From NCBI RefSeq assembly GCF_003725295.1, contig NZ_QICB01000001.1, positions 1 to 64,000 of the forward strand: 64,000 nt of DNA, written 5' to 3'. The stretch is from Slackia faecicanis. Lineage in GTDB: Bacteria; Actinomycetota; Coriobacteriia; Coriobacteriales; Eggerthellaceae. Of this stretch, positions 1-64,000 are shown piece by piece; positions within the stretch are counted from its first letter, which is position 1, and each line of letters starts with the position of its first letter. The position numbers and the translations under genes are program-made. A model generated the notes under the pieces. That model did not search any database. It was given only the letters and a program-made list of their open reading frames with translations, and was not told where the DNA came from.

Positions 1-5
1 GCCCC

Positions 6-126
6 GCGCGAGCGCGACCACGGAGGCGGGGATCGCCCGGTCCCATGCCGAACCCGGCAGCTAAGCCCGCCATCGCCCGACGTACTGCGGTGTAGTCCGC
101 GGAAGGCAGGGTCGTCGCGCTCGCGC
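6..126 (+). rRNA. rrf: 5S ribosomal RNA
   Basis: The 5S core is readable, including the segment CGGTCCCATGCCGAACCCGG and the following AGCTAAGCCC. A 13-bp terminal helix pairs positions 6-18 with 114-126. It is the last gene of an rRNA operon whose 23S and 16S genes must lie to the left of the window. The exact mature ends are uncertain by a few bases. Confidence 0.93.
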
Positions 127-144
127 GCGGCGCTTCGCGCCAGA

Positions 145-169
145 GGGTCCTCAAGGACCCTTTTCTTTT
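145..169 (+). terminator. Intrinsic terminator of the rRNA operon
   Basis: A GGGTCC / GGACCC stem with a TCAA loop is followed directly by TTTTCTTTT. It lies 18 bases after the 5S helix, as expected for the end of an rRNA operon. Confidence 0.9.
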
Positions 170-211
170 AACCACGCATGCGACAGCGTTGCGCCTTTCA
201 GGCGCGCGATG

Positions 212-244
212 CGCCCGGACAGCTTCGGCTGCCGGGCGTTTTTC
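212..244 (+). terminator. Second intrinsic terminator after 5S rRNA
   Basis: CGCCCGG and CCGGGCG close an 11-bp stem (one bulged A) around a TTCG loop, followed by TTTTTC. It backs up the first terminator, a common arrangement after highly expressed rRNA operons. Confidence 0.8.
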
Positions 245-524
245 GTATCCGGCGTCGTTCGCCGATTTTGTTTTCCGATCATCGTCGGGCGTACGATTCG
301 CAGTGGCACGCGCCTTGCGGTAGGGGGGGCGAAACCACCGCTGCATGCGAAATGATTCGGGTGTTTTTGCTGAAAGGTCGCATCGTAGGGCGGCGACCTC
401 GTCTCTGCGAGAGCGTCGAAGCCGTCTTTTCCGTGGAGTCGATCGCCTTCGGCCCTGATGAGGACGCCGAGACGCTATCATGAAAATGATTAAGCTGATT
501 CAATAATCGAGATGGGATGAAAGC
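245..524. other. Gene-free spacer between rRNA operon and HEAT-like gene
   Basis: I see no convincing gene here. A hairpin pairs AGGTCGC at 375-381 with GCGACCT at 393-399. A TATCAT at 476-481 could be a -10 box for the next gene but has no good -35. The reading frame crossing 178-483 shows no protein-family features and runs through the terminator, so I treat it as chance. Confidence 0.5.
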
Positions 525-1136
525 ATGTCAGAGACTATCAAAGCTCAACGCGAGCAGCTCGCGCACATGGCGCTTGGAGACAAGAATATTCTCGAGGGGC
601 TTATCGAGCGCATGGAAAGCTCTTCGCGCCGCACGCGTCAGAACGCGGCCTCGACGCTTTCGTTCGTAGCCGCTGCCCAGCCCGAGGCGATGCTTCCTTA
701 TATCGACGTCGTTATCGACGCCCTCGAGAAGCCCGAGGCCCAGACTCGCTGGGAGTGCCTCGATATTCTGACCGCGCTCGTCGCGATCGATGTCGAGCGC
801 TGTGAAGAAGCCTTGCCTGGCGCCGAAGGCGCGCTGTTCGACGAGGATTCCGGTCCGCTGCATCTGGCGGCCATCCGTTTCCTGTGTCGCATCGGCTCGA
901 CGTCCCAGGAGCGCAGCGTGAAGGTTTGGCCGCTTATCGACGAGGCCATCCAGTGCTATCACGGCGATGCGGAATTCCATGAGATGCTTGCGGCCATCGC
1001 GCTCTTCTCTGAAAGCGGTCTTGATTCCGAAGTGGCTTCCGCGCTGAAAGCCCGTATGGAATTCGACGCCCATAATGCGAGGGGTTCTCTGAAGAAAAGG
1101 GCGCAGCAGATCCTCGGTAAGCTCGAGGCCGAATAG
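525..1136 (+). CDS. HEAT-repeat-like helical protein, function unknown
   Basis: This 203-residue protein has no signal peptide or membrane segment and reads as repeated amphipathic helix pairs. Examples are SRRTRQNAASTLSFVAAAQP at residues 34-53 and ARGSLKKRAQQILGKLEAE at the C-terminus, which resemble HEAT/ARM repeats. Such proteins usually act as binding scaffolds. I do not recognise a named family, and similar orphan HEAT-like proteins are known in Coriobacteriia. The ATG is preceded by a weak ribosome site (GGATGAAAG). It is monocistronic, ending in the structured region before aconitase. Confidence 0.7.
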   Translation: MSETIKAQREQLAHMALGDKNILEGLIERMESSSRRTRQNAASTLSFVAAAQPEAMLPYIDVVIDALEKPEAQTRWECLDILTALVAIDVERCEEALPGAEGALFDEDSGPLHLAAIRFLCRIGSTSQERSVKVWPLIDEAIQCYHGDAEFHEMLAAIALFSESGLDSEVASALKARMEFDAHNARGSLKKRAQQILGKLEAE

Positions 1137-1164
1137 GCGCGCTTTCATCCTGCTAGGACGTATT

Positions 1165-1261
1165 CGCCCGAGGCATTGCCGATGACGGAATCGTATGCTC
1201 CATTCGACTAAAGCGAATGGTATGATACGAACGCTGTGCTCTGCCTCGGGCGATTTTTTTT
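1165..1261 (+). promoter_or_regulatory. Structured leader or nested terminator upstream of acnA
   Basis: An 11-bp perfect stem pairs CGCCCGAGGCA (1165-1175) with TGCCTCGGGCG (1242-1252) and is followed by ATTTTTTTT. The 66-base loop holds a second hairpin: TCGTAT (1191-1196) with ATACGA (1225-1230), continuing into CCATTCG (1200-1206) with CGAATGG (1214-1220). It could be a long-loop terminator for the HEAT-like gene, or an attenuator or riboswitch-like leader of acnA. An extended -10 (TGG-TATGAT, 1218-1226) lies inside it, so a promoter is a third reading. Confidence 0.5.
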
Positions 1262-1265
1262 ATAT

Positions 1266-1294
1266 GCCCATCGCATGCGTTTCGATGGGTTTTC
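1266..1294 (+). terminator. Second hairpin with short T-run before acnA
   Basis: CCCATCG (1267-1273) pairs with CGATGGG (1283-1289) and is followed by TTTTC. It stands between the nested structure and the acnA ribosome site, so it may be part of the same attenuation system or a backup terminator. Confidence 0.4.
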
Positions 1295-1348
1295 GCTTTC
1301 GAGCGCGGCCCGGCGTTTCTGTCCGATTATCACGACGGAGGTTTTTTG

Positions 1349-4009
1349 ATGGGAGATCGCACTTCGGTTCTCGATGCGGGAGGCCGCACCCTTCAGTATT
1401 ATCCCGTGCTTTCTGTGGAAGGCGCCGAGCGCCTGCCGTTCTCTTTGCGCATTCTGCTCGAAAACGTTTTGCGCAATGCGTCCGATGACGAGACGGCCCG
1501 CGTTTTCGCGGAGCGCGTCGTTTCCGCCGGCCTTGCAGGCGAGCAGGGCGGTGAAATCGAATACATGCCGGCTCGCGTCCTTTTGCAGGATTTCACGGGC
1601 GTTCCCGTGTTCGTCGACCTCGCCGTCATGCGCGAAGCGGCGCGCGATCTGGGCGGCGACCCCACTCGCATTAATCCTCAGATTCCTCTTGATTTGGTGG
1701 TCGACCACTCGGTCATCGCCGACGTAGCCTGTTGCCCGGGCGCGCTCGAGAAGAACATGGAAATGGAGTTCGCTCGCAACGAGGAGCGCTATCGTTTCCT
1801 GAAATGGGCTCAGGATTCTTTCGAAAACGTGCGTATCGTTCCTCCCGGAGCGGGCATCTGCCACCAGATCAACGTTGAACGTTTCGCCACGGGCGTCATG
1901 ACGGGCGAAAACGACGAAGGTGAAATCGCGTATTTCGACACTGTGGTCGGAACCGACAGCCATACCACCACCGCCAACGGCATCGGCGTTCTTTCGTGGG
2001 GCGTGGGCGGCATCGAGGCCGAGGCCGCGGCGCTCGGTCAGCCGATCACCACGCTCGTTCCACGCGTCATCGGCGTCCATCTGACCGGCGCTTTGCGCGA
2101 AGGCGTTTCCGCGATGGATGCGGCTTTGACGTTCGCCCAGATGCTGCGTGAGAAGGGCGTGGTCGGATGCTTCGTCGAATGCTTCGGCGAAGGCGTTTCC
2201 ACGCTGTCCGCGACGCAGCGCGCCTGCATCGCCAATATGACTCCGGAATACGGCTGCACGTGCACGCTGTTCCCCTTCGACGACCGTACGCTGGAATACC
2301 TGCGTCTTACGGGCCGCAGCCAGGAGCAGGTCGAGCTGGTCGAGGGCTACGCCAAGGCGCAGGGTCTATGGAACGACGGCATCGAGCGCGTGTACAGCGA
2401 CGTGGTCGAACTCGACCTCTCGACCGTCGAATGCAGCCTTGCCGGCCCGAGCCGCCCGCACAACAGGTTCGCGGCCGCTTCCGCGCTTCGTCGTTTCGTC
2501 GATGTGTGCGCCGAGCGCTCCCTCGACGAGTCGGTCGTCCGCACGGTCGATTTCGCCGGGTCTTCGTTCGATTTGACGCATGGCGCCATCGCCATCGCCG
2601 CGGTGACGAGCTGCACGACCGCCACCGACCCCGCGATGATGGTCGCATGCGGCCTTGTCGCGAAGCATGCCCGCGAGGCCGGCCTTCAGGCCAAGCCGTG
2701 GGTGAAACGTGTCATGGCGCCCGGCAGCCATGCGACCCAGCTCATGCTCGAGCGCGCCGGTCTGGCTGATCCTTTGGCCGAGTTGGGCTTTTCGACCTGC
2801 GGATTCGGATGCATGAGCTGCATCGGCAACTCCGGTCCGGTGTGGCCGCAGATGCACGATATCGCCGAAGACATCGAGCTGACGAGCGTTTTGTCGGGCA
2901 ACCGCAACTTCGACGGCCGCATTTCCCCCGATGTCTCCCAGAACTACCTGTGCTCCCCGGCGCTGGTGGTGGCTTACGCGATGGCGGGCACGATGGATTT
3001 CGATTTCGAATCCGATCCTTTGGGCGCCGACGCCGACGGCAATCCCGTGTTCTTGCGCGACATCTGGCCGAGCGACGAGGAAATCGACCGCGTCGTGGCG
3101 GAATACGTGACCGAGGAGCTGTTCGAAGAGGGCGGCAAGGGCCTCTATGACGGCACCGAGGCATGGAAGGCCCTCGAGGTCGAGCCGAGCGATATCTTCG
3201 CTTGGGATGCCGATTCGACTTACGTGCGCAAGGCTCCGTATTTCGAAGGCATGCGTCGCGAGCTCGACGGCTGCGGTGCCATCGAAGGCGCGCGCGTGTT
3301 GGTGAATGTGCGCGACTTCATCACGACGGACCATATTTCTCCTGCGGGAAGCATCGCCTCCGATAGCCCGGCGGCGCGCTACCTGAGGGAGCGCGGCGTG
3401 GCCGACGAGATGTTCAACACGTACGGCGCCCGCCGCGGAAACCATGAGGTGATGGCGCGCGGCGGCTTCGGCAACGTGAAGCTTTCCAATCTGCTTGCCG
3501 ACGGACGCAACGGCGGCTATACGCGCGATTTCACCACGGGCGACATCACGAGCATCTTCGAAGCGTCCGAGCGCTATGCGCAAAGCGACACGCCTTGCGT
3601 CGTCTTGGCCGGCAAGATGTATGGCAGCGGCTCGTCGCGCGACTGGGCGGCAAAGGCCCCCTTGCTCCTCGGCGTGCGCGCGGTGTTCGCGGAAAGCTTC
3701 GAGCGCATCCACCGTTCGAATCTCGTGGGCATGGGCATTCTCCCGCTTCAGTTCCTCGACGGCGAAAGCGTCGAGAGCCTCGGCTTGGACGGAACGGAGA
3801 CCTTCACGATCGAGCGCGTCGATTTCGGCGACGGAAGCCCGCAGCTTCCCGAGCCGCGCACGGTGAAGGTAACGGCTTCGCGCCAGGACGCATCGTCGAC
3901 GGAATTCCAGGCTATAGTACGAGTGGATACGCCGACGGAGGGAGCCTACATGGCGCACGGCGGTATCTTGCAATACGTGCTTCGCCATTTGGCCGAAGCA
4001 GCTGAATAA
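1349..4009 (+). CDS. acnA: Aconitate hydratase (AcnA type)
   Basis: It interconverts citrate and isocitrate through cis-aconitate with a [4Fe-4S] cluster in the cytoplasm. The 886-residue length fits the monomeric AcnA/IRP group. Cluster cysteines are seen in VTSCTTATDP and in GCMSCIGNSGP. The swivelling C-terminal domain is marked by YGSGSSRDWAAKAP and RIHRSNLVGMGILPLQF. I chose the ATG because ACGGAGG ends 7 bases before it; a TTG one codon upstream is too close to the ribosome site. The leader is strongly structured. A downstream hairpin separates it from the next gene. Confidence 0.96.
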   Translation: MGDRTSVLDAGGRTLQYYPVLSVEGAERLPFSLRILLENVLRNASDDETARVFAERVVSAGLAGEQGGEIEYMPARVLLQDFTGVPVFVDLAVMREAARDLGGDPTRINPQIPLDLVVDHSVIADVACCPGALEKNMEMEFARNEERYRFLKWAQDSFENVRIVPPGAGICHQINVERFATGVMTGENDEGEIAYFDTVVGTDSHTTTANGIGVLSWGVGGIEAEAAALGQPITTLVPRVIGVHLTGALREGVSAMDAALTFAQMLREKGVVGCFVECFGEGVSTLSATQRACIANMTPEYGCTCTLFPFDDRTLEYLRLTGRSQEQVELVEGYAKAQGLWNDGIERVYSDVVELDLSTVECSLAGPSRPHNRFAAASALRRFVDVCAERSLDESVVRTVDFAGSSFDLTHGAIAIAAVTSCTTATDPAMMVACGLVAKHAREAGLQAKPWVKRVMAPGSHATQLMLERAGLADPLAELGFSTCGFGCMSCIGNSGPVWPQMHDIAEDIELTSVLSGNRNFDGRISPDVSQNYLCSPALVVAYAMAGTMDFDFESDPLGADADGNPVFLRDIWPSDEEIDRVVAEYVTEELFEEGGKGLYDGTEAWKALEVEPSDIFAWDADSTYVRKAPYFEGMRRELDGCGAIEGARVLVNVRDFITTDHISPAGSIASDSPAARYLRERGVADEMFNTYGARRGNHEVMARGGFGNVKLSNLLADGRNGGYTRDFTTGDITSIFEASERYAQSDTPCVVLAGKMYGSGSSRDWAAKAPLLLGVRAVFAESFERIHRSNLVGMGILPLQFLDGESVESLGLDGTETFTIERVDFGDGSPQLPEPRTVKVTASRQDASSTEFQAIVRVDTPTEGAYMAHGGILQYVLRHLAEAAE

Positions 4010-4010
4010 G

Positions 4011-4049
4011 AAAAAACACGAAGCGCGACGCATTCCGCCGCGCTTCGTG
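4011..4049 (-). terminator. Hairpin after acnA, terminator-like only on the minus strand
   Basis: An 11-bp perfect stem (CACGAAGCGCG, 4017-4027, with CGCGCTTCGTG, 4039-4049) lies between acnA and the next gene. The T-run lies on the minus-strand side (complement of AAAAAA at 4011-4016), so it would stop antisense transcription. On the plus strand it may simply protect the acnA 3' end. Confidence 0.5.
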
Positions 4050-4074
4050 CAATCGGACACAAGAAAGGGAATCA

Positions 4075-6003
4075 ATGGCAGACAACCACAATCCGTTCTT
4101 CACCATGTTCGGTGTGGACGATCCGTTCGGTGTCGGCGGACCCCAAGGGGCCGCGCAGGGCGCGCCGCACGTGGAGTTCGACACGACGGCGGAGTTCAAC
4201 AACCTGAAGGAAAAATTCGAGAGCATGGGCAAAAAGACCCTCATCGTCAGCGCCGTGCTCGTCGTTCTCGTGCTTGCCGTGGCATATTGGTGGTTCCATC
4301 CGCCCATCAATATCCATAGCGTCGACACCTGGTTCTTCATCGCCGTCGTGATCTTGCTCCCGTCGTTTTTGTTCTTCCGCTCCAAGTCGAGGGCGTATAA
4401 GACGGGAACGGCGAAGGTGAGCAGCAGCGCGGGCAAGGCGAAGACGTTCAAGTTCCTCTCGTTCATCCCCGTGGCCGTGGCCGTGCTCGTGGTTTTGGGC
4501 ACGCTGCTCTCGGTGGCGTTCTTCCCGGGCAATGCCCAGAAATACGCCGGCATCCTGCAGACTGCCGATATGGAGTTCACCCAGGACATCCAGGAAGTCG
4601 ACTATAACGAAATTCCGGTTATCGACCGCGCTTCCGCCGCGCTGCTGGGCAACCGCACCATGGGCGCCATGTCCGACCTGGTCAGCCAGTTCGAGATCTC
4701 GCCCCTGTACAGCCAGATCAACTACCAGGACCATCCCGTCCGCGTCAGTCCGCTGACCTATGCCGACCTGTTCAAGTGGCTGCAGAACCGCGAGCAGGGC
4801 ATTCCTGCCTACGTGGTGGTCGATATGACCTCTCAGGACGCCGAGGTCGTGCGCCTCGAGGGCGACAAGACCATCAAGTACTCCGAAAGCGAGCCCCTTG
4901 CGCGCAACATCGACCGTTACGTGCAGCTGAAGTATCCCTTCTACATGTTCGGCGAGAAGTCCTTCGAAATCGACGACGAGGGCAACGCCTGGTGGATCTG
5001 CCCCGTGCGCGACTTCACGATCGGCCTGTTCGGCGGCGAAACCGTTTCGCGTGCCGTTCTGGTGAACGCGTCGACGGGCGAGTGCCAGGACCTCGCGGTC
5101 GAGGATGTCCCCGAGTGGGTCGACCGCGTGTATCCCGCATCGCTGCTCATCCAGCAGTACAACTGGTCCGGCAAGTACAAGGACGGCTGGTTCAATAGCT
5201 GGCTCGGCCAGAACGGCGTGGTCCAGACCACCCCGGGCACCGACGGCACTCTCGGTTACAACTACCTGGCGAAAGACGACGACGTGTGGATGTACACGGG
5301 CGTGACGTCTGCGACGGGCGACAACTCGATCGTCGGCTTCGTCCTGGTGAACCAGCGCACGGCCGAAAGCCACTTCTATTCCGTCGCGGGCGCGACCGAG
5401 GATTCGGCCATGCAGTCGGCCGAGGGCCAGGTCCAGAACCTGCGCTATCATGCCACGTTCCCGATCCTGATCAACGTAAGCAACACCCCGACGTATTTCA
5501 TGGCCCTTAAAGACGACGCCGGCCTCGTGAAGAAGTACGCGATGGTCGACATCAGGAGCTATCAGAACGTCGCGGTGGGCGATACCGTCGCCGACACGCA
5601 GAAGTCCTACGCTTCGCTGATCGCCGCGAGCGGATCGGCCGAGGCTCCGGCCGAGGGACAGTCGTTCGCCGAGGCGAGCGGCAAGATCAAGACGATCGCG
5701 CAGGCCGTCATCGAGGGCAACTCGCACTTCTACCTGACGCTCGAGGGCGATGCGCGCATTTATGACTTCGCCTTGCCTGCCATGGTGAACGTCGTCTCCT
5801 ACGGCGTGGGCGACACGATCGCGCTGCGCTATACCGAGGGCGATCCCACGAGCATGGTCCAGGAAATCGTCGAGAGGGCCGCTGCCGTAGCCGATGCGGC
5901 ACAGGAGACCGCCGAGGCTCCCGCCGCTGCGACGGAGTCCGAGCCGAAGGTCGATGCGGCCGAGGGCTCTGCGGAAGCGACCGAGCAGGCGAACGCCGCA
6001 TAG
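4075..6003 (+). CDS. Membrane-anchored protein with large extracytoplasmic domain, unknown function
   Basis: The protein has 642 residues. A Gly/Pro-rich N-terminus is followed by three predicted membrane segments near residues 55-74, 86-102 and 128-150. A soluble domain of about 430 residues, presumably outside, comes next. The C-terminus is an Ala/Glu-rich tail (about residues 590-642) typical of a disordered linker. I do not recognise the soluble domain. It contains Trp/Tyr-rich stretches such as QQYNWSGKYKDGWFNSW and no visible catalytic motif. The start has a good ribosome site (AAGAAAGGG). It is a single-gene unit ending in a strong hairpin. Confidence 0.75.
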   Translation: MADNHNPFFTMFGVDDPFGVGGPQGAAQGAPHVEFDTTAEFNNLKEKFESMGKKTLIVSAVLVVLVLAVAYWWFHPPINIHSVDTWFFIAVVILLPSFLFFRSKSRAYKTGTAKVSSSAGKAKTFKFLSFIPVAVAVLVVLGTLLSVAFFPGNAQKYAGILQTADMEFTQDIQEVDYNEIPVIDRASAALLGNRTMGAMSDLVSQFEISPLYSQINYQDHPVRVSPLTYADLFKWLQNREQGIPAYVVVDMTSQDAEVVRLEGDKTIKYSESEPLARNIDRYVQLKYPFYMFGEKSFEIDDEGNAWWICPVRDFTIGLFGGETVSRAVLVNASTGECQDLAVEDVPEWVDRVYPASLLIQQYNWSGKYKDGWFNSWLGQNGVVQTTPGTDGTLGYNYLAKDDDVWMYTGVTSATGDNSIVGFVLVNQRTAESHFYSVAGATEDSAMQSAEGQVQNLRYHATFPILINVSNTPTYFMALKDDAGLVKKYAMVDIRSYQNVAVGDTVADTQKSYASLIAASGSAEAPAEGQSFAEASGKIKTIAQAVIEGNSHFYLTLEGDARIYDFALPAMVNVVSYGVGDTIALRYTEGDPTSMVQEIVERAAAVADAAQETAEAPAAATESEPKVDAAEGSAEATEQANAA

Positions 6004-6030
6004 CGGGCGTGCCGAGCGCGACCGCATGAG

Positions 6031-6058
6031 GGAGGGGCGGATGCCGCCCCTCCTTTCG
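6031..6058 (+). terminator. Intrinsic terminator of the large membrane protein gene
   Basis: A 10-bp GC-rich stem, GGAGGGGCGG with CCGCCCCTCC, closes a 3-base loop and is followed by TTTC. It lies 28 bases after the stop codon. Confidence 0.75.
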
Positions 6059-6101
6059 CATGGAGGCGATCCACCGTTTCTTCATAGCTGGAAATCGATC
6101 C

Positions 6102-6129
6102 TTGCATGATCGCGCGGATCGGCTATACT
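6102..6129 (+). promoter_or_regulatory. Promoter of the rplJ-rplL operon
   Basis: TTGCAT and TATACT are spaced by 16 bp, a good housekeeping sigma-factor promoter. It would start transcription near 6136, just before the L10 leader. Confidence 0.8.
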
Positions 6130-6135
6130 ATCTCC

Positions 6136-6285
6136 TTGCGTTTTAAGAACGCATGTGAACGATAGTTCCGCTGCCGAAGACAGCAGGCATCCCGAGGGAT
6201 TTAATTGCATTGCAGCCAGCCGAGGTGGAGCGCATGATGATAGTGCGACCCCCGTGTCTTCGACCGGGGGTCTTTTCTTTTCGTT
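6136..6285 (+). ncRNA. Ribosomal protein L10 leader
   Basis: The hallmark kink-turn region is readable: CTGCCGAAGACAGCAGGC (6170-6187) and CAGCCAGCCGAGGTGG further on, matching the L10 leader family. In this family the L10(L12)4 complex binds its own leader to repress synthesis. The element ends in a strong terminator-like hairpin with U-tract (6247-6280), so control here probably acts by transcription attenuation. Confidence 0.88.
6247..6280 (+). terminator. Attenuator hairpin of the L10 leader
   Basis: GACCCCC (6247-6253) pairs with GGGGGTC (6266-6272), followed by TTTTCTTTT. Its position inside the leader, about 70 bases before rplJ, marks it as the regulated terminator of the operon. Confidence 0.85.
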
Positions 6286-6352
6286 TTGCGAAAAGGCCCA
6301 CCATTTATCGTGGCGGAGCATTTGAGCGAAAACGAAAAGGAGGTGAATCAGC

Positions 6353-6874
6353 ATGCCGAACAAGCACAATATCGACAACGTCGCAAAGATCGCCGAGGAC
6401 CTCGAGGGTATTTCCGCAATGTGGGTCATCGATTACCGCGGTCTTACCGTGAAAGAGGTTGAGGCCCTGCGCCGCAGCGTCCGTGAGGCCGACGCGAAGA
6501 TGGGCGTTTACAAGAACACCCTGATGCGTCTCGCCCTGGAGAACGCCGAGCTCCCCGAGCTGGGCGACATTCTTTCCGGTCCTTCCGCTTTCGTGTTCGC
6601 CACGGGCGACCCGGTCGCTTCCGCAAAGGCCATCAAGGACTTCGCGAAGAAGAACGAGAACCTGGTCATCAAGGGCGGCATGATGGACGGCGTCGCCTAC
6701 GGCGCCGCAGAGGTCGAGGCTATCGCAGCCCTGCCTTCCCGCGAGGAGCTCATCGCCAAGCTGCTCGGTACCATCAGCAACCCCATGGTCAAGATGGTCC
6801 GCGTTTGCAACGGCCCCATGGAGTACTTCGCTCGCGCGGTTTCCGCTATCGCGGATCAGAAGTCCGCAGCGTAA
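6353..6874 (+). CDS. rplJ: 50S ribosomal protein L10
   Basis: L10 forms the base of the L12 stalk on the 50S subunit. The 173-residue length is normal. The N-terminal segment MWVIDYRGLTVKEVEALRRS and VYKNTLMRLALE are characteristic of the family. A strong ribosome site (AAAGGAGGTGA) precedes the ATG. It is the first gene of the rplJ-rplL pair and sits behind the L10 leader, consistent with autoregulation. Confidence 0.97.
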   Translation: MPNKHNIDNVAKIAEDLEGISAMWVIDYRGLTVKEVEALRRSVREADAKMGVYKNTLMRLALENAELPELGDILSGPSAFVFATGDPVASAKAIKDFAKKNENLVIKGGMMDGVAYGAAEVEAIAALPSREELIAKLLGTISNPMVKMVRVCNGPMEYFARAVSAIADQKSAA

Positions 6875-6913
6875 TGCTGCATAGTGCGGCTTAAGCCGCG
6901 AATGTGAAAATCG

Positions 6914-6935
6914 AGGCGTCGCTTCGGAGACGCCT
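6914..6935 (+). other. Intercistronic hairpin between rplJ and rplL
   Basis: AGGCGTC pairs with GACGCCT around an 8-base loop just before the rplL ribosome site. It has no U-tract, so it may tune translation or RNA stability of the highly expressed rplL. Confidence 0.45.
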
Positions 6936-6956
6936 GTTGTGAAAGGAGCCATTACC

Positions 6957-7331
6957 ATGGCCGTTACTCGTGAAGAGATCATCGAAGCTTTGAAGGAAAT
7001 GCCCGCCCTGGAGCTCTCCGAGCTCGTCAAGGAGCTCGAGGAAGTCTTCGGCGTTTCCGCCGCTGCTCCCGTGGCTGTTGCTGCTGCTCCGGCTGCCGAC
7101 GCTGGTGCTGCTGAGGAGAAGTCCGAGTTCGACGTCGTCCTCGAGGGCTTCGGCGACAACAAGATCGCTGTCATCAAGGTTGTCCGCGAGATCACCGGTC
7201 TTGGCCTGAAGGAGGCCAAGGAGGTCGTCGAGGGCGCTCCCAAGGCTATCCAGGAGGGTGTTGCCAAGGACAAGGCCGAGGAGATCAAGGCCAAGCTGGA
7301 AGAGGCCGGCGCTGCTGTTACCCTGAAGTAA
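6957..7331 (+). CDS. rplL: 50S ribosomal protein L7/L12
   Basis: L7/L12 is the mobile stalk protein that recruits translation GTPases. The 124-residue product shows the N-terminal dimer domain, an Ala-rich hinge near residues 40-60, and the conserved C-terminal domain with [21 protein letters not shown] chose the ATG that follows AAAGGAG. A GTG six codons upstream overlaps that ribosome site and is unlikely. A strong terminator follows. Confidence 0.97.
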
Positions 7332-7368
7332 CAACTCGTCAACAGGCGAATTTCTTTTATGCTACGAA

Positions 7369-7406
7369 CGAAGGGCCGAGGCGTTTGCCTCGGCCCTTCG
7401 TTGTAT
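7369..7406 (+). terminator. Terminator of the rplJ-rplL operon
   Basis: A 14-bp perfect stem (7369-7382 with 7387-7400; CGAAGGGCCGAGGC) has a four-base loop and is followed by TTGTAT. The T-tract is short, but the stem is very stable. Confidence 0.8.
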
Positions 7407-7444
7407 AGTCGTATATCCGTATTCGGGCAAGGAGGGAATCGCGC

Positions 7445-8341
7445 ATGAAGCAAGAGTACTTTTTCCGCTCATGGCGGGCTGTTCGCGGCAGCGACGCCTG
7501 GCTCGGCAAAATCTGCCTGCTTGCGTTGGTGTCGTTGATACCCGTTTTCGGGCCGGTGGTCGTTTCCGGATATCTGCTTGGCTGGGCGCGCGATGCCGCC
7601 TGGGGCATGGACAACCCCATGCCGAAGCATATATTCGGAAACGAAGACGGCTCTCTGTACCGACGGGGCTTTTTCGCTTTGCTGATAGGCCTTGCGACGG
7701 CCCTTGCCGTTTTCGTCGGCGTATTCGTTCTCGTGAGCCTGCTCGGATTCGCGGGCGGCTTGTTCGCGGCTTTGTTCGACGGGTCCCGCTACACGGGGCT
7801 CATGGTCTTTCCCGCGCTGTTCGGCTCGTTCGGCGTGTTTGCTGCGAGCGTCGTGGCCGTCTTCGCGGTCCAGTTCTTCGCATGGGTGGCCTTGATCCGC
7901 ATGAGCATCTACGACACGCTGAGCTCGGGCTTTCAGCTCAGGCACGTGTGGTGCATGATCAGGCGCGACCCCGCGGGCCTTCTGAGGATCTTCTTCTGCG
8001 GATTGCTGGCCACGTTGGTGGTAGGCGCCGTGATGTCGGTGGTCTGGTTCGTCGTGCTGTTCCTGGGCATGATCGCGGCCATGAGCGTGGCGGGCTTCGC
8101 CGACTATTCCGGCGTTTCCGCTTTGGGCCTCGGCGGCTTGGCCGCCCTGGGATTCATCGCGGCGCTGCTGTTCGCCCTGGCGGTCGCTTACGTTTCGGTC
8201 GTGTGCGCGGTCATGGTGCAGGCGCTGGTGTATCGCAGCCTGGGCTATTGGGCCGCCCAGTTCGACGTGGCGCGCTGGGGTTCGCAGGACGACCCGCTGC
8301 CGCCGCCGTGCTTCCAGGAGGCGGGCCGCTATGGGTTCTAG
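7445..8341 (+). CDS. DUF4013-type polytopic membrane protein
   Basis: The 298-residue protein is almost entirely hydrophobic, with about six to seven membrane segments. The N-terminus (VSGYLLGWARDAAWGMDNPM) matches the DUF4013 pattern of a first helix followed by GxLxGWxR-like and Pro-rich turns. The function of this family is unknown. The ATG has a good ribosome site (AAGGAGGGAATC). The stop codon overlaps the start of ybaK by 11 bases, so the two are probably co-translated. Confidence 0.75.
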   Translation: MKQEYFFRSWRAVRGSDAWLGKICLLALVSLIPVFGPVVVSGYLLGWARDAAWGMDNPMPKHIFGNEDGSLYRRGFFALLIGLATALAVFVGVFVLVSLLGFAGGLFAALFDGSRYTGLMVFPALFGSFGVFAASVVAVFAVQFFAWVALIRMSIYDTLSSGFQLRHVWCMIRRDPAGLLRIFFCGLLATLVVGAVMSVVWFVVLFLGMIAAMSVAGFADYSGVSALGLGGLAALGFIAALLFALAVAYVSVVCAVMVQALVYRSLGYWAAQFDVARWGSQDDPLPPPCFQEAGRYGF

Positions 8342-8822
8342 GAAAGACAAGGTGGAAAAGACGAACGCGATGCGCCTGCTCGACGCTGCGGGCATTCCGT
8401 ACGTGCATCGCGTCTACGACGGCGACGAGGCGCTTTCGGGCGTCGAGGTAGCCTCGGTTTTGGGCCAAGACCCTGACAGGGTTTTCAAGACGCTGGTCGC
8501 CCAGGGGAAAAGCGGGGAGCATTACGTGTTCATGGTGCCCGTGGCCATGGAGCTCGACTTGAAGAAGGCGGCGACGGCCGCGGGGGAGAAAAGCATCGCG
8601 ATGGTGCGTTCCCGCGAGCTTTTGCCTTTGACGGGCTATGTCCACGGCGGATGCAGCCCGCTGGGCATGAAGAAGCATTTCGCGACGTTCATCGACGAGA
8701 CGGCTCTTCTGAGCGAGGACGGCATCATGTGCTCGGGAGGACGTATCGGCGATCAAATCGAGCTTTCTTTGGCGGACCTGGTGCGATCGTGCGATGCCAG
8801 CATCGTCGACCTGTCGTGTTGA
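8331..8822 (+). CDS. ybaK: Cys-tRNA(Pro)/Cys-tRNA(Cys) deacylase, YbaK/EbsC family
   Basis: This trans-editing enzyme hydrolyses mischarged Cys-tRNA(Pro). The 163-residue length and the motifs LGQDPDRVFKTLVA, VPVAMELDLKKAATAAGEK and GYVHGGCSPLGMKK are typical of YbaK. It starts inside the end of the DUF4013 gene, with AGGAGGCGGG as ribosome site. It ends before the tRNA-Glu promoter. Confidence 0.92.
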   Translation: MGSRKDKVEKTNAMRLLDAAGIPYVHRVYDGDEALSGVEVASVLGQDPDRVFKTLVAQGKSGEHYVFMVPVAMELDLKKAATAAGEKSIAMVRSRELLPLTGYVHGGCSPLGMKKHFATFIDETALLSEDGIMCSGGRIGDQIELSLADLVRSCDASIVDLSC

Positions 8823-8886
8823 TGCTTCTCTCATCAGGCATTTCTTTTTATTTCGGCCGAACTCCGAAATTTTTTGAAAAAAGTTA

Positions 8887-8915
8887 TTGCAATACCTAGG
8901 GGGATTTGCAATAAT
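8887..8915 (+). promoter_or_regulatory. Promoter of tRNA-Glu
   Basis: TTGCAA (8887-8892) and AATAAT (8910-8915) are spaced by 17 bp in an AT-rich patch that stands out from its surroundings. The start would fall about 10 bases before the tRNA. Confidence 0.7.
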
Positions 8916-8932
8916 AACCGAGCTGCTTAAGT

Positions 8933-9007
8933 GTCCCCATAGTCTAGAGGTCAGGACGCGGCCCTTTCAAGGCTGAGACACGAGTTCGATTCTCGTTGGG
9001 GGCACCA
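8933..9007 (+). tRNA. tRNA-Glu (anticodon TTC)
   Basis: The acceptor stem pairs GTCCCCA (8933-8939) with TGGGGGC (8997-9003), followed by A and an encoded CCA. The anticodon loop is CTTTCAA and the T arm holds GAGTTCGATTC. A terminator follows, so it is transcribed alone. Confidence 0.96.
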
Positions 9008-9017
9008 TCGGTTGTTC

Positions 9018-9049
9018 AACCCGGACATCGTTCGATGTCCGGGTTTTTT
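9018..9049 (+). terminator. Terminator of tRNA-Glu
   Basis: A 13-bp perfect stem, AACCCGGACATCG with CGATGTCCGGGTT, closes a two-base gap and is followed by a T6 run. Confidence 0.92.
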
Positions 9050-9204
9050 GTTTCCGGCGATTTCGTTGCCGTGCGGGCCTGGGCGTCGCAGCTCGGCCGT
9101 CCGGAGTATCATTGATCGAAATGATTTCTTTGCGGCTGGGGCGCCGCGTCGTTTGCCGCTTCACCCCCCGTCCGCCGTTCGATTCCGATAAGAAGGAGGA
9201 CGCC

Positions 9205-9453
9205 ATGGCGTTTTGCTGGGAGTTGCGAGGATGCGACGAGGAGATGCAGAGCCGTTGTCCGCATAACGTGCCCGGCGAGCCGTGTCCTCCCGACTGCAAT
9301 TTCGCGGCCTGCGATCGTCCGACCCACGAGGTGGCCCTCGGCCTCGCTATTCTCGACAATCCCGAAGTCGACCGCTCGGCGGCCGTGAAAGAGATCTGCA
9401 GGGCGTGCACGTTCTTCATCAAGCACGGCCCCACGATTTCCAAGGAGGTCTAG
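9205..9453 (+). CDS. Small Cys-rich protein, two-CW-domain-like
   Basis: This 82-residue protein has nine cysteines. They include FCWELRGC, CPHNVPGEPCPPDCNFAAC and a later CRAC, reminiscent of small 'two-CW' metal-binding domains. It has no signal peptide, so it is likely cytoplasmic and metal-binding. The start follows AAGGAGGA. Its stop is one base from the next ATG, whose ribosome site (AAGGAGG) lies inside this gene, so it is tightly coupled to the flavoprotein. A redox or metal-handling partnership is inference. Confidence 0.7.
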   Translation: MAFCWELRGCDEEMQSRCPHNVPGEPCPPDCNFAACDRPTHEVALGLAILDNPEVDRSAAVKEICRACTFFIKHGPTISKEV

Positions 9454-9454
9454 C

Positions 9455-10696
9455 ATGGCGCGTATCGCTGTTATCGGCGGCGGGGCATCCGGCCTCGTCG
9501 CTGCCATCGAAGCAGCCCGCAAAGGGGTCGAGACGGTCGTTTTCGAGGCCGCCGACCGCATCGGCAGGAAAATCCTCGCCACGGGCAACGGCCGTTGCAA
9601 CATAAGCAACGCCGACATCATGAGCGACGACTACAACCGCCCCGAATTCGTACAGGCCGCCATGAACGCGCTTCCGCCGGAAGAGGTGCAGCGCTTCTTC
9701 TCCGATGCAGGCCTGCTCTCCCTCGAAGAAGACGAAGGACGCGTCTATCCGTACAGCAACAAGGCTGCGACCGTCGTCGATGTTTTGCGCCTCTGCCTCG
9801 ACGAGGCGGGCGTCGAGCAGCGCTGCGGCGCTCCCGTGCGCAGCGTCGCGCCTTGCCGACGCGACGGCGTCGAGGGGTGGACCGTGCGTTTCGAGGACGG
9901 CTCCGAGCAGGATTTCGACGCCGTGATCGTTTCCGTCGGCGGAGCGCCTGCGAAAGGCCTCGTTCCCGACGACATCAAATACATTCCGACGCATCCGGTG
10001 CTTGCGGGACTGAAGACGGACACCGCCAACATCAAGGGCCTTTCAGGCATCCGCGTGCGCGCCCGCCTGTATCTCGACACCGATCCCGCCGATCTGAGCG
10101 ACGCGTGGATGGACGTGGTCGATCCCGATTTCGAATCGGATTACGCGGGTCCCGAGGCCAGCGGCGAGGTCCTTTTCAGGGATTACGGCATCTCGGGCAT
10201 CGCGGCGTTCGACATGTCGCGCCACGTACGCCCCGGCCAGATGGTGTTCATCGACCTGCTTCCCGACCTCGACCCGCAGCAGAAGGTCGACTTCATCTGG
10301 GAGCAGACGATCGCGCATCCGAACCGCACGGCGTGTCAGATCATGTCGGGCATGCTGCCGTCTCGGGTCGCGCGCGCCGTGGTGTGCGCGGCGGGCATCG
10401 ACCCCGACGAGCCGATCGTGGCCGAGCAGGAGGCCGTGGTGCTCGCCATGGTGTCCGAGTCGTTCGGCCTGACGGTCAAGGGGATATCCGACCCCAAACA
10501 GGCCCAGGTGATGCGCGGCGGATATGCCGTGAAGGGCTTCGATCCCTCCACGATGCAGTGCAAGAAGCACCCCGGCCTGTTCGTTACGGGCGAATCGCTC
10601 GATATCGACGGCCGCTGCGGAGGCTATAACCTTCATTGGGCATGGACGAGCGGCATGATCGCGGGCAGGGCTGCGGCGCGCTGCGTCCGCTCCTAG
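9455..10696 (+). CDS. HI0933-family FAD-dependent oxidoreductase (YhiN/BaiN-like)
   Basis: The 413-residue flavoprotein begins with the dinucleotide fold IAVIGGGASGLVAAIEAA. It carries the family signature GRKILATGNGRCN near residue 32 and a C-terminal second FAD motif (GESLDIDGRCGGYN). Members are NAD(P)/FAD oxidoreductases of mostly unknown substrate; one member, BaiN, has been linked to bile-acid reduction in gut clostridia. Translation is coupled to the Cys-rich protein upstream. The substrate cannot be named from sequence. Confidence 0.88.
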   Translation: MARIAVIGGGASGLVAAIEAARKGVETVVFEAADRIGRKILATGNGRCNISNADIMSDDYNRPEFVQAAMNALPPEEVQRFFSDAGLLSLEEDEGRVYPYSNKAATVVDVLRLCLDEAGVEQRCGAPVRSVAPCRRDGVEGWTVRFEDGSEQDFDAVIVSVGGAPAKGLVPDDIKYIPTHPVLAGLKTDTANIKGLSGIRVRARLYLDTDPADLSDAWMDVVDPDFESDYAGPEASGEVLFRDYGISGIAAFDMSRHVRPGQMVFIDLLPDLDPQQKVDFIWEQTIAHPNRTACQIMSGMLPSRVARAVVCAAGIDPDEPIVAEQEAVVLAMVSESFGLTVKGISDPKQAQVMRGGYAVKGFDPSTMQCKKHPGLFVTGESLDIDGRCGGYNLHWAWTSGMIAGRAAARCVRS

Positions 10697-10744
10697 CCTC
10701 GCGTGCCGCGCGGCGTGTCGCGAAAACATCCGGAAAGGGTTTCC

Positions 10745-12427
10745 ATGCTTGAGATAAGCAACCTGCGCCTTCCCCTCGACGCCGGCCTCGCGCAGGGCGA
10801 GCGAATCGCGCGCAAGGCCGTCGCGAAGGCGGTAGGGGTCGATGTTTCGAGGATCGGCGGTTTGCGCCTTACGAAGCGCAGCGTCGACGCGCGTAAGAAA
10901 AACGACGTGCATTTCGTGGCGTCGTACGTATTCGAGTGCGCGGGCTCTCTCGAAGAGGAAGAGGCGGTCGTCGCGCGCGGCTGCAAGCCTCCTGCCCACG
11001 TCAAAGTCTATGAGTCGTACGGGGGCTACGAGCCTCCGCGCGTCGCCGCGGATTCCGACGCCAGGCCCGTCGTGGTGGGCACGGGCCCCGCGGGCCTGTT
11101 CGCCGCATGGGCGCTCGCCAAGGCGGGAGCCAGGCCGCTCGTCTTGGAACGCGGCGGATGCGTCGAAGACCGCCTTCGTTCCGTCGCCCGCTTCAACGGA
11201 GGGGGAGTGCTCGATCCCGAATCGAACATCCAGTTCGGCGAAGGCGGCGCGGGAACGTTTTCTGACGGAAAGCTGACCACCAACATCAAGAATCCCCGCT
11301 GCAAGGACGTGCTGCATATCTTCGCCGCCGCGGGCGCGCCCGAGGAGATTCTCTGGCAGGCGAAGCCTCATATCGGCACCGACCTGCTCGTCGGCGTGGT
11401 GCGCCGCATGCGCGAAGACATCATCGCGGCGGGCGGCGAGGTCTGTTTCGACACGCGCCTCGAATCGATGCGCTTTTCCGAGGGGGCGTTGGCCTCGGTT
11501 TCGGTCAGGCGGCCGGGCGCGGCATCGTGCGAAGAGGTGCCTGCGCGCCTGTTGGTGCTCGCGTGCGGCCATTCGGCGCGCGACACGTTCGAGGCCGTGC
11601 GCGATGCGGGGCTGCTCATGGAGCGCAAGCCGTTTTCGGTGGGCGTGCGCATCGAACACCCGCAGAAGCTCGTCGACAGGGCCCAGTACGGCAAGGCGGC
11701 CTCGCATCCCGCTCTCGGCGCGGCCGATTACAAGCTGGCGGTGCATCTCGACGACGGGCGCGGCGTCTACACGTTTTGCATGTGTCCCGGCGGCGAAGTG
11801 GTCTGCGCGGCATCGGAGGAAGGCGGCGTGTGCGTGAACGGCATGAGTCGCTTCGCGCGCGACGGCGCCAACGCGAATTCCGCGGTTCTCGTGGGCATCG
11901 ACGAATCCGACCTCGAGGGCGACGACGTGCTGGCGGGCGTCGAGCTTCAAAGGGCGATGGAGCGCGCGGCGTTTCGCGTGGCGGGATCGACCTATGCGGC
12001 GCCGGCGCAATACGTCGGCGATTTCCTTGCGGGCAGGCCGAGCGGCGGCGAGCGCGAAGGCGCCGTGCGTCCGTCCTATGCGCGCGGCGTGGCCTGGTGC
12101 GACTTGCACGAGGTGCTGCCCGCGTTCGTTTCCCGCTCGCTTGCGAAAGCTTTGCCGCTGCTCGATCGCCGCTTGAAGGGCTTCTCTTCGGCCGATGCGG
12201 TGATGACGGGCGTCGAGACGCGCAGCTCGAGCCCCGTGCGCATCGTGCGCGACAAAGCGAGCATGCAGGCGCTCTCGGCGACTTCGGGCCGCTGCGACAC
12301 GGGCGTTTTCCCGTGCGGCGAAGGCGCGGGGTATGCGGGCGGCATCATGTCGGCCGCCGTCGACGGCCTGCGCGTGGCGGAAGCCGTCATCGCATGCATG
12401 AACGAGGGCGATCGATTCGCCTCGTAG
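10745..12427 (+). CDS. FAD-dependent dehydrogenase, COG2509-like
   Basis: The 560-residue protein has an N-terminal domain of about 100 residues (ISNLRLPLDAG, RRSVDARKK-like basic patch). A Rossmann FAD motif VVGTGPAGLFAAWALA follows near residue 109, then the family segment SNIQFGEGGAGTFSDGKLTT. This matches the uncharacterised COG2509 dehydrogenases. The ATG is preceded by GGAAAGGG. It lies in the same direction as the HI0933 gene 48 bases upstream and the ArsC-like gene 17 bases downstream, so an operon is likely. Confidence 0.85.
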   Translation: MLEISNLRLPLDAGLAQGERIARKAVAKAVGVDVSRIGGLRLTKRSVDARKKNDVHFVASYVFECAGSLEEEEAVVARGCKPPAHVKVYESYGGYEPPRVAADSDARPVVVGTGPAGLFAAWALAKAGARPLVLERGGCVEDRLRSVARFNGGGVLDPESNIQFGEGGAGTFSDGKLTTNIKNPRCKDVLHIFAAAGAPEEILWQAKPHIGTDLLVGVVRRMREDIIAAGGEVCFDTRLESMRFSEGALASVSVRRPGAASCEEVPARLLVLACGHSARDTFEAVRDAGLLMERKPFSVGVRIEHPQKLVDRAQYGKAASHPALGAADYKLAVHLDDGRGVYTFCMCPGGEVVCAASEEGGVCVNGMSRFARDGANANSAVLVGIDESDLEGDDVLAGVELQRAMERAAFRVAGSTYAAPAQYVGDFLAGRPSGGEREGAVRPSYARGVAWCDLHEVLPAFVSRSLAKALPLLDRRLKGFSSADAVMTGVETRSSSPVRIVRDKASMQALSATSGRCDTGVFPCGEGAGYAGGIMSAAVDGLRVAEAVIACMNEGDRFAS

Positions 12428-12444
12428 AGAGAAAGGGAGACGTC

Positions 12445-12807
12445 ATGAGCGTTCTGTTCGTCGAATATCCGAAATGCACGACGTGCAAGAAGGCCAAGAA
12501 GTGGCTCGATGAGAACGGGGTTGCGTATACGGACCGCCATATCGTCGAAGACGCGCCCACGGCCGCAGAGCTTGCCGACTGGCATGCCCGCAGCGGCCTT
12601 CCCGTTCGCCGCTTCTTCAATACGAGCGGCATGAAGTACCGTGAGCTCGGCATGAAGGCGGTGCTCGATGCGGACGCGACCGACGAGGAGTGCTACGAGC
12701 TTCTTTCCTCCGACGGCATGCTCGTGAAGCGCCCGATCGTCGTGGGCGACGATTTCGTGCTGGTGGGCTTTAAAGAAGAGGCGTGGAAAGAGGCGCTGCT
12801 TTCGTAG
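12445..12807 (+). CDS. ArsC/Spx-family thioredoxin-fold protein
   Basis: The 120-residue protein starts VLFVEYPKCTTCKKAKKWL, which is a thioredoxin fold with a CxxC pair at residues 10-13. A later segment, SDGMLVKRPIVVGDDFVLVG, matches the ArsC/Spx/YffB family. The RxxFNTSG-like stretch (RRFFNTSGMKYREL) is typical of the ArsC-like reductase branch rather than of the RNA-polymerase regulator Spx. Substrate may be arsenate or another thiol-linked compound. It sits at the end of a flavoprotein operon, with a good ribosome site (GAAAGGGAGA). Confidence 0.85.
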   Translation: MSVLFVEYPKCTTCKKAKKWLDENGVAYTDRHIVEDAPTAAELADWHARSGLPVRRFFNTSGMKYRELGMKAVLDADATDEECYELLSSDGMLVKRPIVVGDDFVLVGFKEEAWKEALLS

Positions 12808-12975
12808 CCTTCGCGGCGTTGCGGGACGCGGTTTCGGCGGCTGCGAAGAGTTCGCGGCCGCTCTGCCGTTTCGGTGCCGTCGCTTCGCGACGCGCCTCGA
12901 ATTGGTATGCTTTGGAGAAATGAAACAGACGGTCGCGCCCGATGCGGCGCGCGTTTCCGAAGAAAGGCGGTATCG

Positions 12976-13932
12976 ATGGCTACAGCTTGCCCGAACGAGG
13001 GGGCTCCGCTTCGCGCGGACGTCGCCGAGAAAAACGAGCTTATTTCTTCGCTCGCCGACATCGTCGGGGCCGAAAACGTGCTTGCGGACGAGCCTATGGC
13101 GAGGCATACGACGTTTCTCATCGGCGGCCCTGCCGATATCTACGTGATGCCGCACGCCGTCGACGAGGTCGCGGCGGTCATGCGGGCGTGCGACGAGGCG
13201 GGCATGCCGTATCGCGTCGTAGGAAACGGCAGCGACCTTCTGGTGGCCGACGAGGGGTTGCGCTGCGCGATCATCCAGATCCTGGACAACCTGTCCGATA
13301 TAGCCGTCGAAGGGACCGCGATCCGCGTCCAGGCGGGCGCCACCAACGCCTCCGTGGCCGATGCGGCGCTTGCGGCGGGCCTTGCGGGCTTCGAGTTCGC
13401 GAGCGGCATTCCGGGCACGATCGGCGGCGCCGCCATCATGAACGCGGGAGCGTATGGCGGCGAGTTCAAAGACGTGGCGGCCGAGCTGACGTGCATCACG
13501 CCGGAAGGCGACGTCGTGAAGGTGTCGCGCGAGCAGGCCGACTGGTCGTATCGTCATAGCATGATGGATGCGGCGGGCTATGTCGTGGTCGAGGCGACGC
13601 TCGAGCTGACGCCCGACGACGCGGCCGATATCGCGGCGCGCATGGACGATTTGAAGGCCCGCCGCGAAGAGAAGCAGCCGCTCGAAATGCCGAGCGCGGG
13701 AAGCACGTTCAAACGTCCCGAAGGCTATTTCGCGGGCAAGCTCATCCAGGATTCCGAGCTGCGCGGCTATCGCGTCGGCGGAGCGCAGGTGTCCGAAAAG
13801 CACACGGGCTTCGTCGTCAACGCGGGAGGAGCCACGGCCGCCGACGTGCTGCAGCTCATCGAAGACGTGCAGGCGCGCGTCCAGGAGCGTTTCGGCGTTG
13901 CGATGGAGCCTGAAGTGCGCATTTGGCGCTAG
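12976..13932 (+). CDS. murB: UDP-N-acetylenolpyruvoylglucosamine reductase
   Basis: MurB makes UDP-N-acetylmuramate with FAD and NADPH in peptidoglycan precursor synthesis. The 318-residue product has the FAD-binding segments RHTTFLIGGPADIY and SGIPGTIGGAAIMNAGAYG. The catalytic serine lies in SAGSTFKRP, and the C-terminus ends in VAMEPEVRIWR. I chose the ATG after AAAGGCGG; longer in-frame starts lack a ribosome site. It is probably monocistronic and converges on the PAP2 gene with a shared hairpin between them. Confidence 0.95.
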   Translation: MATACPNEGAPLRADVAEKNELISSLADIVGAENVLADEPMARHTTFLIGGPADIYVMPHAVDEVAAVMRACDEAGMPYRVVGNGSDLLVADEGLRCAIIQILDNLSDIAVEGTAIRVQAGATNASVADAALAAGLAGFEFASGIPGTIGGAAIMNAGAYGGEFKDVAAELTCITPEGDVVKVSREQADWSYRHSMMDAAGYVVVEATLELTPDDAADIAARMDDLKARREEKQPLEMPSAGSTFKRPEGYFAGKLIQDSELRGYRVGGAQVSEKHTGFVVNAGGATAADVLQLIEDVQARVQERFGVAMEPEVRIWR

Positions 13933-13956
13933 CGAACATCAAGGCATGAAGAAAAG

Positions 13957-13990
13957 AATGCCCCCGATTTCAGGAGAAATCGGGGGCATT
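13957..13990 (-). terminator. Terminator between convergent murB and PAP2 genes
   Basis: A 15-bp perfect stem (AATGCCCCCGATTTC with its complement) has a four-base loop. The minus-strand side is followed by CTTTTCTTC, so it chiefly serves the PAP2 gene. It may also slow plus-strand transcripts from murB. Confidence 0.85.
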
Positions 13991-14014
13991 GCCGTATTGA
14001 GGGGAGGGTCGGGG

Positions 14015-14587
14015 CTATGCCTGCGCGGCAGCGCGTTCCTTCTTGCGGCGTACGAGATATTTCACGACCAGCATGCCGATGATGCCGCTTATGACACCGA
14101 CGACGATTCCGCCCAGCACGTCGCTGGGGTAGTGGACGCACAGATAGAGCCGCGAGAAAGCGATGGATGCCGCGCCGAGCAGGGGAATGGCCTTGAACCA
14201 GGAATGCATCATGGGCAGAAAGCACAGGGCCGTGGCCGCGGCGAACGAGCTTCCCGTGTGTCCCGACGGGAACGAGAACGTGTGCGGCAGTTCGATGAGC
14301 TGCGTGGCCAGCGTGGGATCGACGAGGAAAGGCCGAGGCCGCTCGACGATGTTCTTGATGCCGATTTCGCCGATCAGGCATGCCGCCGCGATCGCGGTGA
14401 TGACCACCGCGCCGTAGAAGCGGTATTCCTTCTTGCTGAGAAGCAAGGCCGCGATGACGAACCAGATGAAGGCCAAGTTGCCGAGCGAGGTGACGAACGG
14501 CATGACGGCATCGAGCGTGCTCGACTGGAGCGCGTTTTGGATGCCGTGCAATATGGAGATGTCTATTGAGGTAAGTTGTTCAAGCAT
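14015..14587 (-). CDS. PAP2-family membrane phosphatase
   Basis: The 190-residue membrane protein carries all three PAP2 motifs: KNIVERPRP, PSGHTGSS and SRLYLCVHYPSD. Members dephosphorylate lipid phosphates such as undecaprenyl-PP or phosphatidic acid on the outer face. About five to six membrane segments are visible. I prefer the internal ATG (MLEQLTS) because a TACAAT -10 box ends 7 bases before it and overlaps the ATG three codons upstream. That points to a leaderless mRNA. Neither start has a ribosome site. Confidence 0.88.
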   Translation of the reverse strand: MLEQLTSIDISILHGIQNALQSSTLDAVMPFVTSLGNLAFIWFVIAALLLSKKEYRFYGAVVITAIAAACLIGEIGIKNIVERPRPFLVDPTLATQLIELPHTFSFPSGHTGSSFAAATALCFLPMMHSWFKAIPLLGAASIAFSRLYLCVHYPSDVLGGIVVGVISGIIGMLVVKYLVRRKKERAAAQA

Positions 14588-14594
14588 GACGGGC

Positions 14595-14600
14595 ATTGTA
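14595..14600 (-). promoter_or_regulatory. -10 box implying a leaderless PAP2 transcript
   Basis: TACAAT on the minus strand is followed by the 7 bases GCCCGTC and then ATG. Transcription would start at or next to the initiation codon. No clear -35 is visible. Confidence 0.5.
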
Positions 14601-14759
14601 CCGGCATGCGCGCCGCGCTCGGTGACAGGCGGGAAACGGATGCGTCTTTCGGGGCCGCGGCGCAGGGCGGCCGTTTTCGCCGGCTCAGGCTCTGCGGAAG
14701 ACGTCGCGTTCGGGCATGTCCGCGGCAGCTTCGCGCCCGCGTCTTATACGGACGGCTAT

Positions 14760-14805
14760 GAAGAAAGCCTCCCGTTTCTTTTCGCGTGTCCAAGAAACGG
14801 GAGGC
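14760..14805 (-). terminator. Terminator of metY
   Basis: A 14-bp perfect stem (14767-14780 with 14792-14805; GCCTCCCGTTTCTT) is followed on the minus strand by TTTCTTC. The remaining spacer up to the PAP2 gene holds no gene I can support. Confidence 0.85.
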
Positions 14806-14884
14806 TCTTCATGTTCTCCGGGAGAAACGGGGCGGTTCGGCGCGGACGCGGCAGCCGCGGTCCGCGCTTCGTCCGCCTCGGGGT

Positions 14885-16165
14885 CTAGACGGTTTCGAGC
14901 GCCTGGGCGATGTCGGCGATCAGGTCCTCGGTGGACTCGATGCCGCAGCTCATGCGCACCAGGTCGGCGCTGATGCCCGCCGCGGCGAGCTCGTCGTCGT
15001 TCATCTGGCGATGCGTGGAGCTTGCGGGGTGCAGGCAGCAGGTGCGCGCATCGGCCACGTGCGTGGCGATCTGCGCGAGCTTCAGGGCCGCCATGAACTT
15101 CTCGGCCGCAGGACGGCCGCCCGCGACGCCGAAGCTCACGACGCCGCAGCCGCCTTCGGGAAGATACTTCTGCGCGAGGTCATGGTAAGCGTCGCCTTCG
15201 AGGCCGGGGAAGCGCACCCAGGCCACCTTCGGGTGGTTGCTCAGGAATTCGGCCACGGCCTGGCCGTTTTTGCAGTGCTGCGCCATGCGGACATGCAGGC
15301 TCTCGAGGCCCATGTTGAGCAGGAACGCGTTCTGCGGGCTCTGGATGCTGCCGAAGTCGCGCATGAGCTGGGCGGTCGCCTTGGTGATGAAGGCGCCTTC
15401 GTTGCCGAAGCGCTCGGCGTAGGTGACGCCGTGATAGCTTTCGTCGGGGGTGGTGAGGCCGGGGAATTTATCGGCGTGGGCCATCCAGTCGAATTTGCCG
15501 GAGTCGACGATGCATCCGCCGACGCCTGCGCCGTGTCCGTCCATGTACTTGGTGGTGGAGTGGGTCACGATGTCGGCGCCCCACTCGAAGGGCCTGCAGT
15601 TCACGGGCGTGGGGAAGGTGTTATCGACGATCAGCGGCACGCCGTGGGCATGTGCGGCCTCTGCGAATTTCTCGATGTCGAGCACGGCGAGCGCCGGGTT
15701 GGCGATGGTTTCGCCGAACACGGCCTTGGTGTTGGGACGGAAAGCGGCGTCGAGCTCTTCGGGAGTGCAGTCGGGCGAGACGAAGGTGCTTTCGATACCC
15801 ATGCGCTTCATCGTGACGGCGAGCAGGTTATAGGTGCCGCCGTAGATGGCGGAGCTTGCCACGATGTGGTCGCCGCATTCGGCGATGTTGAACATGGCGT
15901 AGAAGTTCGCGGCTTGGCCCGAGCTGGTGAGCATGGCCGCCGTGCCGCCTTCGAGCTCGCAGATCTTCGCCGCGACGTAGTCGTTGGTCGGATTCTGCAG
16001 GCGGGTGTAGAAGTAGCCGGACTCTTCGAGGTCGAAGAGCTTGCCCATGTGCTCGGAGGTGTCGTATTTCCACGTGGTGGACTGATAGATGGGAATCTGG
16101 CGCGGCTGGGCGTCGCCCGGGCGGTAGCCGCCCTGCACGCAGGTGGTGCCGATGCGTTCGGTCAT
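14885..16165 (-). CDS. metY: O-acetylhomoserine sulfhydrylase (MetY)
   Basis: This cytoplasmic PLP enzyme makes homocysteine from O-acetylhomoserine and sulfide. The 426-residue length fits MetY. Diagnostic segments are TCVQGGYRPGDAQPRQIPIY, YTRLQNPTND, the PLP-lysine motif HSTTKYMDGHG and the C-terminal LVRMSCGIESTEDLI. A ribosome site (GGAG) precedes the ATG. It diverges from metA, whose Glu111 predicts acetylation of homoserine, so the two enzymes are consecutive steps of methionine synthesis. Confidence 0.94.
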   Translation of the reverse strand: MTERIGTTCVQGGYRPGDAQPRQIPIYQSTTWKYDTSEHMGKLFDLEESGYFYTRLQNPTNDYVAAKICELEGGTAAMLTSSGQAANFYAMFNIAECGDHIVASSAIYGGTYNLLAVTMKRMGIESTFVSPDCTPEELDAAFRPNTKAVFGETIANPALAVLDIEKFAEAAHAHGVPLIVDNTFPTPVNCRPFEWGADIVTHSTTKYMDGHGAGVGGCIVDSGKFDWMAHADKFPGLTTPDESYHGVTYAERFGNEGAFITKATAQLMRDFGSIQSPQNAFLLNMGLESLHVRMAQHCKNGQAVAEFLSNHPKVAWVRFPGLEGDAYHDLAQKYLPEGGCGVVSFGVAGGRPAAEKFMAALKLAQIATHVADARTCCLHPASSTHRQMNDDELAAAGISADLVRMSCGIESTEDLIADIAQALETV

Positions 16166-16257
16166 GGATGCTCCTTCGTAAGGCTTGGCATGTCCCGGCG
16201 GGCGGCCGTGCGACGTATCGCGCGGCTTCGGCGGGCATGCGGCGGAATAGCGTTGCC

Positions 16258-16263
16258 ATTATA
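16258..16263 (-). promoter_or_regulatory. -10 box of metY
   Basis: A consensus TATAAT reads on the minus strand, giving a leader of about 85-90 bases before metY. No clear -35 is visible and I saw no S-box or other SAM-riboswitch motif in the leader. Confidence 0.5.
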
Positions 16264-16337
16264 CGTTTCGAGCGCGGCCCCGCTCGCGCCTTCACGTCGA
16301 TTTAACGCAAATGCATCAGGTTCTCGCGCCCGCATTC

Positions 16338-16365
16338 TTGGCCTGCGCGGGCGAATTGCTACAAT
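16338..16365 (+). promoter_or_regulatory. Promoter of metA
   Basis: TTGGCC and TACAAT are spaced by 16 bp and would start transcription about 60 bases before the metA ATG. It is divergent from the metY promoter, so the 268-bp intergenic region can coordinate both genes. Confidence 0.65.
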
Positions 16366-16433
16366 GGCACGCGTTGAATTTCCTCCGTGCGATCGAAAGG
16401 GCGTTCGCGCGGCGACGGCAGAAGGAGCCTTTC

Positions 16434-17348
16434 ATGCCTATCAGAATTCCCGACGCGCTGCCCGCCACCTCTATCCTGGAGGGCGAGAATATCTTCGTCA
16501 TGACCGAGCATCGCGCCATGCATCAGGACATCCGCCCGCTGCGTGTGCTGTTGCTCAATTTGATGCCGACCAAGATCGTCACCGAGACCCAGATCATGCG
16601 CAAGCTGTCCAACACGCCGCTGCAGATCGAGGTCGAGCTGCTTCGCATCGCCAGCCATCAGTCGAAAAACGTTTCGGCCGACCACCTGGAAACGTTCTAC
16701 CGCACCTTCGACGAGGTGCGCGACTACCGCTACGACGGCATGATCATCACGGGAGCCCCCGTCGAGACGCTCGATTTCGAATCGGTCGACTATTGGCCGG
16801 AACTGGTCGAAATCATGGACTGGAGCCTGACCAACGTGCACAGCGTCTTCCACGTATGCTGGGGCGCGCAGGCGGCGCTGTACCACCATTACGGCGTGCC
16901 GAAGCGCAATCTTGACGAGAAATGCTTCGGCGTTTTCGAGAATCGCCTGATCAAGCCGTCTTCGCCTCTGGTGCGCGGCTTCAACGACGTGTCGATGATG
17001 CCCCATTCGCGCCATTCCGAGACGTGTTACGAAGACATCGTGGCCAACCAGAAGCTCGAGGTGGTCGCGTATTCCGACGAATGCGGCGTGTCTATTGCGA
17101 AGAGTATCGACTCCAAGCATTTCTTCGTGTTCGGCCATCCCGAATACGACGGCGATACGCTCAAGCTCGAATACGATCGCGACGTGGCGCGCGGCCTCGA
17201 TATCAAGGTGCCCGTGCATTACTATCCCGATGACGACCCCTCGAAGGCGCCCATCGTTTCGTGGCGCGCCGAGGGCCAGCTGATCTACACGAATTGGCTG
17301 AACTACTACGTCTATCAGACCACCCCGTACGACCTGGGCGCTCTGTAG
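16434..17348 (+). CDS. metA: Homoserine O-acetyltransferase (MetA family, acetyl-CoA type)
   Basis: The enzyme acylates homoserine, the first committed step of methionine synthesis. The 304-residue product has the nucleophile Cys142 in [16 protein letters not shown] and the conserved FGHPEYD. Residue 111 is Glu, in GAPVETLDF. From published work on the family, Glu111 favours acetyl-CoA, whereas E. coli MetA with Gly111 uses succinyl-CoA. This agrees with the neighbouring MetY. The ATG follows GAAGGAG. A terminator-like hairpin follows the gene. Confidence 0.95.
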
Positions 17349-17363
17349 GATTCCATCGACCGG

Positions 17364-17395
17364 GCGGCACCTGCGCGAAGGTGCCGCTTTCCTTT
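17364..17395 (+). terminator. Terminator of metA
   Basis: GCGGCACCT (17364-17372) pairs with AGGTGCCGC (17379-17387), followed by TTTCCTTT. Confidence 0.8.
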
Positions 17396-17435
17396 GAGGG
17401 GCGGGCTGCATGCGGCCGCGAACAGGAGGGATAGC

Positions 17436-17873
17436 ATGATTTCCGAAAGCAGGATCAAAGTCAGGTATGCGGAAACCGACCGCATGGGCATCGTCTATCA
17501 CGCCAATTATCTGGTGTGGTTCGAGATCGCCCGCGCGGAGTTCCTCGAAAAGCTCGGCTTTCCCTACGTGGACATGGAGAAGGCGGGATATATGTCTCCC
17601 GTCGTCGACGTGCAGCTGCGATACGGCACGCCGCTGACGTACGGCGACACGGCTGTCGTGCGCACGAGCGTGTCGAAGCTTACGCAGTCGAAGACCGAAT
17701 ACGTCTACGAGGTATATAAAGAAGGCCAGGAAATCGGCGTCGACAAGCCCTGCTGCACGGGCCGCACCACGCACTGCCTGGTGGATTCCTCGACGTTTCG
17801 GCCGGTGAGCCAGAAGCGCGCGATGCCCGAGCTGTATGCGGCCTATACGGCGGCGCTCGAGGCGGGCGAATAG
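17436..17873 (+). CDS. YbgC-type acyl-CoA thioesterase (hotdog fold)
   Basis: The 145-residue protein begins with the 4-hydroxybenzoyl-CoA-thioesterase motif YAETDRMGIVYHANYLVWFE, containing the catalytic Asp. It resembles YbgC/FcbC-like cytoplasmic acyl-CoA thioesterases. The start follows ACAGGAGGGATAG. It is flanked by terminators on both sides, so it is a single-gene unit. The acyl substrate cannot be told from sequence. Confidence 0.87.
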   Translation: MISESRIKVRYAETDRMGIVYHANYLVWFEIARAEFLEKLGFPYVDMEKAGYMSPVVDVQLRYGTPLTYGDTAVVRTSVSKLTQSKTEYVYEVYKEGQEIGVDKPCCTGRTTHCLVDSSTFRPVSQKRAMPELYAAYTAALEAGE

Positions 17874-17929
17874 CGAGAAGCGGCCTTCCGTATGCCGGGC
17901 GGCCGAACGAAATCGCGCACGGCTTGTGC

Positions 17930-17966
17930 GAAACGGCTCCGGCACTGCGCCTGAGCCGTTTCTTTT
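17930..17966 (+). terminator. Terminator of the thioesterase gene
   Basis: A 10-bp perfect stem, GAAACGGCTC with GAGCCGTTTC, is followed by TTTT. The remaining spacer to 18154 shows only a weak long-loop hairpin (17999-18037) and no gene. Confidence 0.85.
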
Positions 17967-18154
17967 CGGGCCCGGCCGATGCGGGCGGGCCCAGGGCCGC
18001 TTCCCGTTCCTTGGATAAGAGAAAAGGGGCGGGAAGCTTTCTTTATGGACGCCTTCGAAAAACGTCTGCGACAGACGCGAGCGGGCCGCCCGCTGCGGAA
18101 GGGCCGGCTCTTGCGTCTGACTGCCCGCCGCCGGCATGACGCCGCTTTTCGCGG

Positions 18155-19537
18155 CTAGCGCAGCAGCGCGCGGATGGCAGCTTCTTTCGCCTTGGAGTAG
18201 GGGCGGTAGCGCAGGGGCGCGTCGAACCAGGAGCCCTTCTTCAGGATGCTTTTCTCGTGGCTGAACGTATCGAAGCTCTTCTTGCCGTGATAGCTTCCCA
18301 TGCCGCTGGCACCCACGCCGCCGAATCCCATGTTCGAGGTGGCCAGATGCATCACGGTGTCGTTGATGCATCCGCCGCCGAAGGGCACGTGGCGCACGAA
18401 GCGGTCCTGGAGGGCGGCATCGCGCGTGAACAGGTACAAGGCGAGCGGCTCGGGCATCGACTTGACCAGCGCCTCGGCTTCTTCGATATGCTCGAGCGCG
18501 ATGACGGGCATGACGGGCCCGAAGATCTCTTCCTGCATGACGGCGTCGTCGAGCGTCACGTTCGTCATGACGGTGGGCTCGATGCGCAGCGAATCGGCAT
18601 CGAAGCCGCCGCCGAACGCGGTTTTCGCGGGTTCGATCAAGCCGAGCAGCCTGCCGAAATGCTTGCGGTTCACGATGCGTCCGTACGAGGGGTCGTCGAG
18701 CGGGAATTCGCCGAACATGGCCGTGATGTTTCGCTTCACGGCGTCGACGAAGCGGTCGTGCACCTGTTCGTCGACGAGCACGTAGTCGGGCGCGACGCAG
18801 GTCTGGCCGCAATTGAGGTACTTGCCGAACACGATGCGTCTGGCCGCGAGCTCGATATCGGCGTCGGCGGCCACGATGCAGGGGCTCTTGCCGCCGAGCT
18901 CGAGCGAGACGGGCGTCAGATGCGCCGCCGCTTTCTGCATGACGAGCTTTCCGACCGTCGTGCTGCCGGTGAAGAAGATGTAGTCGAAACGCTGCTCGAG
19001 CAGGGCGGCGTTTTCGGCGCGCCCGCCCTGGACGACGAACGCGTGGCCGGGGTCGAAGGCCTCGGCCACGATGTCGGCCACGACTTGGCTGGTGGCGGGG
19101 GCGTAGGCGCTCGGCTTCACCAGGCAGCAGTTGCCCGCCGCGATCGCGCCGATCAGCGGCTCCATCGCGAGCATGAAGGGGTAGTTCCACGGCGACATGA
19201 CCAGCACGACGCCGTAGGGCTCGGCCACGGTGAAGCTTGTCGCGGGGAAGTTCGCCAGGTCGGTGCGCACGCGTTTCGGCTCGGCCCAGCCGCGCAGGTG
19301 TCCCAGCTGGTGGCGCAGCTCGGCCAGCGTGAGTCCGATTTCGCACATATAGCTTTCCTGCGACGGCTTTCCGAGGTCGGCCGCGAGCGCCTCGGCGATG
19401 CGCGGCTCGGCGTTTTTGACGGCCTTGCGAAGCCTGACGAGCGCGTCGACCCGTTCGTCGATGTCGATCGTGGCGCCCGTCGCGAAATGGGCGCGCAGCC
19501 TTTCGACGGCGCTTTCGATGGTTTTCTCTGTATTCAT
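18155..19537 (-). CDS. NAD(P)-dependent aldehyde dehydrogenase (ALDH3-like)
   Basis: The 460-residue enzyme oxidises an aldehyde to its acid. Visible are VLVMSPWNYPFMLAMEPLIG, the cofactor segment FFTGSTTVGK, the general-base region SLELGGKSPCIV and the catalytic Cys region KYLNCGQTCVAPDYV. It lacks the C-terminal membrane tail of fatty-aldehyde enzymes but is of class-3 length. I chose the ATG (MNTEKT) preceded by AAGGAGG; in-frame upstream codons have no ribosome site. Substrate unknown. The GT51 gene lies upstream on the same strand with 147 bases between. Confidence 0.92.
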   Translation of the reverse strand: MNTEKTIESAVERLRAHFATGATIDIDERVDALVRLRKAVKNAEPRIAEALAADLGKPSQESYMCEIGLTLAELRHQLGHLRGWAEPKRVRTDLANFPATSFTVAEPYGVVLVMSPWNYPFMLAMEPLIGAIAAGNCCLVKPSAYAPATSQVVADIVAEAFDPGHAFVVQGGRAENAALLEQRFDYIFFTGSTTVGKLVMQKAAAHLTPVSLELGGKSPCIVAADADIELAARRIVFGKYLNCGQTCVAPDYVLVDEQVHDRFVDAVKRNITAMFGEFPLDDPSYGRIVNRKHFGRLLGLIEPAKTAFGGGFDADSLRIEPTVMTNVTLDDAVMQEEIFGPVMPVIALEHIEEAEALVKSMPEPLALYLFTRDAALQDRFVRHVPFGGGCINDTVMHLATSNMGFGGVGASGMGSYHGKKSFDTFSHEKSILKKGSWFDAPLRYRPYSKAKEAAIRALLR

Positions 19538-19684
19538 GCGGGCCTCCTTCGTCGGCGCCGCGGGGCGCCGTGTTTCGGTCAATGGTACGCTCGGGCCGCG
19601 ACGTTCGGTGAAACCCGGCACCGAATCGTTTGAATCGTCGCGGACGTGTTTTTCAAAAGGCCTGTTCCCGGCATTTTCTCGCGG

Positions 19685-20458
19685 CTATCGAGGAAGCGCT
19701 GCGGGGGTTTGCGCGACGATCGCGTCGGCCTGTTCTTGCTTGAGAGCTCCGTATTTCACCATGCGCGCCAGCACGTGGCGCTGACGCTGGCAGGCCAGGT
19801 CGAAGTTCAGGGTGGGCGCATAGGCGCTCGGGGCGTTGGGCACGCCGGCCAAAAGCACGCTTTCCCAGTCGGCCATCTCGGCGGGCGCCTTGCCCAGATA
19901 TCCCGCGCAGGCGCTTCCTATGCCGTAATAGCCGTCGCCGAAATAGATCGAGTTGACGTAGAGCTCCAAGATGTCCTCCTTGGTCAGCTGGCGTTCGATG
20001 TCGAAGGCCATGAGCACTTCGGCCACTTTGCGTTCGATGACCTGCTCCTGGGTGAAGAACTCGTTTTTGGCGAGCTGCTGGGTGATGGTCGAGCCGCCCT
20101 CGACGATCGCCCCCGCGCGTATGTCGTTGCAGAGCGCGCGGGCGGTGGCGAAGACGTCGAATCCGGGATGCTGGTAGAAACGGTGGTCCTCGACCGATAC
20201 GACGGCATCGAGGTAGACTTGCGGAAGCCGTTCGAGGTCGATGTAGGCGCTGTTTGCGCGAATGCTCTCGGCCATCTGCGCGACGCTCTCTCGTTCGGAG
20301 GCCTGCTTATAGAGCGTATAGCCCCGTATGCCGAAATACGCGCAGGTCCCCATGAGGAATGCAAGCAGTAGGATGAGGAACCATTTCACGAGCTTGCGCA
20401 ACGCTCGGCCGAATCCGTTTTTCTTGGAGATGTCGTTGGTGTACGCGGGTCGTCGCAT
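19685..20458 (-). CDS. Monofunctional peptidoglycan glycosyltransferase (GT51)
   Basis: The 257-residue membrane protein has one N-terminal membrane anchor (LVKWFLILLLAFLMGTCAYF, near residues 23-42). A single GT51 domain follows: the catalytic motif EDHRFYQHPGFD, GSTITQQLAKNEFF, and RKVAEVLMAFDIERQ. No transpeptidase domain follows, so it resembles MtgA-type lipid II polymerases. The start follows GGAAGGAGGG. A longer in-frame start exists but lacks a ribosome site. Confidence 0.93.
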   Translation of the reverse strand: MRRPAYTNDISKKNGFGRALRKLVKWFLILLLAFLMGTCAYFGIRGYTLYKQASERESVAQMAESIRANSAYIDLERLPQVYLDAVVSVEDHRFYQHPGFDVFATARALCNDIRAGAIVEGGSTITQQLAKNEFFTQEQVIERKVAEVLMAFDIERQLTKEDILELYVNSIYFGDGYYGIGSACAGYLGKAPAEMADWESVLLAGVPNAPSAYAPTLNFDLACQRQRHVLARMVKYGALKQEQADAIVAQTPAALPR

Positions 20459-20570
20459 GGGCCCTCCTTCCCGCGCCGGCTTGTTGGCCTCAGTATGCAC
20501 GATGCGCCTTGCGCCGGAATGACGCAACGATGCCGATTCGGTGACGAAATGATCGGTATGCTGCAGAAAA

Positions 20571-20600
20571 GAAAACGCAGCTCATGAAAGCTGCGTTTTC
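20571..20600. terminator. Bidirectional terminator-like hairpin in the gap before the molybdoenzyme operon
   Basis: GAAAACGCAGCT (20571-20582) pairs with AGCTGCGTTTTC (20589-20600). T-tracts occur on both sides, with the minus-strand side (TTTTCTTTTC) stronger. No gene between it and the operon explains it, so it may insulate the divergent GT51 gene. Confidence 0.6.
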
Positions 20601-20696
20601 CGGGAGGGGCTGCTTTGTTCTGCTGGGCCGCGTGACGCACGGCGTTTCTGTCGAGCATGAAGCGCCGTATGCGCGGGATTGCATAGGCTGTATCGA

Positions 20697-20897
20697 TATA
20701 TCCATTCAATTAACTGTCATACTATCATAGTACAGATTGGAGAAATAGAGCTATTGCCATTAGCCTTAATTTACGCAAATGAAATTGCTTTATGGAGAAA
20801 ACATGGATAGAATATCCATTATCAAACTGTCCTATCTAACTAAGGCAGATAGGACAGTTTTATCGATGGTTCGAATGAATTTGCTTTGATTCGAACC
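20697..20897 (+). promoter_or_regulatory. AT-rich control region with four dyads upstream of the molybdoenzyme operon
   Basis: Four inverted repeats lie in about 200 bp. TACTATCATAGTA is at 20720-20732. ATGGATA-GAA-TATCCAT is at 20803-20819. A 14-bp stem AAACTGTCCTATCT (20824-20837) pairs with 20847-20860, ending in TTTTAT. GGTTCGAAT (20868-20876) pairs with ATTCGAACC (20889-20897). The third is terminator-like and could act as an attenuator. The others look like operators. The region is far AT-richer than its surroundings. Confidence 0.6.
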
Positions 20898-20922
20898 GCT
20901 TGGATAGGGGGAAGGGGAAACT

Positions 20923-23568
20923 ATGGACGCCATGTTGACTCGGCGAAATTTCGTGAAGTGGGGAGCGGCGACGGCGGGAACCGCATCGCTTGTCGGGTTG
21001 AATGCCTGCGCTCCAAAGAATGAAGCCCAGGAAGAGACGGGTGCGGGTGCTGCTGAGTCGGGCGCATGGCTCAATGCTCCCTGCTACAACAACTGCAGCT
21101 GCGGTTCGTCTCGTTGTCTTAATAAAGTCTATGTTGAAGACGGAGTTCCCCTGAAAACGAGGAGCGATGAGTCCGAGATCGATTCGTATGCGATGCCTCA
21201 GCGTCGTTCGTGCCTTCGTGGTCGCGCCAAGATGAGCGAGGTGCTTTCTCCTGCGCGTATTAAATATCCCATGAAGCGCAAGAACTTCAGCCTTGACGAT
21301 CCTCATGGAGACTTGCGAGGCAAGGACGAATGGGAACGTATGGAATGGGACGAAGCGCTTGATCTGGTTGCCGATGGCATCAAGCGCATGCTCGATCAAT
21401 ACGGCCCGAAGGGCATTCTTTGCGGGGCCTCGTCCAATATCGGAGACGGTTATTACGACCAGAATGTCTGCCTCTTGAACGCTCTTGGCGGTTCGGTTCA
21501 TGCTGAGGCGGGAACTGTCTCGTTCGGTTCTTGGTCCGTGGCGGACACCCACATGCTCGGCGGTTTCGCCATGACGAATACCCCGCACCATATTCAGATG
21601 CTTTCGAGTGATTTGCATGTCATGTTTGGCTGCAATTGGGCGGCCAACAAGGCTGGCAATCATACGTGGTATTTGCAGCAGTGTCGCGAACGCGGTGCGA
21701 AGGTCATTGTCATAGACCCATGGTTGAATCAGACTGCCCAGGTGGTTGCCGATGAATGGATTCCCATTATTCCCGGCACCGACACGGCTCTCGTTATTGC
21801 CATTTGCCATGAATGGATTGCTGCTGGAACCTATGACCAGGAATTCCTTGATACGTATTGCGTGGGTTTTGACGGGGACCACATGCCCGAAGGGGCTCCC
21901 GCCAACGCATCCTGGAAAGACTATGTCATGGGCACGGGATACGATATGGTTCCGAAAACGCCCGAATGGGCCGAGAAGATTTGCGGCGTTCCCGCTGCGA
22001 AGATTCGTGAGCTTGCGACCGAAATCGCCTCGGTTGACAAGGTCGATTTCTTCTCCTCCCAGTCTACTTCGAAGATTCCTGCGGGCGAACAATTCGTTCA
22101 AAGTTTCTATACCATGGCGCTTATGCATGGAGGAATTGGTATGCCCGGGCATTATTTCGGCTGGTCTGGCATGAAGGACTTCATGAGCAGCAGTGTCAAT
22201 CCCGGTTCGTATTGCCCTGTTGATGCGGATCCCGTCAATCCTCTTCAGCCTGCAGGGGCTCCTGTATACATGTATTACCCCATTCCTGTGTTTGCGACCA
22301 TGGAAGATCCTGAAGGTTGGCTGAATCTTGAGCCTTCCGAGACGTGGCGCTCCATCAAGGCAGGCGAATACGGTCGTGACTGCTGGCCCACGGGGAAGCG
22401 CAAGATCGACATTCATGCCGCTTACTTTGGCGGACATATGAGCACGCTGAACCAGATTCCGGATACCATGACGGGCATCGAGGTGGTGCGCGGCATGGAC
22501 TTCGTGTGGGGATGCAACCCGTTCTTCGATTCCACGCGACAGTATTGCGACGTATTGCTGCCCTGCTGCACATTCTGGGAGAAACCGAACAAGGCGTTTG
22601 CCGGCGATGCCTCCTCGGCTTTGTGGTTCGATCAAATCATGAATCCTCTTTACGAATCCAAGCCTGAAAGCTGGATTGCGGAAGAACTGGCGAAGCGCCT
22701 CGGGGTCGATCCCAAGGTGGTTAATTCGCTTACTGATTCCGAGAGGACATACGCAACCGTGCGCGATGCGGTGTATATGGACGGTACCACCTTCCAGCCT
22801 TCGCCGCTGCTTACGATTACGCAGGAAGAAATCGATACATATTTCCCCGGTGTGGAGGGCTCTCCTCAGGAAGGGAAATTCACATTCCAGGAATTCCGTG
22901 AGCAAGGCATCCTGAAGGCCGAGCTTTCGGAAGAGATGGTTATTCCCGAGCCTTATGCGGCTTTCATCGCCGACCCTGCAGGCGCGCCTTTGGCCACGGC
23001 TTCGGGCAAGTTTGAGATTTATTGCGAAACGCTTGCGGCGATGATCAATTCCGTCGGTTACTCCACCATTGCTCCTATTGGCATCTATCAGGTGGGAGAC
23101 CCCGAGCAGGGCGTTGAGGCACGTACTGATGAATATCCGCTCTTGCTTTGGACGCCGCATTCTTTGAGGCGCGCGCATTCGGTCAATGACAACGTTGTCA
23201 GCTTGCGCGAAGCTTTCCCGCAGGAATGCTTCATGAGCACGGTTGACGCCGAGGCGCGCGGCATCAAGAACGGAGACATCGTTTTGATGACAAGCCCCCA
23301 TGGAAAAGTTTTGCGCCCTGCCAAGGTTGTTCCGAATATCGTTCCTGGTGCTGTTGCCATGCAGGATGGTGCCTGGTTCCAGATTGACGAAGAGACGGGA
23401 ATCGATTTGGGCGGATGCCCGAACGTCCTTCAGGCCCCGAAGTCATCCGGCGGTGGTTGCCAGGCGTGGACGGGAACGATTTTGCAGGTCGAAAAGTACG
23501 ACGGCCCCTTGGAGCTTTTGCCCGACAAGAACCGTCCCGTTGTTACGCCCGTTGGCATCGAGGGATAG
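20923..23568 (+). CDS. Tat-exported molybdopterin oxidoreductase, DMSO-reductase family catalytic subunit
   Basis: The 881-residue protein starts with a twin-arginine signal (TRRNFVKWGAATAGTASLV) followed by LNAC, a possible lipobox with Cys29. Cluster-binding cysteines are C54, C58, C60, C65 and C97, with three extra residues between the second and third canonical positions. The segment CLRGRAK follows the last Cys. Ser200 in AGTVSFGSWS aligns with the Mo-ligand serine of DMSO reductases by my reading. With the ferredoxin, TorD and NrfD genes it forms a quinol-linked reductase. Substrate unknown. Codon use is lower in GC than in neighbours. Confidence 0.9.
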   Translation: MDAMLTRRNFVKWGAATAGTASLVGLNACAPKNEAQEETGAGAAESGAWLNAPCYNNCSCGSSRCLNKVYVEDGVPLKTRSDESEIDSYAMPQRRSCLRGRAKMSEVLSPARIKYPMKRKNFSLDDPHGDLRGKDEWERMEWDEALDLVADGIKRMLDQYGPKGILCGASSNIGDGYYDQNVCLLNALGGSVHAEAGTVSFGSWSVADTHMLGGFAMTNTPHHIQMLSSDLHVMFGCNWAANKAGNHTWYLQQCRERGAKVIVIDPWLNQTAQVVADEWIPIIPGTDTALVIAICHEWIAAGTYDQEFLDTYCVGFDGDHMPEGAPANASWKDYVMGTGYDMVPKTPEWAEKICGVPAAKIRELATEIASVDKVDFFSSQSTSKIPAGEQFVQSFYTMALMHGGIGMPGHYFGWSGMKDFMSSSVNPGSYCPVDADPVNPLQPAGAPVYMYYPIPVFATMEDPEGWLNLEPSETWRSIKAGEYGRDCWPTGKRKIDIHAAYFGGHMSTLNQIPDTMTGIEVVRGMDFVWGCNPFFDSTRQYCDVLLPCCTFWEKPNKAFAGDASSALWFDQIMNPLYESKPESWIAEELAKRLGVDPKVVNSLTDSERTYATVRDAVYMDGTTFQPSPLLTITQEEIDTYFPGVEGSPQEGKFTFQEFREQGILKAELSEEMVIPEPYAAFIADPAGAPLATASGKFEIYCETLAAMINSVGYSTIAPIGIYQVGDPEQGVEARTDEYPLLLWTPHSLRRAHSVNDNVVSLREAFPQECFMSTVDAEARGIKNGDIVLMTSPHGKVLRPAKVVPNIVPGAVAMQDGAWFQIDEETGIDLGGCPNVLQAPKSSGGGCQAWTGTILQVEKYDGPLELLPDKNRPVVTPVGIEG

Positions 23569-23580
23569 AGGAGGCCTCCT

Positions 23581-24207
23581 ATGACTCAGTATGCATTTTA
23601 TTTCGATTCTTCCAAATGCACGGGATGCAAGACGTGTCAGGTGGTTTGCAAAGAGAACCATAAGCTCCCGACGGATAATCTTTGGCGTCGTGTGCTGGAG
23701 TACCAGGGCGGCTCCTGGTCCGTCGATGCATCGGGCTGCTATGTCCCCGAAGGTGCTTTCGGCTACAAGATTTCCTTGTCGTGCAATCATTGCGACATGC
23801 CTGCCTGCATGGCAAATTGTGCGACGGGCGCTATTTCGAAGGACGAAGACACCGGAATCGTCTCGATAGACCGGGAAGCTTGCATTGGATGCAAGGCGTG
23901 CATCACGGCATGCCCCTATGAGGCTCCTACGTTTATCGAGGAAACGGGTGTCGTATCGAAATGCGATATGTGTCTTGACGAAGTGTCGTCGGGGCATGTT
24001 CCGTTCTGTGTTGCTTCTTGCCCGATGCGTGCGCTTGACTGGGGCGACAAAGACGAGCTCATTGCCAAATACGGCGAAGGGGATGTCGAAATCGAGCCGT
24101 TGCCGGAAAACACCACTGGCGCCAACCTCATCATCAAGCCTCATCCCGCCGCTCAGAAAACGGGCGCGGGAACGGGTTCTACAGTCAATCTTGCGGAAGA
24201 GCTCTAG
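23581..24207 (+). CDS. Four-cluster ferredoxin electron-transfer subunit (DmsB/PsrB type)
   Basis: The 208-residue protein has the pattern of four [4Fe-4S] clusters: CTGCKTCQVVC, CNHCDMPACMANC, CIGCKACITACP, then CDMC with CVASCP. This is the DmsB/NrfC family that carries electrons from the membrane subunit to the molybdenum subunit. It has no signal peptide, so it would be exported as a complex with the Tat-tagged partner. The ATG follows GAGGAGG, 12 bases after the catalytic-subunit gene. Confidence 0.94.
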   Translation: MTQYAFYFDSSKCTGCKTCQVVCKENHKLPTDNLWRRVLEYQGGSWSVDASGCYVPEGAFGYKISLSCNHCDMPACMANCATGAISKDEDTGIVSIDREACIGCKACITACPYEAPTFIEETGVVSKCDMCLDEVSSGHVPFCVASCPMRALDWGDKDELIAKYGEGDVEIEPLPENTTGANLIIKPHPAAQKTGAGTGSTVNLAEEL

Positions 24208-24256
24208 CTTTCCGACGCACATCGCGCGCGTCGGTTCGGCGCGATAGAATGAAAGA

Positions 24257-24334
24257 CGCAGGGCGGATGATTCCGCCCTGCGGCGTATTACGTGGTGCTC
24301 TCTCGAAACCGCCTTGTTTCGAGATGCTGAGCAC
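24257..24334 (+). other. Two strong intercistronic hairpins before the chaperone gene
   Basis: An 11-bp stem (CGCAGGGCGGA at 24257-24267 with 24272-24282) is followed by a compound hairpin. That one pairs TCTCGAAAC (24301-24309) with GTTTCGAGA (24316-24324), closed further out by GTGCTC (24295-24300) and GAGCAC (24329-24334). Neither has a U-tract. They lie just before the torD-like ribosome site and may lower chaperone expression or protect the upstream mRNA. Confidence 0.6.
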
Positions 24335-24348
24335 GGAGAGGGGGACGA

Positions 24349-25053
24349 ATGGCGTGCTTTTCCACAGAAGAGCTTGCCTCGGTAGGCGTTGCTTTCGATT
24401 TCGCCGCACGTTTGGTTCAGGTGGAGCCTGGGCGGGCCTGGATTGAATCGTGCATCGACGACGACCTGTTCGCCGCTGCGCCTTTTGGGCAAGACGACGA
24501 GGCGGTTGCGAACGGGCTGGCGCTGATGCGCCAGTGGTGTGCGGGAGCAGCGGGCGATGTTGACGAGGCGGTCGGATCGCTGCAGCGCGAGTGGCTTCGT
24601 CTGTTCGTCGGCCTGGGCGCTCCCGAGGCGTCCATCAACGAGTCGTATTACACGGAGCCGAACTCGATCATGTTCGGACAAAGCACGCTTTCCGCGCGTG
24701 CCGCCTATCGGGCATGGGGCCTGGAAAGCGACCGCAAAGCGAGCGAGCCCGACGATGCCCTGGGCATCATGCTGGCGTTTTGCGCCCATCTTGTGCGCGA
24801 ATCGCTGCGCTTGGGGGAATCGGGAGACGAAGAGGCTTCGCGCAAGCCCCTCAAAGCTTTCGAGGATTTCCTTGTGCAGCATATGCTTCCTTGGCTTTCT
24901 GCCTGGCGTTACTTGGTGAAGCAGCACGCGAAAACCGATTACTATCGCGGGGTCGGGGAGCTGGTGTTCGGGCTTGAGCGGTCGTGCGCCGCGCGCTTCG
25001 GCATCGCGTTCGACGAAGGAAATGGTTCGTTTTCGTATAATCATCGCCTGTAG
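24349..25053 (+). CDS. TorD/DmsD-family molybdoenzyme chaperone
   Basis: The 234-residue helical protein resembles TorD/DmsD chaperones. Evidence is LQREWLRLFVGLGAPEASIN, the following YTEPNSIMFG, the acidic EPDDALGIMLAFCAHLV and the C-terminal LPWLSAWRYLV. Such proteins bind the twin-arginine leader of the catalytic subunit and hold it until cofactor insertion. The position inside the operon supports this. A GGAGAGGGGG ribosome site lies right after the compound hairpin. Confidence 0.88.
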   Translation: MACFSTEELASVGVAFDFAARLVQVEPGRAWIESCIDDDLFAAAPFGQDDEAVANGLALMRQWCAGAAGDVDEAVGSLQREWLRLFVGLGAPEASINESYYTEPNSIMFGQSTLSARAAYRAWGLESDRKASEPDDALGIMLAFCAHLVRESLRLGESGDEEASRKPLKAFEDFLVQHMLPWLSAWRYLVKQHAKTDYYRGVGELVFGLERSCAARFGIAFDEGNGSFSYNHRL

Positions 25054-25124
25054 CATGTGGCCAAGCACAGCGTCGTCGTGCCGAATCGGGCTGTGCGCGC
25101 CTTGGGTCAAGATGGGAGGGCGAT

Positions 25125-25997
25125 GTGTTCGGGCCGCTGATCATCATGTATCTGTTTTTGGGAGGATGCGGAGCGGGCATGCTGCTCGTGTCCTCTCTGT
25201 GGAGCCTGGTTTTCCATGCCCGCGCCAACCGGACCTTTCGCCAGTCGGCCGCCTTCAGGACGTTTCGCAATCGCTGTTTCGTGGCGGGCACGATCGTGGT
25301 CTGCCTCGGGGCGGTGTGCCTTTTGGCCGATTTGGGAAGGCCCGAACGCTTCGTTTTGCTTTTCTTCAGGCCAAACGAGACGTATCTGACGTTCGGCACG
25401 TTCGTTTTGGCGGCGCTTGCGGCTGTTGCGTCGTTTCTTTCGGCGGTCAACTGCCTGTATCTGCCGCGCTTCGACGCGCGGGCGAAGGTCGTCGCCGAGG
25501 TGCTGTGCGCGGTTTTGTCGGTGGCCGTCATGACGTATACGGGGCTTTTCCTGCAGGGGCTTTATGCCGTAGCGTTTTGGGACACGTGGCTCGTGCCCGC
25601 CCTGTTCGTTCTCTCGGCGGTTTCCATGGGAATATCGGCGTGCCTGCTGGTCTCGGCGTTCATGCGCGACGGTTGGCTGTACGGCCGCGACATCGGTCGC
25701 ATGCATGCGATTCACGTTTTCGTGCTTATCGTCGAGGCGTTCGCATTGGCCGCCTTTCTTGCAACGGCCGCTTTCGGGCGCGGCGAGGCGCCGGCGTCGT
25801 TCGCGCTTTTGCTGCATGACCCGTTGCTTTCGTGGTTCGCTGCGGGCGTCGTGCTGTGCGGCCTTGCGGTTCCGCTCATCGGCGAGAGCGTCTTGCGTGC
25901 TCGCCGCATCGAGCGCGCGCTTCCGCTCATCGACGCGCTGTGTATTTTCGGCGGGCTTGCCCTGAGAATCTGCATCGTTTCGGCGGGCCTGCACTGA
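25125..25997 (+). CDS. NrfD/PsrC-type quinol-linked membrane subunit
   Basis: The 290-residue protein has about eight membrane segments. The first one, MFGPLIIMYLFLGGCGAGML, is the NrfD/PsrC pattern, and GRPERFVLLFFRPNETYLTFG after the third helix is also typical (family forms read LGRPxRF...P.S). It would take electrons from menaquinol and pass them to the ferredoxin subunit. The start is GTG with GGGAGGGCGAT as ribosome site. It closes the operon. Confidence 0.88.
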   Translation: MFGPLIIMYLFLGGCGAGMLLVSSLWSLVFHARANRTFRQSAAFRTFRNRCFVAGTIVVCLGAVCLLADLGRPERFVLLFFRPNETYLTFGTFVLAALAAVASFLSAVNCLYLPRFDARAKVVAEVLCAVLSVAVMTYTGLFLQGLYAVAFWDTWLVPALFVLSAVSMGISACLLVSAFMRDGWLYGRDIGRMHAIHVFVLIVEAFALAAFLATAAFGRGEAPASFALLLHDPLLSWFAAGVVLCGLAVPLIGESVLRARRIERALPLIDALCIFGGLALRICIVSAGLH

Positions 25998-26108
25998 GCG
26001 TGACGCAAAGCATGCATGAATCAGCCCGCCTTGTCTGCAGCTTGCGGCGTCTTTCGCTACAATCAAACAGACCTTCTTCGACAAACGCTACCGATGGGAA
26101 CGACGCAC

Positions 26109-26510
26109 ATGCCCGAATTCAGGCTCGACGAAGCCTCCGGATTGCCCGTATGGCTTCAGTTGCGCAACAGGCTCATATACCTTATCAAAACCGGGTATTA
26201 CCGCCCGGGCGAGCAGCTTCCGAGCGTGCGAAGCCTGGCGGCCGATCTTTCTATCAACTACAACACGGTCAGCAAGGCCTATGTCGATCTGGAGCATTCG
26301 GGCTATGTGAAATCGATTCGCGGACGCGGTGTGTTCGTGCGTGAAACACCCGAGGCCCTTCATGGTGAAATGACCTCGGCGGTCGATACCGTTTTGGAGG
26401 ATGCCATCAGGCGCTGCCTTTCCATGGGCATGTCGCTTGACGAGGTCCAGTTGCGTATGATCGACATCACGCACGAAATCAAAAAGGAAATGAAAACGCG
26501 ATTGCGCTAG
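26109..26510 (+). CDS. GntR-family regulator, YtrA-like
   Basis: The 133-residue protein has a winged helix-turn-helix: PVWLQLRNRLIYLIKTGYY, GEQLPSVRSLAADLSINYNT and GYVKSIRGRGVFV. Only a short helical tail follows, as in the YtrA subgroup that often controls ABC transporters or membrane-stress genes. I chose ATG at MPEFRLDE; an ATG five codons upstream (MGTTH) is equally possible. A TACAAT at 26058-26063 may be its -10 box. It overlaps no gene but is 12 bases from the SPFH gene, so they form one unit. Confidence 0.88.
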   Translation: MPEFRLDEASGLPVWLQLRNRLIYLIKTGYYRPGEQLPSVRSLAADLSINYNTVSKAYVDLEHSGYVKSIRGRGVFVRETPEALHGEMTSAVDTVLEDAIRRCLSMGMSLDEVQLRMIDITHEIKKEMKTRLR

Positions 26511-26522
26511 GAGAGGGTTGGC

Positions 26523-27479
26523 GTGAAAGAAGAGAAGAGGCCTCGTTCGCCTTTCGCACGTGAGCACAGGGCGGCGCCTATCGAGAAATACAATTCGCGC
26601 AGCGACCGTAGGACGTCGCAAAACGGCGCTATGGCGTTTTCGGCGTTCGTGTTCGTGGTTGCGTTCTGTGCGGCGTCGCTTATCGGCGTGGCCCTTGTGG
26701 GCGAGCCGGTGGTATGGGTGTTTCTGGCGGCGTTGGTCGTGGCGGTGCTTGCCGTGATGTCGATCCACATCGCCATGCAGTGGGAAAAGGTGGTCGTGCT
26801 GCGCCTGGGCAAGTTCAGCCGCACCAAAGGCCCGGGGCTGTATTTTACGATCCCGTTCATCGACCAGATTGCGCTTTCCGCCGATCAGCGCGTCATGGTG
26901 ACCGGCTTCGGCGCCGAGGCCACGCTGACGAGCGACCTTGTTCCCATCAACGTGGACGCGGTGCTGTTTTGGATGGTGTGGGATGCCGAAAAGGCGGCGC
27001 TCGAGGTTGAGAACTACTACAATTCAGTCAATCTTGCCGCCCAGACGGCGCTGCGCGACGCGATCGGCCGCGCCAGCGCTTCGGAGGTGGCGGTGCGCCG
27101 CAACCAGCTCGACGAGGAGCTTCAGGAAGTCATTGAAGACAAGACGAGTCAATGGGGCATCACCGTTCTTTCCGTTGAGATTCGGGATATCGTGATTCCC
27201 GAAAGCTTGCAGGAGGTCATGAGCGCCGAAGCGCAGGCGGAGCGCGAGAAAAACGCCCGCATGGTGCTCGCCGAAGTGGAAAAGGACATCTCGTCCATGC
27301 TCGTGGAGGCGGCCGACCAATATAAGGAAAACGAAGTTGCCCTGCGCCTGCGCACGATGCATCTGCTGTACGAGAGCGTGAAAAACACTGGAGGCACCGT
27401 GGTTATTCCGAGCGCCTACAGCGAAGGCTTCAGCGATTCCACGCTTGATGCGCTGACCGAGTCGTTGAAAAAGCGCTAG
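26523..27479 (+). CDS. SPFH/Band-7 (stomatin-like) membrane protein
   Basis: The 318-residue protein has a basic N-terminus and two close membrane segments near residues 37-60 and 65-85. The Band-7 domain follows, with VVLRLGKFSRTKGPGLYFTI and QWGITVLSVEIRDIVIPESL, then a helical region with EAQAEREKNARMVLAEVEKD. Such proteins form oligomeric membrane scaffolds. The start is GTG after GGAGAGG. It is co-transcribed with the GntR regulator, which suggests envelope-stress control, though no partner NfeD gene is present. Confidence 0.9.
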   Translation: MKEEKRPRSPFAREHRAAPIEKYNSRSDRRTSQNGAMAFSAFVFVVAFCAASLIGVALVGEPVVWVFLAALVVAVLAVMSIHIAMQWEKVVVLRLGKFSRTKGPGLYFTIPFIDQIALSADQRVMVTGFGAEATLTSDLVPINVDAVLFWMVWDAEKAALEVENYYNSVNLAAQTALRDAIGRASASEVAVRRNQLDEELQEVIEDKTSQWGITVLSVEIRDIVIPESLQEVMSAEAQAEREKNARMVLAEVEKDISSMLVEAADQYKENEVALRLRTMHLLYESVKNTGGTVVIPSAYSEGFSDSTLDALTESLKKR

Positions 27480-27615
27480 GCGCGCGGCCGGTTTTGGTTG
27501 GAAATCAAAGCGTGGCCGGTTTTCGCATGCAGGATGCGCTTCATGCGCGGCGTTGCCCGTGCCGCCTGATAGAATGGCGCGGACACACAGGCGATAGGGA
27601 AGGTCGGCGAAGCGC

Positions 27616-29454
27616 GTGGCATTTCTGTTCGGATGCGAAGGCGTCCATCTTGAATATCCGACGAAGAAGGTTCTCGACAACGTGACGCTCGGCGTGCACG
27701 AGGGCGACCGCATCGGTATCGTGGGGCAAAACGGCGACGGCAAATCGACGCTGCTCGGCGTGCTTGCGAGCACGGTGGAGCCCGAAGACGGCCTGGTGCG
27801 CCGCACGCGCGGTTTGCGCATCGGCATGCTCGCCCAGCGCGATTCGCTCGATGACGAGGCTACGGTGGAGCGCGCCGTGGTGGGCGACACGCCCGAATAC
27901 GTATGGGCGGGAGACGCGCGTGTGCGCGAGGTGATCGCGGCGCTGATCGCCGACATCGATTGGCAGGCGCAGGTGGGCACGCTTTCGGGCGGCCAGCGCC
28001 GCCGCGTCGACCTGACGCGTCTTCTGATCGGTGACTGGGACGTTCTGATGCTCGACGAGCCGACGAACCATTTGGACATGCACGCCATCGCTTGGCTGGC
28101 ATCGTATCTGAACAGGCGCTGGCCCAAGGGAACGGGCGCGCTGCTCACGGTGACTCACGACCGTTGGTTTCTCGACGAGGTCGCCAATGCCATGTGGGAA
28201 GTGCATGACGGCGCGGTCGACCCGTTCGAGGGCGGGTATTCGGCATACGTTCTGCAGCGCGTCGAGCGTGATCGCGTGGCGCAGGTGACCGAGCAGAAGC
28301 GCAAGAATCTCATGCGCAAGGAACTCGCATGGCTTTCCCGCGGCGCCCGCGCGCGTTCGACGAAGCCGAAGTTCCATATGGCGCTTGCCCAGGAGCTTAT
28401 CGCGGGTGAACCTCCCGTGCGTAACACGCTCGAGCTTCGCGCAATGGCCATGCAGCGCTTGGGCAAGCAGTGCGTGTCGCTGACGCGCGTGACGGAGCGC
28501 TTCGGAGACAAGACGGTGCTCGACAACGTGGACTGGACCGTGGGTCCCGGCGACCGCGTGGGCATCCTGGGTGAGAACGGCGCGGGTAAGACTACGCTCC
28601 TCAAAATCGTGCAGGGCGCCATCAAGCCGGACTCGGGATTCGTGAAAATCGGCAAGACGGTGAAATTCGCCGTGCTGTCTCAGCGCTTGGACGAACTTGA
28701 GGAAATGAGCAAATACCGTGTGACCGAGGTGCTGTCGCGTTATCGCACCCGCGTCGTGGTCGACGGGAAAGAGACCACGCCCGCCAAGCTGCTCGAGCGT
28801 CTCGGCTTTTCTTCGAGGCATCTCTACACCCGAATCTGCGATTTGTCAGGCGGTCAGAAGCGCAGGCTCCAGCTGCTGCTGATCTTGCTCGACGAGCCCA
28901 ACGTGTTGATTCTCGACGAGCCTGGAAACGATCTCGATACCGATATGCTCGCCGTTTTGGAAGACTTGCTGGACACCTGGGCGGGAACGCTTGTCATGGT
29001 GACGCATGACCGCTATTTGATGGAGCGCGTGACCGACGACCAATACGCGCTCATCGACGGCAAGGTTCGCCATTGCCCGCGCGGCGTGGACGAATATCTC
29101 GAGCTTTTGGCCGAACGTGATGCCGCATCGGGTTCGGGCCGCACGTTCGCCGATGTGACGGGCCGGGGCGGCGCGGCTGATGCGCCGCAGACGGCGGCCC
29201 CGGCGGCCGGTACCTCTCCGATGCTGAGCAATGCCGAGCTGCGCGATATGAAAAAACGTCTGGCCAGCCTGAACAAGAAGATGGGCACCGCCGCGAAAAG
29301 GGTAGAGGACAAACAGGCCGAGATGGATGCGGCCGACCCCACCGATTTCGTGCGTCTGGGCGAGCTTCAGGCGGAATTGGATGCTTTGCGTGCGGCGAAA
29401 GAAGAGCTCGAGGACGAATGGCTCGAACTAGCTGACGCGTTGAGCGTGGAGTAG
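27616..29454 (+). CDS. ABC-F ATPase, Uup-like
   Basis: The 612-residue cytoplasmic protein has two ABC domains: Walker A GQNGDGKST with LSGGQRRRVDL, then GENGAGKTTLL with LSGGQKRRLQL, and EPTNHLD/EPGNDLD Walker B regions. A linker and a C-terminal Lys/Glu-rich coiled coil (about residues 535-612) resemble Uup. ABC-F proteins act on the ribosome rather than in transport. Walker B of the second domain reads EPGNDLD instead of EPTNHLD. GTG start. A terminator follows. Confidence 0.92.
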   Translation: MAFLFGCEGVHLEYPTKKVLDNVTLGVHEGDRIGIVGQNGDGKSTLLGVLASTVEPEDGLVRRTRGLRIGMLAQRDSLDDEATVERAVVGDTPEYVWAGDARVREVIAALIADIDWQAQVGTLSGGQRRRVDLTRLLIGDWDVLMLDEPTNHLDMHAIAWLASYLNRRWPKGTGALLTVTHDRWFLDEVANAMWEVHDGAVDPFEGGYSAYVLQRVERDRVAQVTEQKRKNLMRKELAWLSRGARARSTKPKFHMALAQELIAGEPPVRNTLELRAMAMQRLGKQCVSLTRVTERFGDKTVLDNVDWTVGPGDRVGILGENGAGKTTLLKIVQGAIKPDSGFVKIGKTVKFAVLSQRLDELEEMSKYRVTEVLSRYRTRVVVDGKETTPAKLLERLGFSSRHLYTRICDLSGGQKRRLQLLLILLDEPNVLILDEPGNDLDTDMLAVLEDLLDTWAGTLVMVTHDRYLMERVTDDQYALIDGKVRHCPRGVDEYLELLAERDAASGSGRTFADVTGRGGAADAPQTAAPAAGTSPMLSNAELRDMKKRLASLNKKMGTAAKRVEDKQAEMDAADPTDFVRLGELQAELDALRAAKEELEDEWLELADALSVE

Positions 29455-29487
29455 CGCTTTCGAATGGAGGAATCACGTCGTATCGAA

Positions 29488-29514
29488 GGACGGGCTTGCG
29501 CGGCCCGTCCTTTT
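29488..29514 (+). terminator. Terminator of the Uup-like gene
   Basis: GGACGGGC (29488-29495) pairs with GCCCGTCC (29503-29510), followed by TTTT. It lies between convergent ABC-F genes and may serve both. Confidence 0.85.
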
Positions 29515-29568
29515 GCGTTCGTTCGCGTGTTGCCGATTTTTACGACGACAGCCGCGCTCTGCTCCGCG

Positions 29569-31068
29569 TCAGGAGAGCGTGCAGGTTGAAAGGCCGTTTG
29601 CACGCGTGATGTGCAGCCGCCTTGTGCAGACCGCTTCAAGGAAACGTTCGTCGTGGCTTACGGCGACGAGCGCGCCGGGAAATGCCGCTAGCGCTTGCTC
29701 GAGCGCCTCGACGGAGTGGATGTCGAGGTGGTTGGTCGGCTCGTCCGCCATGATAAGGGCGGCGCCGTCGGCGATGCCGCATGCGATGGCGAGCTTACGC
29801 AGCTCTCCCGGGCTGGTTCGGCCGCCTTCGAGGATGCGGTCGGGATTGGAATCGAGGCGGGCGACGATCGAAAGGATGCGACCCTTCGTTTCAGGGGATT
29901 CGTCGCGCACGCGTTGCACGAGTCGTCGCGCTTCATCGGGCGTGTATTCCTGGGGAATGAATAGGATGCGGATATCGGGGTCCATGTGATCGAGCAGATG
30001 CCTTACTAGCGTCGTTTTACCGCTTCCGTTGTTTCCGCTGATTCCCAGATGGTCGGTATTGCCCACGTAGAGCCGGGGCACACGAAGCAACCCCTGCGGT
30101 CCGCATGCGATGGGTGCTTCTTCCACGTGCATCAGGGTCTTTCGGGGGTGGGGCTGCATGTCGAAGGCGATCGATCCGTCATAGCGCTTTTCCGTGCGCG
30201 TGCGGGCGATGTCGGCCCAGGCGCGCTCAAGCCGCGCATTCATGCCGCTTGCGAGCGCGCCGGCCTTTCCGTCCTGGCCGGTATAGATCGCCAGCTTGCG
30301 TTTTGCCCGGCCGTCGGAATCGTGCTTGTCGAGCATGCGGGCGCTGCGTCGTTTCGCTGTCTTGGATGCTTCTTCTGCGCGGCGGATATACTCGTGCTGT
30401 AGCGCCGCGGCGGTTCTTTTCGCTTGTACGTTGGCACGCTGCGAGCAAAGCAGCTCTCGTTTGCGCTGTTCGGAAGCATTGCCATAGTCTCCTGGCCTCA
30501 TGACGAAGCGGCCGTTTTCAAAGCAGAGACACTGTTTTGGTAAAGAATCGATCAAAAGGCGGTCGTGCGAAATGACGATGCCGATGCCCGAAAATGCCCG
30601 CAGCGACTCAAGGATGCATGCACGGCATGCTGCGTCGACGTGGTTGGTCGGCTCGTCGAGGACGAGCAGTTCGGGCTCACTCCAAAGCGCGACGGCGATT
30701 TGGAGCTTTTTCTGCTCGCCGCCGCTTAGGGATTCGAAACGCCAAGGGGCGTCGTCAGGAATTTCGAGAGCGGCTCGCAGGCGTGTCGCTTCGGGGGAGA
30801 AGTCGCATGCGAAATCGTAGAGCAGCGCGGGCTCCATGCGCGGGTCTTGTTCGCAATACGCAAAGGAAAGGCGTGCGGATACGTTGCCGTCGTCGGGTTT
30901 TTCCAGACCGCAGGCGATACGGGCGAGCGTGGTCTTGCCGCACCCGTTGTCGCCGACAAGCGCGGTCCAGCCTTGCGCGAAGGTAGCGGACACGTCGTGC
31001 AGCACGGGGTCGGCGGATTGCGGGTGGGTGTATGCGATATGGGAGAGCGTGAGGATGGTTCGTGCCAT
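29569..31068 (-). CDS. ABC-F ATPase resembling ribosome-protection (antibiotic resistance) types
   Basis: The 499-residue protein has two ABC domains: GDNGCGKTTL with LSGGEQKKLQIAV and EPTNHVD, then GNNGSGKTTL with SPGELRKLAIA and EPTNHLD. The second signature reads SPGE instead of LSGGE. A basic, helical linker of about 100 residues joins them, including KRRSARMLDKHDSD, long as in Lsa/Vga-type proteins that displace antibiotics from the ribosome. I chose the ATG after GGAGG. Resistance function is inference; a housekeeping role is possible. Confidence 0.85.
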   Translation of the reverse strand: MARTILTLSHIAYTHPQSADPVLHDVSATFAQGWTALVGDNGCGKTTLARIACGLEKPDDGNVSARLSFAYCEQDPRMEPALLYDFACDFSPEATRLRAALEIPDDAPWRFESLSGGEQKKLQIAVALWSEPELLVLDEPTNHVDAACRACILESLRAFSGIGIVISHDRLLIDSLPKQCLCFENGRFVMRPGDYGNASEQRKRELLCSQRANVQAKRTAAALQHEYIRRAEEASKTAKRRSARMLDKHDSDGRAKRKLAIYTGQDGKAGALASGMNARLERAWADIARTRTEKRYDGSIAFDMQPHPRKTLMHVEEAPIACGPQGLLRVPRLYVGNTDHLGISGNNGSGKTTLVRHLLDHMDPDIRILFIPQEYTPDEARRLVQRVRDESPETKGRILSIVARLDSNPDRILEGGRTSPGELRKLAIACGIADGAALIMADEPTNHLDIHSVEALEQALAAFPGALVAVSHDERFLEAVCTRRLHITRANGLSTCTLS

Positions 31069-31464
31069 AGGGCGGCCTCCTGTCGGAAAGGTCGCGCATG
31101 GGCAAGCGTGGTTTTTCTCGGGGCGAAAACGCTTTCGCTCATGGGGCGAAGCTATGAGAAAAAGCGAGATGGAGCCGTTGGGAAAACGAACGTATAAGAC
31201 GATGCTGCCCGATATGCGCGAAGGCTGCGCCGCGAAAGCGGCCGGATGCGAATGGGGCACAAAACTGTGCATCGTCTAGAACTTCATGTATGCAGGGCTC
31301 CTTAGAAGCGGATGCGCACGGCATCCTCGGTGAATTCATTCCGGCGAGTATACCGGCGTCCGACGGCGCCGGCAAGGATGCCTTCCTCTAGACCGACGGG
31401 AGCATGCTCGCTAGAATTGCCCGCATCGCACGCTTCGTGCGGTATAGAACAAGGGGGGGTAAAG
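31069..31464. other. Gap between the ABC-F gene and the solo LuxR gene
   Basis: No convincing gene is visible. A GCCGC-GAAA-GCGGC hairpin lies at 31229-31242. A TATAGA at 31443-31448 could be a -10 box for the LuxR gene, with TTGCCC 20 bp upstream (spacing too long). Minus-strand leaders of antibiotic-type ABC-F genes sometimes hold attenuating peptides, but I found none I can defend. Confidence 0.4.
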
Positions 31465-31689
31465 GTGATTCTGACTATCGACCAGGAGAGTCCTCTGACC
31501 GTGCGCGAGCAGCAGATTCTATACCATATCGCCCGTGGCCTTTCGAACAGGGGCATAGCGGCCCGTCTTGCGCTTTCGGAACAGACGGTGAAAGTCCATC
31601 TTGCTAATATGATTGCGAAAACGGGCTGCGACAATCGTGCAGCCCTTGTCGCGTACGGCTTCGAGACGGGGGTGCTTAAGGCGCGATGA
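31465..31689 (+). CDS. Solo LuxR-type HTH protein
   Basis: The 74-residue protein is little more than a GerE/LuxR DNA-binding domain: SPLTVREQQILYHIARGLSN, ARLALSEQTVKVHLANMIAK and RAALVAYGFETGVL. No receiver or sensor domain precedes it. The GTG start follows a GGGGGGG ribosome site 5 bases away, and upstream in-frame sequence does not read as protein. It could bind DNA constitutively or partner with a separate sensor. It lies 130 bases before the HemX-like gene, whose expression it may control. Confidence 0.82.
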   Translation: MILTIDQESPLTVREQQILYHIARGLSNRGIAARLALSEQTVKVHLANMIAKTGCDNRAALVAYGFETGVLKAR

Positions 31690-31819
31690 TTCGCCTAGAG
31701 TACGGCAGGAAGCGTACTCCCCGACGCCGATTTAATCCGAATGGGCTATTACGCGGCCGTTCGTGCTCCGATACTCTGTAATCGCGCCGAATCCTCGGCA
31801 CGGAGAGCGAAGGAGAGCA

Positions 31820-32656
31820 ATGATCGCATTCATAGCCGCCGCGGCGAGCATCACGCTTTACGGCTGCGCGGCCAGCCTCTGTGCGTTTCGCGCCGCCCGT
31901 AAGGCCGACCGCTTTTCCGTCGCTTCCCGCCTTTTCTTCCTTGCGGCTTTCCTGCTCCATTCCGCCTCGATCGGAATGGAGTCGGTCAGCACGTCGGGAA
32001 CCGTTCTCGTGGGCCCGAACGTGCTCATGCTCACGTCATGGGTTCTGTCCGTGGCGTCGTTGTTCGTGGCGGTTTTCGCCAAGAGGCCGTACGGCTATCT
32101 CGTCGTAGCCGCTTCGACGGTCGCCTTGCTCATGTTGATCGCCCAGATGAGCTCGCTGTTTTCCGGGTCGGCTTTCTATACGAACAGCACGTACGAACAG
32201 TGGCCCGCCCTCGTTCTCCATATCCTTTCCTTCCTTGCGGCCATGGCGTGTTTCGTCATCAGCGCCGCGGCATCCGCCATGCAGCTTTATCAGCGCCGCC
32301 TGATGAAGGACCGCAGTGCGCGGTTGTTCAATCTCACCATGCCTGCGCTCGACACGCTCAATGCCGTCGCCCGCCGTGCGGGGCTTGTCGGCCTTCCGTT
32401 GTTCACGCTGGGGATGCTGCTCGGGTTCGGTAGATATGCGATCCGCCACGGCGTTATGGTGGCCGCAGGCTGTCCTGCCGCATTCTCGTATCTGGGTCCT
32501 CGCATCGGACTTTCGATCGTCGTGTGGTCGGCCTACGCCGTGTTCGTCGGTGTTTCCTACCTCGCGCCGTCTTTGGCCGGATCGAAGACGCGGTCGGTCC
32601 TTTCCATCTGCGGTTTCTCGGCAGCTCTTGTGCTGATGTTCGTCGCGGCGGTTTAG
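31820..32656 (+). CDS. HemX/CcsA-like cytochrome-assembly membrane protein
   Basis: The 278-residue protein has about eight membrane segments. The stretch WPALVLHILSFLAAMACFVI with a following charged helix (QLYQRRLMKDR) aligns with the HemX/CcsA pattern of a conserved His in a membrane helix. LVGLPLFTLGMLLGFGRY matches the later HemX segment. In Bacillus, HemX lies beside hemA and lowers glutamyl-tRNA reductase levels; CcsA relatives handle heme for cytochrome c. The stop is 2 bases before the GluTR-like gene, implying coupled translation. Start follows GAAGGAGAG. Confidence 0.75.
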   Translation: MIAFIAAAASITLYGCAASLCAFRAARKADRFSVASRLFFLAAFLLHSASIGMESVSTSGTVLVGPNVLMLTSWVLSVASLFVAVFAKRPYGYLVVAASTVALLMLIAQMSSLFSGSAFYTNSTYEQWPALVLHILSFLAAMACFVISAAASAMQLYQRRLMKDRSARLFNLTMPALDTLNAVARRAGLVGLPLFTLGMLLGFGRYAIRHGVMVAAGCPAAFSYLGPRIGLSIVVWSAYAVFVGVSYLAPSLAGSKTRSVLSICGFSAALVLMFVAAV

Positions 32657-32658
32657 AG

Positions 32659-33612
32659 ATGGAGCTCGTCGTTGCGGGAATCGATCCCGCTCATGCGCCC
32701 GATGACGTGCTCACATCGGTCGAAAGCGCGCGTCGAGGGGACCTTCTTGCCGCGATAGCGGCGCTTCCCGATGCCGAAGAGGCCGCCATCGCGGGCCAAG
32801 GCGAACGCTACGAGGCGTACGCGGTGCTTCGCGAAGGCTTCGATAGCTTCGGGGTTTTCGGCAATCTGTTCTCGTCCCATTTGGGCGTTCCGCCTTCTCG
32901 TATCGCGGGCTGCTTTTACGCTGCGGAAGGAGTCGACGCCGCGATGCATGCGATGCATGTCGCATGCGGCTCCGATTCGTTCGCGCGGGGCAGGGATGTT
33001 CCAGCGCCGCGCTTTATATGCGAATCCGCATGCGATTCCGGCAAGCCCGCCGAAGCGATCGAGCGGCTCTTTCTTGAGGCGAGCGAGGCGGCTTCTTCAT
33101 TCGGCCTGCGCCGCGACGAGGACGCCCAATCGCGCGCCGAAGCCGACATGGCGGTCGAGCTTGCCCGATTCGTCTTCGATGACCTAGGGAAATGCAGCGT
33201 CATGGTGGAATCTTCGAGCCCGCAGGCTTCTGTTTTCCAGGCGGCGTTTTCCGCTGCCGGGGCATCGGTCTTCGACGCCTGCGAAGAAGACGGGCTGATG
33301 GAGTCCATGGCGAAGGCCGACGTGTCGCTCCTCTGGCGCGCGCAGGCGTTCGACGCTGCCGCTGCGAAGAGGCTTCGACGTGTGCGTCGGGGACGCTTGA
33401 GCGTGGTGTTCGACCTTGCGGGCGAACCCGACGGACGCGGCCGCGTGGACGTAGACGACGTGTTCGTCTACGGGCGTAGCGATCTTCAGGAGGTTGCGGC
33501 CGCGTGCGAGCGCGAAAGCGTCGGCGATGCCGAGCGCGCGCGGGCGATCAGGGAGCGTGCGCGCGCTTATATGAGATGGTTCGATAGCCGGGACGTTTCG
33601 GCTTCGGGATAG
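32659..33612 (+). CDS. Degenerate glutamyl-tRNA reductase-like protein
   Basis: The 317-residue protein aligns by eye with HemA along its length. It has the opening LVVAGIDPAHAP (HemA: VVGxDhxxAP), VACGSDSF (family: VAxGLDSM), AVELARFVF, then VFVYGRSDLQEV (family: VFLYDIDDL). Yet the catalytic STCNRTE motif reads AGQGERYE, putting Gly48 at the active-site Cys, and the NADPH-binding GAGKMG reads ESSSPQ (184-189). It should therefore be catalytically dead. Coupling to the HemX-like gene and the nearby AhbD-like gene suggest a heme-linked regulatory or binding role. Confidence 0.68.
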   Translation: MELVVAGIDPAHAPDDVLTSVESARRGDLLAAIAALPDAEEAAIAGQGERYEAYAVLREGFDSFGVFGNLFSSHLGVPPSRIAGCFYAAEGVDAAMHAMHVACGSDSFARGRDVPAPRFICESACDSGKPAEAIERLFLEASEAASSFGLRRDEDAQSRAEADMAVELARFVFDDLGKCSVMVESSSPQASVFQAAFSAAGASVFDACEEDGLMESMAKADVSLLWRAQAFDAAAAKRLRRVRRGRLSVVFDLAGEPDGRGRVDVDDVFVYGRSDLQEVAAACERESVGDAERARAIRERARAYMRWFDSRDVSASG

Positions 33613-33746
33613 AAACACGCGTCGCGTCGGGCGTGCAAAGGCCGCTTCGACGTGCGACGCTTCGGTTTCCATAGACATTCGAAAGAAAATCGAGAAGAAA
33701 GGCGATGGCGCGCCGATGGTTTCGTGCGCCGAAAAGGGGGGCAATC

Positions 33747-34763
33747 ATGATCGTGTCGTGGATGACGACGAACAAATGCAATTTGAAATGCGAGCACTGC
33801 TACCAGGATGCCGAGGAGGCTACGGACAAAGAGCTCGGCACCGATGAAGCGAAGAAGATGATCGACGAGATCGCACGTGTGGGCTTCAAAGTGATGATCT
33901 TCTCGGGCGGAGAGCCGTTGCTTCGCCCTGATATTTTCGACCTGGTCGCGCATGCCGCTTCGCGGGGGCTGCGTCCTGTTTTCGGAACGAACGGCACGCT
34001 GATCACGTATGAGACGGCCGCGCGTCTGAAGGAGTGCGGGGCTTGCGCCATGGGAATCTCGGTCGACAGCCTCGATCCTGCCAAGCACGACCGCTTCCGC
34101 GGGCTCGAAAACGCCTACGAGCTAACCATGCAGGGCATTGAGGCGTGCAAGAAGGCGGGGCTGGCGTTCCAGCTTCATACCACCGTCGTCGACTGGAACC
34201 GAGACGAGGTCTGCGACATCACCGACTTCGCCGAGCGTATCGGCGCCGTCGCGCACTACATCTTTTTCCTCATTCCCGTGGGCCGAGGGAAATTCATCAA
34301 GGAGACCGCGCTCGAGGTGAGGGAGAACGAAGAACTTCTGCGCGACATCATGATGAAATCGCAACAGGTTTCCATCGACGTCAAGCCCACGTGCGCCCCG
34401 CAATTCACGCGCGTCGCCAAACAGCTCGGCGTGGAGACGCGTTTTTCACGCGGATGCCTTGCCGGCTTGACGTATTGTGTCGTCGGGTCGGAGGGAATCG
34501 TTCGTCCGTGCGCGTATATGACGGAAGAGGCGGGCGATGTGCGCGCGACTCCGTTCGACGAGATTTGGAAATCGAGCCCTGTGTTCGAGAAGCTGCGCAC
34601 CGAGGCCTATTCGGGCGCTTGCGGCACGTGCGACTATCGCGACGGATGCGGCGGATGCCGCGCCCGCGCCGCGTATTACCACGAGGGCGACATCCTCGCG
34701 CAGGACGATTATTGCGCGCATGGATTGAAGCTCGACGACGAAGGGGCCGCCTCCTATGAATAA
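33747..34763 (+). CDS. ahbD: Radical SAM/SPASM enzyme, NirJ2/AhbD-like (heme synthase of the siroheme pathway)
   Basis: The 338-residue protein opens with IVSWMTTNKCNLKCEHCYQD, combining the radical-SAM CxxxCxxC (C11, C15, C18) with the SWMTTN context of NirJ/Ahb proteins. The C-terminus holds a second-cluster motif, C-x2-C-x5-C-x2-C, in GTCDYRDGCGGCRARAAYYH plus a later Cys. AhbD decarboxylates iron-coproporphyrin III to heme b. A peptide-modifying SPASM enzyme is the alternative, but no precursor peptide is seen. The ATG follows AAAAGGGGGG. Its stop overlaps an alternative start of the binding protein. Confidence 0.72.
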   Translation: MIVSWMTTNKCNLKCEHCYQDAEEATDKELGTDEAKKMIDEIARVGFKVMIFSGGEPLLRPDIFDLVAHAASRGLRPVFGTNGTLITYETAARLKECGACAMGISVDSLDPAKHDRFRGLENAYELTMQGIEACKKAGLAFQLHTTVVDWNRDEVCDITDFAERIGAVAHYIFFLIPVGRGKFIKETALEVRENEELLRDIMMKSQQVSIDVKPTCAPQFTRVAKQLGVETRFSRGCLAGLTYCVVGSEGIVRPCAYMTEEAGDVRATPFDEIWKSSPVFEKLRTEAYSGACGTCDYRDGCGGCRARAAYYHEGDILAQDDYCAHGLKLDDEGAASYE

Positions 34764-34800
34764 GAACGGCCGCATGCTCTCTATGAAAGGATCTTCCGCT

Positions 34801-35838
34801 ATGTTCGATGAAACGTATCGCAGCCGCGCGTCAGTGCGCGCAGGTCTGCTTTCCACTGCGCTCGCGCTCGCGCTTTCGGCATCGATGCTCGTAGGATGCG
34901 CCGGCGACGGCGCGTCGTCGGCAGAGGGCGAGGGGGCGTCTGCCATCGAAGCGGAACGTTCGCAGGCCTATACTTTCACTGACGATATGGGCAACGAGGT
35001 CACGGTGGAAAATCCCCAGCGCGTCGTTGCGTGCATGGGAAGCTTCGCGAACACGTGGGAGCTTGCCGGCGGCACCTTGGTCGGCGCTTCTGACGACGCT
35101 TTCACGTTCGATGCATTCGATATCGAGTCTCCCGACGTCGCGAAGGTGGGCGACTTCTCGAACATCAACCTCGAGGCGGTCATCGCCCTCGAGCCTGATT
35201 TCGTAATCATGACCTGCGGCACAGGCGGCCGCGGCGGCGATTCGAGCCAGGCCGATTTCAAGGCGGCTCTTGATGCTTCGGGCATTCCCGTGGCGTATTT
35301 CGAGGTCACGGTTTTCGAGGACTACTTGCGCATGCTGCGCGTGTTCTGCGACATCACCGGCCGCGACGACCTGTATAGCCGAAACGGCGAATCGGTGCAG
35401 CAGGCGATCGAGCAGGCGATTTCGGACATGTCCGAGGCGAGCGAGCCTTCTACGGCTTTGCTCATGACCACGTATTCGCGGGGGACTCGTGTGTTGACGT
35501 CCTCGTCGATGGCGGGCGATATGCTTGCCGATCTGGGCGTCGTCAATCTTGCCGACGAGAATCGCAGCCTTCTGTCCGACTTCAGTCTCGAGTCGGTAAT
35601 CGAGCTCGACCCCGATTACATTTTCGTGATTCCTATGGGCAACGACACCGAGGCCGCTATGCGCAATCTCGAGGCGCAGACCGCAGAAAATCCTGCATGG
35701 GCGACGCTTTCGGCAGTGCAGGAGGGTCGCTACATCATGCTCGATCCCGATTTGTTCCTGTACAAGCCCAATGCGAAATGGGCCCAGAGTTATGAGACGC
35801 TTGCGGGGCATCTCGTGTCCGGGCAGAACGAGGCGTGA
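34801..35838 (+). CDS. ABC transporter substrate-binding lipoprotein (FecB/BtuF type)
   Basis: The 345-residue protein has a lipoprotein signal ending in LVGC and then a Peripla_BP_2 domain: FTDDMGNEVTVENPQRVV, VGDFSNINLEAVIALEPDFV, and DPDYIFVIPMG. This class binds ferric siderophores, heme or cobalamin. I chose the ATG after AAAGGA; upstream in-frame ATGs exist, one overlapping the ahbD stop. It is followed by permease and ATPase genes with overlapping codons. The neighbouring heme genes make an iron or tetrapyrrole ligand likely, by inference. Confidence 0.88.
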   Translation: MFDETYRSRASVRAGLLSTALALALSASMLVGCAGDGASSAEGEGASAIEAERSQAYTFTDDMGNEVTVENPQRVVACMGSFANTWELAGGTLVGASDDAFTFDAFDIESPDVAKVGDFSNINLEAVIALEPDFVIMTCGTGGRGGDSSQADFKAALDASGIPVAYFEVTVFEDYLRMLRVFCDITGRDDLYSRNGESVQQAIEQAISDMSEASEPSTALLMTTYSRGTRVLTSSSMAGDMLADLGVVNLADENRSLLSDFSLESVIELDPDYIFVIPMGNDTEAAMRNLEAQTAENPAWATLSAVQEGRYIMLDPDLFLYKPNAKWAQSYETLAGHLVSGQNEA

Positions 35839-36866
35839 TGCGGCGCGTTCGTGAAGAATCGGGGCACGCCGCCGGGCGAGGTCGTCGGGCGGCGGCCTTC
35901 GCCATTGCCTGCGCGGCTCTTGCGGCGCTGAGCATCGCAGCTTTCTTGTGCGGAGCATCTTCTGTGAGTTTCGGCGAGCTCGCGGCATGGGTCTGCGGCG
36001 GAGAAGTGAGCGATGCCGCGAAAAGCATCTTGGTAAACGTCAGGCTTCCGCGCGTCCTGGCCGCGCTGCTTGCAGGCGCGGCCCTTGCAGTGGCGGGGGC
36101 CGTCATTCAATCGGTGCTTGACAACCCGCTCGCAAGTCCGAATGTGATCGGCGTCAACTCGGGGGCAGGGCTGTTCGTGCTCGCGGTCGCGGCGTTGTTT
36201 CCCCATGCGCCTTGGGCTGCTCCGTTCGCGGCGTTCGCCGGCGCTTTGGCTACGGCGGCCGTCATTTTCGGCATATCGCTGCATGCGGGCGCGTCGCGTC
36301 TGACCGTCGTGCTGTCGGGCATAGCGATAACCACCGTGTTCGGCGCAGGTATGAATACGGTCATGATCGTGGCGCCCGACGCCTATGTGGGCTCGTCGGT
36401 CTTTCTGACGGGCGGTCTCTCGGGCGTGCTGCTGTCGGATCTTGCATGGCCTGCGGTTCTGATTGCGGCGGGCCTTGTGGCGGCGATGTGTGGGGCGCAC
36501 CGGCTCAACGTGGTCGCGCTCGGCGACGATATGGCGCATGCGCTCGGATTGAACGTACGCGCCGTCAGGCTCGCCATGCTGGCCGTCGCGTCGTTGCTTG
36601 CCGGGGCGGCCGTGAGCTTCGCGGGCCTTCTGGGCTTCGTAGGGTTGATCGTTCCTCATATCGTGCGTTTCGCGGTCGGAAACGACAACCGCGCGGTGCT
36701 CCCTCTGTCTGCGGTAGCCGGCGCCGCGTTCGTGGTCGGCTGCGACCTCATTGCCCGTGTCGCCTTTGCGCCCTACGAGGTGCCGGTGGGCATTCTTATG
36801 GCGTTCGTCGGGGGGCCGTTTTTCATCTATCTGATTTTCAAGAACAGGAGGGGAGGCCTTGAATAG
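35838..36866 (+). CDS. FecCD-type ABC transporter permease
   Basis: The 342-residue protein has about nine to ten membrane segments and FecCD-family marks: RLPRVLAALLAGAALAVAGA, QSVLDNPLASPNVIGVNSGA and GLLGFVGLIVPHIVR. It moves iron-chelate, heme or cobalamin-type ligands with the adjacent binding protein and ATPase. The start ATG overlaps the preceding stop (GTGATG/TGA). Confidence 0.92.
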   Translation: MRRVREESGHAAGRGRRAAAFAIACAALAALSIAAFLCGASSVSFGELAAWVCGGEVSDAAKSILVNVRLPRVLAALLAGAALAVAGAVIQSVLDNPLASPNVIGVNSGAGLFVLAVAALFPHAPWAAPFAAFAGALATAAVIFGISLHAGASRLTVVLSGIAITTVFGAGMNTVMIVAPDAYVGSSVFLTGGLSGVLLSDLAWPAVLIAAGLVAAMCGAHRLNVVALGDDMAHALGLNVRAVRLAMLAVASLLAGAAVSFAGLLGFVGLIVPHIVRFAVGNDNRAVLPLSAVAGAAFVVGCDLIARVAFAPYEVPVGILMAFVGGPFFIYLIFKNRRGGLE

Positions 36867-37680
36867 AGCTGCTCGCGATTCGGCCCGTCCTTCGCTCGAA
36901 CGCGAATTCGCGCTCGAGCTGCGCGGCGTCGGCTTTTCGTACGATCGCTCCCGTCCGTTCATCGAGGATGTTTCGATCGGATTCGAACGAGGCGCGGTGA
37001 CGAGCATCGTCGGACCGAACGGCTGCGGTAAATCGACGTTGTTGAAGGTGGCGTGCGGTATCGTCCGGCCCTGCAGGGGCGATGTTTTGCTCGACGGGCG
37101 AAATGTTCGGTCGTATGCCGCCCGCGAGCGTGCCCGTCGTCTTGCGTTGCTGGCGCAGGGGCCGCGACCGCCTGCCATGACCGTCGAATCGCTCGTCGCG
37201 TGCGGGCGCTTTCCGTATTCGTCGTCTCAGGGCCGTCTTTCTCGCGCCGACCGTGCCGCCGTCGAGCATGCGATGGAGCTCGCCGATGTCGCTTGTTTGC
37301 GCTCGTGCGACCTGCGCAGGCTTTCGGGCGGTCAGCGGCAGCGCGCGTTCGTTGCCATGACGCTGGCCCAGGATGCCGACACCGTCGTGCTCGACGAGCC
37401 GACGACGTATCTCGACATCGGGGCCTGCCACGATGTGATGGGGCTCGTGCGCAGGTTGAATGAAGAATGCGGCAAGACGGTCGTCCTGGTCATTCACGAT
37501 CTCGACTTGGCGTTGCGCTATTCGGACCGTATGGCGGTCATGGACGCCGGGGCGGTCACGGCCGCAGGCACGGTGGACGAGGTCTATGCGTCGCGCGCGA
37601 TAGACGAGGCGTTCGGAGTCGACCTTCATAGGTGCGGCGTCGGCAGCGACGAGGTGTACGTCGCGCTGCCTCGCTCCTAG
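36859..37680 (+). CDS. ABC transporter ATPase (FecE/BtuD type)
   Basis: The 273-residue ATPase has Walker A GPNGCGKST, signature LSGGQRQRAF, Walker B TVVLDEPTTYLDI and the switch His in VLVIHDLDLALRYSDRM. It powers the FecCD-type importer encoded just upstream. A TTG start is inferred from the AGGGGAGG ribosome site, overlapping the permease end by 8 bases. Confidence 0.93.
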   Translation: MNRAARDSARPSLEREFALELRGVGFSYDRSRPFIEDVSIGFERGAVTSIVGPNGCGKSTLLKVACGIVRPCRGDVLLDGRNVRSYAARERARRLALLAQGPRPPAMTVESLVACGRFPYSSSQGRLSRADRAAVEHAMELADVACLRSCDLRRLSGGQRQRAFVAMTLAQDADTVVLDEPTTYLDIGACHDVMGLVRRLNEECGKTVVLVIHDLDLALRYSDRMAVMDAGAVTAAGTVDEVYASRAIDEAFGVDLHRCGVGSDEVYVALPRS

Positions 37681-37695
37681 GCGCTTGCGGCGGAT

Positions 37696-38331
37696 TTAGA
37701 ACATGGCATCGAAGGGGTCGGAGACTTCGATTTCTTCCTTGCCGCGGAACAGCTCGGTGAGCTTCGCGAGCAGAGGCTCTTGGGTTCCGTCGAGCATGCG
37801 CAGCACCATGGTGACGCGGTCGGTGTACTGCACGTCGATCATCTTGGCTTCGCAATCGGCGGCGAGACGTACCATCTGGTCGTAGAGCGGGTAGTCCATG
37901 CGCACGGATATGTCGACGCATTGCGAGACCACCACGAGATTCGCGGCCTCGATGCCCGCCTGGGCGGCCTGCGTGTAGGCGCGCACCAGGCCTCCCGTTC
38001 CCAGCAGCACGCCGCCGAAATAGCGCGTGGTCACGATGGCGATATCGGTCAGGCCCGCATGCTGGATGACTTCGAGGGTGGGAAGCCCTGCGGTTTTCTG
38101 GGGCTCGCCGTCGTCGGAGTAGCGCACGCGGCCGTCGGCCCCCGCGCCGCCTTCGCGCAGAATGTAGGCGTAGACGTTGTGGCGCGCCATGCGATTGGCC
38201 GCCCGCACCTCTTCGAGGAAGGCAAGGGCCTCCTCTTCGGTTTCGACGTGGGCGACGCTTGCGATGAAGCGGCTCTTCTTCTCTTCGATTTCGGCCGTCG
38301 CGCGGCCTTCTATGGTGGTGTAGGAATTCAT
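37696..38331 (-). CDS. yigZ: YigZ/IMPACT-family protein (UPF0029)
   Basis: The 211-residue protein shows the family marks EEKKSRFIASVAHVETEEEA, YSDDGEPQKTAGLPTLEVI and TTRYFGGVLLGTGGLVRAYT. In eukaryotes the related IMPACT protein modulates translational control; the bacterial role is unsettled. I chose the ATG of MNSYTTIEG. A TATAGT box ends 7 bases before it, which suggests a leaderless mRNA and excludes the longer frame. Confidence 0.9.
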   Translation of the reverse strand: MNSYTTIEGRATAEIEEKKSRFIASVAHVETEEEALAFLEEVRAANRMARHNVYAYILREGGAGADGRVRYSDDGEPQKTAGLPTLEVIQHAGLTDIAIVTTRYFGGVLLGTGGLVRAYTQAAQAGIEAANLVVVSQCVDISVRMDYPLYDQMVRLAADCEAKMIDVQYTDRVTMVLRMLDGTQEPLLAKLTELFRGKEEIEVSDPFDAMF

Positions 38332-38338
38332 GCCGCCT

Positions 38339-38344
38339 ACTATA
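38339..38344 (-). promoter_or_regulatory. -10 box implying a leaderless yigZ transcript
   Basis: TATAGT on the minus strand is followed by AGGCGGC (7 bases) and ATG, placing the transcription start at the initiation codon. No strong -35 is seen. Confidence 0.5.
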
Positions 38345-38464
38345 GCACGCGCATCGCGAGACGGCCTTCGCGCGTCGGTCGTGTTACCATAGTCTGCCGA
38401 CAACGCCGAACCTGCCGCATCCGCTGCACGCGGGCGGCATGACTATTCGAAGGAGCGCCCAACC

Positions 38465-39514
38465 ATGGCAAACGAAGGAAGCTTTGAGGCGAGCCAGAAG
38501 CGCAGCGACGAGATCCGCGCCGACCTGACGGCTCATCCCGAGAAATACACGATGCTGACGGGCGACCGCCCGACGGGCAGGCTGCATCTCGGCCACTACT
38601 TCGGCACGCTGAAGGGCCGCGTTGAGCTTCAGAACATGGGTGCGCGCGCTAACGTGCTCATCGCTGATTACCAGGTGATCACCGACCGCGACACCACCGA
38701 GCATATCCAGGACAACGTGTACAACATGGTGATGGATTATTTGGCGTGCGGCATCGACCCCGAGAAGACGATGATCTACACGCACTCCGCCGTTCCCGCC
38801 TGCAACCAGCTCATGCTGCCGTTCTTGAGCCTGGTCACCGAAGCGGAGCTGCAGCGCAATCCCACCGTGAAGGCCGAGATGGAGGCGTCGGGCCACGAGC
38901 TCACGGGCCTCCTTCTGACCTATCCCGTGCATCAGGCGTGCGACATCCTGTTCTGCAAGGGCAACGTGGTTCCCGTCGGTCGCGACCAGCTGCCCCACAT
39001 CGAGCTGACCCGCACGATCGCCCGCCGTTTCAACAACCGCTACGGCCAGGTGTTCCCCGAAGTCGACGCCCTTCTGTCCGACACTCCGCTTCTCCCCGGC
39101 CTTGACGGCCGCAAGATGAGCAAGTCCTACGGCAATGCCATCAGCATCTCCATGACCGCCGAAGAGACCGCCAAGCGCATCAAGAAGAGCCAGACCGACT
39201 CCGAGCGCATGATCACGTTCGATCCCGAGAACCGTCCCGGCGTTTCGGGCCTCATCTCCACGGCCGCTATCTGCACCGGCCGCGACGAGGTCGAGATCGC
39301 CGAGGAAATCGGCATGGGCGGATCGGGCGCGCTGAAGAAGTACGTGACCGAGGCGGTCAACGAGTACTTCGCTCCCATTCGCGAGCGCCGCGCCGCCTTC
39401 GAGAAAGACCTCGACTACGTCAAGGACGTGCTGCACGAGGGTAATAAGCGCGCCAACGAGATCGCGAACCAGACGCTTGCCGAAGTGCAGGAAGCCATGG
39501 GAATGGTCTACTAG
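38465..39514 (+). CDS. trpS: Tryptophanyl-tRNA synthetase
   Basis: This class I synthetase charges tRNA-Trp. The 349-residue product has the HIGH-type motif GDRPTGRLHLGHYFGTL and the KMSKS loop LDGRKMSKSYGNAI, with length and C-terminal helices normal for TrpS. The start has a GAAGGAGCG ribosome site. It is a single gene ending in a strong terminator. Confidence 0.97.
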   Translation: MANEGSFEASQKRSDEIRADLTAHPEKYTMLTGDRPTGRLHLGHYFGTLKGRVELQNMGARANVLIADYQVITDRDTTEHIQDNVYNMVMDYLACGIDPEKTMIYTHSAVPACNQLMLPFLSLVTEAELQRNPTVKAEMEASGHELTGLLLTYPVHQACDILFCKGNVVPVGRDQLPHIELTRTIARRFNNRYGQVFPEVDALLSDTPLLPGLDGRKMSKSYGNAISISMTAEETAKRIKKSQTDSERMITFDPENRPGVSGLISTAAICTGRDEVEIAEEIGMGGSGALKKYVTEAVNEYFAPIRERRAAFEKDLDYVKDVLHEGNKRANEIANQTLAEVQEAMGMVY

Positions 39515-39536
39515 CGTATTTTTTAAACCGATGCCG

Positions 39537-39564
39537 AAACCGCCCGAATCCGGGCGGTTTTTTT
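39537..39564 (+). terminator. Terminator of trpS
   Basis: AAACCGCCCG pairs with CGGGCGGTTT around AATC and is followed by TTTTC. Confidence 0.92.
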
Positions 39565-39618
39565 CGTATGGAGGGAATGGTGCGGGTCGACGATTGTCGG
39601 GAGGTTATGGGAAAAATC

Positions 39619-39645
39619 TGAACAATGTTCATCAATTGTTATACT
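39619..39645 (+). promoter_or_regulatory. Promoter with palindromic operator for the DUF2871 gene
   Basis: TGAACAATGTTCA (39619-39631) is a perfect palindrome just upstream of a TATACT -10 box (39640-39645). AACAAT (39621-39626) and ATTGTT (39635-39640) form a second overlapping dyad. The layout fits repression by a TetR-type dimer, whose gene is not in the window. Confidence 0.55.
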
Positions 39646-39697
39646 GAGGGAGGAAAGCGGCAGGCGTGCAGGAGCGCCTGCGAAAGAAGGGAGTCCC

Positions 39698-40120
39698 ATG
39701 AAGAAATATATGAATTGCGCGATCGTCTATGCCGTGCTGGCGCTTGCCGGCGGCGTGTTCTTCCGCGAGTTCACCAAGATCAACGGCTTCGACGGCACCA
39801 CGGCCCTCGGCGTCATCCATCCGCACTACATGATCCTCGGCGTGCTGTTCTTCCTGGCGCTGACGATCTTCACCCGCGTGTTCGGCGGCGAGAAGAAGGG
39901 CCTGAACAAGGTCCTCATCGGCTATCAGGTCGGTCTGAATGCCGCCGTCGTCATGATGCTCGTGCGCGGCGTGTTCGAGGTCCTCGGAACGGCCCTGCCT
40001 TCCGGCGCCGACGCCGCTATCTCCGGCATCGCGGGTCTGAGCCACATCGTGCTCGGCGTGTGCCTGGTGTGGACGCTCGTCATCCTGAAGAAGTCCGTCG
40101 CCGCAGCCGAGCAGGCGTAA
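39698..40120 (+). CDS. DUF2871-family membrane protein
   Basis: The 140-residue protein has four membrane segments, with FFREFTKINGFDGTTALGVI between the first two and HPHYMILGVLFFLALTIF in the second. It ends in a basic tail. This matches DUF2871, a family of unknown function. The start follows AAGAAGGGAG. It is a single-gene unit with its own operator-like promoter and terminator. Confidence 0.85.
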   Translation: MKKYMNCAIVYAVLALAGGVFFREFTKINGFDGTTALGVIHPHYMILGVLFFLALTIFTRVFGGEKKGLNKVLIGYQVGLNAAVVMMLVRGVFEVLGTALPSGADAAISGIAGLSHIVLGVCLVWTLVILKKSVAAAEQA

Positions 40121-40162
40121 CGGATCGAGGGTATACGCGACAGCCGGTCGTTTAAGATAAGG

Positions 40163-40195
40163 AAGGGGTGGAAGCGCAAGCTTCCACCCCTTCTT
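40163..40195. terminator. Bidirectional terminator between DUF2871 and YbjQ genes
   Basis: A 13-bp perfect stem, AAGGGGTGGAAGC with GCTTCCACCCCTT, has a GCAA loop. TTCTTC follows on the plus strand and CCTTATC on the minus strand. The genes converge here. Confidence 0.85.
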
Positions 40196-40200
40196 CGCGT

Positions 40201-40524
40201 TTACAGGGCCTCGACGGTGACGGCGGTGCCGCTTGCCGTGACCATCAGCATGTCGCCTTCGCCGAGTACCTCGTAGTCGAGGTCGACGCCTACGACGGCG
40301 TGCGCCCCCATGCGGGCCGCGCGCTCTTCCATTTCGTGCAACGCTTTGGTGCGTGCCTGCTCGAGCTCGTTTTCGTATCCGCTCGAACGGCCGCCGAACA
40401 CGTTGCGCAGCCCTGCGCCGATGTCGCGCAGGAAGTTGACGCCGGTGACGACTTCGCCGAAGACGATGCCGTAGTAGCCGGTGATGCGATATCTCTCGAC
40501 GGATTGGGTGGTGGTGACGATCAT
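40201..40524 (-). CDS. YbjQ/UPF0145-family protein
   Basis: The 107-residue protein matches the UPF0145 (DUF74) family: [39 protein letters not shown] and [16 protein letters not shown]. It forms pentameric barrels and is often annotated as heavy-metal-binding without proof. The DUF4230 gene lies 58 bases upstream on the same strand, so they may be co-transcribed. Confidence 0.9.
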
Positions 40525-40582
40525 GGATACTCCTTTCCCACGGATGCGCCCGCGCGCTCAGGCGGCGGACGCCTCGTTTTCG

Positions 40583-41191
40583 CTATGCCGCGTCCGTCTG
40601 CTCGACCGGTTCGCGGAAGCTTACTTCGACGGTGTAGTCGCCGTCTTCGGTGAAGGGCAGAAGCATGGTTTCGACGATGGTCTCGGCCTGCTTCTGCGCG
40701 TCGCCGATCATGGCCGTGTGGTCGACTTTCTCCTCGGCGTCGTCTTGCGCCATCTGGAGCGCCTTGGCGGTGTCGTCGCGGTCCTGCCAGTTCAGCAGCG
40801 CGTATCGCTGGTCGTAGAACTGCAGGGAATCGGGGTCGATCGCGATGCTTTGGACGGTGGCCGCGGGAAGCGACACCTTCACGGAAGAGCCTGCGACCTC
40901 GACCGTCGCCTGGGACAGGTCGACGCCCGCGCGCACGTCGGCATCGTAGATCATGGTGAAGGCTTTCTTCGTCAGAAGGGGAAGCTCGCCTTCCTCGTAG
41001 GTGACGAGTCCTCGGTACTCGAGCTTCATCGTGGCCAGCTCGCTGCATTCGACGAGCTGCTCGGCCACCGTGTCGGCGCTCATCGTGACCGAAGGTTCGG
41101 CGGCGCGGTCGAGCAGCTTGGCTCCGAGGAAGCCGACGGCGACAAGGGCCGCGGCTCCGATGATCACGCCCCAGAAACGGATGCTTTTCAT
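40583..41191 (-). CDS. DUF4230-type membrane-anchored protein
   Basis: The 202-residue protein has one N-terminal membrane segment (WGVIIGAAALVAVGFLGAKL, residues 6-25). A DUF4230-like extracytoplasmic domain follows: LVECSELATMKLEYRGLVTY and AQKQAETIVETMLLPF near the end. The function of the family is unknown. I chose the ATG (MKSIRFWG) after AGAGGA. The longer frame upstream is Arg/Pro-rich and not protein-like. Confidence 0.8.
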   Translation of the reverse strand: MKSIRFWGVIIGAAALVAVGFLGAKLLDRAAEPSVTMSADTVAEQLVECSELATMKLEYRGLVTYEEGELPLLTKKAFTMIYDADVRAGVDLSQATVEVAGSSVKVSLPAATVQSIAIDPDSLQFYDQRYALLNWQDRDDTAKALQMAQDDAEEKVDHTAMIGDAQKQAETIVETMLLPFTEDGDYTVEVSFREPVEQTDAA

Positions 41192-41361
41192 GGTATTCCT
41201 CTCGGGTGGTGGCCGGCGCCGGGCGGCGCGCGGGGAAGGCCTGCGCCTTCCGGGCGCCATCGTGACAGAACGGCGCGGCCGGGCGAAGGGTTTGTTTCCC
41301 TCCCGTTGCGTAGCGCGCCTATCCGTTGCCGGCGCGTTATGAAACGCGCCGTCGGCCGGGT

Positions 41362-41808
41362 TTACAGGGTGTCGGTGTCGAGCCAGATGGTGAAGGGGCC
41401 GTCGTTGACGAGCTCGACCTTCATGTCGGCGCCGAACGACCCGGTGCCGACATGCTCGACGTCTTCGCGTACGAGGCCGACGAAATATTCGTAGAGGCGG
41501 TTCGCCTCGTCAGGTGCGCCGGCATTCGTGAACGACGGGCGGTTTCCTCGCTTGCAGTCGGCGTAGAGGGTGAACTGGCTGACTACCAGCACGTCGCCGC
41601 CGACATCCGCCAGGCCGATATTGGTCTTGCCGTTTTCGTCTTCGAAGATGCGCATCTTCGAGATTTTGGCCCATAGCTTGTCGGCCTGTTCCTCGCCATC
41701 GTCATGGCCGACGCCCAAGAGGATGACGAATCCCTTGTCGATGCTCGAAACCGTTTCGCCGTCGATATCGACATGGGCGCGGGTCACGCGTTGCACCAAA
41801 GCTCTCAT
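41362..41808 (-). CDS. dtd: D-aminoacyl-tRNA deacylase
   Basis: Dtd removes D-amino acids from mischarged tRNA. The 148-residue protein has [20 protein letters not shown], the active-site [17 protein letters not shown] and the C-terminal motif [14 protein letters not shown] (family form NxGPVT). Start is fixed by the conserved MRALVQRV. The minus-strand frame continues open upstream, but that stretch covers the divergent HAD gene and is not protein-like. Confidence 0.95.
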
Positions 41809-41928
41809 ATATGTTCCTTTCCTCGGCCGCCTGCGGCCTTCTTTTCGCGTTGCGGGCCTATGATACGCTAAAGTGCGAACGTCATATCCGGGTGCATTTC
41901 GGGACCCGGTCTTCACGAAAGGTTTTCC

Positions 41929-42585
41929 ATGCCCGTTTTGCAAGCCGTTCTTTTCGACAACGACGGAACGCTCGTCGACACGCACGACCTGCTTCTCGAC
42001 AGCTTCCGCCATGCCACCCGGTCCGTGCTCGGCGAGGCCATCCCCGACGCGCGCCTGATGGCGAAGGTCGGGCAGCCCCTCGCGGTGCAGATGTGGGACT
42101 TCACCGACGATGCCGACGTCCACGACGAGTTGCTGCGCGTCTATCGCGCTTATAACGAAAGCGTTCATGACGATCGCATCTCGCTTTTTCCCGGCACGCG
42201 CGAGGCGCTCGAGCGGATGCGCGATGCGGGCATGACGCTCGGCGTGGTCACGTCGAAGATGCATCGCCTGGCGGCGCATGGCCTGGACGTGCTGGGCATC
42301 GCGGAGCTCTTCGACTGCGTGGTGGGCGCCGATGATTGCGAACGCCATAAGCCCGATCCCGATCCTGTGACGCTCGGCGCGCGCCTGATAGGCGCCGATC
42401 CCGCGCGCTGCGCCTATGTGGGCGATAGCCCCTTCGATATCCAGGCGGGCAATGCCGCAGGCATGCTGACGGCTGCGGTCACGTGGGGCATGTTCGACGA
42501 AGGAGTGCTGCGTGCCGAAAACCCCGGCTTGATGTGCGGAGATTTCGGCGGATTGGCCCGCATTCTGATCGAAAGGGGCCGCTAG
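41929..42585 (+). CDS. HAD-superfamily phosphatase, phosphoglycolate-phosphatase-like
   Basis: The 218-residue protein has the HAD motif [11 protein letters not shown] (nucleophile Asp10, acid Asp12), motif II VVTSKMH, motif III around KPDPDPV and motif [19 protein letters not shown]. The helical cap resembles Gph/PpaX proteins. Asn replaces the usual Phe/Leu between the two motif I aspartates. Substrate unknown. The start has a weak ribosome site (CGAAAGG). Confidence 0.9.
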
Positions 42586-42652
42586 GTTCGGCGCCCGCGG
42601 CCGCGACGTTCGCATATATTCTGTATTCGAACGATGAACCGATGCCACGCCC

Positions 42653-42682
42653 TTGCGCGCGTTCTGTCTGCTGTGGTATAAG
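42653..42682 (+). promoter_or_regulatory. Promoter of the rimP-nusA-infB operon
   Basis: TTGCGC and TATAAG are spaced by 18 bp. Transcription would start near 42689, giving a leader of about 120 bases that holds two strong RNA structures before rimP. Confidence 0.65.
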
Positions 42683-42688
42683 AAATAT

Positions 42689-42770
42689 CGTATTTGCACG
42701 GCTGGTACGTGCGATACGCTAAAACTTTTTCTGACGCATGAGAAAGTGGGCACGGCCCGCTTTCTTTTTG
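42689..42770 (+). promoter_or_regulatory. Attenuator leader of rimP-nusA-infB with competing antiterminator
   Basis: First hairpin: CGTAT/ATACG and GCACG/CGTGC (42689-42718). Terminator: AGAAAGTGGGC (42741-42751) with GCCCGCTTTCT (42755-42765), then TTTTT. Competitor: TTTCT (42728-42732) can pair with AGAAA (42741-42745), which would break the terminator. This is the layout of a transcription attenuator. NusA, encoded downstream, is a plausible effector by autoregulation; rimP leaders with attenuators are known in other bacteria. Confidence 0.72.
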
Positions 42771-42809
42771 TATAAGCACCTATTCAGGGTGTCTGGAAAG
42801 GAGGACGGG

Positions 42810-43289
42810 ATGCTTTCGTCCAAAGAGGCAAGCTTGCTTGCCGCCCTCGAGCCGCGCGCGGCCGACGAGGGAATCGAAATCGTGACGGTCGAAGTGGTCG
42901 GGTCCCGCAAGGCTCCCACCATCCGCGTGTATCTCGATACGCCCGAGGGCATCACGTTCGAAGAGATCACGACCGCCCAGGCGTGGGTGAACGAGATTAT
43001 GGACGAGCTCGATCCGTTTCCGGGCGCCTATACGCTCGAGGTGAGCTCTCCCGGTATCGACCGCCCGCTGCGCACCCCCGAGCATTTCGCCCGCTTCGCC
43101 GGCGATGAGGTCTACGTCATGACGACGTCGCCCATCGACGGCCGCAGCCGATTCAATGCCCGCCTGTGCGGCTTCGACGAGGAGAAAGGCTGCGTCGAGC
43201 TTTCCATGGAAGACGGAGCGAAAATCGACGTTCCTCTGGGCGATATCAAGAAGGCGCACGTCAAGGGCGTCATCGACTTTTCCCGATAA
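42810..43289 (+). CDS. rimP: Ribosome maturation factor RimP
   Basis: RimP assists 30S assembly. The 159-residue protein has PTIRVYLDTPEGITFEEITT and LEVSSPGIDRPLRTPEHFAR, the family signature. An ATG after AAAGGAGGACGGG is chosen over a longer frame that would begin inside the attenuator. It heads the rimP-nusA-infB operon and is separated from nusA by 48 bases. Confidence 0.95.
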   Translation: MLSSKEASLLAALEPRAADEGIEIVTVEVVGSRKAPTIRVYLDTPEGITFEEITTAQAWVNEIMDELDPFPGAYTLEVSSPGIDRPLRTPEHFARFAGDEVYVMTTSPIDGRSRFNARLCGFDEEKGCVELSMEDGAKIDVPLGDIKKAHVKGVIDFSR

Positions 43290-43337
43290 AGACCGAGCGA
43301 GCACGTACGATACGTACGTCGACGAGGAAGGAATACC

Positions 43338-44540
43338 ATGGCATCCGAACTTATGGAGGCTTTGCAAGCCCTGGCGCACGAGAAGAAGATCGACGAGTTC
43401 TATCTGATCGAACGCCTCGAGGCGTCGCTTGCCAAGAGCTATCAGAACATTCTCGACCTGGAATGGGATGCGCGCGTGACGATCGACCGCACCACGGGCC
43501 GCATCTACGTCTACGAACTGGTTCCGGTGGGCGAGCCCGATGAGGAGACCGGCGAGTACAGCGAATTCGAAGAGCGCGACGTCACTCCGAACGACGTGAG
43601 TCGCATCGCCGCCCAAAACGCCAAGGGCGTCATCGCCGCCATGGTGCGCGAGGCCGGCCGCCAGAGCATCTACGAAGAGTTCAGCGACCGCGTGGGCGAC
43701 ATCGTGACGGGCACGGTTCTGCAGGTCACGCCCGACTTCACGATCGTCAAGATTCGCGACGGCGTCGAGGCCGAACTGCCTCATTACGACCAGAAGCGCA
43801 ATCCCGGCGAGCGCAACGAGCGTCCCGCAGGCGAGCACTACCGTCATAATCAGCGTATCAAGGTGCTGATCATCGACGTGCGCGACCCCAATGCGCTCGA
43901 GCCCCGCGTCCGCGGCGACCAGGCGCGTCCCGCCATCGTGGTCTCGCGCACCCATCCCGACCTGATTCGCCGCCTTTTCGAGCTCGAGGTTCCCGAGATC
44001 TACGACGGCATGGTCGAGGTCAAATCAATCGCCCGCGAGCCCGGCGCCCGCTCCAAGGTCGCCGTCGCCAGCCGCGAGAGCAATCTCGACCCGGTGGGCG
44101 CCTGCGTCGGCCCGAAGGGCAGCCGCGTGCGCATGGTGGTCGAAGAGCTGCGCAACGAGCGCGTCGACGTGATCCAGTGGGACGAGGATCCTGCGAAATA
44201 CATCGCTCAGGCGCTCAGCCCCGCTCGCGTGACCCGCGTGAGCATCGACGAGGCCAACCACTACGCCACCGTTGTGGTTCCCGACGACCAGCTCTCCCTT
44301 GCTATCGGCAAGGAGGGCCAGAACGCCCGTCTGGCAGCGCGTCTGACCGGATGGCACATCGACATCAAGTCCACGAGCTTCGGCATCGCGCCGGCGCCCG
44401 AAGTGAATATGCTCATCGACGAAGAGCCCGAGGAAGACGAAGCGGAATTCTGCGCTTACGTTTCCGAGGACGGCGCGCATTGCCGCAATCATGCCCGTCC
44501 CGGCAGTCGCTTCTGCGGCATTCACGCCGACGAGGAGTAG
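43338..44540 (+). CDS. nusA: Transcription factor NusA with a C-terminal Cys/His tail
   Basis: NusA binds RNA polymerase and controls pausing, termination and antitermination. The 400-residue protein has the N-terminal domain, an S1 domain ([20 protein letters not shown]) and KH domains ([20 protein letters not shown] and [19 protein letters not shown]). The last 31 residues add Cys372, Cys382, Cys393 and His396 in a C-x9-C-x10-C-x2-H pattern, resembling a small zinc knuckle and absent from textbook NusA. Ribosome site GGAAGGA. The rnpM/ylxR gene often found next is absent. Confidence 0.96.
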
Positions 44541-44574
44541 TTCGAGAGAGTAGAGGATAGACGAGGAGTACCGT

Positions 44575-47322
<2,748 letters not shown>

Positions 47323-47350
47323 CGCATACGGCGTTTCATCCGCCGCTTTG

Positions 47351-47390
47351 GCGTCCGGCTCCCTTCGAGGGCGTCGGACGCCTCGTTTAT
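47351..47390 (+). terminator. Terminator-like hairpin between infB and rbfA
   Basis: GGCGTCCG pairs with CGGACGCC, with an inner CCCT-TCG-AGGG stem, followed by TCGTTTATC. The U-tract is poor, so it may only partly stop transcription, lowering rbfA relative to infB. No gene is visible in the 204-base gap. Confidence 0.55.
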
Positions 47391-47526
47391 CGAGATGGCG
47401 TGCATGGCACCAGGCCGCGCGCCATCCCTTCGGCGAGGTCCGCCTCGGCACGGTTTTGCTCCGGGCATGCCGAGACGCATCTCGCCGACGGTTTATGCAT
47501 GAACCCTTCTGAAAGGAGGATTCGTT

Positions 47527-47919
47527 ATGAAACAATCCAATGCGAATCGCAAAGTCAACGAGCAGGCTCGCGAGATTCTTGCGAGCATCCTGCTTTTCGA
47601 GGTGTCCGATCCCCGTCTGCGCCTCGTGACGATCACGGGCTGCGAAGTCAGCTTCGACCGCAGCGTGTGCAACGTGTTCTACACCGCAGAGCCCGGCCGC
47701 TATGAAGACGCCGCCGCAGGCTTCGCCGCCGCAGCGGGCCGCATCCGCAGCCTGATGGGCAAGGGCCTTTCCTGGCGCGTGACCCCCGAGCTCCGCTTCA
47801 TACTCGACCCTTCGGTCGACGAGGCCGAAAAGATCACCGACGCGTTGGCCCGCGACGCGGCGCGCAACGCCGAATCGGCCGAGAAGAGCCGATCCGAAGA
47901 GGACGCGGAGGAGGAATAG
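47527..47919 (+). CDS. rbfA: Ribosome-binding factor A
   Basis: RbfA matures 16S rRNA in the 30S subunit. The 130-residue protein has ANRKVNEQAREILASILLFE, VSDPRLRLVTITGCEVSFDR and WRVTPELRFILDPSVDEAEK, matching the family. An acidic tail (EKSRSEEDAEEE) ends it. Start follows AAAGGAGG. The DHH gene begins 4 bases after its stop. Confidence 0.95.
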   Translation: MKQSNANRKVNEQAREILASILLFEVSDPRLRLVTITGCEVSFDRSVCNVFYTAEPGRYEDAAAGFAAAAGRIRSLMGKGLSWRVTPELRFILDPSVDEAEKITDALARDAARNAESAEKSRSEEDAEEE

Positions 47920-47923
47920 CGCC

Positions 47924-48931
47924 ATGGCGGTGACCCCTCAGACCAATACTACGCTCGAGGCCATGGCCGACCGCATGAGGGCATGCGACGATTTTGTCTT
48001 GTGCGGACATGTGAACCCCGACGGCGATTGCCTGGGCTCTCAGCTTGCGCTCATGCATGCCCTGCACGCCATCGGCAAGCGCGCGGCCTGCATTCTGGTC
48101 GAGCCCGATTCGGTCGACCTGGGATTGCGTTTCTTGCCGGGCGTCTCCGACATGAAGGCCGCGGCCGATTTCGACGGCCCCGCGGCGACGTTCGTGGCCT
48201 GCGACGTGCCTACGACGGCGCGCTTGGGCGCCGCGGCCGATATCCAGAGCCGCGCGCAGATGCGCTTCACCGTGGACCATCACGCCGCCGACGCGTCGAT
48301 GTCGGAATGCAACTACGTCGATCCCGACGCGCCGGCGTGCGGCATGATCGTGTGGGAACTCGCCAAGCTGCTTGCAGGCGATGCCGTTCCCGCCGCATCG
48401 GCGATCTGCTGCTACACCGCGCTGATGACCGACACCGGCAGGTTCCAGTATCAGAACACCACGCCCGCGGCCTTGTGCGCGGCCACCGAGATGGTCGAGG
48501 CGGGCGCCGATCCGGCGCTCGTGTCGAGCGAGGTGTATCAGAGCCGCAGCTTCGCTTCGCTCATGCTTGAAAAGGCCATGCTCGAAAACGTCACGGTGGC
48601 CGAAGACGGCCTGTGGGCGTTTTCCTATCTGCATAAAGGCGATTTCGACCGCCTCGGCGCGGTGAAGGCCGATGCCGAGCCGCTGGTCGATATCGTGCGT
48701 TCGCTTGCGGGCGTGCGCGTCGCGTGCATGCTGCGCGAGCAGCCCGACGGCGTGCGCGGCAGCCTGCGTGCGAAGGGCGAAGAGATCGACGTGTCCGAGC
48801 TCGCACGCGCGATCGGCGGCGGCGGACATCGCGCAGCCGCGGGATTCACGTTCGAGGGCGCTCTCGACGAGGCGATCGCCGCGCTGCCGGCACATCTCGA
48901 TGCGCTCGTCGCCAAGGCGGGTCTGCGATGA
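47924..48931 (+). CDS. nrnA: DHH-family phosphoesterase, NrnA-like
   Basis: NrnA-type enzymes degrade nanoRNA and/or dephosphorylate pAp. The 335-residue protein has GHVNPDGDCLGSQLAL, the catalytic DHH in FTVDHHAADAS, MTDTGRFQYQNTTP and the DHHA1 motif IGGGGHRAAAGF. It lies between rbfA and truB, its usual place in many Gram-positive bacteria. Its TGA overlaps the truB ATG. Confidence 0.93.
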   Translation: MAVTPQTNTTLEAMADRMRACDDFVLCGHVNPDGDCLGSQLALMHALHAIGKRAACILVEPDSVDLGLRFLPGVSDMKAAADFDGPAATFVACDVPTTARLGAAADIQSRAQMRFTVDHHAADASMSECNYVDPDAPACGMIVWELAKLLAGDAVPAASAICCYTALMTDTGRFQYQNTTPAALCAATEMVEAGADPALVSSEVYQSRSFASLMLEKAMLENVTVAEDGLWAFSYLHKGDFDRLGAVKADAEPLVDIVRSLAGVRVACMLREQPDGVRGSLRAKGEEIDVSELARAIGGGGHRAAAGFTFEGALDEAIAALPAHLDALVAKAGLR

Positions 48932-49938
48932 AGCGGGGCCAGAGCGGCATCTCGTGCATCGTCGGCGTCGACAAGCCTTCGGGAATGAGCTCGCACGACG
49001 TGGTGAACGCCTGCCGCCGGATATTCGGCGAGCGCCGCGTCGGCCACACCGGCACGCTCGACCCGCTGGCCACGGGAGCGCTGTGCGTCTGCATCGGCCC
49101 TGCGGCCAGGCTCGACGCGTACATGACGAACCACGATAAGACCTACGACGTGCGCATCGCCTTCGGCGTGGCCACCGATACCGACGACGCGCAAGGCGAG
49201 CCCGTCCGCGCATGCGAGGTTCCGTCCGAGGCGTGCGACCCCGACTTCGCGCGCGAGCGCGTGGCCGCGCTGGTCGGACGCCACAAACAGCTGCCTCCCG
49301 CGTATTCGGCTATCAAGCGCGGCGGCGTGAAGGCGTGCGACGCGGCCCGCGCGGGCAAGGTGATCAAGCTGGAACCGCGCGATATCGAGATCTACGACGC
49401 CGAACTGCTCGACCTCGAGCGCGACCATGATGCGGAGGTGCTCTACTGGGACGTGCGCCTTTCGGTGTCGAAGGGGACCTATATCCGTTCGATCGCGCGC
49501 GACCTGGGCGTGTCGCTGGGCACGGCGGCCCATGTCCAGAAGCTGCGCCGTCTGAAGGCGGGCTCGCTCGACGTGCAGGACTGCCTTTCGATCGAAACGC
49601 TCGAGTCCCGCGTGCTCGACGCCGCCATCGACCCGGTGTTCTTGCTGGGGTATCGCATGGCGTTTTTGACCGACGAACAGGCTGCGGCCGTTCGAAACGG
49701 GGCGTTTCTGCGCATCGCCGACATGGAGCTTTTCGAGGCTCCGTGTCGTTTCGACGAATCCGATTGCGGCCCGATGCGCGCGGCGAAGCGCAGCACGGCG
49801 CCTCTCGAAGACGGCGAGACGGTGAGCCTGGTGGCGGGCAACGAGCTGCTCGCTTTGTACGGCGCGCATTCCAAGCAGGGCGTCTTGCGTCCCTGCTGCG
49901 TTTTTTCACAAGGAGTGATTCGTGGCAAAGGTCTATAG
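48928..49938 (+). CDS. truB: tRNA pseudouridine-55 synthase TruB
   Basis: TruB makes the T-loop pseudouridine of tRNA. The 336-residue protein has VDKPSGMSSHDVVN, the catalytic Asp45 in GHTGTLDPLATGAL, and SVSKGTYIRSIARDLG. The ATG overlaps the previous stop (ATGA). Its own end overlaps the ribF start by 17 bases. Confidence 0.96.
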   Translation: MKRGQSGISCIVGVDKPSGMSSHDVVNACRRIFGERRVGHTGTLDPLATGALCVCIGPAARLDAYMTNHDKTYDVRIAFGVATDTDDAQGEPVRACEVPSEACDPDFARERVAALVGRHKQLPPAYSAIKRGGVKACDAARAGKVIKLEPRDIEIYDAELLDLERDHDAEVLYWDVRLSVSKGTYIRSIARDLGVSLGTAAHVQKLRRLKAGSLDVQDCLSIETLESRVLDAAIDPVFLLGYRMAFLTDEQAAAVRNGAFLRIADMELFEAPCRFDESDCGPMRAAKRSTAPLEDGETVSLVAGNELLALYGAHSKQGVLRPCCVFSQGVIRGKGL

Positions 49939-50842
49939 GGTCAACGAGGCGTTCGATCACGGTCTGCTTTCGGGAGCGTCTTGCGCGTTCGGCGTGTTCG
50001 ACGGCGTCCATCGCGGCCATCGCTTCCTGATCGACGAGGCGAAGAAGACGGCCGCCGAATGCGGCGGCCCTTCGGCCGTGCTGACGTTCGATATCGATCC
50101 CGACGAGCGTTTCCATGCCGACCGGCTGAAAAAGCTCATGACGAACGAGCGCCGCATCGAGGCGCTGGCGCAGACGGGCGTCGATTTCGTGGCGGTTCTG
50201 CCGTTCACGCCTGCGTTCGCGGCCCAGGCGCCCCTCGATTTCCTTGCGACGACGTTCGGCGAATCCTTTCCCGCGGCCTTGCATGTCGGCTGCGACTTCC
50301 ATTTCGGCGCGAAGGCGGCGGGCCAGGTTGACGACCTGCGCGCATGGGCCGATGAGCGCGGCGTGCGCATTTTCGCGCACGACCTGAAAAGCGCGTTCGA
50401 CAAGCCGATCACGGCGACGCGCATCAGGCTGCTGCTCGCCGAGGGACGCTGCGAAGACGCCGTCGAGCTGCTCGGCCATCCGTACGCGTTCGAAGGCGTG
50501 GTGGCGCAGGGCCGCGGCGAGGGGTCCGATATGGGATTCTGCACGGCCAACATCGAGCTTGCGCCCATGATGCGCGCGCTCGGGGAGGGCGTCTACGCCG
50601 CGTGGGCGACGGTTTCGGGCGTCCGCTACAAGGCGGCGATGAGCATGGGAACCGCGCCCACCTTCGCCGAGGCGACGGCGACGAGCGAGGTGCATATCCT
50701 CGATTTCGAAGGGTCGATCTACGGCGAGACCATCGCGGTGGAGCCGGTTCATTACCTGCGCCCCATGGTCGAGTTCGATTCGGTTGAAAGCCTGATCGCC
50801 GAGGTGCAGGCGAATATCGCGTGGGTGCGCGAGAATCTGTAG
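49922..50842 (+). CDS. ribF: Bifunctional riboflavin kinase/FAD synthetase
   Basis: The 306-residue protein makes FMN and FAD. The N-terminal nucleotidyltransferase shows CAFGVFDGVHRGHRFLIDEA. The C-terminal kinase shows SMGTAPTFAEATATSEVHIL and YGETIAVEPVHYLRP, a variant of the usual NIGxxPTF...EVHxLDF pattern. The GTG start follows AAGGAG inside the truB end. Next to truB is its conserved location. Confidence 0.95.
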   Translation: MAKVYRVNEAFDHGLLSGASCAFGVFDGVHRGHRFLIDEAKKTAAECGGPSAVLTFDIDPDERFHADRLKKLMTNERRIEALAQTGVDFVAVLPFTPAFAAQAPLDFLATTFGESFPAALHVGCDFHFGAKAAGQVDDLRAWADERGVRIFAHDLKSAFDKPITATRIRLLLAEGRCEDAVELLGHPYAFEGVVAQGRGEGSDMGFCTANIELAPMMRALGEGVYAAWATVSGVRYKAAMSMGTAPTFAEATATSEVHILDFEGSIYGETIAVEPVHYLRPMVEFDSVESLIAEVQANIAWVRENL

Positions 50843-50902
50843 GAGGCGATGGGCCCGCGCGCGGCGAAGCGCCGCGGGCGTCGTCGGAAAGCGGGGGATG
50901 CT

Positions 50903-51079
50903 ATGAAGTCTGAATACTACGCATGGATCGCGGGCATCGCGTTCGCGCTTGCGGCGTTCGCGGTCGCGATCATGGCCGTGGGCTATCAGCCCCTGACGTT
51001 CGGTCGCGGGGCTACCGTGGCGGTGCTTGTCATCGTCGGCGTCGTTTCGCTCGTTTTGCGCCGTAGGGGGCGAAACTAG
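50903..51079 (+). CDS. Small two-helix membrane protein, unknown
   Basis: The 58-residue protein has two membrane segments (AWIAGIAFALAAFAVAIMAV and ATVAVLVIVGVVSLVL) and a basic end (RRRGRN). I recognise no family. The start follows GGGGGATGCT; a longer frame beginning upstream is Arg-rich and lacks a ribosome site. The dnaG ATG begins at the base right after its stop, so it is co-translated with primase. Confidence 0.65.
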   Translation: MKSEYYAWIAGIAFALAAFAVAIMAVGYQPLTFGRGATVAVLVIVGVVSLVLRRRGRN

Positions 51080-52942
51080 ATGGCGGGAATCTCGGACGAC
51101 GACATCAGGCGCGTGCGCGAAGCGAGCGATTTGGTGTCGATTGCCGGGGAGCGCGTGGTGCTGCGCCAGCGCGGTCGCGATTTCTGGGGGTGTTGCCCTT
51201 TCCATAGCGAGAAATCCCCGTCGTTCAAGATCGACCCGACCACGCAGCTGTGGCACTGCTTCGGCTGCGGCGAGGGCGGCGACGTGTTCGGATTCGTCAT
51301 GAAACTCGACGACCTGGGCTTCGTCGACGCGGTGCGCGAGCTCGCCCGCCGCGCCGGCATCCAGCTGACCGAGGAGCCGGGCGTCGTCGCGGCGCGCGGG
51401 CGCAAGGCGCGTTTGAAAGAGGTTTGCGAGGCCGCGGCGTCGTTTTACCATCTGCAGCTCATGAGGCTGCGCGGCCCTCAGGCCGATGCGGCACGCGCCT
51501 ACCTTTCGTCGCGCGACCTGGGAGGCCGCGTTCCGAAAGATTGGAACTTAGGCTATGCTCCCGGCAACCAGGCGCTCGTGCGCCATTTGAAATCGCTGGG
51601 GTTTTCGGCCGAAGACATGGTCGAGGCCAATGTGGCCACGGCGTCGAAACAGGGCCGCGGCCTGCGCGACCGCTTTTTCGACCGCATCATGTTCCCGATC
51701 CGCGATGTCGAGGGCGACACCATCGCGTTCGGCGGCCGCGTGGTCGGCAAGGGCGAGCCGAAATACCTCAATTCGCAGGAAACGCCCGTATTTCATAAGT
51801 CGCAGGTGCTGTTCGGGCTCGACAAGGCGAAGGCGGCCATGGCGAGCACGGGCGTCGCGGTGATCGTGGAGGGCTACACCGATGTGATCGTGATGCATGA
51901 GGCGGGCGTGAAAAACGTCGTGGCCACGCTGGGCACGGCTTTGACGGTCCAGCATATCCGCACCATTTCGCGCCATGCGAAGCGTCGCATCGTGTATCTG
52001 TTCGACGGAGATGAGGCCGGCCAGCGCGCGGCCGACCGCGCGGCGCGCTTTCTCGACGAGAGCATGCTGCCCGAGGCGGGTCGCTCGAAGATCGACCTGT
52101 GCGCGGTCACGCTGCCGGACGATCTCGATCCCGCCGATTTCGTGCAGCAGCGCGGCGCCGAGGCGCTCGAGGACCTGATATCACATGCCCAGCCGCTGCT
52201 GCGCTATGCGATCGACAGGACGTTTTCGAAGTACGACCTGGCCGATTTCGGCCAGAAAAGCCGGGCGCTGGCCGATGCGCTCTCGCTGCTCGCTCCGATC
52301 AAGCGCTCGGTGCTCGCGCAGGAATACGCAGGCTACATCGCCGACAGGCTGCATTTCGACATCGCCATGGTGACCGAGAAGCTTGCGGGCGTTGCGGCCC
52401 CGCGCTCCTATGACCAAGCGCCTGCCGAAGCCGCCTCGGCGCCGTTGCCGAAGCCGGCCGTTTCGCTTCCGCCGCGCGAGCGGGAGCGCTTGCGGATCGA
52501 GCGCGAGTTTCTCGCCCTGTGCGCCCGCCATGCCGAAGTCGGTCTGGCTTACGCCGATACGCTCGTGCAGACGATGTGGCATCGCGATGTCCATCGCAGG
52601 ACGGCCCAGGCGCTGATCGCCTATTTGGCCGAGCATCCCGAGGCGAGCGCGCCGGGAGACGTGGTGCGCGGCGTCTCGTCGATGGTGGAAGGCGCCGATT
52701 CGACGCTGACCGCCGCTTCGGTGTATGACGATATCGAGCCGGGCGCTCTCGGACGCTTTCTCGCCGACGAATTGGCGATACGCGATATGGAGGATTCGAT
52801 CGCGGCCGTCAACGCCCAGCTGAAGCGCCCCGAAGCCATGTCGTCTTCCGAATACGAGCAGGCCTATCAGGACGTGGTCATGCTGCAAAGGGAGCTGGTG
52901 GCGTTGCGAAGCGCGCATCGCCCGCTCGGGTCGGCCGAATAG
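51080..52942 (+). CDS. dnaG: DNA primase
   Basis: DnaG lays RNA primers at the replication fork. The 620-residue protein has the N-terminal zinc motif with CPFH and HCFGCGEGGDVFGFV (C-x2-H...C-x2-C). A TOPRIM core follows with VIVEGYTDVIVMHEAG, TLGTAL and YLFDGDEAGQRAADRA, then a helicase-interaction domain. It is followed by rpoD after a promoter gap, the classic dnaG-rpoD order. Confidence 0.96.
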   Translation: MAGISDDDIRRVREASDLVSIAGERVVLRQRGRDFWGCCPFHSEKSPSFKIDPTTQLWHCFGCGEGGDVFGFVMKLDDLGFVDAVRELARRAGIQLTEEPGVVAARGRKARLKEVCEAAASFYHLQLMRLRGPQADAARAYLSSRDLGGRVPKDWNLGYAPGNQALVRHLKSLGFSAEDMVEANVATASKQGRGLRDRFFDRIMFPIRDVEGDTIAFGGRVVGKGEPKYLNSQETPVFHKSQVLFGLDKAKAAMASTGVAVIVEGYTDVIVMHEAGVKNVVATLGTALTVQHIRTISRHAKRRIVYLFDGDEAGQRAADRAARFLDESMLPEAGRSKIDLCAVTLPDDLDPADFVQQRGAEALEDLISHAQPLLRYAIDRTFSKYDLADFGQKSRALADALSLLAPIKRSVLAQEYAGYIADRLHFDIAMVTEKLAGVAAPRSYDQAPAEAASAPLPKPAVSLPPRERERLRIEREFLALCARHAEVGLAYADTLVQTMWHRDVHRRTAQALIAYLAEHPEASAPGDVVRGVSSMVEGADSTLTAASVYDDIEPGALGRFLADELAIRDMEDSIAAVNAQLKRPEAMSSSEYEQAYQDVVMLQRELVALRSAHRPLGSAE

Positions 52943-52967
52943 CGAAAACCGAAAACGACAAGAAAGG

Positions 52968-53012
52968 CCTGGTCATGTTGCATTGACCAGGTCAATGGAT
53001 TCTTGGTACAAT
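52968..53012 (+). promoter_or_regulatory. rpoD promoter with palindromic operator over the -35 box
   Basis: TTGACC (52983-52988) and TACAAT (53007-53012) are spaced by 18 bp. The -35 box is half of a perfect palindrome, TTGACC-A-GGTCAA (52983-52995). A further half-site, CCTGGTCA (52968-52975), pairs with TGACCAGG (52984-52991). The overlap suggests repression or activation by a dimeric regulator of the main sigma factor gene. Confidence 0.7.
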
Positions 53013-53070
53013 TATAAACTGTATCTTTAGGGCCATTGTGCCCATTTTCTGCGGCGAAAGGATAGCATCT

Positions 53071-54249
53071 GTGTCTGCTGCCAAAGCGAAAACAACTGAA
53101 GATCCCAAGAAAAGCAAGGCAAAAGGAGAGGATGCCGCTCTTGCCGGCGACATGGCTCTCGAAGACGAAAAGATAGACTCTTCGCTGTCTGACGACGAAG
53201 ACCTGCTCGAGGGCATTCCCGAGGAAGAGCTCAAGGCCGCCGAAGACGCCGAAGTCAACCTGCCAAAGGTATCCACCCGCGCTTCGAAGGTGCGCCGCCG
53301 TTCGGCCGACACCTCCGTCACCATGCTCACGGGCGATCCCGTCCGCATGTATCTGAAAGAAATCGGCAAGGTTCCCCTGCTCACGGCCGCCGAGGAAATC
53401 GACCTCGCCATGAAGATCGAGGCCGGCGTCGCCGCTACCGCCGAGCTCGAGAAGGCCGAAGAAGAGGGCATCGAGCTCGAGCGTCGCGAGCGCCGTCGCC
53501 TGACGCGCGTCGAACAGGTGGGCATCGATGCGAAGCAGCAGCTTATCGAAGCGAACCTCCGTCTCGTCGTGTCGATCGCGAAGCGCTATGTCGGCCGCGG
53601 CATGCTGTTCCTCGACCTCATCCAGGAAGGCAACCTGGGCCTCATCCGCGCCGTCGAGAAGTTCGACTATACCAAGGGCTTCAAATTCTCCACGTATGCG
53701 ACGTGGTGGATCCGCCAGGCCATCACGCGTGCGATCGCCGACCAGGCCCGCACCATCCGTATCCCGGTGCATATGGTCGAAACGATCAACAAGCTCGTCC
53801 GCATCCAGCGCCAGCTGCTTCAGGAGCTCGGCCGCGATCCCTCTCCGGAGGAAATCGGCGAGAAGATGGGCCTGAGCGCCGAGCGCGTGCGCGAAATCCA
53901 GAAGATCAGCCAGGAGCCCGTCTCCCTCGAAACGCCGATCGGCGAAGAGGAAGACAGCCAGCTGGGCGACTTCATCGAAGACGACGCCGCCATCGTGCCG
54001 CCTGACGCGGCGAGTTTCTCCATGCTGCAGGAGCAGCTGGGCAAGGTGCTCGACGGCTTGGCCGAGCGCGAGCGCAAGGTCATCAGCCTGCGTTTCGGCC
54101 TCGAAGACGGCCATCCGCATACGCTCGAGGAAGTGGGCCGCGAATTCGGCGTCACGCGCGAGCGTATCCGCCAGATCGAGAGCAAGACGCTCGCGAAGCT
54201 GCGTCATCCCAGCCGTTCTTCCAAGCTGAAGGACTACCTGGAAGACTAA
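53071..54249 (+). CDS. rpoD: Primary RNA polymerase sigma factor (RpoD/SigA)
   Basis: The 392-residue protein carries regions 1.2 to 4.2. [20 protein letters not shown] is region 1.2. [20 protein letters not shown] and [20 protein letters not shown] are region 2. Region 4 has [20 protein letters not shown]. An acidic N-terminus of about 75 residues precedes region 1.2. I chose the GTG (VSAAKAKTT) because GAAAGGA lies about 10 bases before it; an upstream GTG would fall closer to the promoter. It follows dnaG, with its own promoter. Confidence 0.96.
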
Positions 54250-54295
54250 AGCTTCGTCCGCTGTTCGCGCGTCGCGCGAAAATGAAAGCGCGTCG

Positions 54296-54323
54296 TTGCG
54301 ATTCGCGTTCGTTGCGGTACAAT
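54296..54323 (+). promoter_or_regulatory. Promoter of tRNA-Met
   Basis: TTGCGA and TACAAT are spaced by 16 bp and would start transcription about 25 bases before the tRNA. A perfect TTCGCGCG-T-CGCGCGAA palindrome at 54264-54280 lies after rpoD but has no U-tract. Confidence 0.65.
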
Positions 54324-54355
54324 AGCCGAACATCTCGTCTTGGGACGGGGTATAC

Positions 54356-54430
54356 GGGCCTGTAGCTCAACGGTGGAGCAGGGGACTCATAATCCTTTGG
54401 TTCTCGGTTCGAATCCGGGCGGGCCCACCA
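54356..54430 (+). tRNA. tRNA-Met (CAT anticodon), probably elongator
   Basis: GGGCCTG (54356-54362) pairs with CGGGCCC (54420-54426), followed by ACCA. The anticodon loop is CTCATAA and the T arm holds GGTTCGAATCC. A paired G1-C72 argues against initiator tRNA. A lysidine-modified tRNA-Ile with CAT cannot be fully excluded. Confidence 0.9.
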
Positions 54431-54440
54431 CGAAATATCG

Positions 54441-54474
54441 AAGGCCGGAAGTGGTGACGCTTCCGGCCTTTTTC
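54441..54474 (+). terminator. Terminator of tRNA-Met
   Basis: AAGGCCGGAAG pairs with CTTCCGGCCTT over an 8-base loop and is followed by TTTC. It also faces the convergent LtaS-like gene. Confidence 0.9.
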
Positions 54475-54533
54475 GTTGCCCGGCCCCGCCTTGCGCCTTC
54501 GTACGGTCGCGCGGCGCAAGGCGGGTGGGCAGG

Positions 54534-56468
54534 CTAGTCTTTCTCGAACAGGTTCGCGTGCTCGACCATGGAAAGCTGGCGGTACGCCTCGGAGCGCGCC
54601 GCCGTGTCGCCGTGCCAGTGCCATTCGCCCTGCGCGTCCTGATAGCCGTTCAGATTGATGGCGGGAATGTCGTCGCGCACGGCGAGCGTGAAGGCGAAAT
54701 ATTCGTCGAGGGGAAGGCCCGCTGCGCGCAGCAGGATGGCGCCGAGGTAGTTCAGGCTCGTGTCGGCCACGCGCGGCTCGTCGGAGGCCTGGCGCAGCTC
54801 GGGGTTGTTCGTCCAAATCATGTAGGGCGTGACGTAGCGCTCCTGCACCAGGTCGATGCCCGTGGGCGCTTCTGCGGCGGGCTGCGCGCCGTCCGCTTCG
54901 CCTTCGCCGGCCTCGTTCGCGCCGTAGGCTTCGTTGGAAAGCCATTCCACGAATCCCGGCTGATGGTCGCCGAAGAAGCATACGATGACGGGGCGGTCGA
55001 GCTCGCGCAGCTTGCCGAGGAATTCGACCAGCTCGACCTGCGAGCGTTCGATGCAACCCAGATATTCGTTCACGTCGTCGTATTCGATGCCGTCGAGCGG
55101 CGCGTGCACCATATACTGCTCGTCGACGCCGCCCGTGTCGTATCCGCCGTGGCTCGCGATGGTCACGTCGAAGATGAAGCGCGGGTCGTCGTCTCGATTC
55201 AGCAGGTCCAAGATCAGGTCGTAGGTCGAGGCATCGCTGACCATGCCGCGAAACATTTCGGCGTCCTCGAAGCTGTCGATGTCGTAGAACTCGTCGAATC
55301 CGAGCTGGCGGTAGACGCGGTCGCGGCGCCAGTTCTCCTTCTGGGCGGGATGGATGGCGCTGGTCTTGTAGCCGATCGAGGAAAGATAGCGCGCAAGATT
55401 GTCGGCTCCGCGCAGGTCGTAGAGCATATACGGGTAGACGCCCGCGCCTAGAAGGCCCATGGTCGATCCCGTGAGGAATTCGAACTCGCTGTTGCAGGTG
55501 CCGCCGCCCATGGCGGACACGTAGCAGTCGCCCTTCACGAGTGCGTCGATCCGGTCGAATGCGACGGTCCCCGCGTATGTCTGCGCGACGTTGGGATAGC
55601 GCGACAGGTCGGAGAAGGTTTCGTTCATGATGGCCACCACGGCCGGGCGTACGTCGGGGGCGGTTGCGGGGGAGTCTTCGACCGCCTGGTCCGCCATGGC
55701 GATGGCCGCCTTTTCGGCCCTGATCGCGGCGGCTTCCTGGGGTGAGTAATCCTCGGGGGCATGCGGGGCGATCAGCTGGCTGCGCTGCAGGAAGCACAGC
55801 AGAGAGCCGTTCTGCTGGTAGGAATCGAGGCTGCTCCATACGTCGACGCGACAGCCGTAGTCTTTCTCGATGTCCACCGCGCCGAACCACATGGAGAAGG
55901 CGACCAGGATCGCTGCGCCCGCGCTCAAATCGATCGCGACCGAGCGCTTCGTGGCTTTCGCTGCGGGAAGCATGGCGATGAATCCGCCGAGAACGGCGAG
56001 CAGGGCGAAGGCCGCAAGCACGCTCTCTCCGACGGCGTAGGTGTAGCCGCCGCTGACGGAGGCGGCCGTTTGCAGCGCCATGACGTCGGAGGGAAGGATC
56101 GGCTGGCCCTTGAACGACGCCACGAAGTAATTCGCCGTTCCTTCGGCGAAGCAGGCGCACAGAAACGCGGCCATCGCCGCTTTCGAGCGTTGCCCGAGGA
56201 AGAACACGATGGCGAACAGCGCGCCCGTCACGCCGAGCCCGAGCGCGACGAAGGCCGGGTCGATCGAGAACGTCAGAGGGTTGTACGGTATTTCCATCAG
56301 GAGAAATCCTGCAGGGATGCAGGCGGCGGCGACTATGGGTTTCGCATGGGAAAGCACGCGGTCGAAGCGTCGCGCCAGATGCTTGCGCCGTATGATGGCG
56401 TACGAAAGGAAACAGAGGGCCGCGATCGCGCATACGACGGCGATCGGGCCGGCTTGGATTTCGATCAT
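54534..56468 (-). CDS. LtaS-like membrane sulfatase-fold protein (polyglycerolphosphate synthase type)
   Basis: The 644-residue protein has about five to six N-terminal membrane segments, then an extracytoplasmic sulfatase fold. The catalytic region is readable: VVAIMNETFSDLSRYPNV (metal-binding Glu) and GGGTCNSEFEFLTG, with Thr in the nucleophile position of LtaS. Later come IASHGGY and CFFGDHQPGF. It probably transfers glycerol-phosphate or a similar group to a cell-wall polymer. An acidic Ala/Glu insert (about residues 530-550) splits the end of the fold. It is convergent with the tRNA. Confidence 0.88.
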   Translation of the reverse strand: MIEIQAGPIAVVCAIAALCFLSYAIIRRKHLARRFDRVLSHAKPIVAAACIPAGFLLMEIPYNPLTFSIDPAFVALGLGVTGALFAIVFFLGQRSKAAMAAFLCACFAEGTANYFVASFKGQPILPSDVMALQTAASVSGGYTYAVGESVLAAFALLAVLGGFIAMLPAAKATKRSVAIDLSAGAAILVAFSMWFGAVDIEKDYGCRVDVWSSLDSYQQNGSLLCFLQRSQLIAPHAPEDYSPQEAAAIRAEKAAIAMADQAVEDSPATAPDVRPAVVAIMNETFSDLSRYPNVAQTYAGTVAFDRIDALVKGDCYVSAMGGGTCNSEFEFLTGSTMGLLGAGVYPYMLYDLRGADNLARYLSSIGYKTSAIHPAQKENWRRDRVYRQLGFDEFYDIDSFEDAEMFRGMVSDASTYDLILDLLNRDDDPRFIFDVTIASHGGYDTGGVDEQYMVHAPLDGIEYDDVNEYLGCIERSQVELVEFLGKLRELDRPVIVCFFGDHQPGFVEWLSNEAYGANEAGEGEADGAQPAAEAPTGIDLVQERYVTPYMIWTNNPELRQASDEPRVADTSLNYLGAILLRAAGLPLDEYFAFTLAVRDDIPAINLNGYQDAQGEWHWHGDTAARSEAYRQLSMVEHANLFEKD

Positions 56469-56545
56469 GGAACCGTCCTCGGAATAGGCCTGCGCGCGGT
56501 TTCGCGCCGGCGCAGGCGGGGGCGTAAGAAGGTAAAAGGAGCATT

Positions 56546-59191
56546 ATGCCAAATTCGCCGAAGAAAATAGCCGTCATCGACGGTAATTCGCTCATGCATC
56601 GCGCCTTTCATGCGGTGCCCCCCACGATGAACGCTCCGGACGGCACGCCCACCAACGCCGTGTTCGGCTTCATGTCCATGTTCTTGAAGCTCTATGAAAC
56701 CACGATGCCCGATGCGGTGGTTTGCGCGTTCGACGCCGGCAGGCCCGCGTTTCGCATGGAAGCCCTCGAGCAGTACAAGGCGACCCGTCCGCCGATGGAC
56801 GACGCGCTGCGCGCGCAGTTCCCTTTGATCGAAAGCCTTCTCGAATCGATGAACGTGCCCGTGGTGCGCATAAAGGGCTGGGAGGGCGACGACGTTTTGG
56901 GCAGCATCGCCGCCATGGACGAGGCGCTCGGATACGAAACGCTTCTGGTGACGGGCGATAAGGACGCCTATCAGCTGGTGAGCGAGTTGACGCGCGTGGT
57001 CACCACGAAGAAGGGCATCAGCGACGTGGCCGTCTACGGTCCGGCCGAGGTGGAGGAGCGCTACGGCGTGACGCCCGAGCAGTTCCCCGACTTCTTGGGC
57101 CTGAAGGGCGATTCCTCCGACAACATCCCGGGCGTGCCCGGCATCGGAGACAAGGGCGCCGCCAAGCTGCTGCAGAATTTCGGCAGCATCGACGGCATCT
57201 ACGAGAACCTCGACAAACTCAAGGGCAAGCAGCTGCAGAACCTCGTCGAAAACGAGGAGGCCGCGTTCACGAGCCGCCGCGTCGCCACGATCGCGCGCGA
57301 CCTCGCCATCGACATCGACCTCGAGGCGGCGGCGTTTCCCGCTTTCGACGAGGAGGCGGTCGTCGAGGCGTTCAACGCGCTGCGCTTCAACGCGCATCTT
57401 TCCAAGGTGCTCGCGCTGGCGGGCGCCGACGCATCGCTTGCGGCGCCGACGAGGCTCGAGCTGCCCGATGCGCCCGTTTTGACGGGCGATGAAGCCGAGG
57501 CGGCGCTCGATGCGGCGATCGAAGGCGGCGTCATGGTAGGCGTCGAGTTCTACAGGCCCGCGCAGGAGAGCCTTTTCGAACCGGCTTCCGTGCTGTATGC
57601 GGCGTCGGACGAGCGCGTCATGGCGTTCGAAGGCGATGCGGCGGTCCGTGCATTCGCGCGCATCGTGCGCGACGGCGCGTTTTGCGCGCTCGATGCGAAG
57701 CACGCCTTGCAGGAGGTTTATCCGGCCGACGGCGCGCAGCCTGCGGCGGTCGAGCTTTCCGCGGTGGCGGACGCCCGCTATTTCGACATCGGGCTTGCGG
57801 CGTATCTGCTCGATTCCAATACAAGCCGCTACGAGTACGAGGCCCTGTGCGACGCCTATCTCGGGGCCGCGTTGCCTGAATTCGATGCGGAAGACGCGCG
57901 CGCCGCGGCCCATGCGTGGGTCGCGCGTCCGCTGAGCGAGGCTTTGCGCGAAGCGTTGGACGAAGACGGAAGCCTGGCGTGCTATGCCGATATCGACGCT
58001 CCGCTCGTGTCCACGCTTGCGGGCATGGAACGCGTGGGCGCCGCGCTGGACAGCGTGTCGCTGGCCGCGATGGGAGTCGAGACGCAAGGCGAGATCGAGG
58101 CCCTCAAGCAAGAGATTATCGAGCTGGCGGGCGAGGAATTCAACGTGGATTCGCCCAAACAGCTCGGCCATATCCTGTTCGAGGTATTGGGCCTTCCCGC
58201 GGGCAAGAAGACGCAGCGCGGGTTTTCGACCGATGCCAAGACCCTCAAAGGCCTCGAGGGCAAGCATCCGATTGCGAGCAAGGTGCTGCGCTACCGCGAG
58301 CTTGCGAAGATGCGTTCTACCTATATAGATGCGTTGCCGCGCATGCGCGCGGGCGACGGCCGCGTGCACACGAGCTTCAACCAGACGGTCACCACCACGG
58401 GCCGCCTTTCTTCGAGCGAGCCGAATCTGCAGAACATTCCCGTGCGCACCGAGTTCGGCCGCCGCATCCGCGAATGCTTCGTGCCGCTGCGTGAGGGCGA
58501 CGTCTTCGTGTCCGCCGACTATTCGCAGATCGAGCTTCGTCTGCTCGCGCATCTGTCGGGCGACGAGAGCCTGATTGATTCGTTCTGCGGCGGTGCCGAC
58601 TTCCATGCGGCTACGGCGGCGCGCGTGTTCGGCATTTCCGTCGACGAGGTGACGCCCGAGCTTCGCAGCCGCGCGAAAGCCGTCAACTTCGGCATCGTGT
58701 ACGGCCAGCAGGCGTTCGGTCTGGCGAGTTCGCTGGGCATCGGGTTCAAAGAGGCCCAGGAGATGATCGACCGCTACTTCGAGGTGCACCCGCGCGTGCG
58801 CGCGTATCTCGACGAAACGGTGGCCGAGGCGAAAGAGACCGGCTACGCCGTCACGATGTTCGGCCGAAAGCGCCATATCCCCGAGCTGCGCGCGGGCAAT
58901 GCGGTCCAGCGCGGATTCGGCGAACGCACGGCCATGAACCATCCCATGCAGGGAAGCGCGGCCGACATCATCAAGCTTGCCATGAACGAGGTGGCCCGCC
59001 GCCTGGCCGCCGAAGGCTTCGAGAGCAAGCTCATGCTGCAGGTCCACGACGAGCTGGATTTCAGCGTGCCGCGCGAAGAGCTCGAGACGCTTTCCGCCAT
59101 GGTGGAAGAGGTGATGAGCGGCGTCGTCGAATTGAAGGTGCCGCTGCTGGTGGACGTGCAAAGCGGCGCGAATTGGGCGCAGGCGCATTAA
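56546..59191 (+). CDS. polA: DNA polymerase I, without active 3'-5' exonuclease residues
   Basis: The 881-residue protein has an N-terminal 5' nuclease (VIDGNSLMHRAFHAVPPT, KGWEGDDVLGSIAAMDEALG). A middle 3'-5' exonuclease-like domain and a full polymerase domain follow (VSADYSQIELRLLAHLSG, KAVNFGIVYGQQAFGL, MLQVHDELDFSVP). The exonuclease motif I, normally DxE, reads VGVEFYRP here, so proofreading should be lost, as in Taq and Bacillus PolA. Start ATG follows AAAAGGAGC. Confidence 0.95.
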   Translation: MPNSPKKIAVIDGNSLMHRAFHAVPPTMNAPDGTPTNAVFGFMSMFLKLYETTMPDAVVCAFDAGRPAFRMEALEQYKATRPPMDDALRAQFPLIESLLESMNVPVVRIKGWEGDDVLGSIAAMDEALGYETLLVTGDKDAYQLVSELTRVVTTKKGISDVAVYGPAEVEERYGVTPEQFPDFLGLKGDSSDNIPGVPGIGDKGAAKLLQNFGSIDGIYENLDKLKGKQLQNLVENEEAAFTSRRVATIARDLAIDIDLEAAAFPAFDEEAVVEAFNALRFNAHLSKVLALAGADASLAAPTRLELPDAPVLTGDEAEAALDAAIEGGVMVGVEFYRPAQESLFEPASVLYAASDERVMAFEGDAAVRAFARIVRDGAFCALDAKHALQEVYPADGAQPAAVELSAVADARYFDIGLAAYLLDSNTSRYEYEALCDAYLGAALPEFDAEDARAAAHAWVARPLSEALREALDEDGSLACYADIDAPLVSTLAGMERVGAALDSVSLAAMGVETQGEIEALKQEIIELAGEEFNVDSPKQLGHILFEVLGLPAGKKTQRGFSTDAKTLKGLEGKHPIASKVLRYRELAKMRSTYIDALPRMRAGDGRVHTSFNQTVTTTGRLSSSEPNLQNIPVRTEFGRRIRECFVPLREGDVFVSADYSQIELRLLAHLSGDESLIDSFCGGADFHAATAARVFGISVDEVTPELRSRAKAVNFGIVYGQQAFGLASSLGIGFKEAQEMIDRYFEVHPRVRAYLDETVAEAKETGYAVTMFGRKRHIPELRAGNAVQRGFGERTAMNHPMQGSAADIIKLAMNEVARRLAAEGFESKLMLQVHDELDFSVPREELETLSAMVEEVMSGVVELKVPLLVDVQSGANWAQAH

Positions 59192-59255
59192 AGGGGCGGC
59201 CCGCATGCGCGTTCGACGGGGCTTTCGCGCGAAGCCCCGCGTGCCTCGCGGCGAA

Positions 59256-59362
59256 TAGAGGCAGGTGGGCCTCAAAGGCCACTAAGCGAAACCATTGTGA
59301 AAATGGCAAAATCACGGCTAGGCGAACAGGCCTCGGTATGGTAAAGTCTTCGCTTGCCTCTG
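59256..59362 (+). ncRNA. Candidate structured RNA upstream of the rplU promoter
   Basis: AGAGGCA (59257-59263) pairs with TGCCTCT (59355-59361). AGCGAA (59285-59290) pairs with TTCGCT (59349-59354), which is contiguous on the 3' side. Between the 5' strands sits the hairpin GTGGGCC/GGCCAC (59265-59282). Inside is CCATT-GTGAA-AATGG (59292-59306), and alternatively ACCAT (59291-59295) with ATGGT (59338-59342), plus a weak GGCT/GGCC hairpin. This is a compact multibranch fold with two exclusive inner states. I recognise no known family. No terminator directly follows. Confidence 0.5.
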
Positions 59363-59408
59363 ATGGCGTGTTTTCCTCTAAATATTGGGACTTAGCCCCC
59401 CAAATGTA

Positions 59409-59438
59409 TTGACGAGTGTGCATGGCGCGATGTACAAT
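59409..59438 (+). promoter_or_regulatory. Promoter of rplU-rpmA
   Basis: TTGACG and TACAAT are spaced by 18 bp, starting transcription about 30 bases before rplU. The short leader leaves the upstream structured element outside this transcript. Confidence 0.8.
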
Positions 59439-59474
59439 ATCGCCCTGCGTTTTAACACATTCAAGGAGAATTAC

Positions 59475-59771
59475 ATGTACGCAATCGTGAAAACCGGTGG
59501 TAAGCAGTATAAGGTCACTCCGGGCGAATACCTCTCCGTCGAGAAGCTCGACGCCGAGGTCGGCGAGAAGGTCGAGCTCGAGGTCATCTGCGTTGTCGAC
59601 GGCAGCAAGGTCGACCTCGACACCAAGGCCAAGGCCGTCGCTACCGTTCTTGACCAGTACAAGGACAAGAAGAAGCTCGTCTTCAAGTTCAAGAAGCGCA
59701 AGAACTACAAGAAGCTTCGCGGTCATCGTCAGAACCTCACTCGCATCCAGATTGAGAGCATCGGCGAATAA
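59475..59771 (+). CDS. rplU: 50S ribosomal protein L21
   Basis: The 98-residue protein begins MYAIVKTGGKQYKVTPGEYL and ends in GHRQNLTRIQIESI, the L21 pattern. Start follows AAGGAGAA. It leads the conserved rplU-rpmA pair, 33 bases apart. Confidence 0.97.
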   Translation: MYAIVKTGGKQYKVTPGEYLSVEKLDAEVGEKVELEVICVVDGSKVDLDTKAKAVATVLDQYKDKKKLVFKFKKRKNYKKLRGHRQNLTRIQIESIGE

Positions 59772-59804
59772 CGGGCCGAAGAGAACAGAAGGCAGGTATA
59801 GAAA

Positions 59805-60062
59805 ATGGCACATAAAAAAGGTCTTGGTTCTACCCGTAATGGTCGTGACTCCCGCGCGCAGCGCCTCGGCGTGAAGCGCTATGGCGGCGAGCATGTCATC
59901 ACCGGCAACATCATCGTTCGCCAGCGTGGCACCCACTTCCATCCCGGCCAGAACGTCGGTCGCGGCAAGGACGACACGCTGTTCGCTTTGTGCGAAGGCA
60001 CCGTCGAGTTCACCAAGGGTGCTCGTCGTATGGTTCATGTTCGTCCCCTCGAGGCCGAATAA
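59805..60062 (+). CDS. rpmA: 50S ribosomal protein L27
   Basis: The 85-residue protein has the L27 start [20 protein letters not shown] and [20 protein letters not shown]. The N-terminus begins directly with AHKKG, so no cleavable Firmicutes-type leader is present. A terminator follows and separates it from obgE, with the reverse DUF2252 gene in between. Confidence 0.97.
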
Positions 60063-60080
60063 CAACGCATTCGATTGCGC

Positions 60081-60107
60081 AAAGACCCGCTTCGGCGGGT
60101 CTTTTTT
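60081..60107 (+). terminator. Terminator of rplU-rpmA
   Basis: AAAGACCCGC pairs with GCGGGTCTTT around TTCG and continues into T6. Confidence 0.95.
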
Positions 60108-60177
60108 CGTCTTCGGGCCGATCGGGGCGTGTCATCTCGCACACGGCGCCGTTCGAGGAACGTCTGCGCCGGGCGAC

Positions 60178-60209
60178 CTGCCCCGGACAAAGGCCTTCGT
60201 CCGGGGCAG
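60178..60209 (-). terminator. Hairpin after the DUF2252 gene
   Basis: An 11-bp perfect stem, CTGCCCCGGAC with GTCCGGGGCAG, lies 15 bases beyond the minus-strand stop codon. No U-tract follows, so it may be a weak terminator or a 3'-end stabiliser. Confidence 0.5.
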
Positions 60210-60224
60210 ACATCTCGCGTATGG

Positions 60225-61667
60225 CTAAAGGGCGAACGCTTTCAGGAACATGCGGTAATCGGCGTCGTTTTGGTCGGCGTAGGCGCGTGCGAACTCGACG
60301 ACCGCGCGGTCGAAGACATCGCTTTTGCCGAGATATCCCGCAATGGCGAATCGGTTGCCCGTGCGCGCATGGGCATGCGCGAGGGTCCATCCGCACGCGC
60401 CCGCAAGCGCCTGCAGCGAATCGGCGTCGATCTCTTCAAGGTCGACGGATGCTTTGCCGTCCCAAAGCTGGCGCACGTAGAAGCTGCGCTCCGCCTTGTC
60501 GGAGCGCATGTCGCTCCATCCGAGCAAGACGTCGCTGGCCGTCTGCATGGCCTTCTGGCCTCGGACGATGCGAAGCCCCGAGCTTTCGCTGGCGTCTTTG
60601 CCGGCATATCGTTCGAGCACCGATTCGCGCGCCTCTTTGATCTGGAGCACCAGGTGGTCGTCGGGCGTCGCCCCTTCCATGACCACGATCCAGGCCTGCA
60701 GCCCCACGCTTCCCACGCCGACCACCTTGCGCGCGATGTCGACGCCGCGATACTGCTCGACCAGAAGGCGCCTGTCATCGGGCAGGTTCTTGCGATAGCG
60801 GGAGAACAGCATCGCGATGATGCGCTCGCGTTCGCGCATGTCGGGGTCGGGAATATCGAGCCCGGTGCGCTGCCTGACCAGCTCGCGCAAAGGAACGATG
60901 AGCGGCGGGTCGTTTACGATGCGCAGCTCGCCGTCCACCACCTCGGTCAGCTTCGATACGGCGCGGGCGCTGTTTTTCGAACGCGCCTTGTCGAAGAGCT
61001 CCTTCGTCTCGCGGCGCTCGCGTTTGCTGGCGGCCTGCGCCATATGCTCGTAGAGCTCTTCGGCGTCCATATGGGCGTACCACACGTCCATCGAACCCAT
61101 GCGCGCGAAATCGCGCATCGCCTGGCGGTAGCATTTCACGGATTCGAGGGTCGCCGCCTTGCGCTCCTTGTCGGAGAAGCCGCGCTCTCGTCCGCAGATC
61201 TCGATGCTGGCGGCCAGGCGTTTCACGTCCCATTCCCACGGCGCCTGCGCGGTTTCGTCGAAGTCGTTGATGTCGAAGACGAGGCGGCGTTCGGGGGAGT
61301 GGTACAGCCCGAAGTTCGCCACGTGGGCGTCGCCGCAGGCCTGGACCCTGATGCCGGTCGACGGGGTGCGGGCCAGGTCGGCCGCCATGATGGCCGCCGA
61401 TCCCCTGAAAAACGCGAAAGGCGACGCGGCCATGCGCTGCCTTCGAATGGGGACGAGCTCCTGGACGCGGGTCTCGTCCTGCTCGCGCAAGATCGCAACG
61501 GCGCTTTCGCGGTCTGCTTCGACCTGCCAGGCGCCATGGCATTCGCGCGGCGCCGTCGCGCGAAGCCCCTTGCCGTGCTCTTTGCTGCTTTTGGCCGATA
61601 CCTGGGCCTTATACGAAAGCGCCTTTCGGATGTCCTTGCGAACGCGCTGGGTGTCATCGATGGGCAT
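60225..61667 (-). CDS. DUF2252-family protein (kinase-like fold)
   Basis: The 480-residue protein matches DUF2252: AASPFAFFRGSAAIMAADLA, QACGDAHVANFGLYHSPERR and LVFDINDFDETAQAPWEWDV. The GDAHVANFG and DFDET segments resemble the Brenner-type and metal-binding loops of aminoglycoside-phosphotransferase-like kinases. That suggests a phosphotransferase of unknown substrate. It lies on the opposite strand between rpmA and obgE, breaking the usual rplU-rpmA-obgE operon. ATG after GAAGGAGGAACC. Confidence 0.9.
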   Translation of the reverse strand: MPIDDTQRVRKDIRKALSYKAQVSAKSSKEHGKGLRATAPRECHGAWQVEADRESAVAILREQDETRVQELVPIRRQRMAASPFAFFRGSAAIMAADLARTPSTGIRVQACGDAHVANFGLYHSPERRLVFDINDFDETAQAPWEWDVKRLAASIEICGRERGFSDKERKAATLESVKCYRQAMRDFARMGSMDVWYAHMDAEELYEHMAQAASKRERRETKELFDKARSKNSARAVSKLTEVVDGELRIVNDPPLIVPLRELVRQRTGLDIPDPDMRERERIIAMLFSRYRKNLPDDRRLLVEQYRGVDIARKVVGVGSVGLQAWIVVMEGATPDDHLVLQIKEARESVLERYAGKDASESSGLRIVRGQKAMQTASDVLLGWSDMRSDKAERSFYVRQLWDGKASVDLEEIDADSLQALAGACGWTLAHAHARTGNRFAIAGYLGKSDVFDRAVVEFARAYADQNDADYRMFLKAFAL

Positions 61668-61898
61668 GGTTCCTCCTTCGGCGGCCTATGGCCGCGGTTT
61701 GCATGCGTGCCGGGCCAGTATGGCACAGCTTTCGCGTTCGAGGGCCGCCTTGCGCCAGGCGGTTTCCATGCCGTCGATCACGGCGCCGCCCGAAGGCCTT
61801 CGGCGGCTCGATTTGCAGCGGCTGTGGGTTTTTCGACGCAGGATGCGCCAATCGTGCGCTCGCCGGCGAAACACCCTCGCGCATCGACCGGTATCTCG

Positions 61899-61904
61899 TA
61901 TAAT
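61899..61904 (+). promoter_or_regulatory. -10 box of obgE
   Basis: A consensus TATAAT lies 32 bases before the obgE ATG. No clear -35 is visible. The obgE ribosome site is also weak. Confidence 0.5.
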
Positions 61905-61924
61905 CAGGCGCAACCATCGAATAG

Positions 61925-63333
<1,409 letters not shown>

Positions 63334-63334
<1 letters not shown>

Positions 63335-64000
63335 TGACGCATGCTGCAAGGCCGCGTACGGCGGTCATCAAAATCGGGTCGTCGACGCTGACCGACGCCG
63401 AAGGCAAGGTCGACCGCGCTTACCTGGCCGACCTGGCCCATCAGATAAACCGCGTCCGCAAGGCGGGCTGGAACGTGATCATTGTCAGCTCCGGCTCCAT
63501 CCCGTGCGGCCTGGAGTCGCTCGGGCTTCCGCTGAAGCGTCCGAAGGACATGCCGACGGTCCAGGCGGCGTCGAGCGTGGGCCAGCGCGCCCTCATCGCG
63601 GCATACGACCAGGTGTTCTCGCCGTACGGCATGCTGACGTCGCTCGTGCTGCTCACGCGCCGCGACACGGCCGACCGCAACGCCTACCTGCATGCCCGCG
63701 ACACGTTCGCGCGCCTGCTGGAGCTCGGCGCCGTGCCGATCGTCAACGAGAACGACACGGTTTCGGTCGAGCAGATCAAATTCGGCGACAATGACACGCT
63801 CGCGGCATTGGTCGCATGCCTTGCCGATGCCGACCGCGTGGTCATTCTGAGCGACATCGACGGCTTGTACACGGCGAATCCGCAAATCGACCCCAAGGCC
63901 GCTCTCATACGTCGCGTCGACCGTCTGACGCCCGAGATCATGGCGGGCGCCACCGGAGCGGGCAGCGCGGTGGGAAGCGGCGGCATGATCACCAAGCTCA
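63334..64000 (+). CDS. proB: Glutamate 5-kinase, cut by window end
   Basis: ProB phosphorylates glutamate in proline synthesis. The visible 222 residues read as the amino-acid-kinase domain: VIKIGSSTLTDAEGKVDRAY, VSSGSIPCGLESLG, VPIVNENDTVS and KFGDNDTLAALVA, then VILSDIDGLYTANP. The frame is open to the last base, so the C-terminus lies outside the window. It overlaps the obgE stop (TAATG), an order (obg-proB) common in Gram-positive bacteria. Confidence 0.95.

Follow-up and report, generated by a model that had tools for sequence, protein, structure and literature searches.

A HemX-linked pseudo-glutamyl-tRNA reductase in Slackia faecicanis and related Eggerthellaceae lacking HemA and HemB

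HemX and heme together set the abundance of glutamyl-tRNA reductase (GluTR; HemA or GtrR) in Staphylococcus aureus and Bacillus subtilis. This control is post-transcriptional, and its mechanism was unknown to Choby et al. in 2018 (PMC5801465). The way in which HemX lowers GluTR in response to heme is difficult to dissect, since heme levels themselves change with GluTR activity. In the same study, hemX was never found without gtrR, nor without de novo heme synthesis (PMC5801465). Heme is reportedly bound by GluTR in Salmonella, S. aureus and M. tuberculosis (PMC5801465; review PMC10991733). Other families of the order to which Slackia faecicanis belongs carry a heme operon arranged as hemX-met8-hemA-hemC-cobA/hemD-ahbC-hemB-ahbD, with some variation. 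AhbD makes heme from Fe-coproporphyrin III (PMC3942049).

We analysed a window of 64,000 nucleotides from S. faecicanis, in which a HemX gene directly precedes a gene for a degenerate GluTR. The HemX gene (31820..32656, plus strand) starts with ATG after a GGAG site and encodes a membrane protein of 278 aa of the CcsA/Cytochrom_C_asm family, with hydrophobic segments spanning the entire chain (PF01578 Cytochrom_C_asm, 32.4 bits against a cut-off of 29.9). A profile HMM of this HemX family matched the HemX proteins of intact hemX-met8-hemA operons with E values from 2e-25 to 2e-43. Ten residues were common to all 14 HemX proteins compared (Gly52, Asn67, Leu71, Leu131, His134, Gln158, Leu180, Gly191, Gly202 and Arg228), and Asn67, His134, Gln158 and Arg228 were invariant even when canonical HemX of the order was included. 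A weak PF01578 match in genome G290 was rejected as a HemX; it sits in an apparent FtsX-type permease with no adjoining GluTR.

The second gene (32659..33612, plus strand, ATG start, 317 aa) begins 2 bases after the HemX stop codon (TAG, 32654-32656), as the initial annotation had noted, and the spacing was 2-4 bp wherever it was measured. The arrangement resembles that of S. aureus and B. subtilis in that a PF01578 HemX gene adjoins a GluTR homologue and the two are likely co-translated. It differs in that the GluTR is dead and without a dimerisation domain, the genomes are without HemA and HemB (and HemC where tested), and the unit includes a gene for a 74-aa helix-turn-helix (HTH) protein. 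The order of HemX followed by a HemA homologue is also that of the hemX-met8-hemA operons. In those operons, however, met8 separates hemX from an intact hemA, and downstream lie siroheme-dependent heme pathway genes.

PF05201 GlutR_N, the sole Pfam family found in the encoded protein, has a cut-off of 27 bits and scored 27.1. The NF000744 match (aa 1-109) reached 36 bits against an equivalog cut-off of 429, and that of TIGR01035 hemA (aa 23-182) 28 bits against 209.6, both far below. An AlphaFold2 model (pLDDT 82, pTM 0.57) matched the Methanopyrus kandleri GluTR structure 1gpj over residues 1-317 with a Z score of 18.9, and the three further matches with Z above 18 were Arabidopsis GluTR. The top unrelated chain reached Z 12.5. 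The rmsd to 1gpj was high (7.6 across 293 residues), which probably reflects a different domain orientation. A relative from the second genus was modelled with a pLDDT of 88 and gave the GluTR fold with Z 23.2. A chance or weak domain match was thus ruled out by the predicted fold, by the fold of the relative, and by the alignment of 12 homologues with 31 genuine HemAs from this order. Since fold, HMM and alignment agree, the observation of a dead GluTR is real, and the relationship to HemA proposed in the initial annotation extends along the whole protein.

The 12 pseudo-GluTRs in this alignment, the window copy included, came from Slackia, Adlercreutzia and a third Eggerthellaceae genus. Gly48 of the window protein fell in the column of the invariant HemA Cys50 (S. 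heliotrinireducens numbering). The catalytic Cys of the S-T-C-N-R motif was gone in all 12 (five Gly, four Ala, two Pro and one Asp in this column), and hardly any copy kept the flanking T and N. Nearly all members also had a degenerate NADPH motif (GxGxxM); in the window protein S185, S187 and Q189 replace G187, G189 and M191. The replacement of the Cys by Gly and the loss of the NADPH motif, both first read from the single sequence, were thereby borne out. The C-terminal dimerisation domain was missing from every member, with gaps in the conserved columns from HemA position 359 onward. Arg52, Glu54, Tyr56 and His97 (HemA numbering; R50, E52, Y54 and H97 of the window protein) were retained without exception, as were Asp242 and Asp278. 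His97 of the window protein lies 49 residues past Gly48, and we take it to be the catalytic-position His of GluTR from the alignment and from family knowledge (Cys50 and His99 in E. coli). Compared with GluTR of known structure (PDB 1gpj and 4n7r), the protein thus shares the predicted N-terminal and Rossmann fold and the Arg, Glu, Tyr and catalytic-position His, but has none of the Cys nucleophile, NADPH glycine motif or dimerisation domain. Its assignment as a catalytically dead pseudoenzyme of GluTR fold is well supported. A search of open-access papers turned up one protist paper and no account of a GluTR pseudoenzyme from bacteria.

In a tree with real HemAs, the pseudo-GluTRs formed one clade (support 100/99), whose placement among the HemAs is affected by long branches and by biased composition in several rows. 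The first branch was the copy of the third genus (locus L111), the most HemA-like member. It scored 75 bits for GlutR_N and 93 bits for a Shikimate_DH-type Rossmann domain, and its glycine-rich loop was partly retained, but the catalytic Cys was already absent. Between the window copy and its nearest relative, dN/dS of the pseudo-GluTR was 0.18 (95% interval 0.12-0.29); the corresponding values were 0.09 for HemX, 0.07 for NirJ2 and 0.14 for the importer permease encoded downstream. The pseudo-GluTR is therefore kept by selection, under looser constraint than its neighbours. Between genera, identity was about 28% for the pseudo-GluTR and 41% for HemX. A recently broken gene was ruled out, since relatives carry the identical losses and the gene is under purifying selection. 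The simplest history would be that the pair derived from an operon of the hemX-met8-hemA type by loss of met8 and the remaining pathway genes.

In a scan of 138 Eggerthellaceae genomes with the HemX profile, this HemX was found in 14, from three genera. Intact HemA and HemB were absent from all 14, and HemC from all ten tested; the genome of the window was among those without HemB and HemC. One of these genomes, that of A. hattorii, is a complete chromosome, so the gene absences are not due to incompleteness. The pair is therefore an exception to the published rule on the occurrence of hemX. A survey of 297 genomes of the order found low-scoring full GlutR_N copies in the genus of the window and in one other genus (g6); none of those genomes also had a high-scoring copy. 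A GTDB scan of about 85,000 genomes, in which the pattern step detects close relatives only, gave matches in Slackia (S. piriformis and MAGs) and in Adlercreutzia (A. mucosicola, A. hattorii, A. muris, A. caecimuris, A. equolifaciens and MAGs, some still named Enterorhabdus). No plasmid relatives were found.

Ferrochelatase was present in 18 of the 19 genomes tested, including that of the window, which also encodes CcmF-like and CcmC-like proteins. The use of heme is therefore very likely, and its supply must be external in some form. The ferrochelatase gene of this genome (L090, 7192-8244, minus strand; own-genome contig C5:86213-87178), kept despite the missing HemA, HemB and HemC, lies beside genes that by eye resemble larE, larB and larC of the nickel-pincer cofactor. 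The larC-like one has a long His-Asp repeat.

The unit is headed by the HTH gene (31465..31689, plus strand, GTG start), which encodes a solo GerE/LuxR-type protein of 74 aa (PF00196 GerE, 62.7 bits). In every one of the 12 loci scanned, one of them without NirJ2, its frame lay 76-241 bp before HemX and had a conserved start; in the third genus the HTH gene also precedes HemX (L111, 9172-9405). The presence of this linked gene before HemX in every locus examined is new here. Downstream of the pair, after a gap of 134 bp, follow NirJ2, a radical SAM/SPASM protein related to AhbD (33747..34763; TIGR04055, 522 bits against an equivalog cut-off of 500), and a FecCD-type importer, all on the plus strand. 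The importer consists of a substrate-binding lipoprotein (34756..35838; PF01497 Peripla_BP_2, 86 bits), a FecCD-family permease (35835..36866; PF01032, 290 bits) and a FecE/FhuC/HmuV-like ATPase (36859..37680; PF00005, 91 bits; NF008409, 236 bits). In the window these four genes overlap each other, the lipoprotein gene with nirJ2 and the permease gene with that of the lipoprotein. Similarity of the lipoprotein to IsdE and BtuF was weak; the IsdE profile, with a cut-off of 298.7 bits, gave just 60. NirJ2 shared no more than about 40% identity with the AhbD proteins of relatives, and both are encoded in some genomes.

Of 13 loci whose flanks could be read, 11 had NirJ2 and the three importer genes after the pair. 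The HTH, HemX and pseudo-GluTR genes occur without adjoining NirJ2 or importer in A. equolifaciens (L039) and the third genus (L111), and NirJ2 and the importer occur without the three-gene unit in L066-L069. These patterns indicate that the inseparable core is HTH-HemX-pseudo-GluTR. From 19 genomes we had expected NirJ2 and the importer to be a strict marker of heme-less genomes. However, the survey of 297 genomes contradicted this expectation. Some genomes that have intact HemA also carry NirJ2, which in part of them lies directly before the heme operon, and NirJ2-importer was therefore not taken as a marker of heme loss.

The initial annotation had suggested a heme-responsive sensor or scaffold. 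Its structural part, HemX coupled to a dead GluTR, was upheld, and relatives keep the pair with the same lost residues, which it had named as a finding in support. The intact hemA that it considered elsewhere in the genome was not found; in a family search of the genome, the pseudo-GluTR was the sole GluTR homologue. It therefore cannot regulate a local real GluTR, and that role was discarded. The sensor or scaffold role is plausible, and is strengthened by the linked HTH gene, the purifying selection and the published control by HemX and heme. We infer that the retained HemX-pseudo-GluTR unit probably senses or handles scavenged tetrapyrrole.

Our preferred reading, to which we assign a probability of roughly 0.4, is that a HemX-GluTR feedback pair outlived heme biosynthesis and turned into a non-catalytic control unit that senses tetrapyrrole. 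If what is regulated is GluTR itself rather than the activity of the enzyme, a catalytically dead copy could still carry the signal. HemX, the pseudo-GluTR or both would detect heme or another tetrapyrrole, and the signal would be the abundance of the pseudo-GluTR or its binding state, either of which would vary with tetrapyrrole. It would be relayed, probably, to the 74-aa HTH regulator, and the putative output would be an adjustment of tetrapyrrole uptake or use (NirJ2 and the importer, ferrochelatase, cytochrome c maturation). The Cys, the NADPH site and the dimer arm would have become dispensable, and the Arg/Glu/Tyr/His pocket and the partnership with HemX would have been retained. Against the feedback-pair reading, the dN/dS of the pseudo-GluTR lies above the 0.07-0.14 of its neighbours, as for a loosely constrained protein. 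Cys170, the reported heme ligand of Salmonella GtrR, has no apparent conserved Cys counterpart in the alignment, and in S. aureus the binding of heme by GtrR is reportedly dispensable for heme homeostasis (PMC10991733). The full three-part form of such a system, with HemX in the membrane, the GluTR-derived pseudoenzyme as signal carrier and the HTH protein as regulator, is somewhat doubtful; it would have arisen as feedback control of heme synthesis outlasted its pathway.

The chief alternative is that the pseudo-GluTR acts as a carrier when tetrapyrroles are salvaged. It would then be a cytosolic tetrapyrrole chaperone or scaffold docked on HemX, without regulation, and imported heme, coproheme or porphyrin would be passed among the FecCD importer, ferrochelatase, NirJ2 and CcmC. 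The frequent operon with NirJ2 and the importer, the retention of ferrochelatase despite absent HemB and HemC, and the membership of HemX in the CcsA/CcmC heme-handling superfamily all agree with this role. However, it leaves the HTH gene unexplained, and the separate occurrence of the unit in L039 and L111, and of NirJ2 and the importer in L066-L069, speaks against it. We consider it unlikely as a whole. A different emphasis makes HemX the working part, with the pseudo-GluTR stabilising or localising it in cytochrome c maturation, or vice versa. HemX is indeed far better conserved across genera, and the unit of the third genus comes after a CcdA-thioredoxin gene. But this genome already has CcmC and CcmF, and in Slackia and Adlercreutzia no CcdA relative lies close to the unit; we consider the proposal distinctly improbable.

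Two further explanations seemed hardly probable, to a similar degree. The pocket might perform another reaction, or sense amino-acid status through glutamate or glutamyl-tRNA, as the invariant Arg, Glu, Tyr and catalytic-position His could suggest. The glycine motif of the Rossmann domain is degenerate in nearly all members, however, and there is free variation in the residues around the lost Cys (G/A/P/D), an uncommon pattern in an active site. Alternatively, the gene might be a slowly decaying relic whose frame persists solely through translational coupling in the operon, consistent with its raised dN/dS and low intergenus identity. Against such decay, the frame was open in 13 copies from three genera, dN/dS was clearly below 1, some residues were invariant, and among the unit copies with a readable flank none was found to have dropped the gene. 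The locus offers a natural HemX-GluTR pair without catalysis or heme pathway, in which what HemX needs from GluTR (fold and pocket, not activity) may be read from conservation. It also suggests that common gut Eggerthellaceae carry a module that handles heme or porphyrin.

Some further features of these loci were observed. No Rfam RNA elements were found between 29 and 39 kb of the window; terminator-like sites were about equally frequent in shuffled sequence, and two weak promoter-like sites were seen. In the Eggerthella-like loci L091, L092 and L094, the NirJ2-importer genes lie directly 5' of a complete siroheme-dependent heme operon, with an apparent thiamine pyrophosphokinase gene between them. 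The cassette of another Slackia-group genome (L066) adjoins a hydrogenase-like operon that includes a cytochrome b subunit, and at L096 (8027-10191), from another family of the order, NirJ2 and an AhbC/NirJ1-like gene stand side by side as a pair. The CcdA-thioredoxin fusion gene of the third genus (L111, 7829-9187) ends where the three-gene unit begins; CcdA was rejected as a constant partner, since it is near the unit in that genus only. In the window, two ABC-F-like ATPase genes on opposite strands (27616-29454 and 29569-31272) lie 5' of the unit, and this gene pair is syntenic in S. piriformis (L032).
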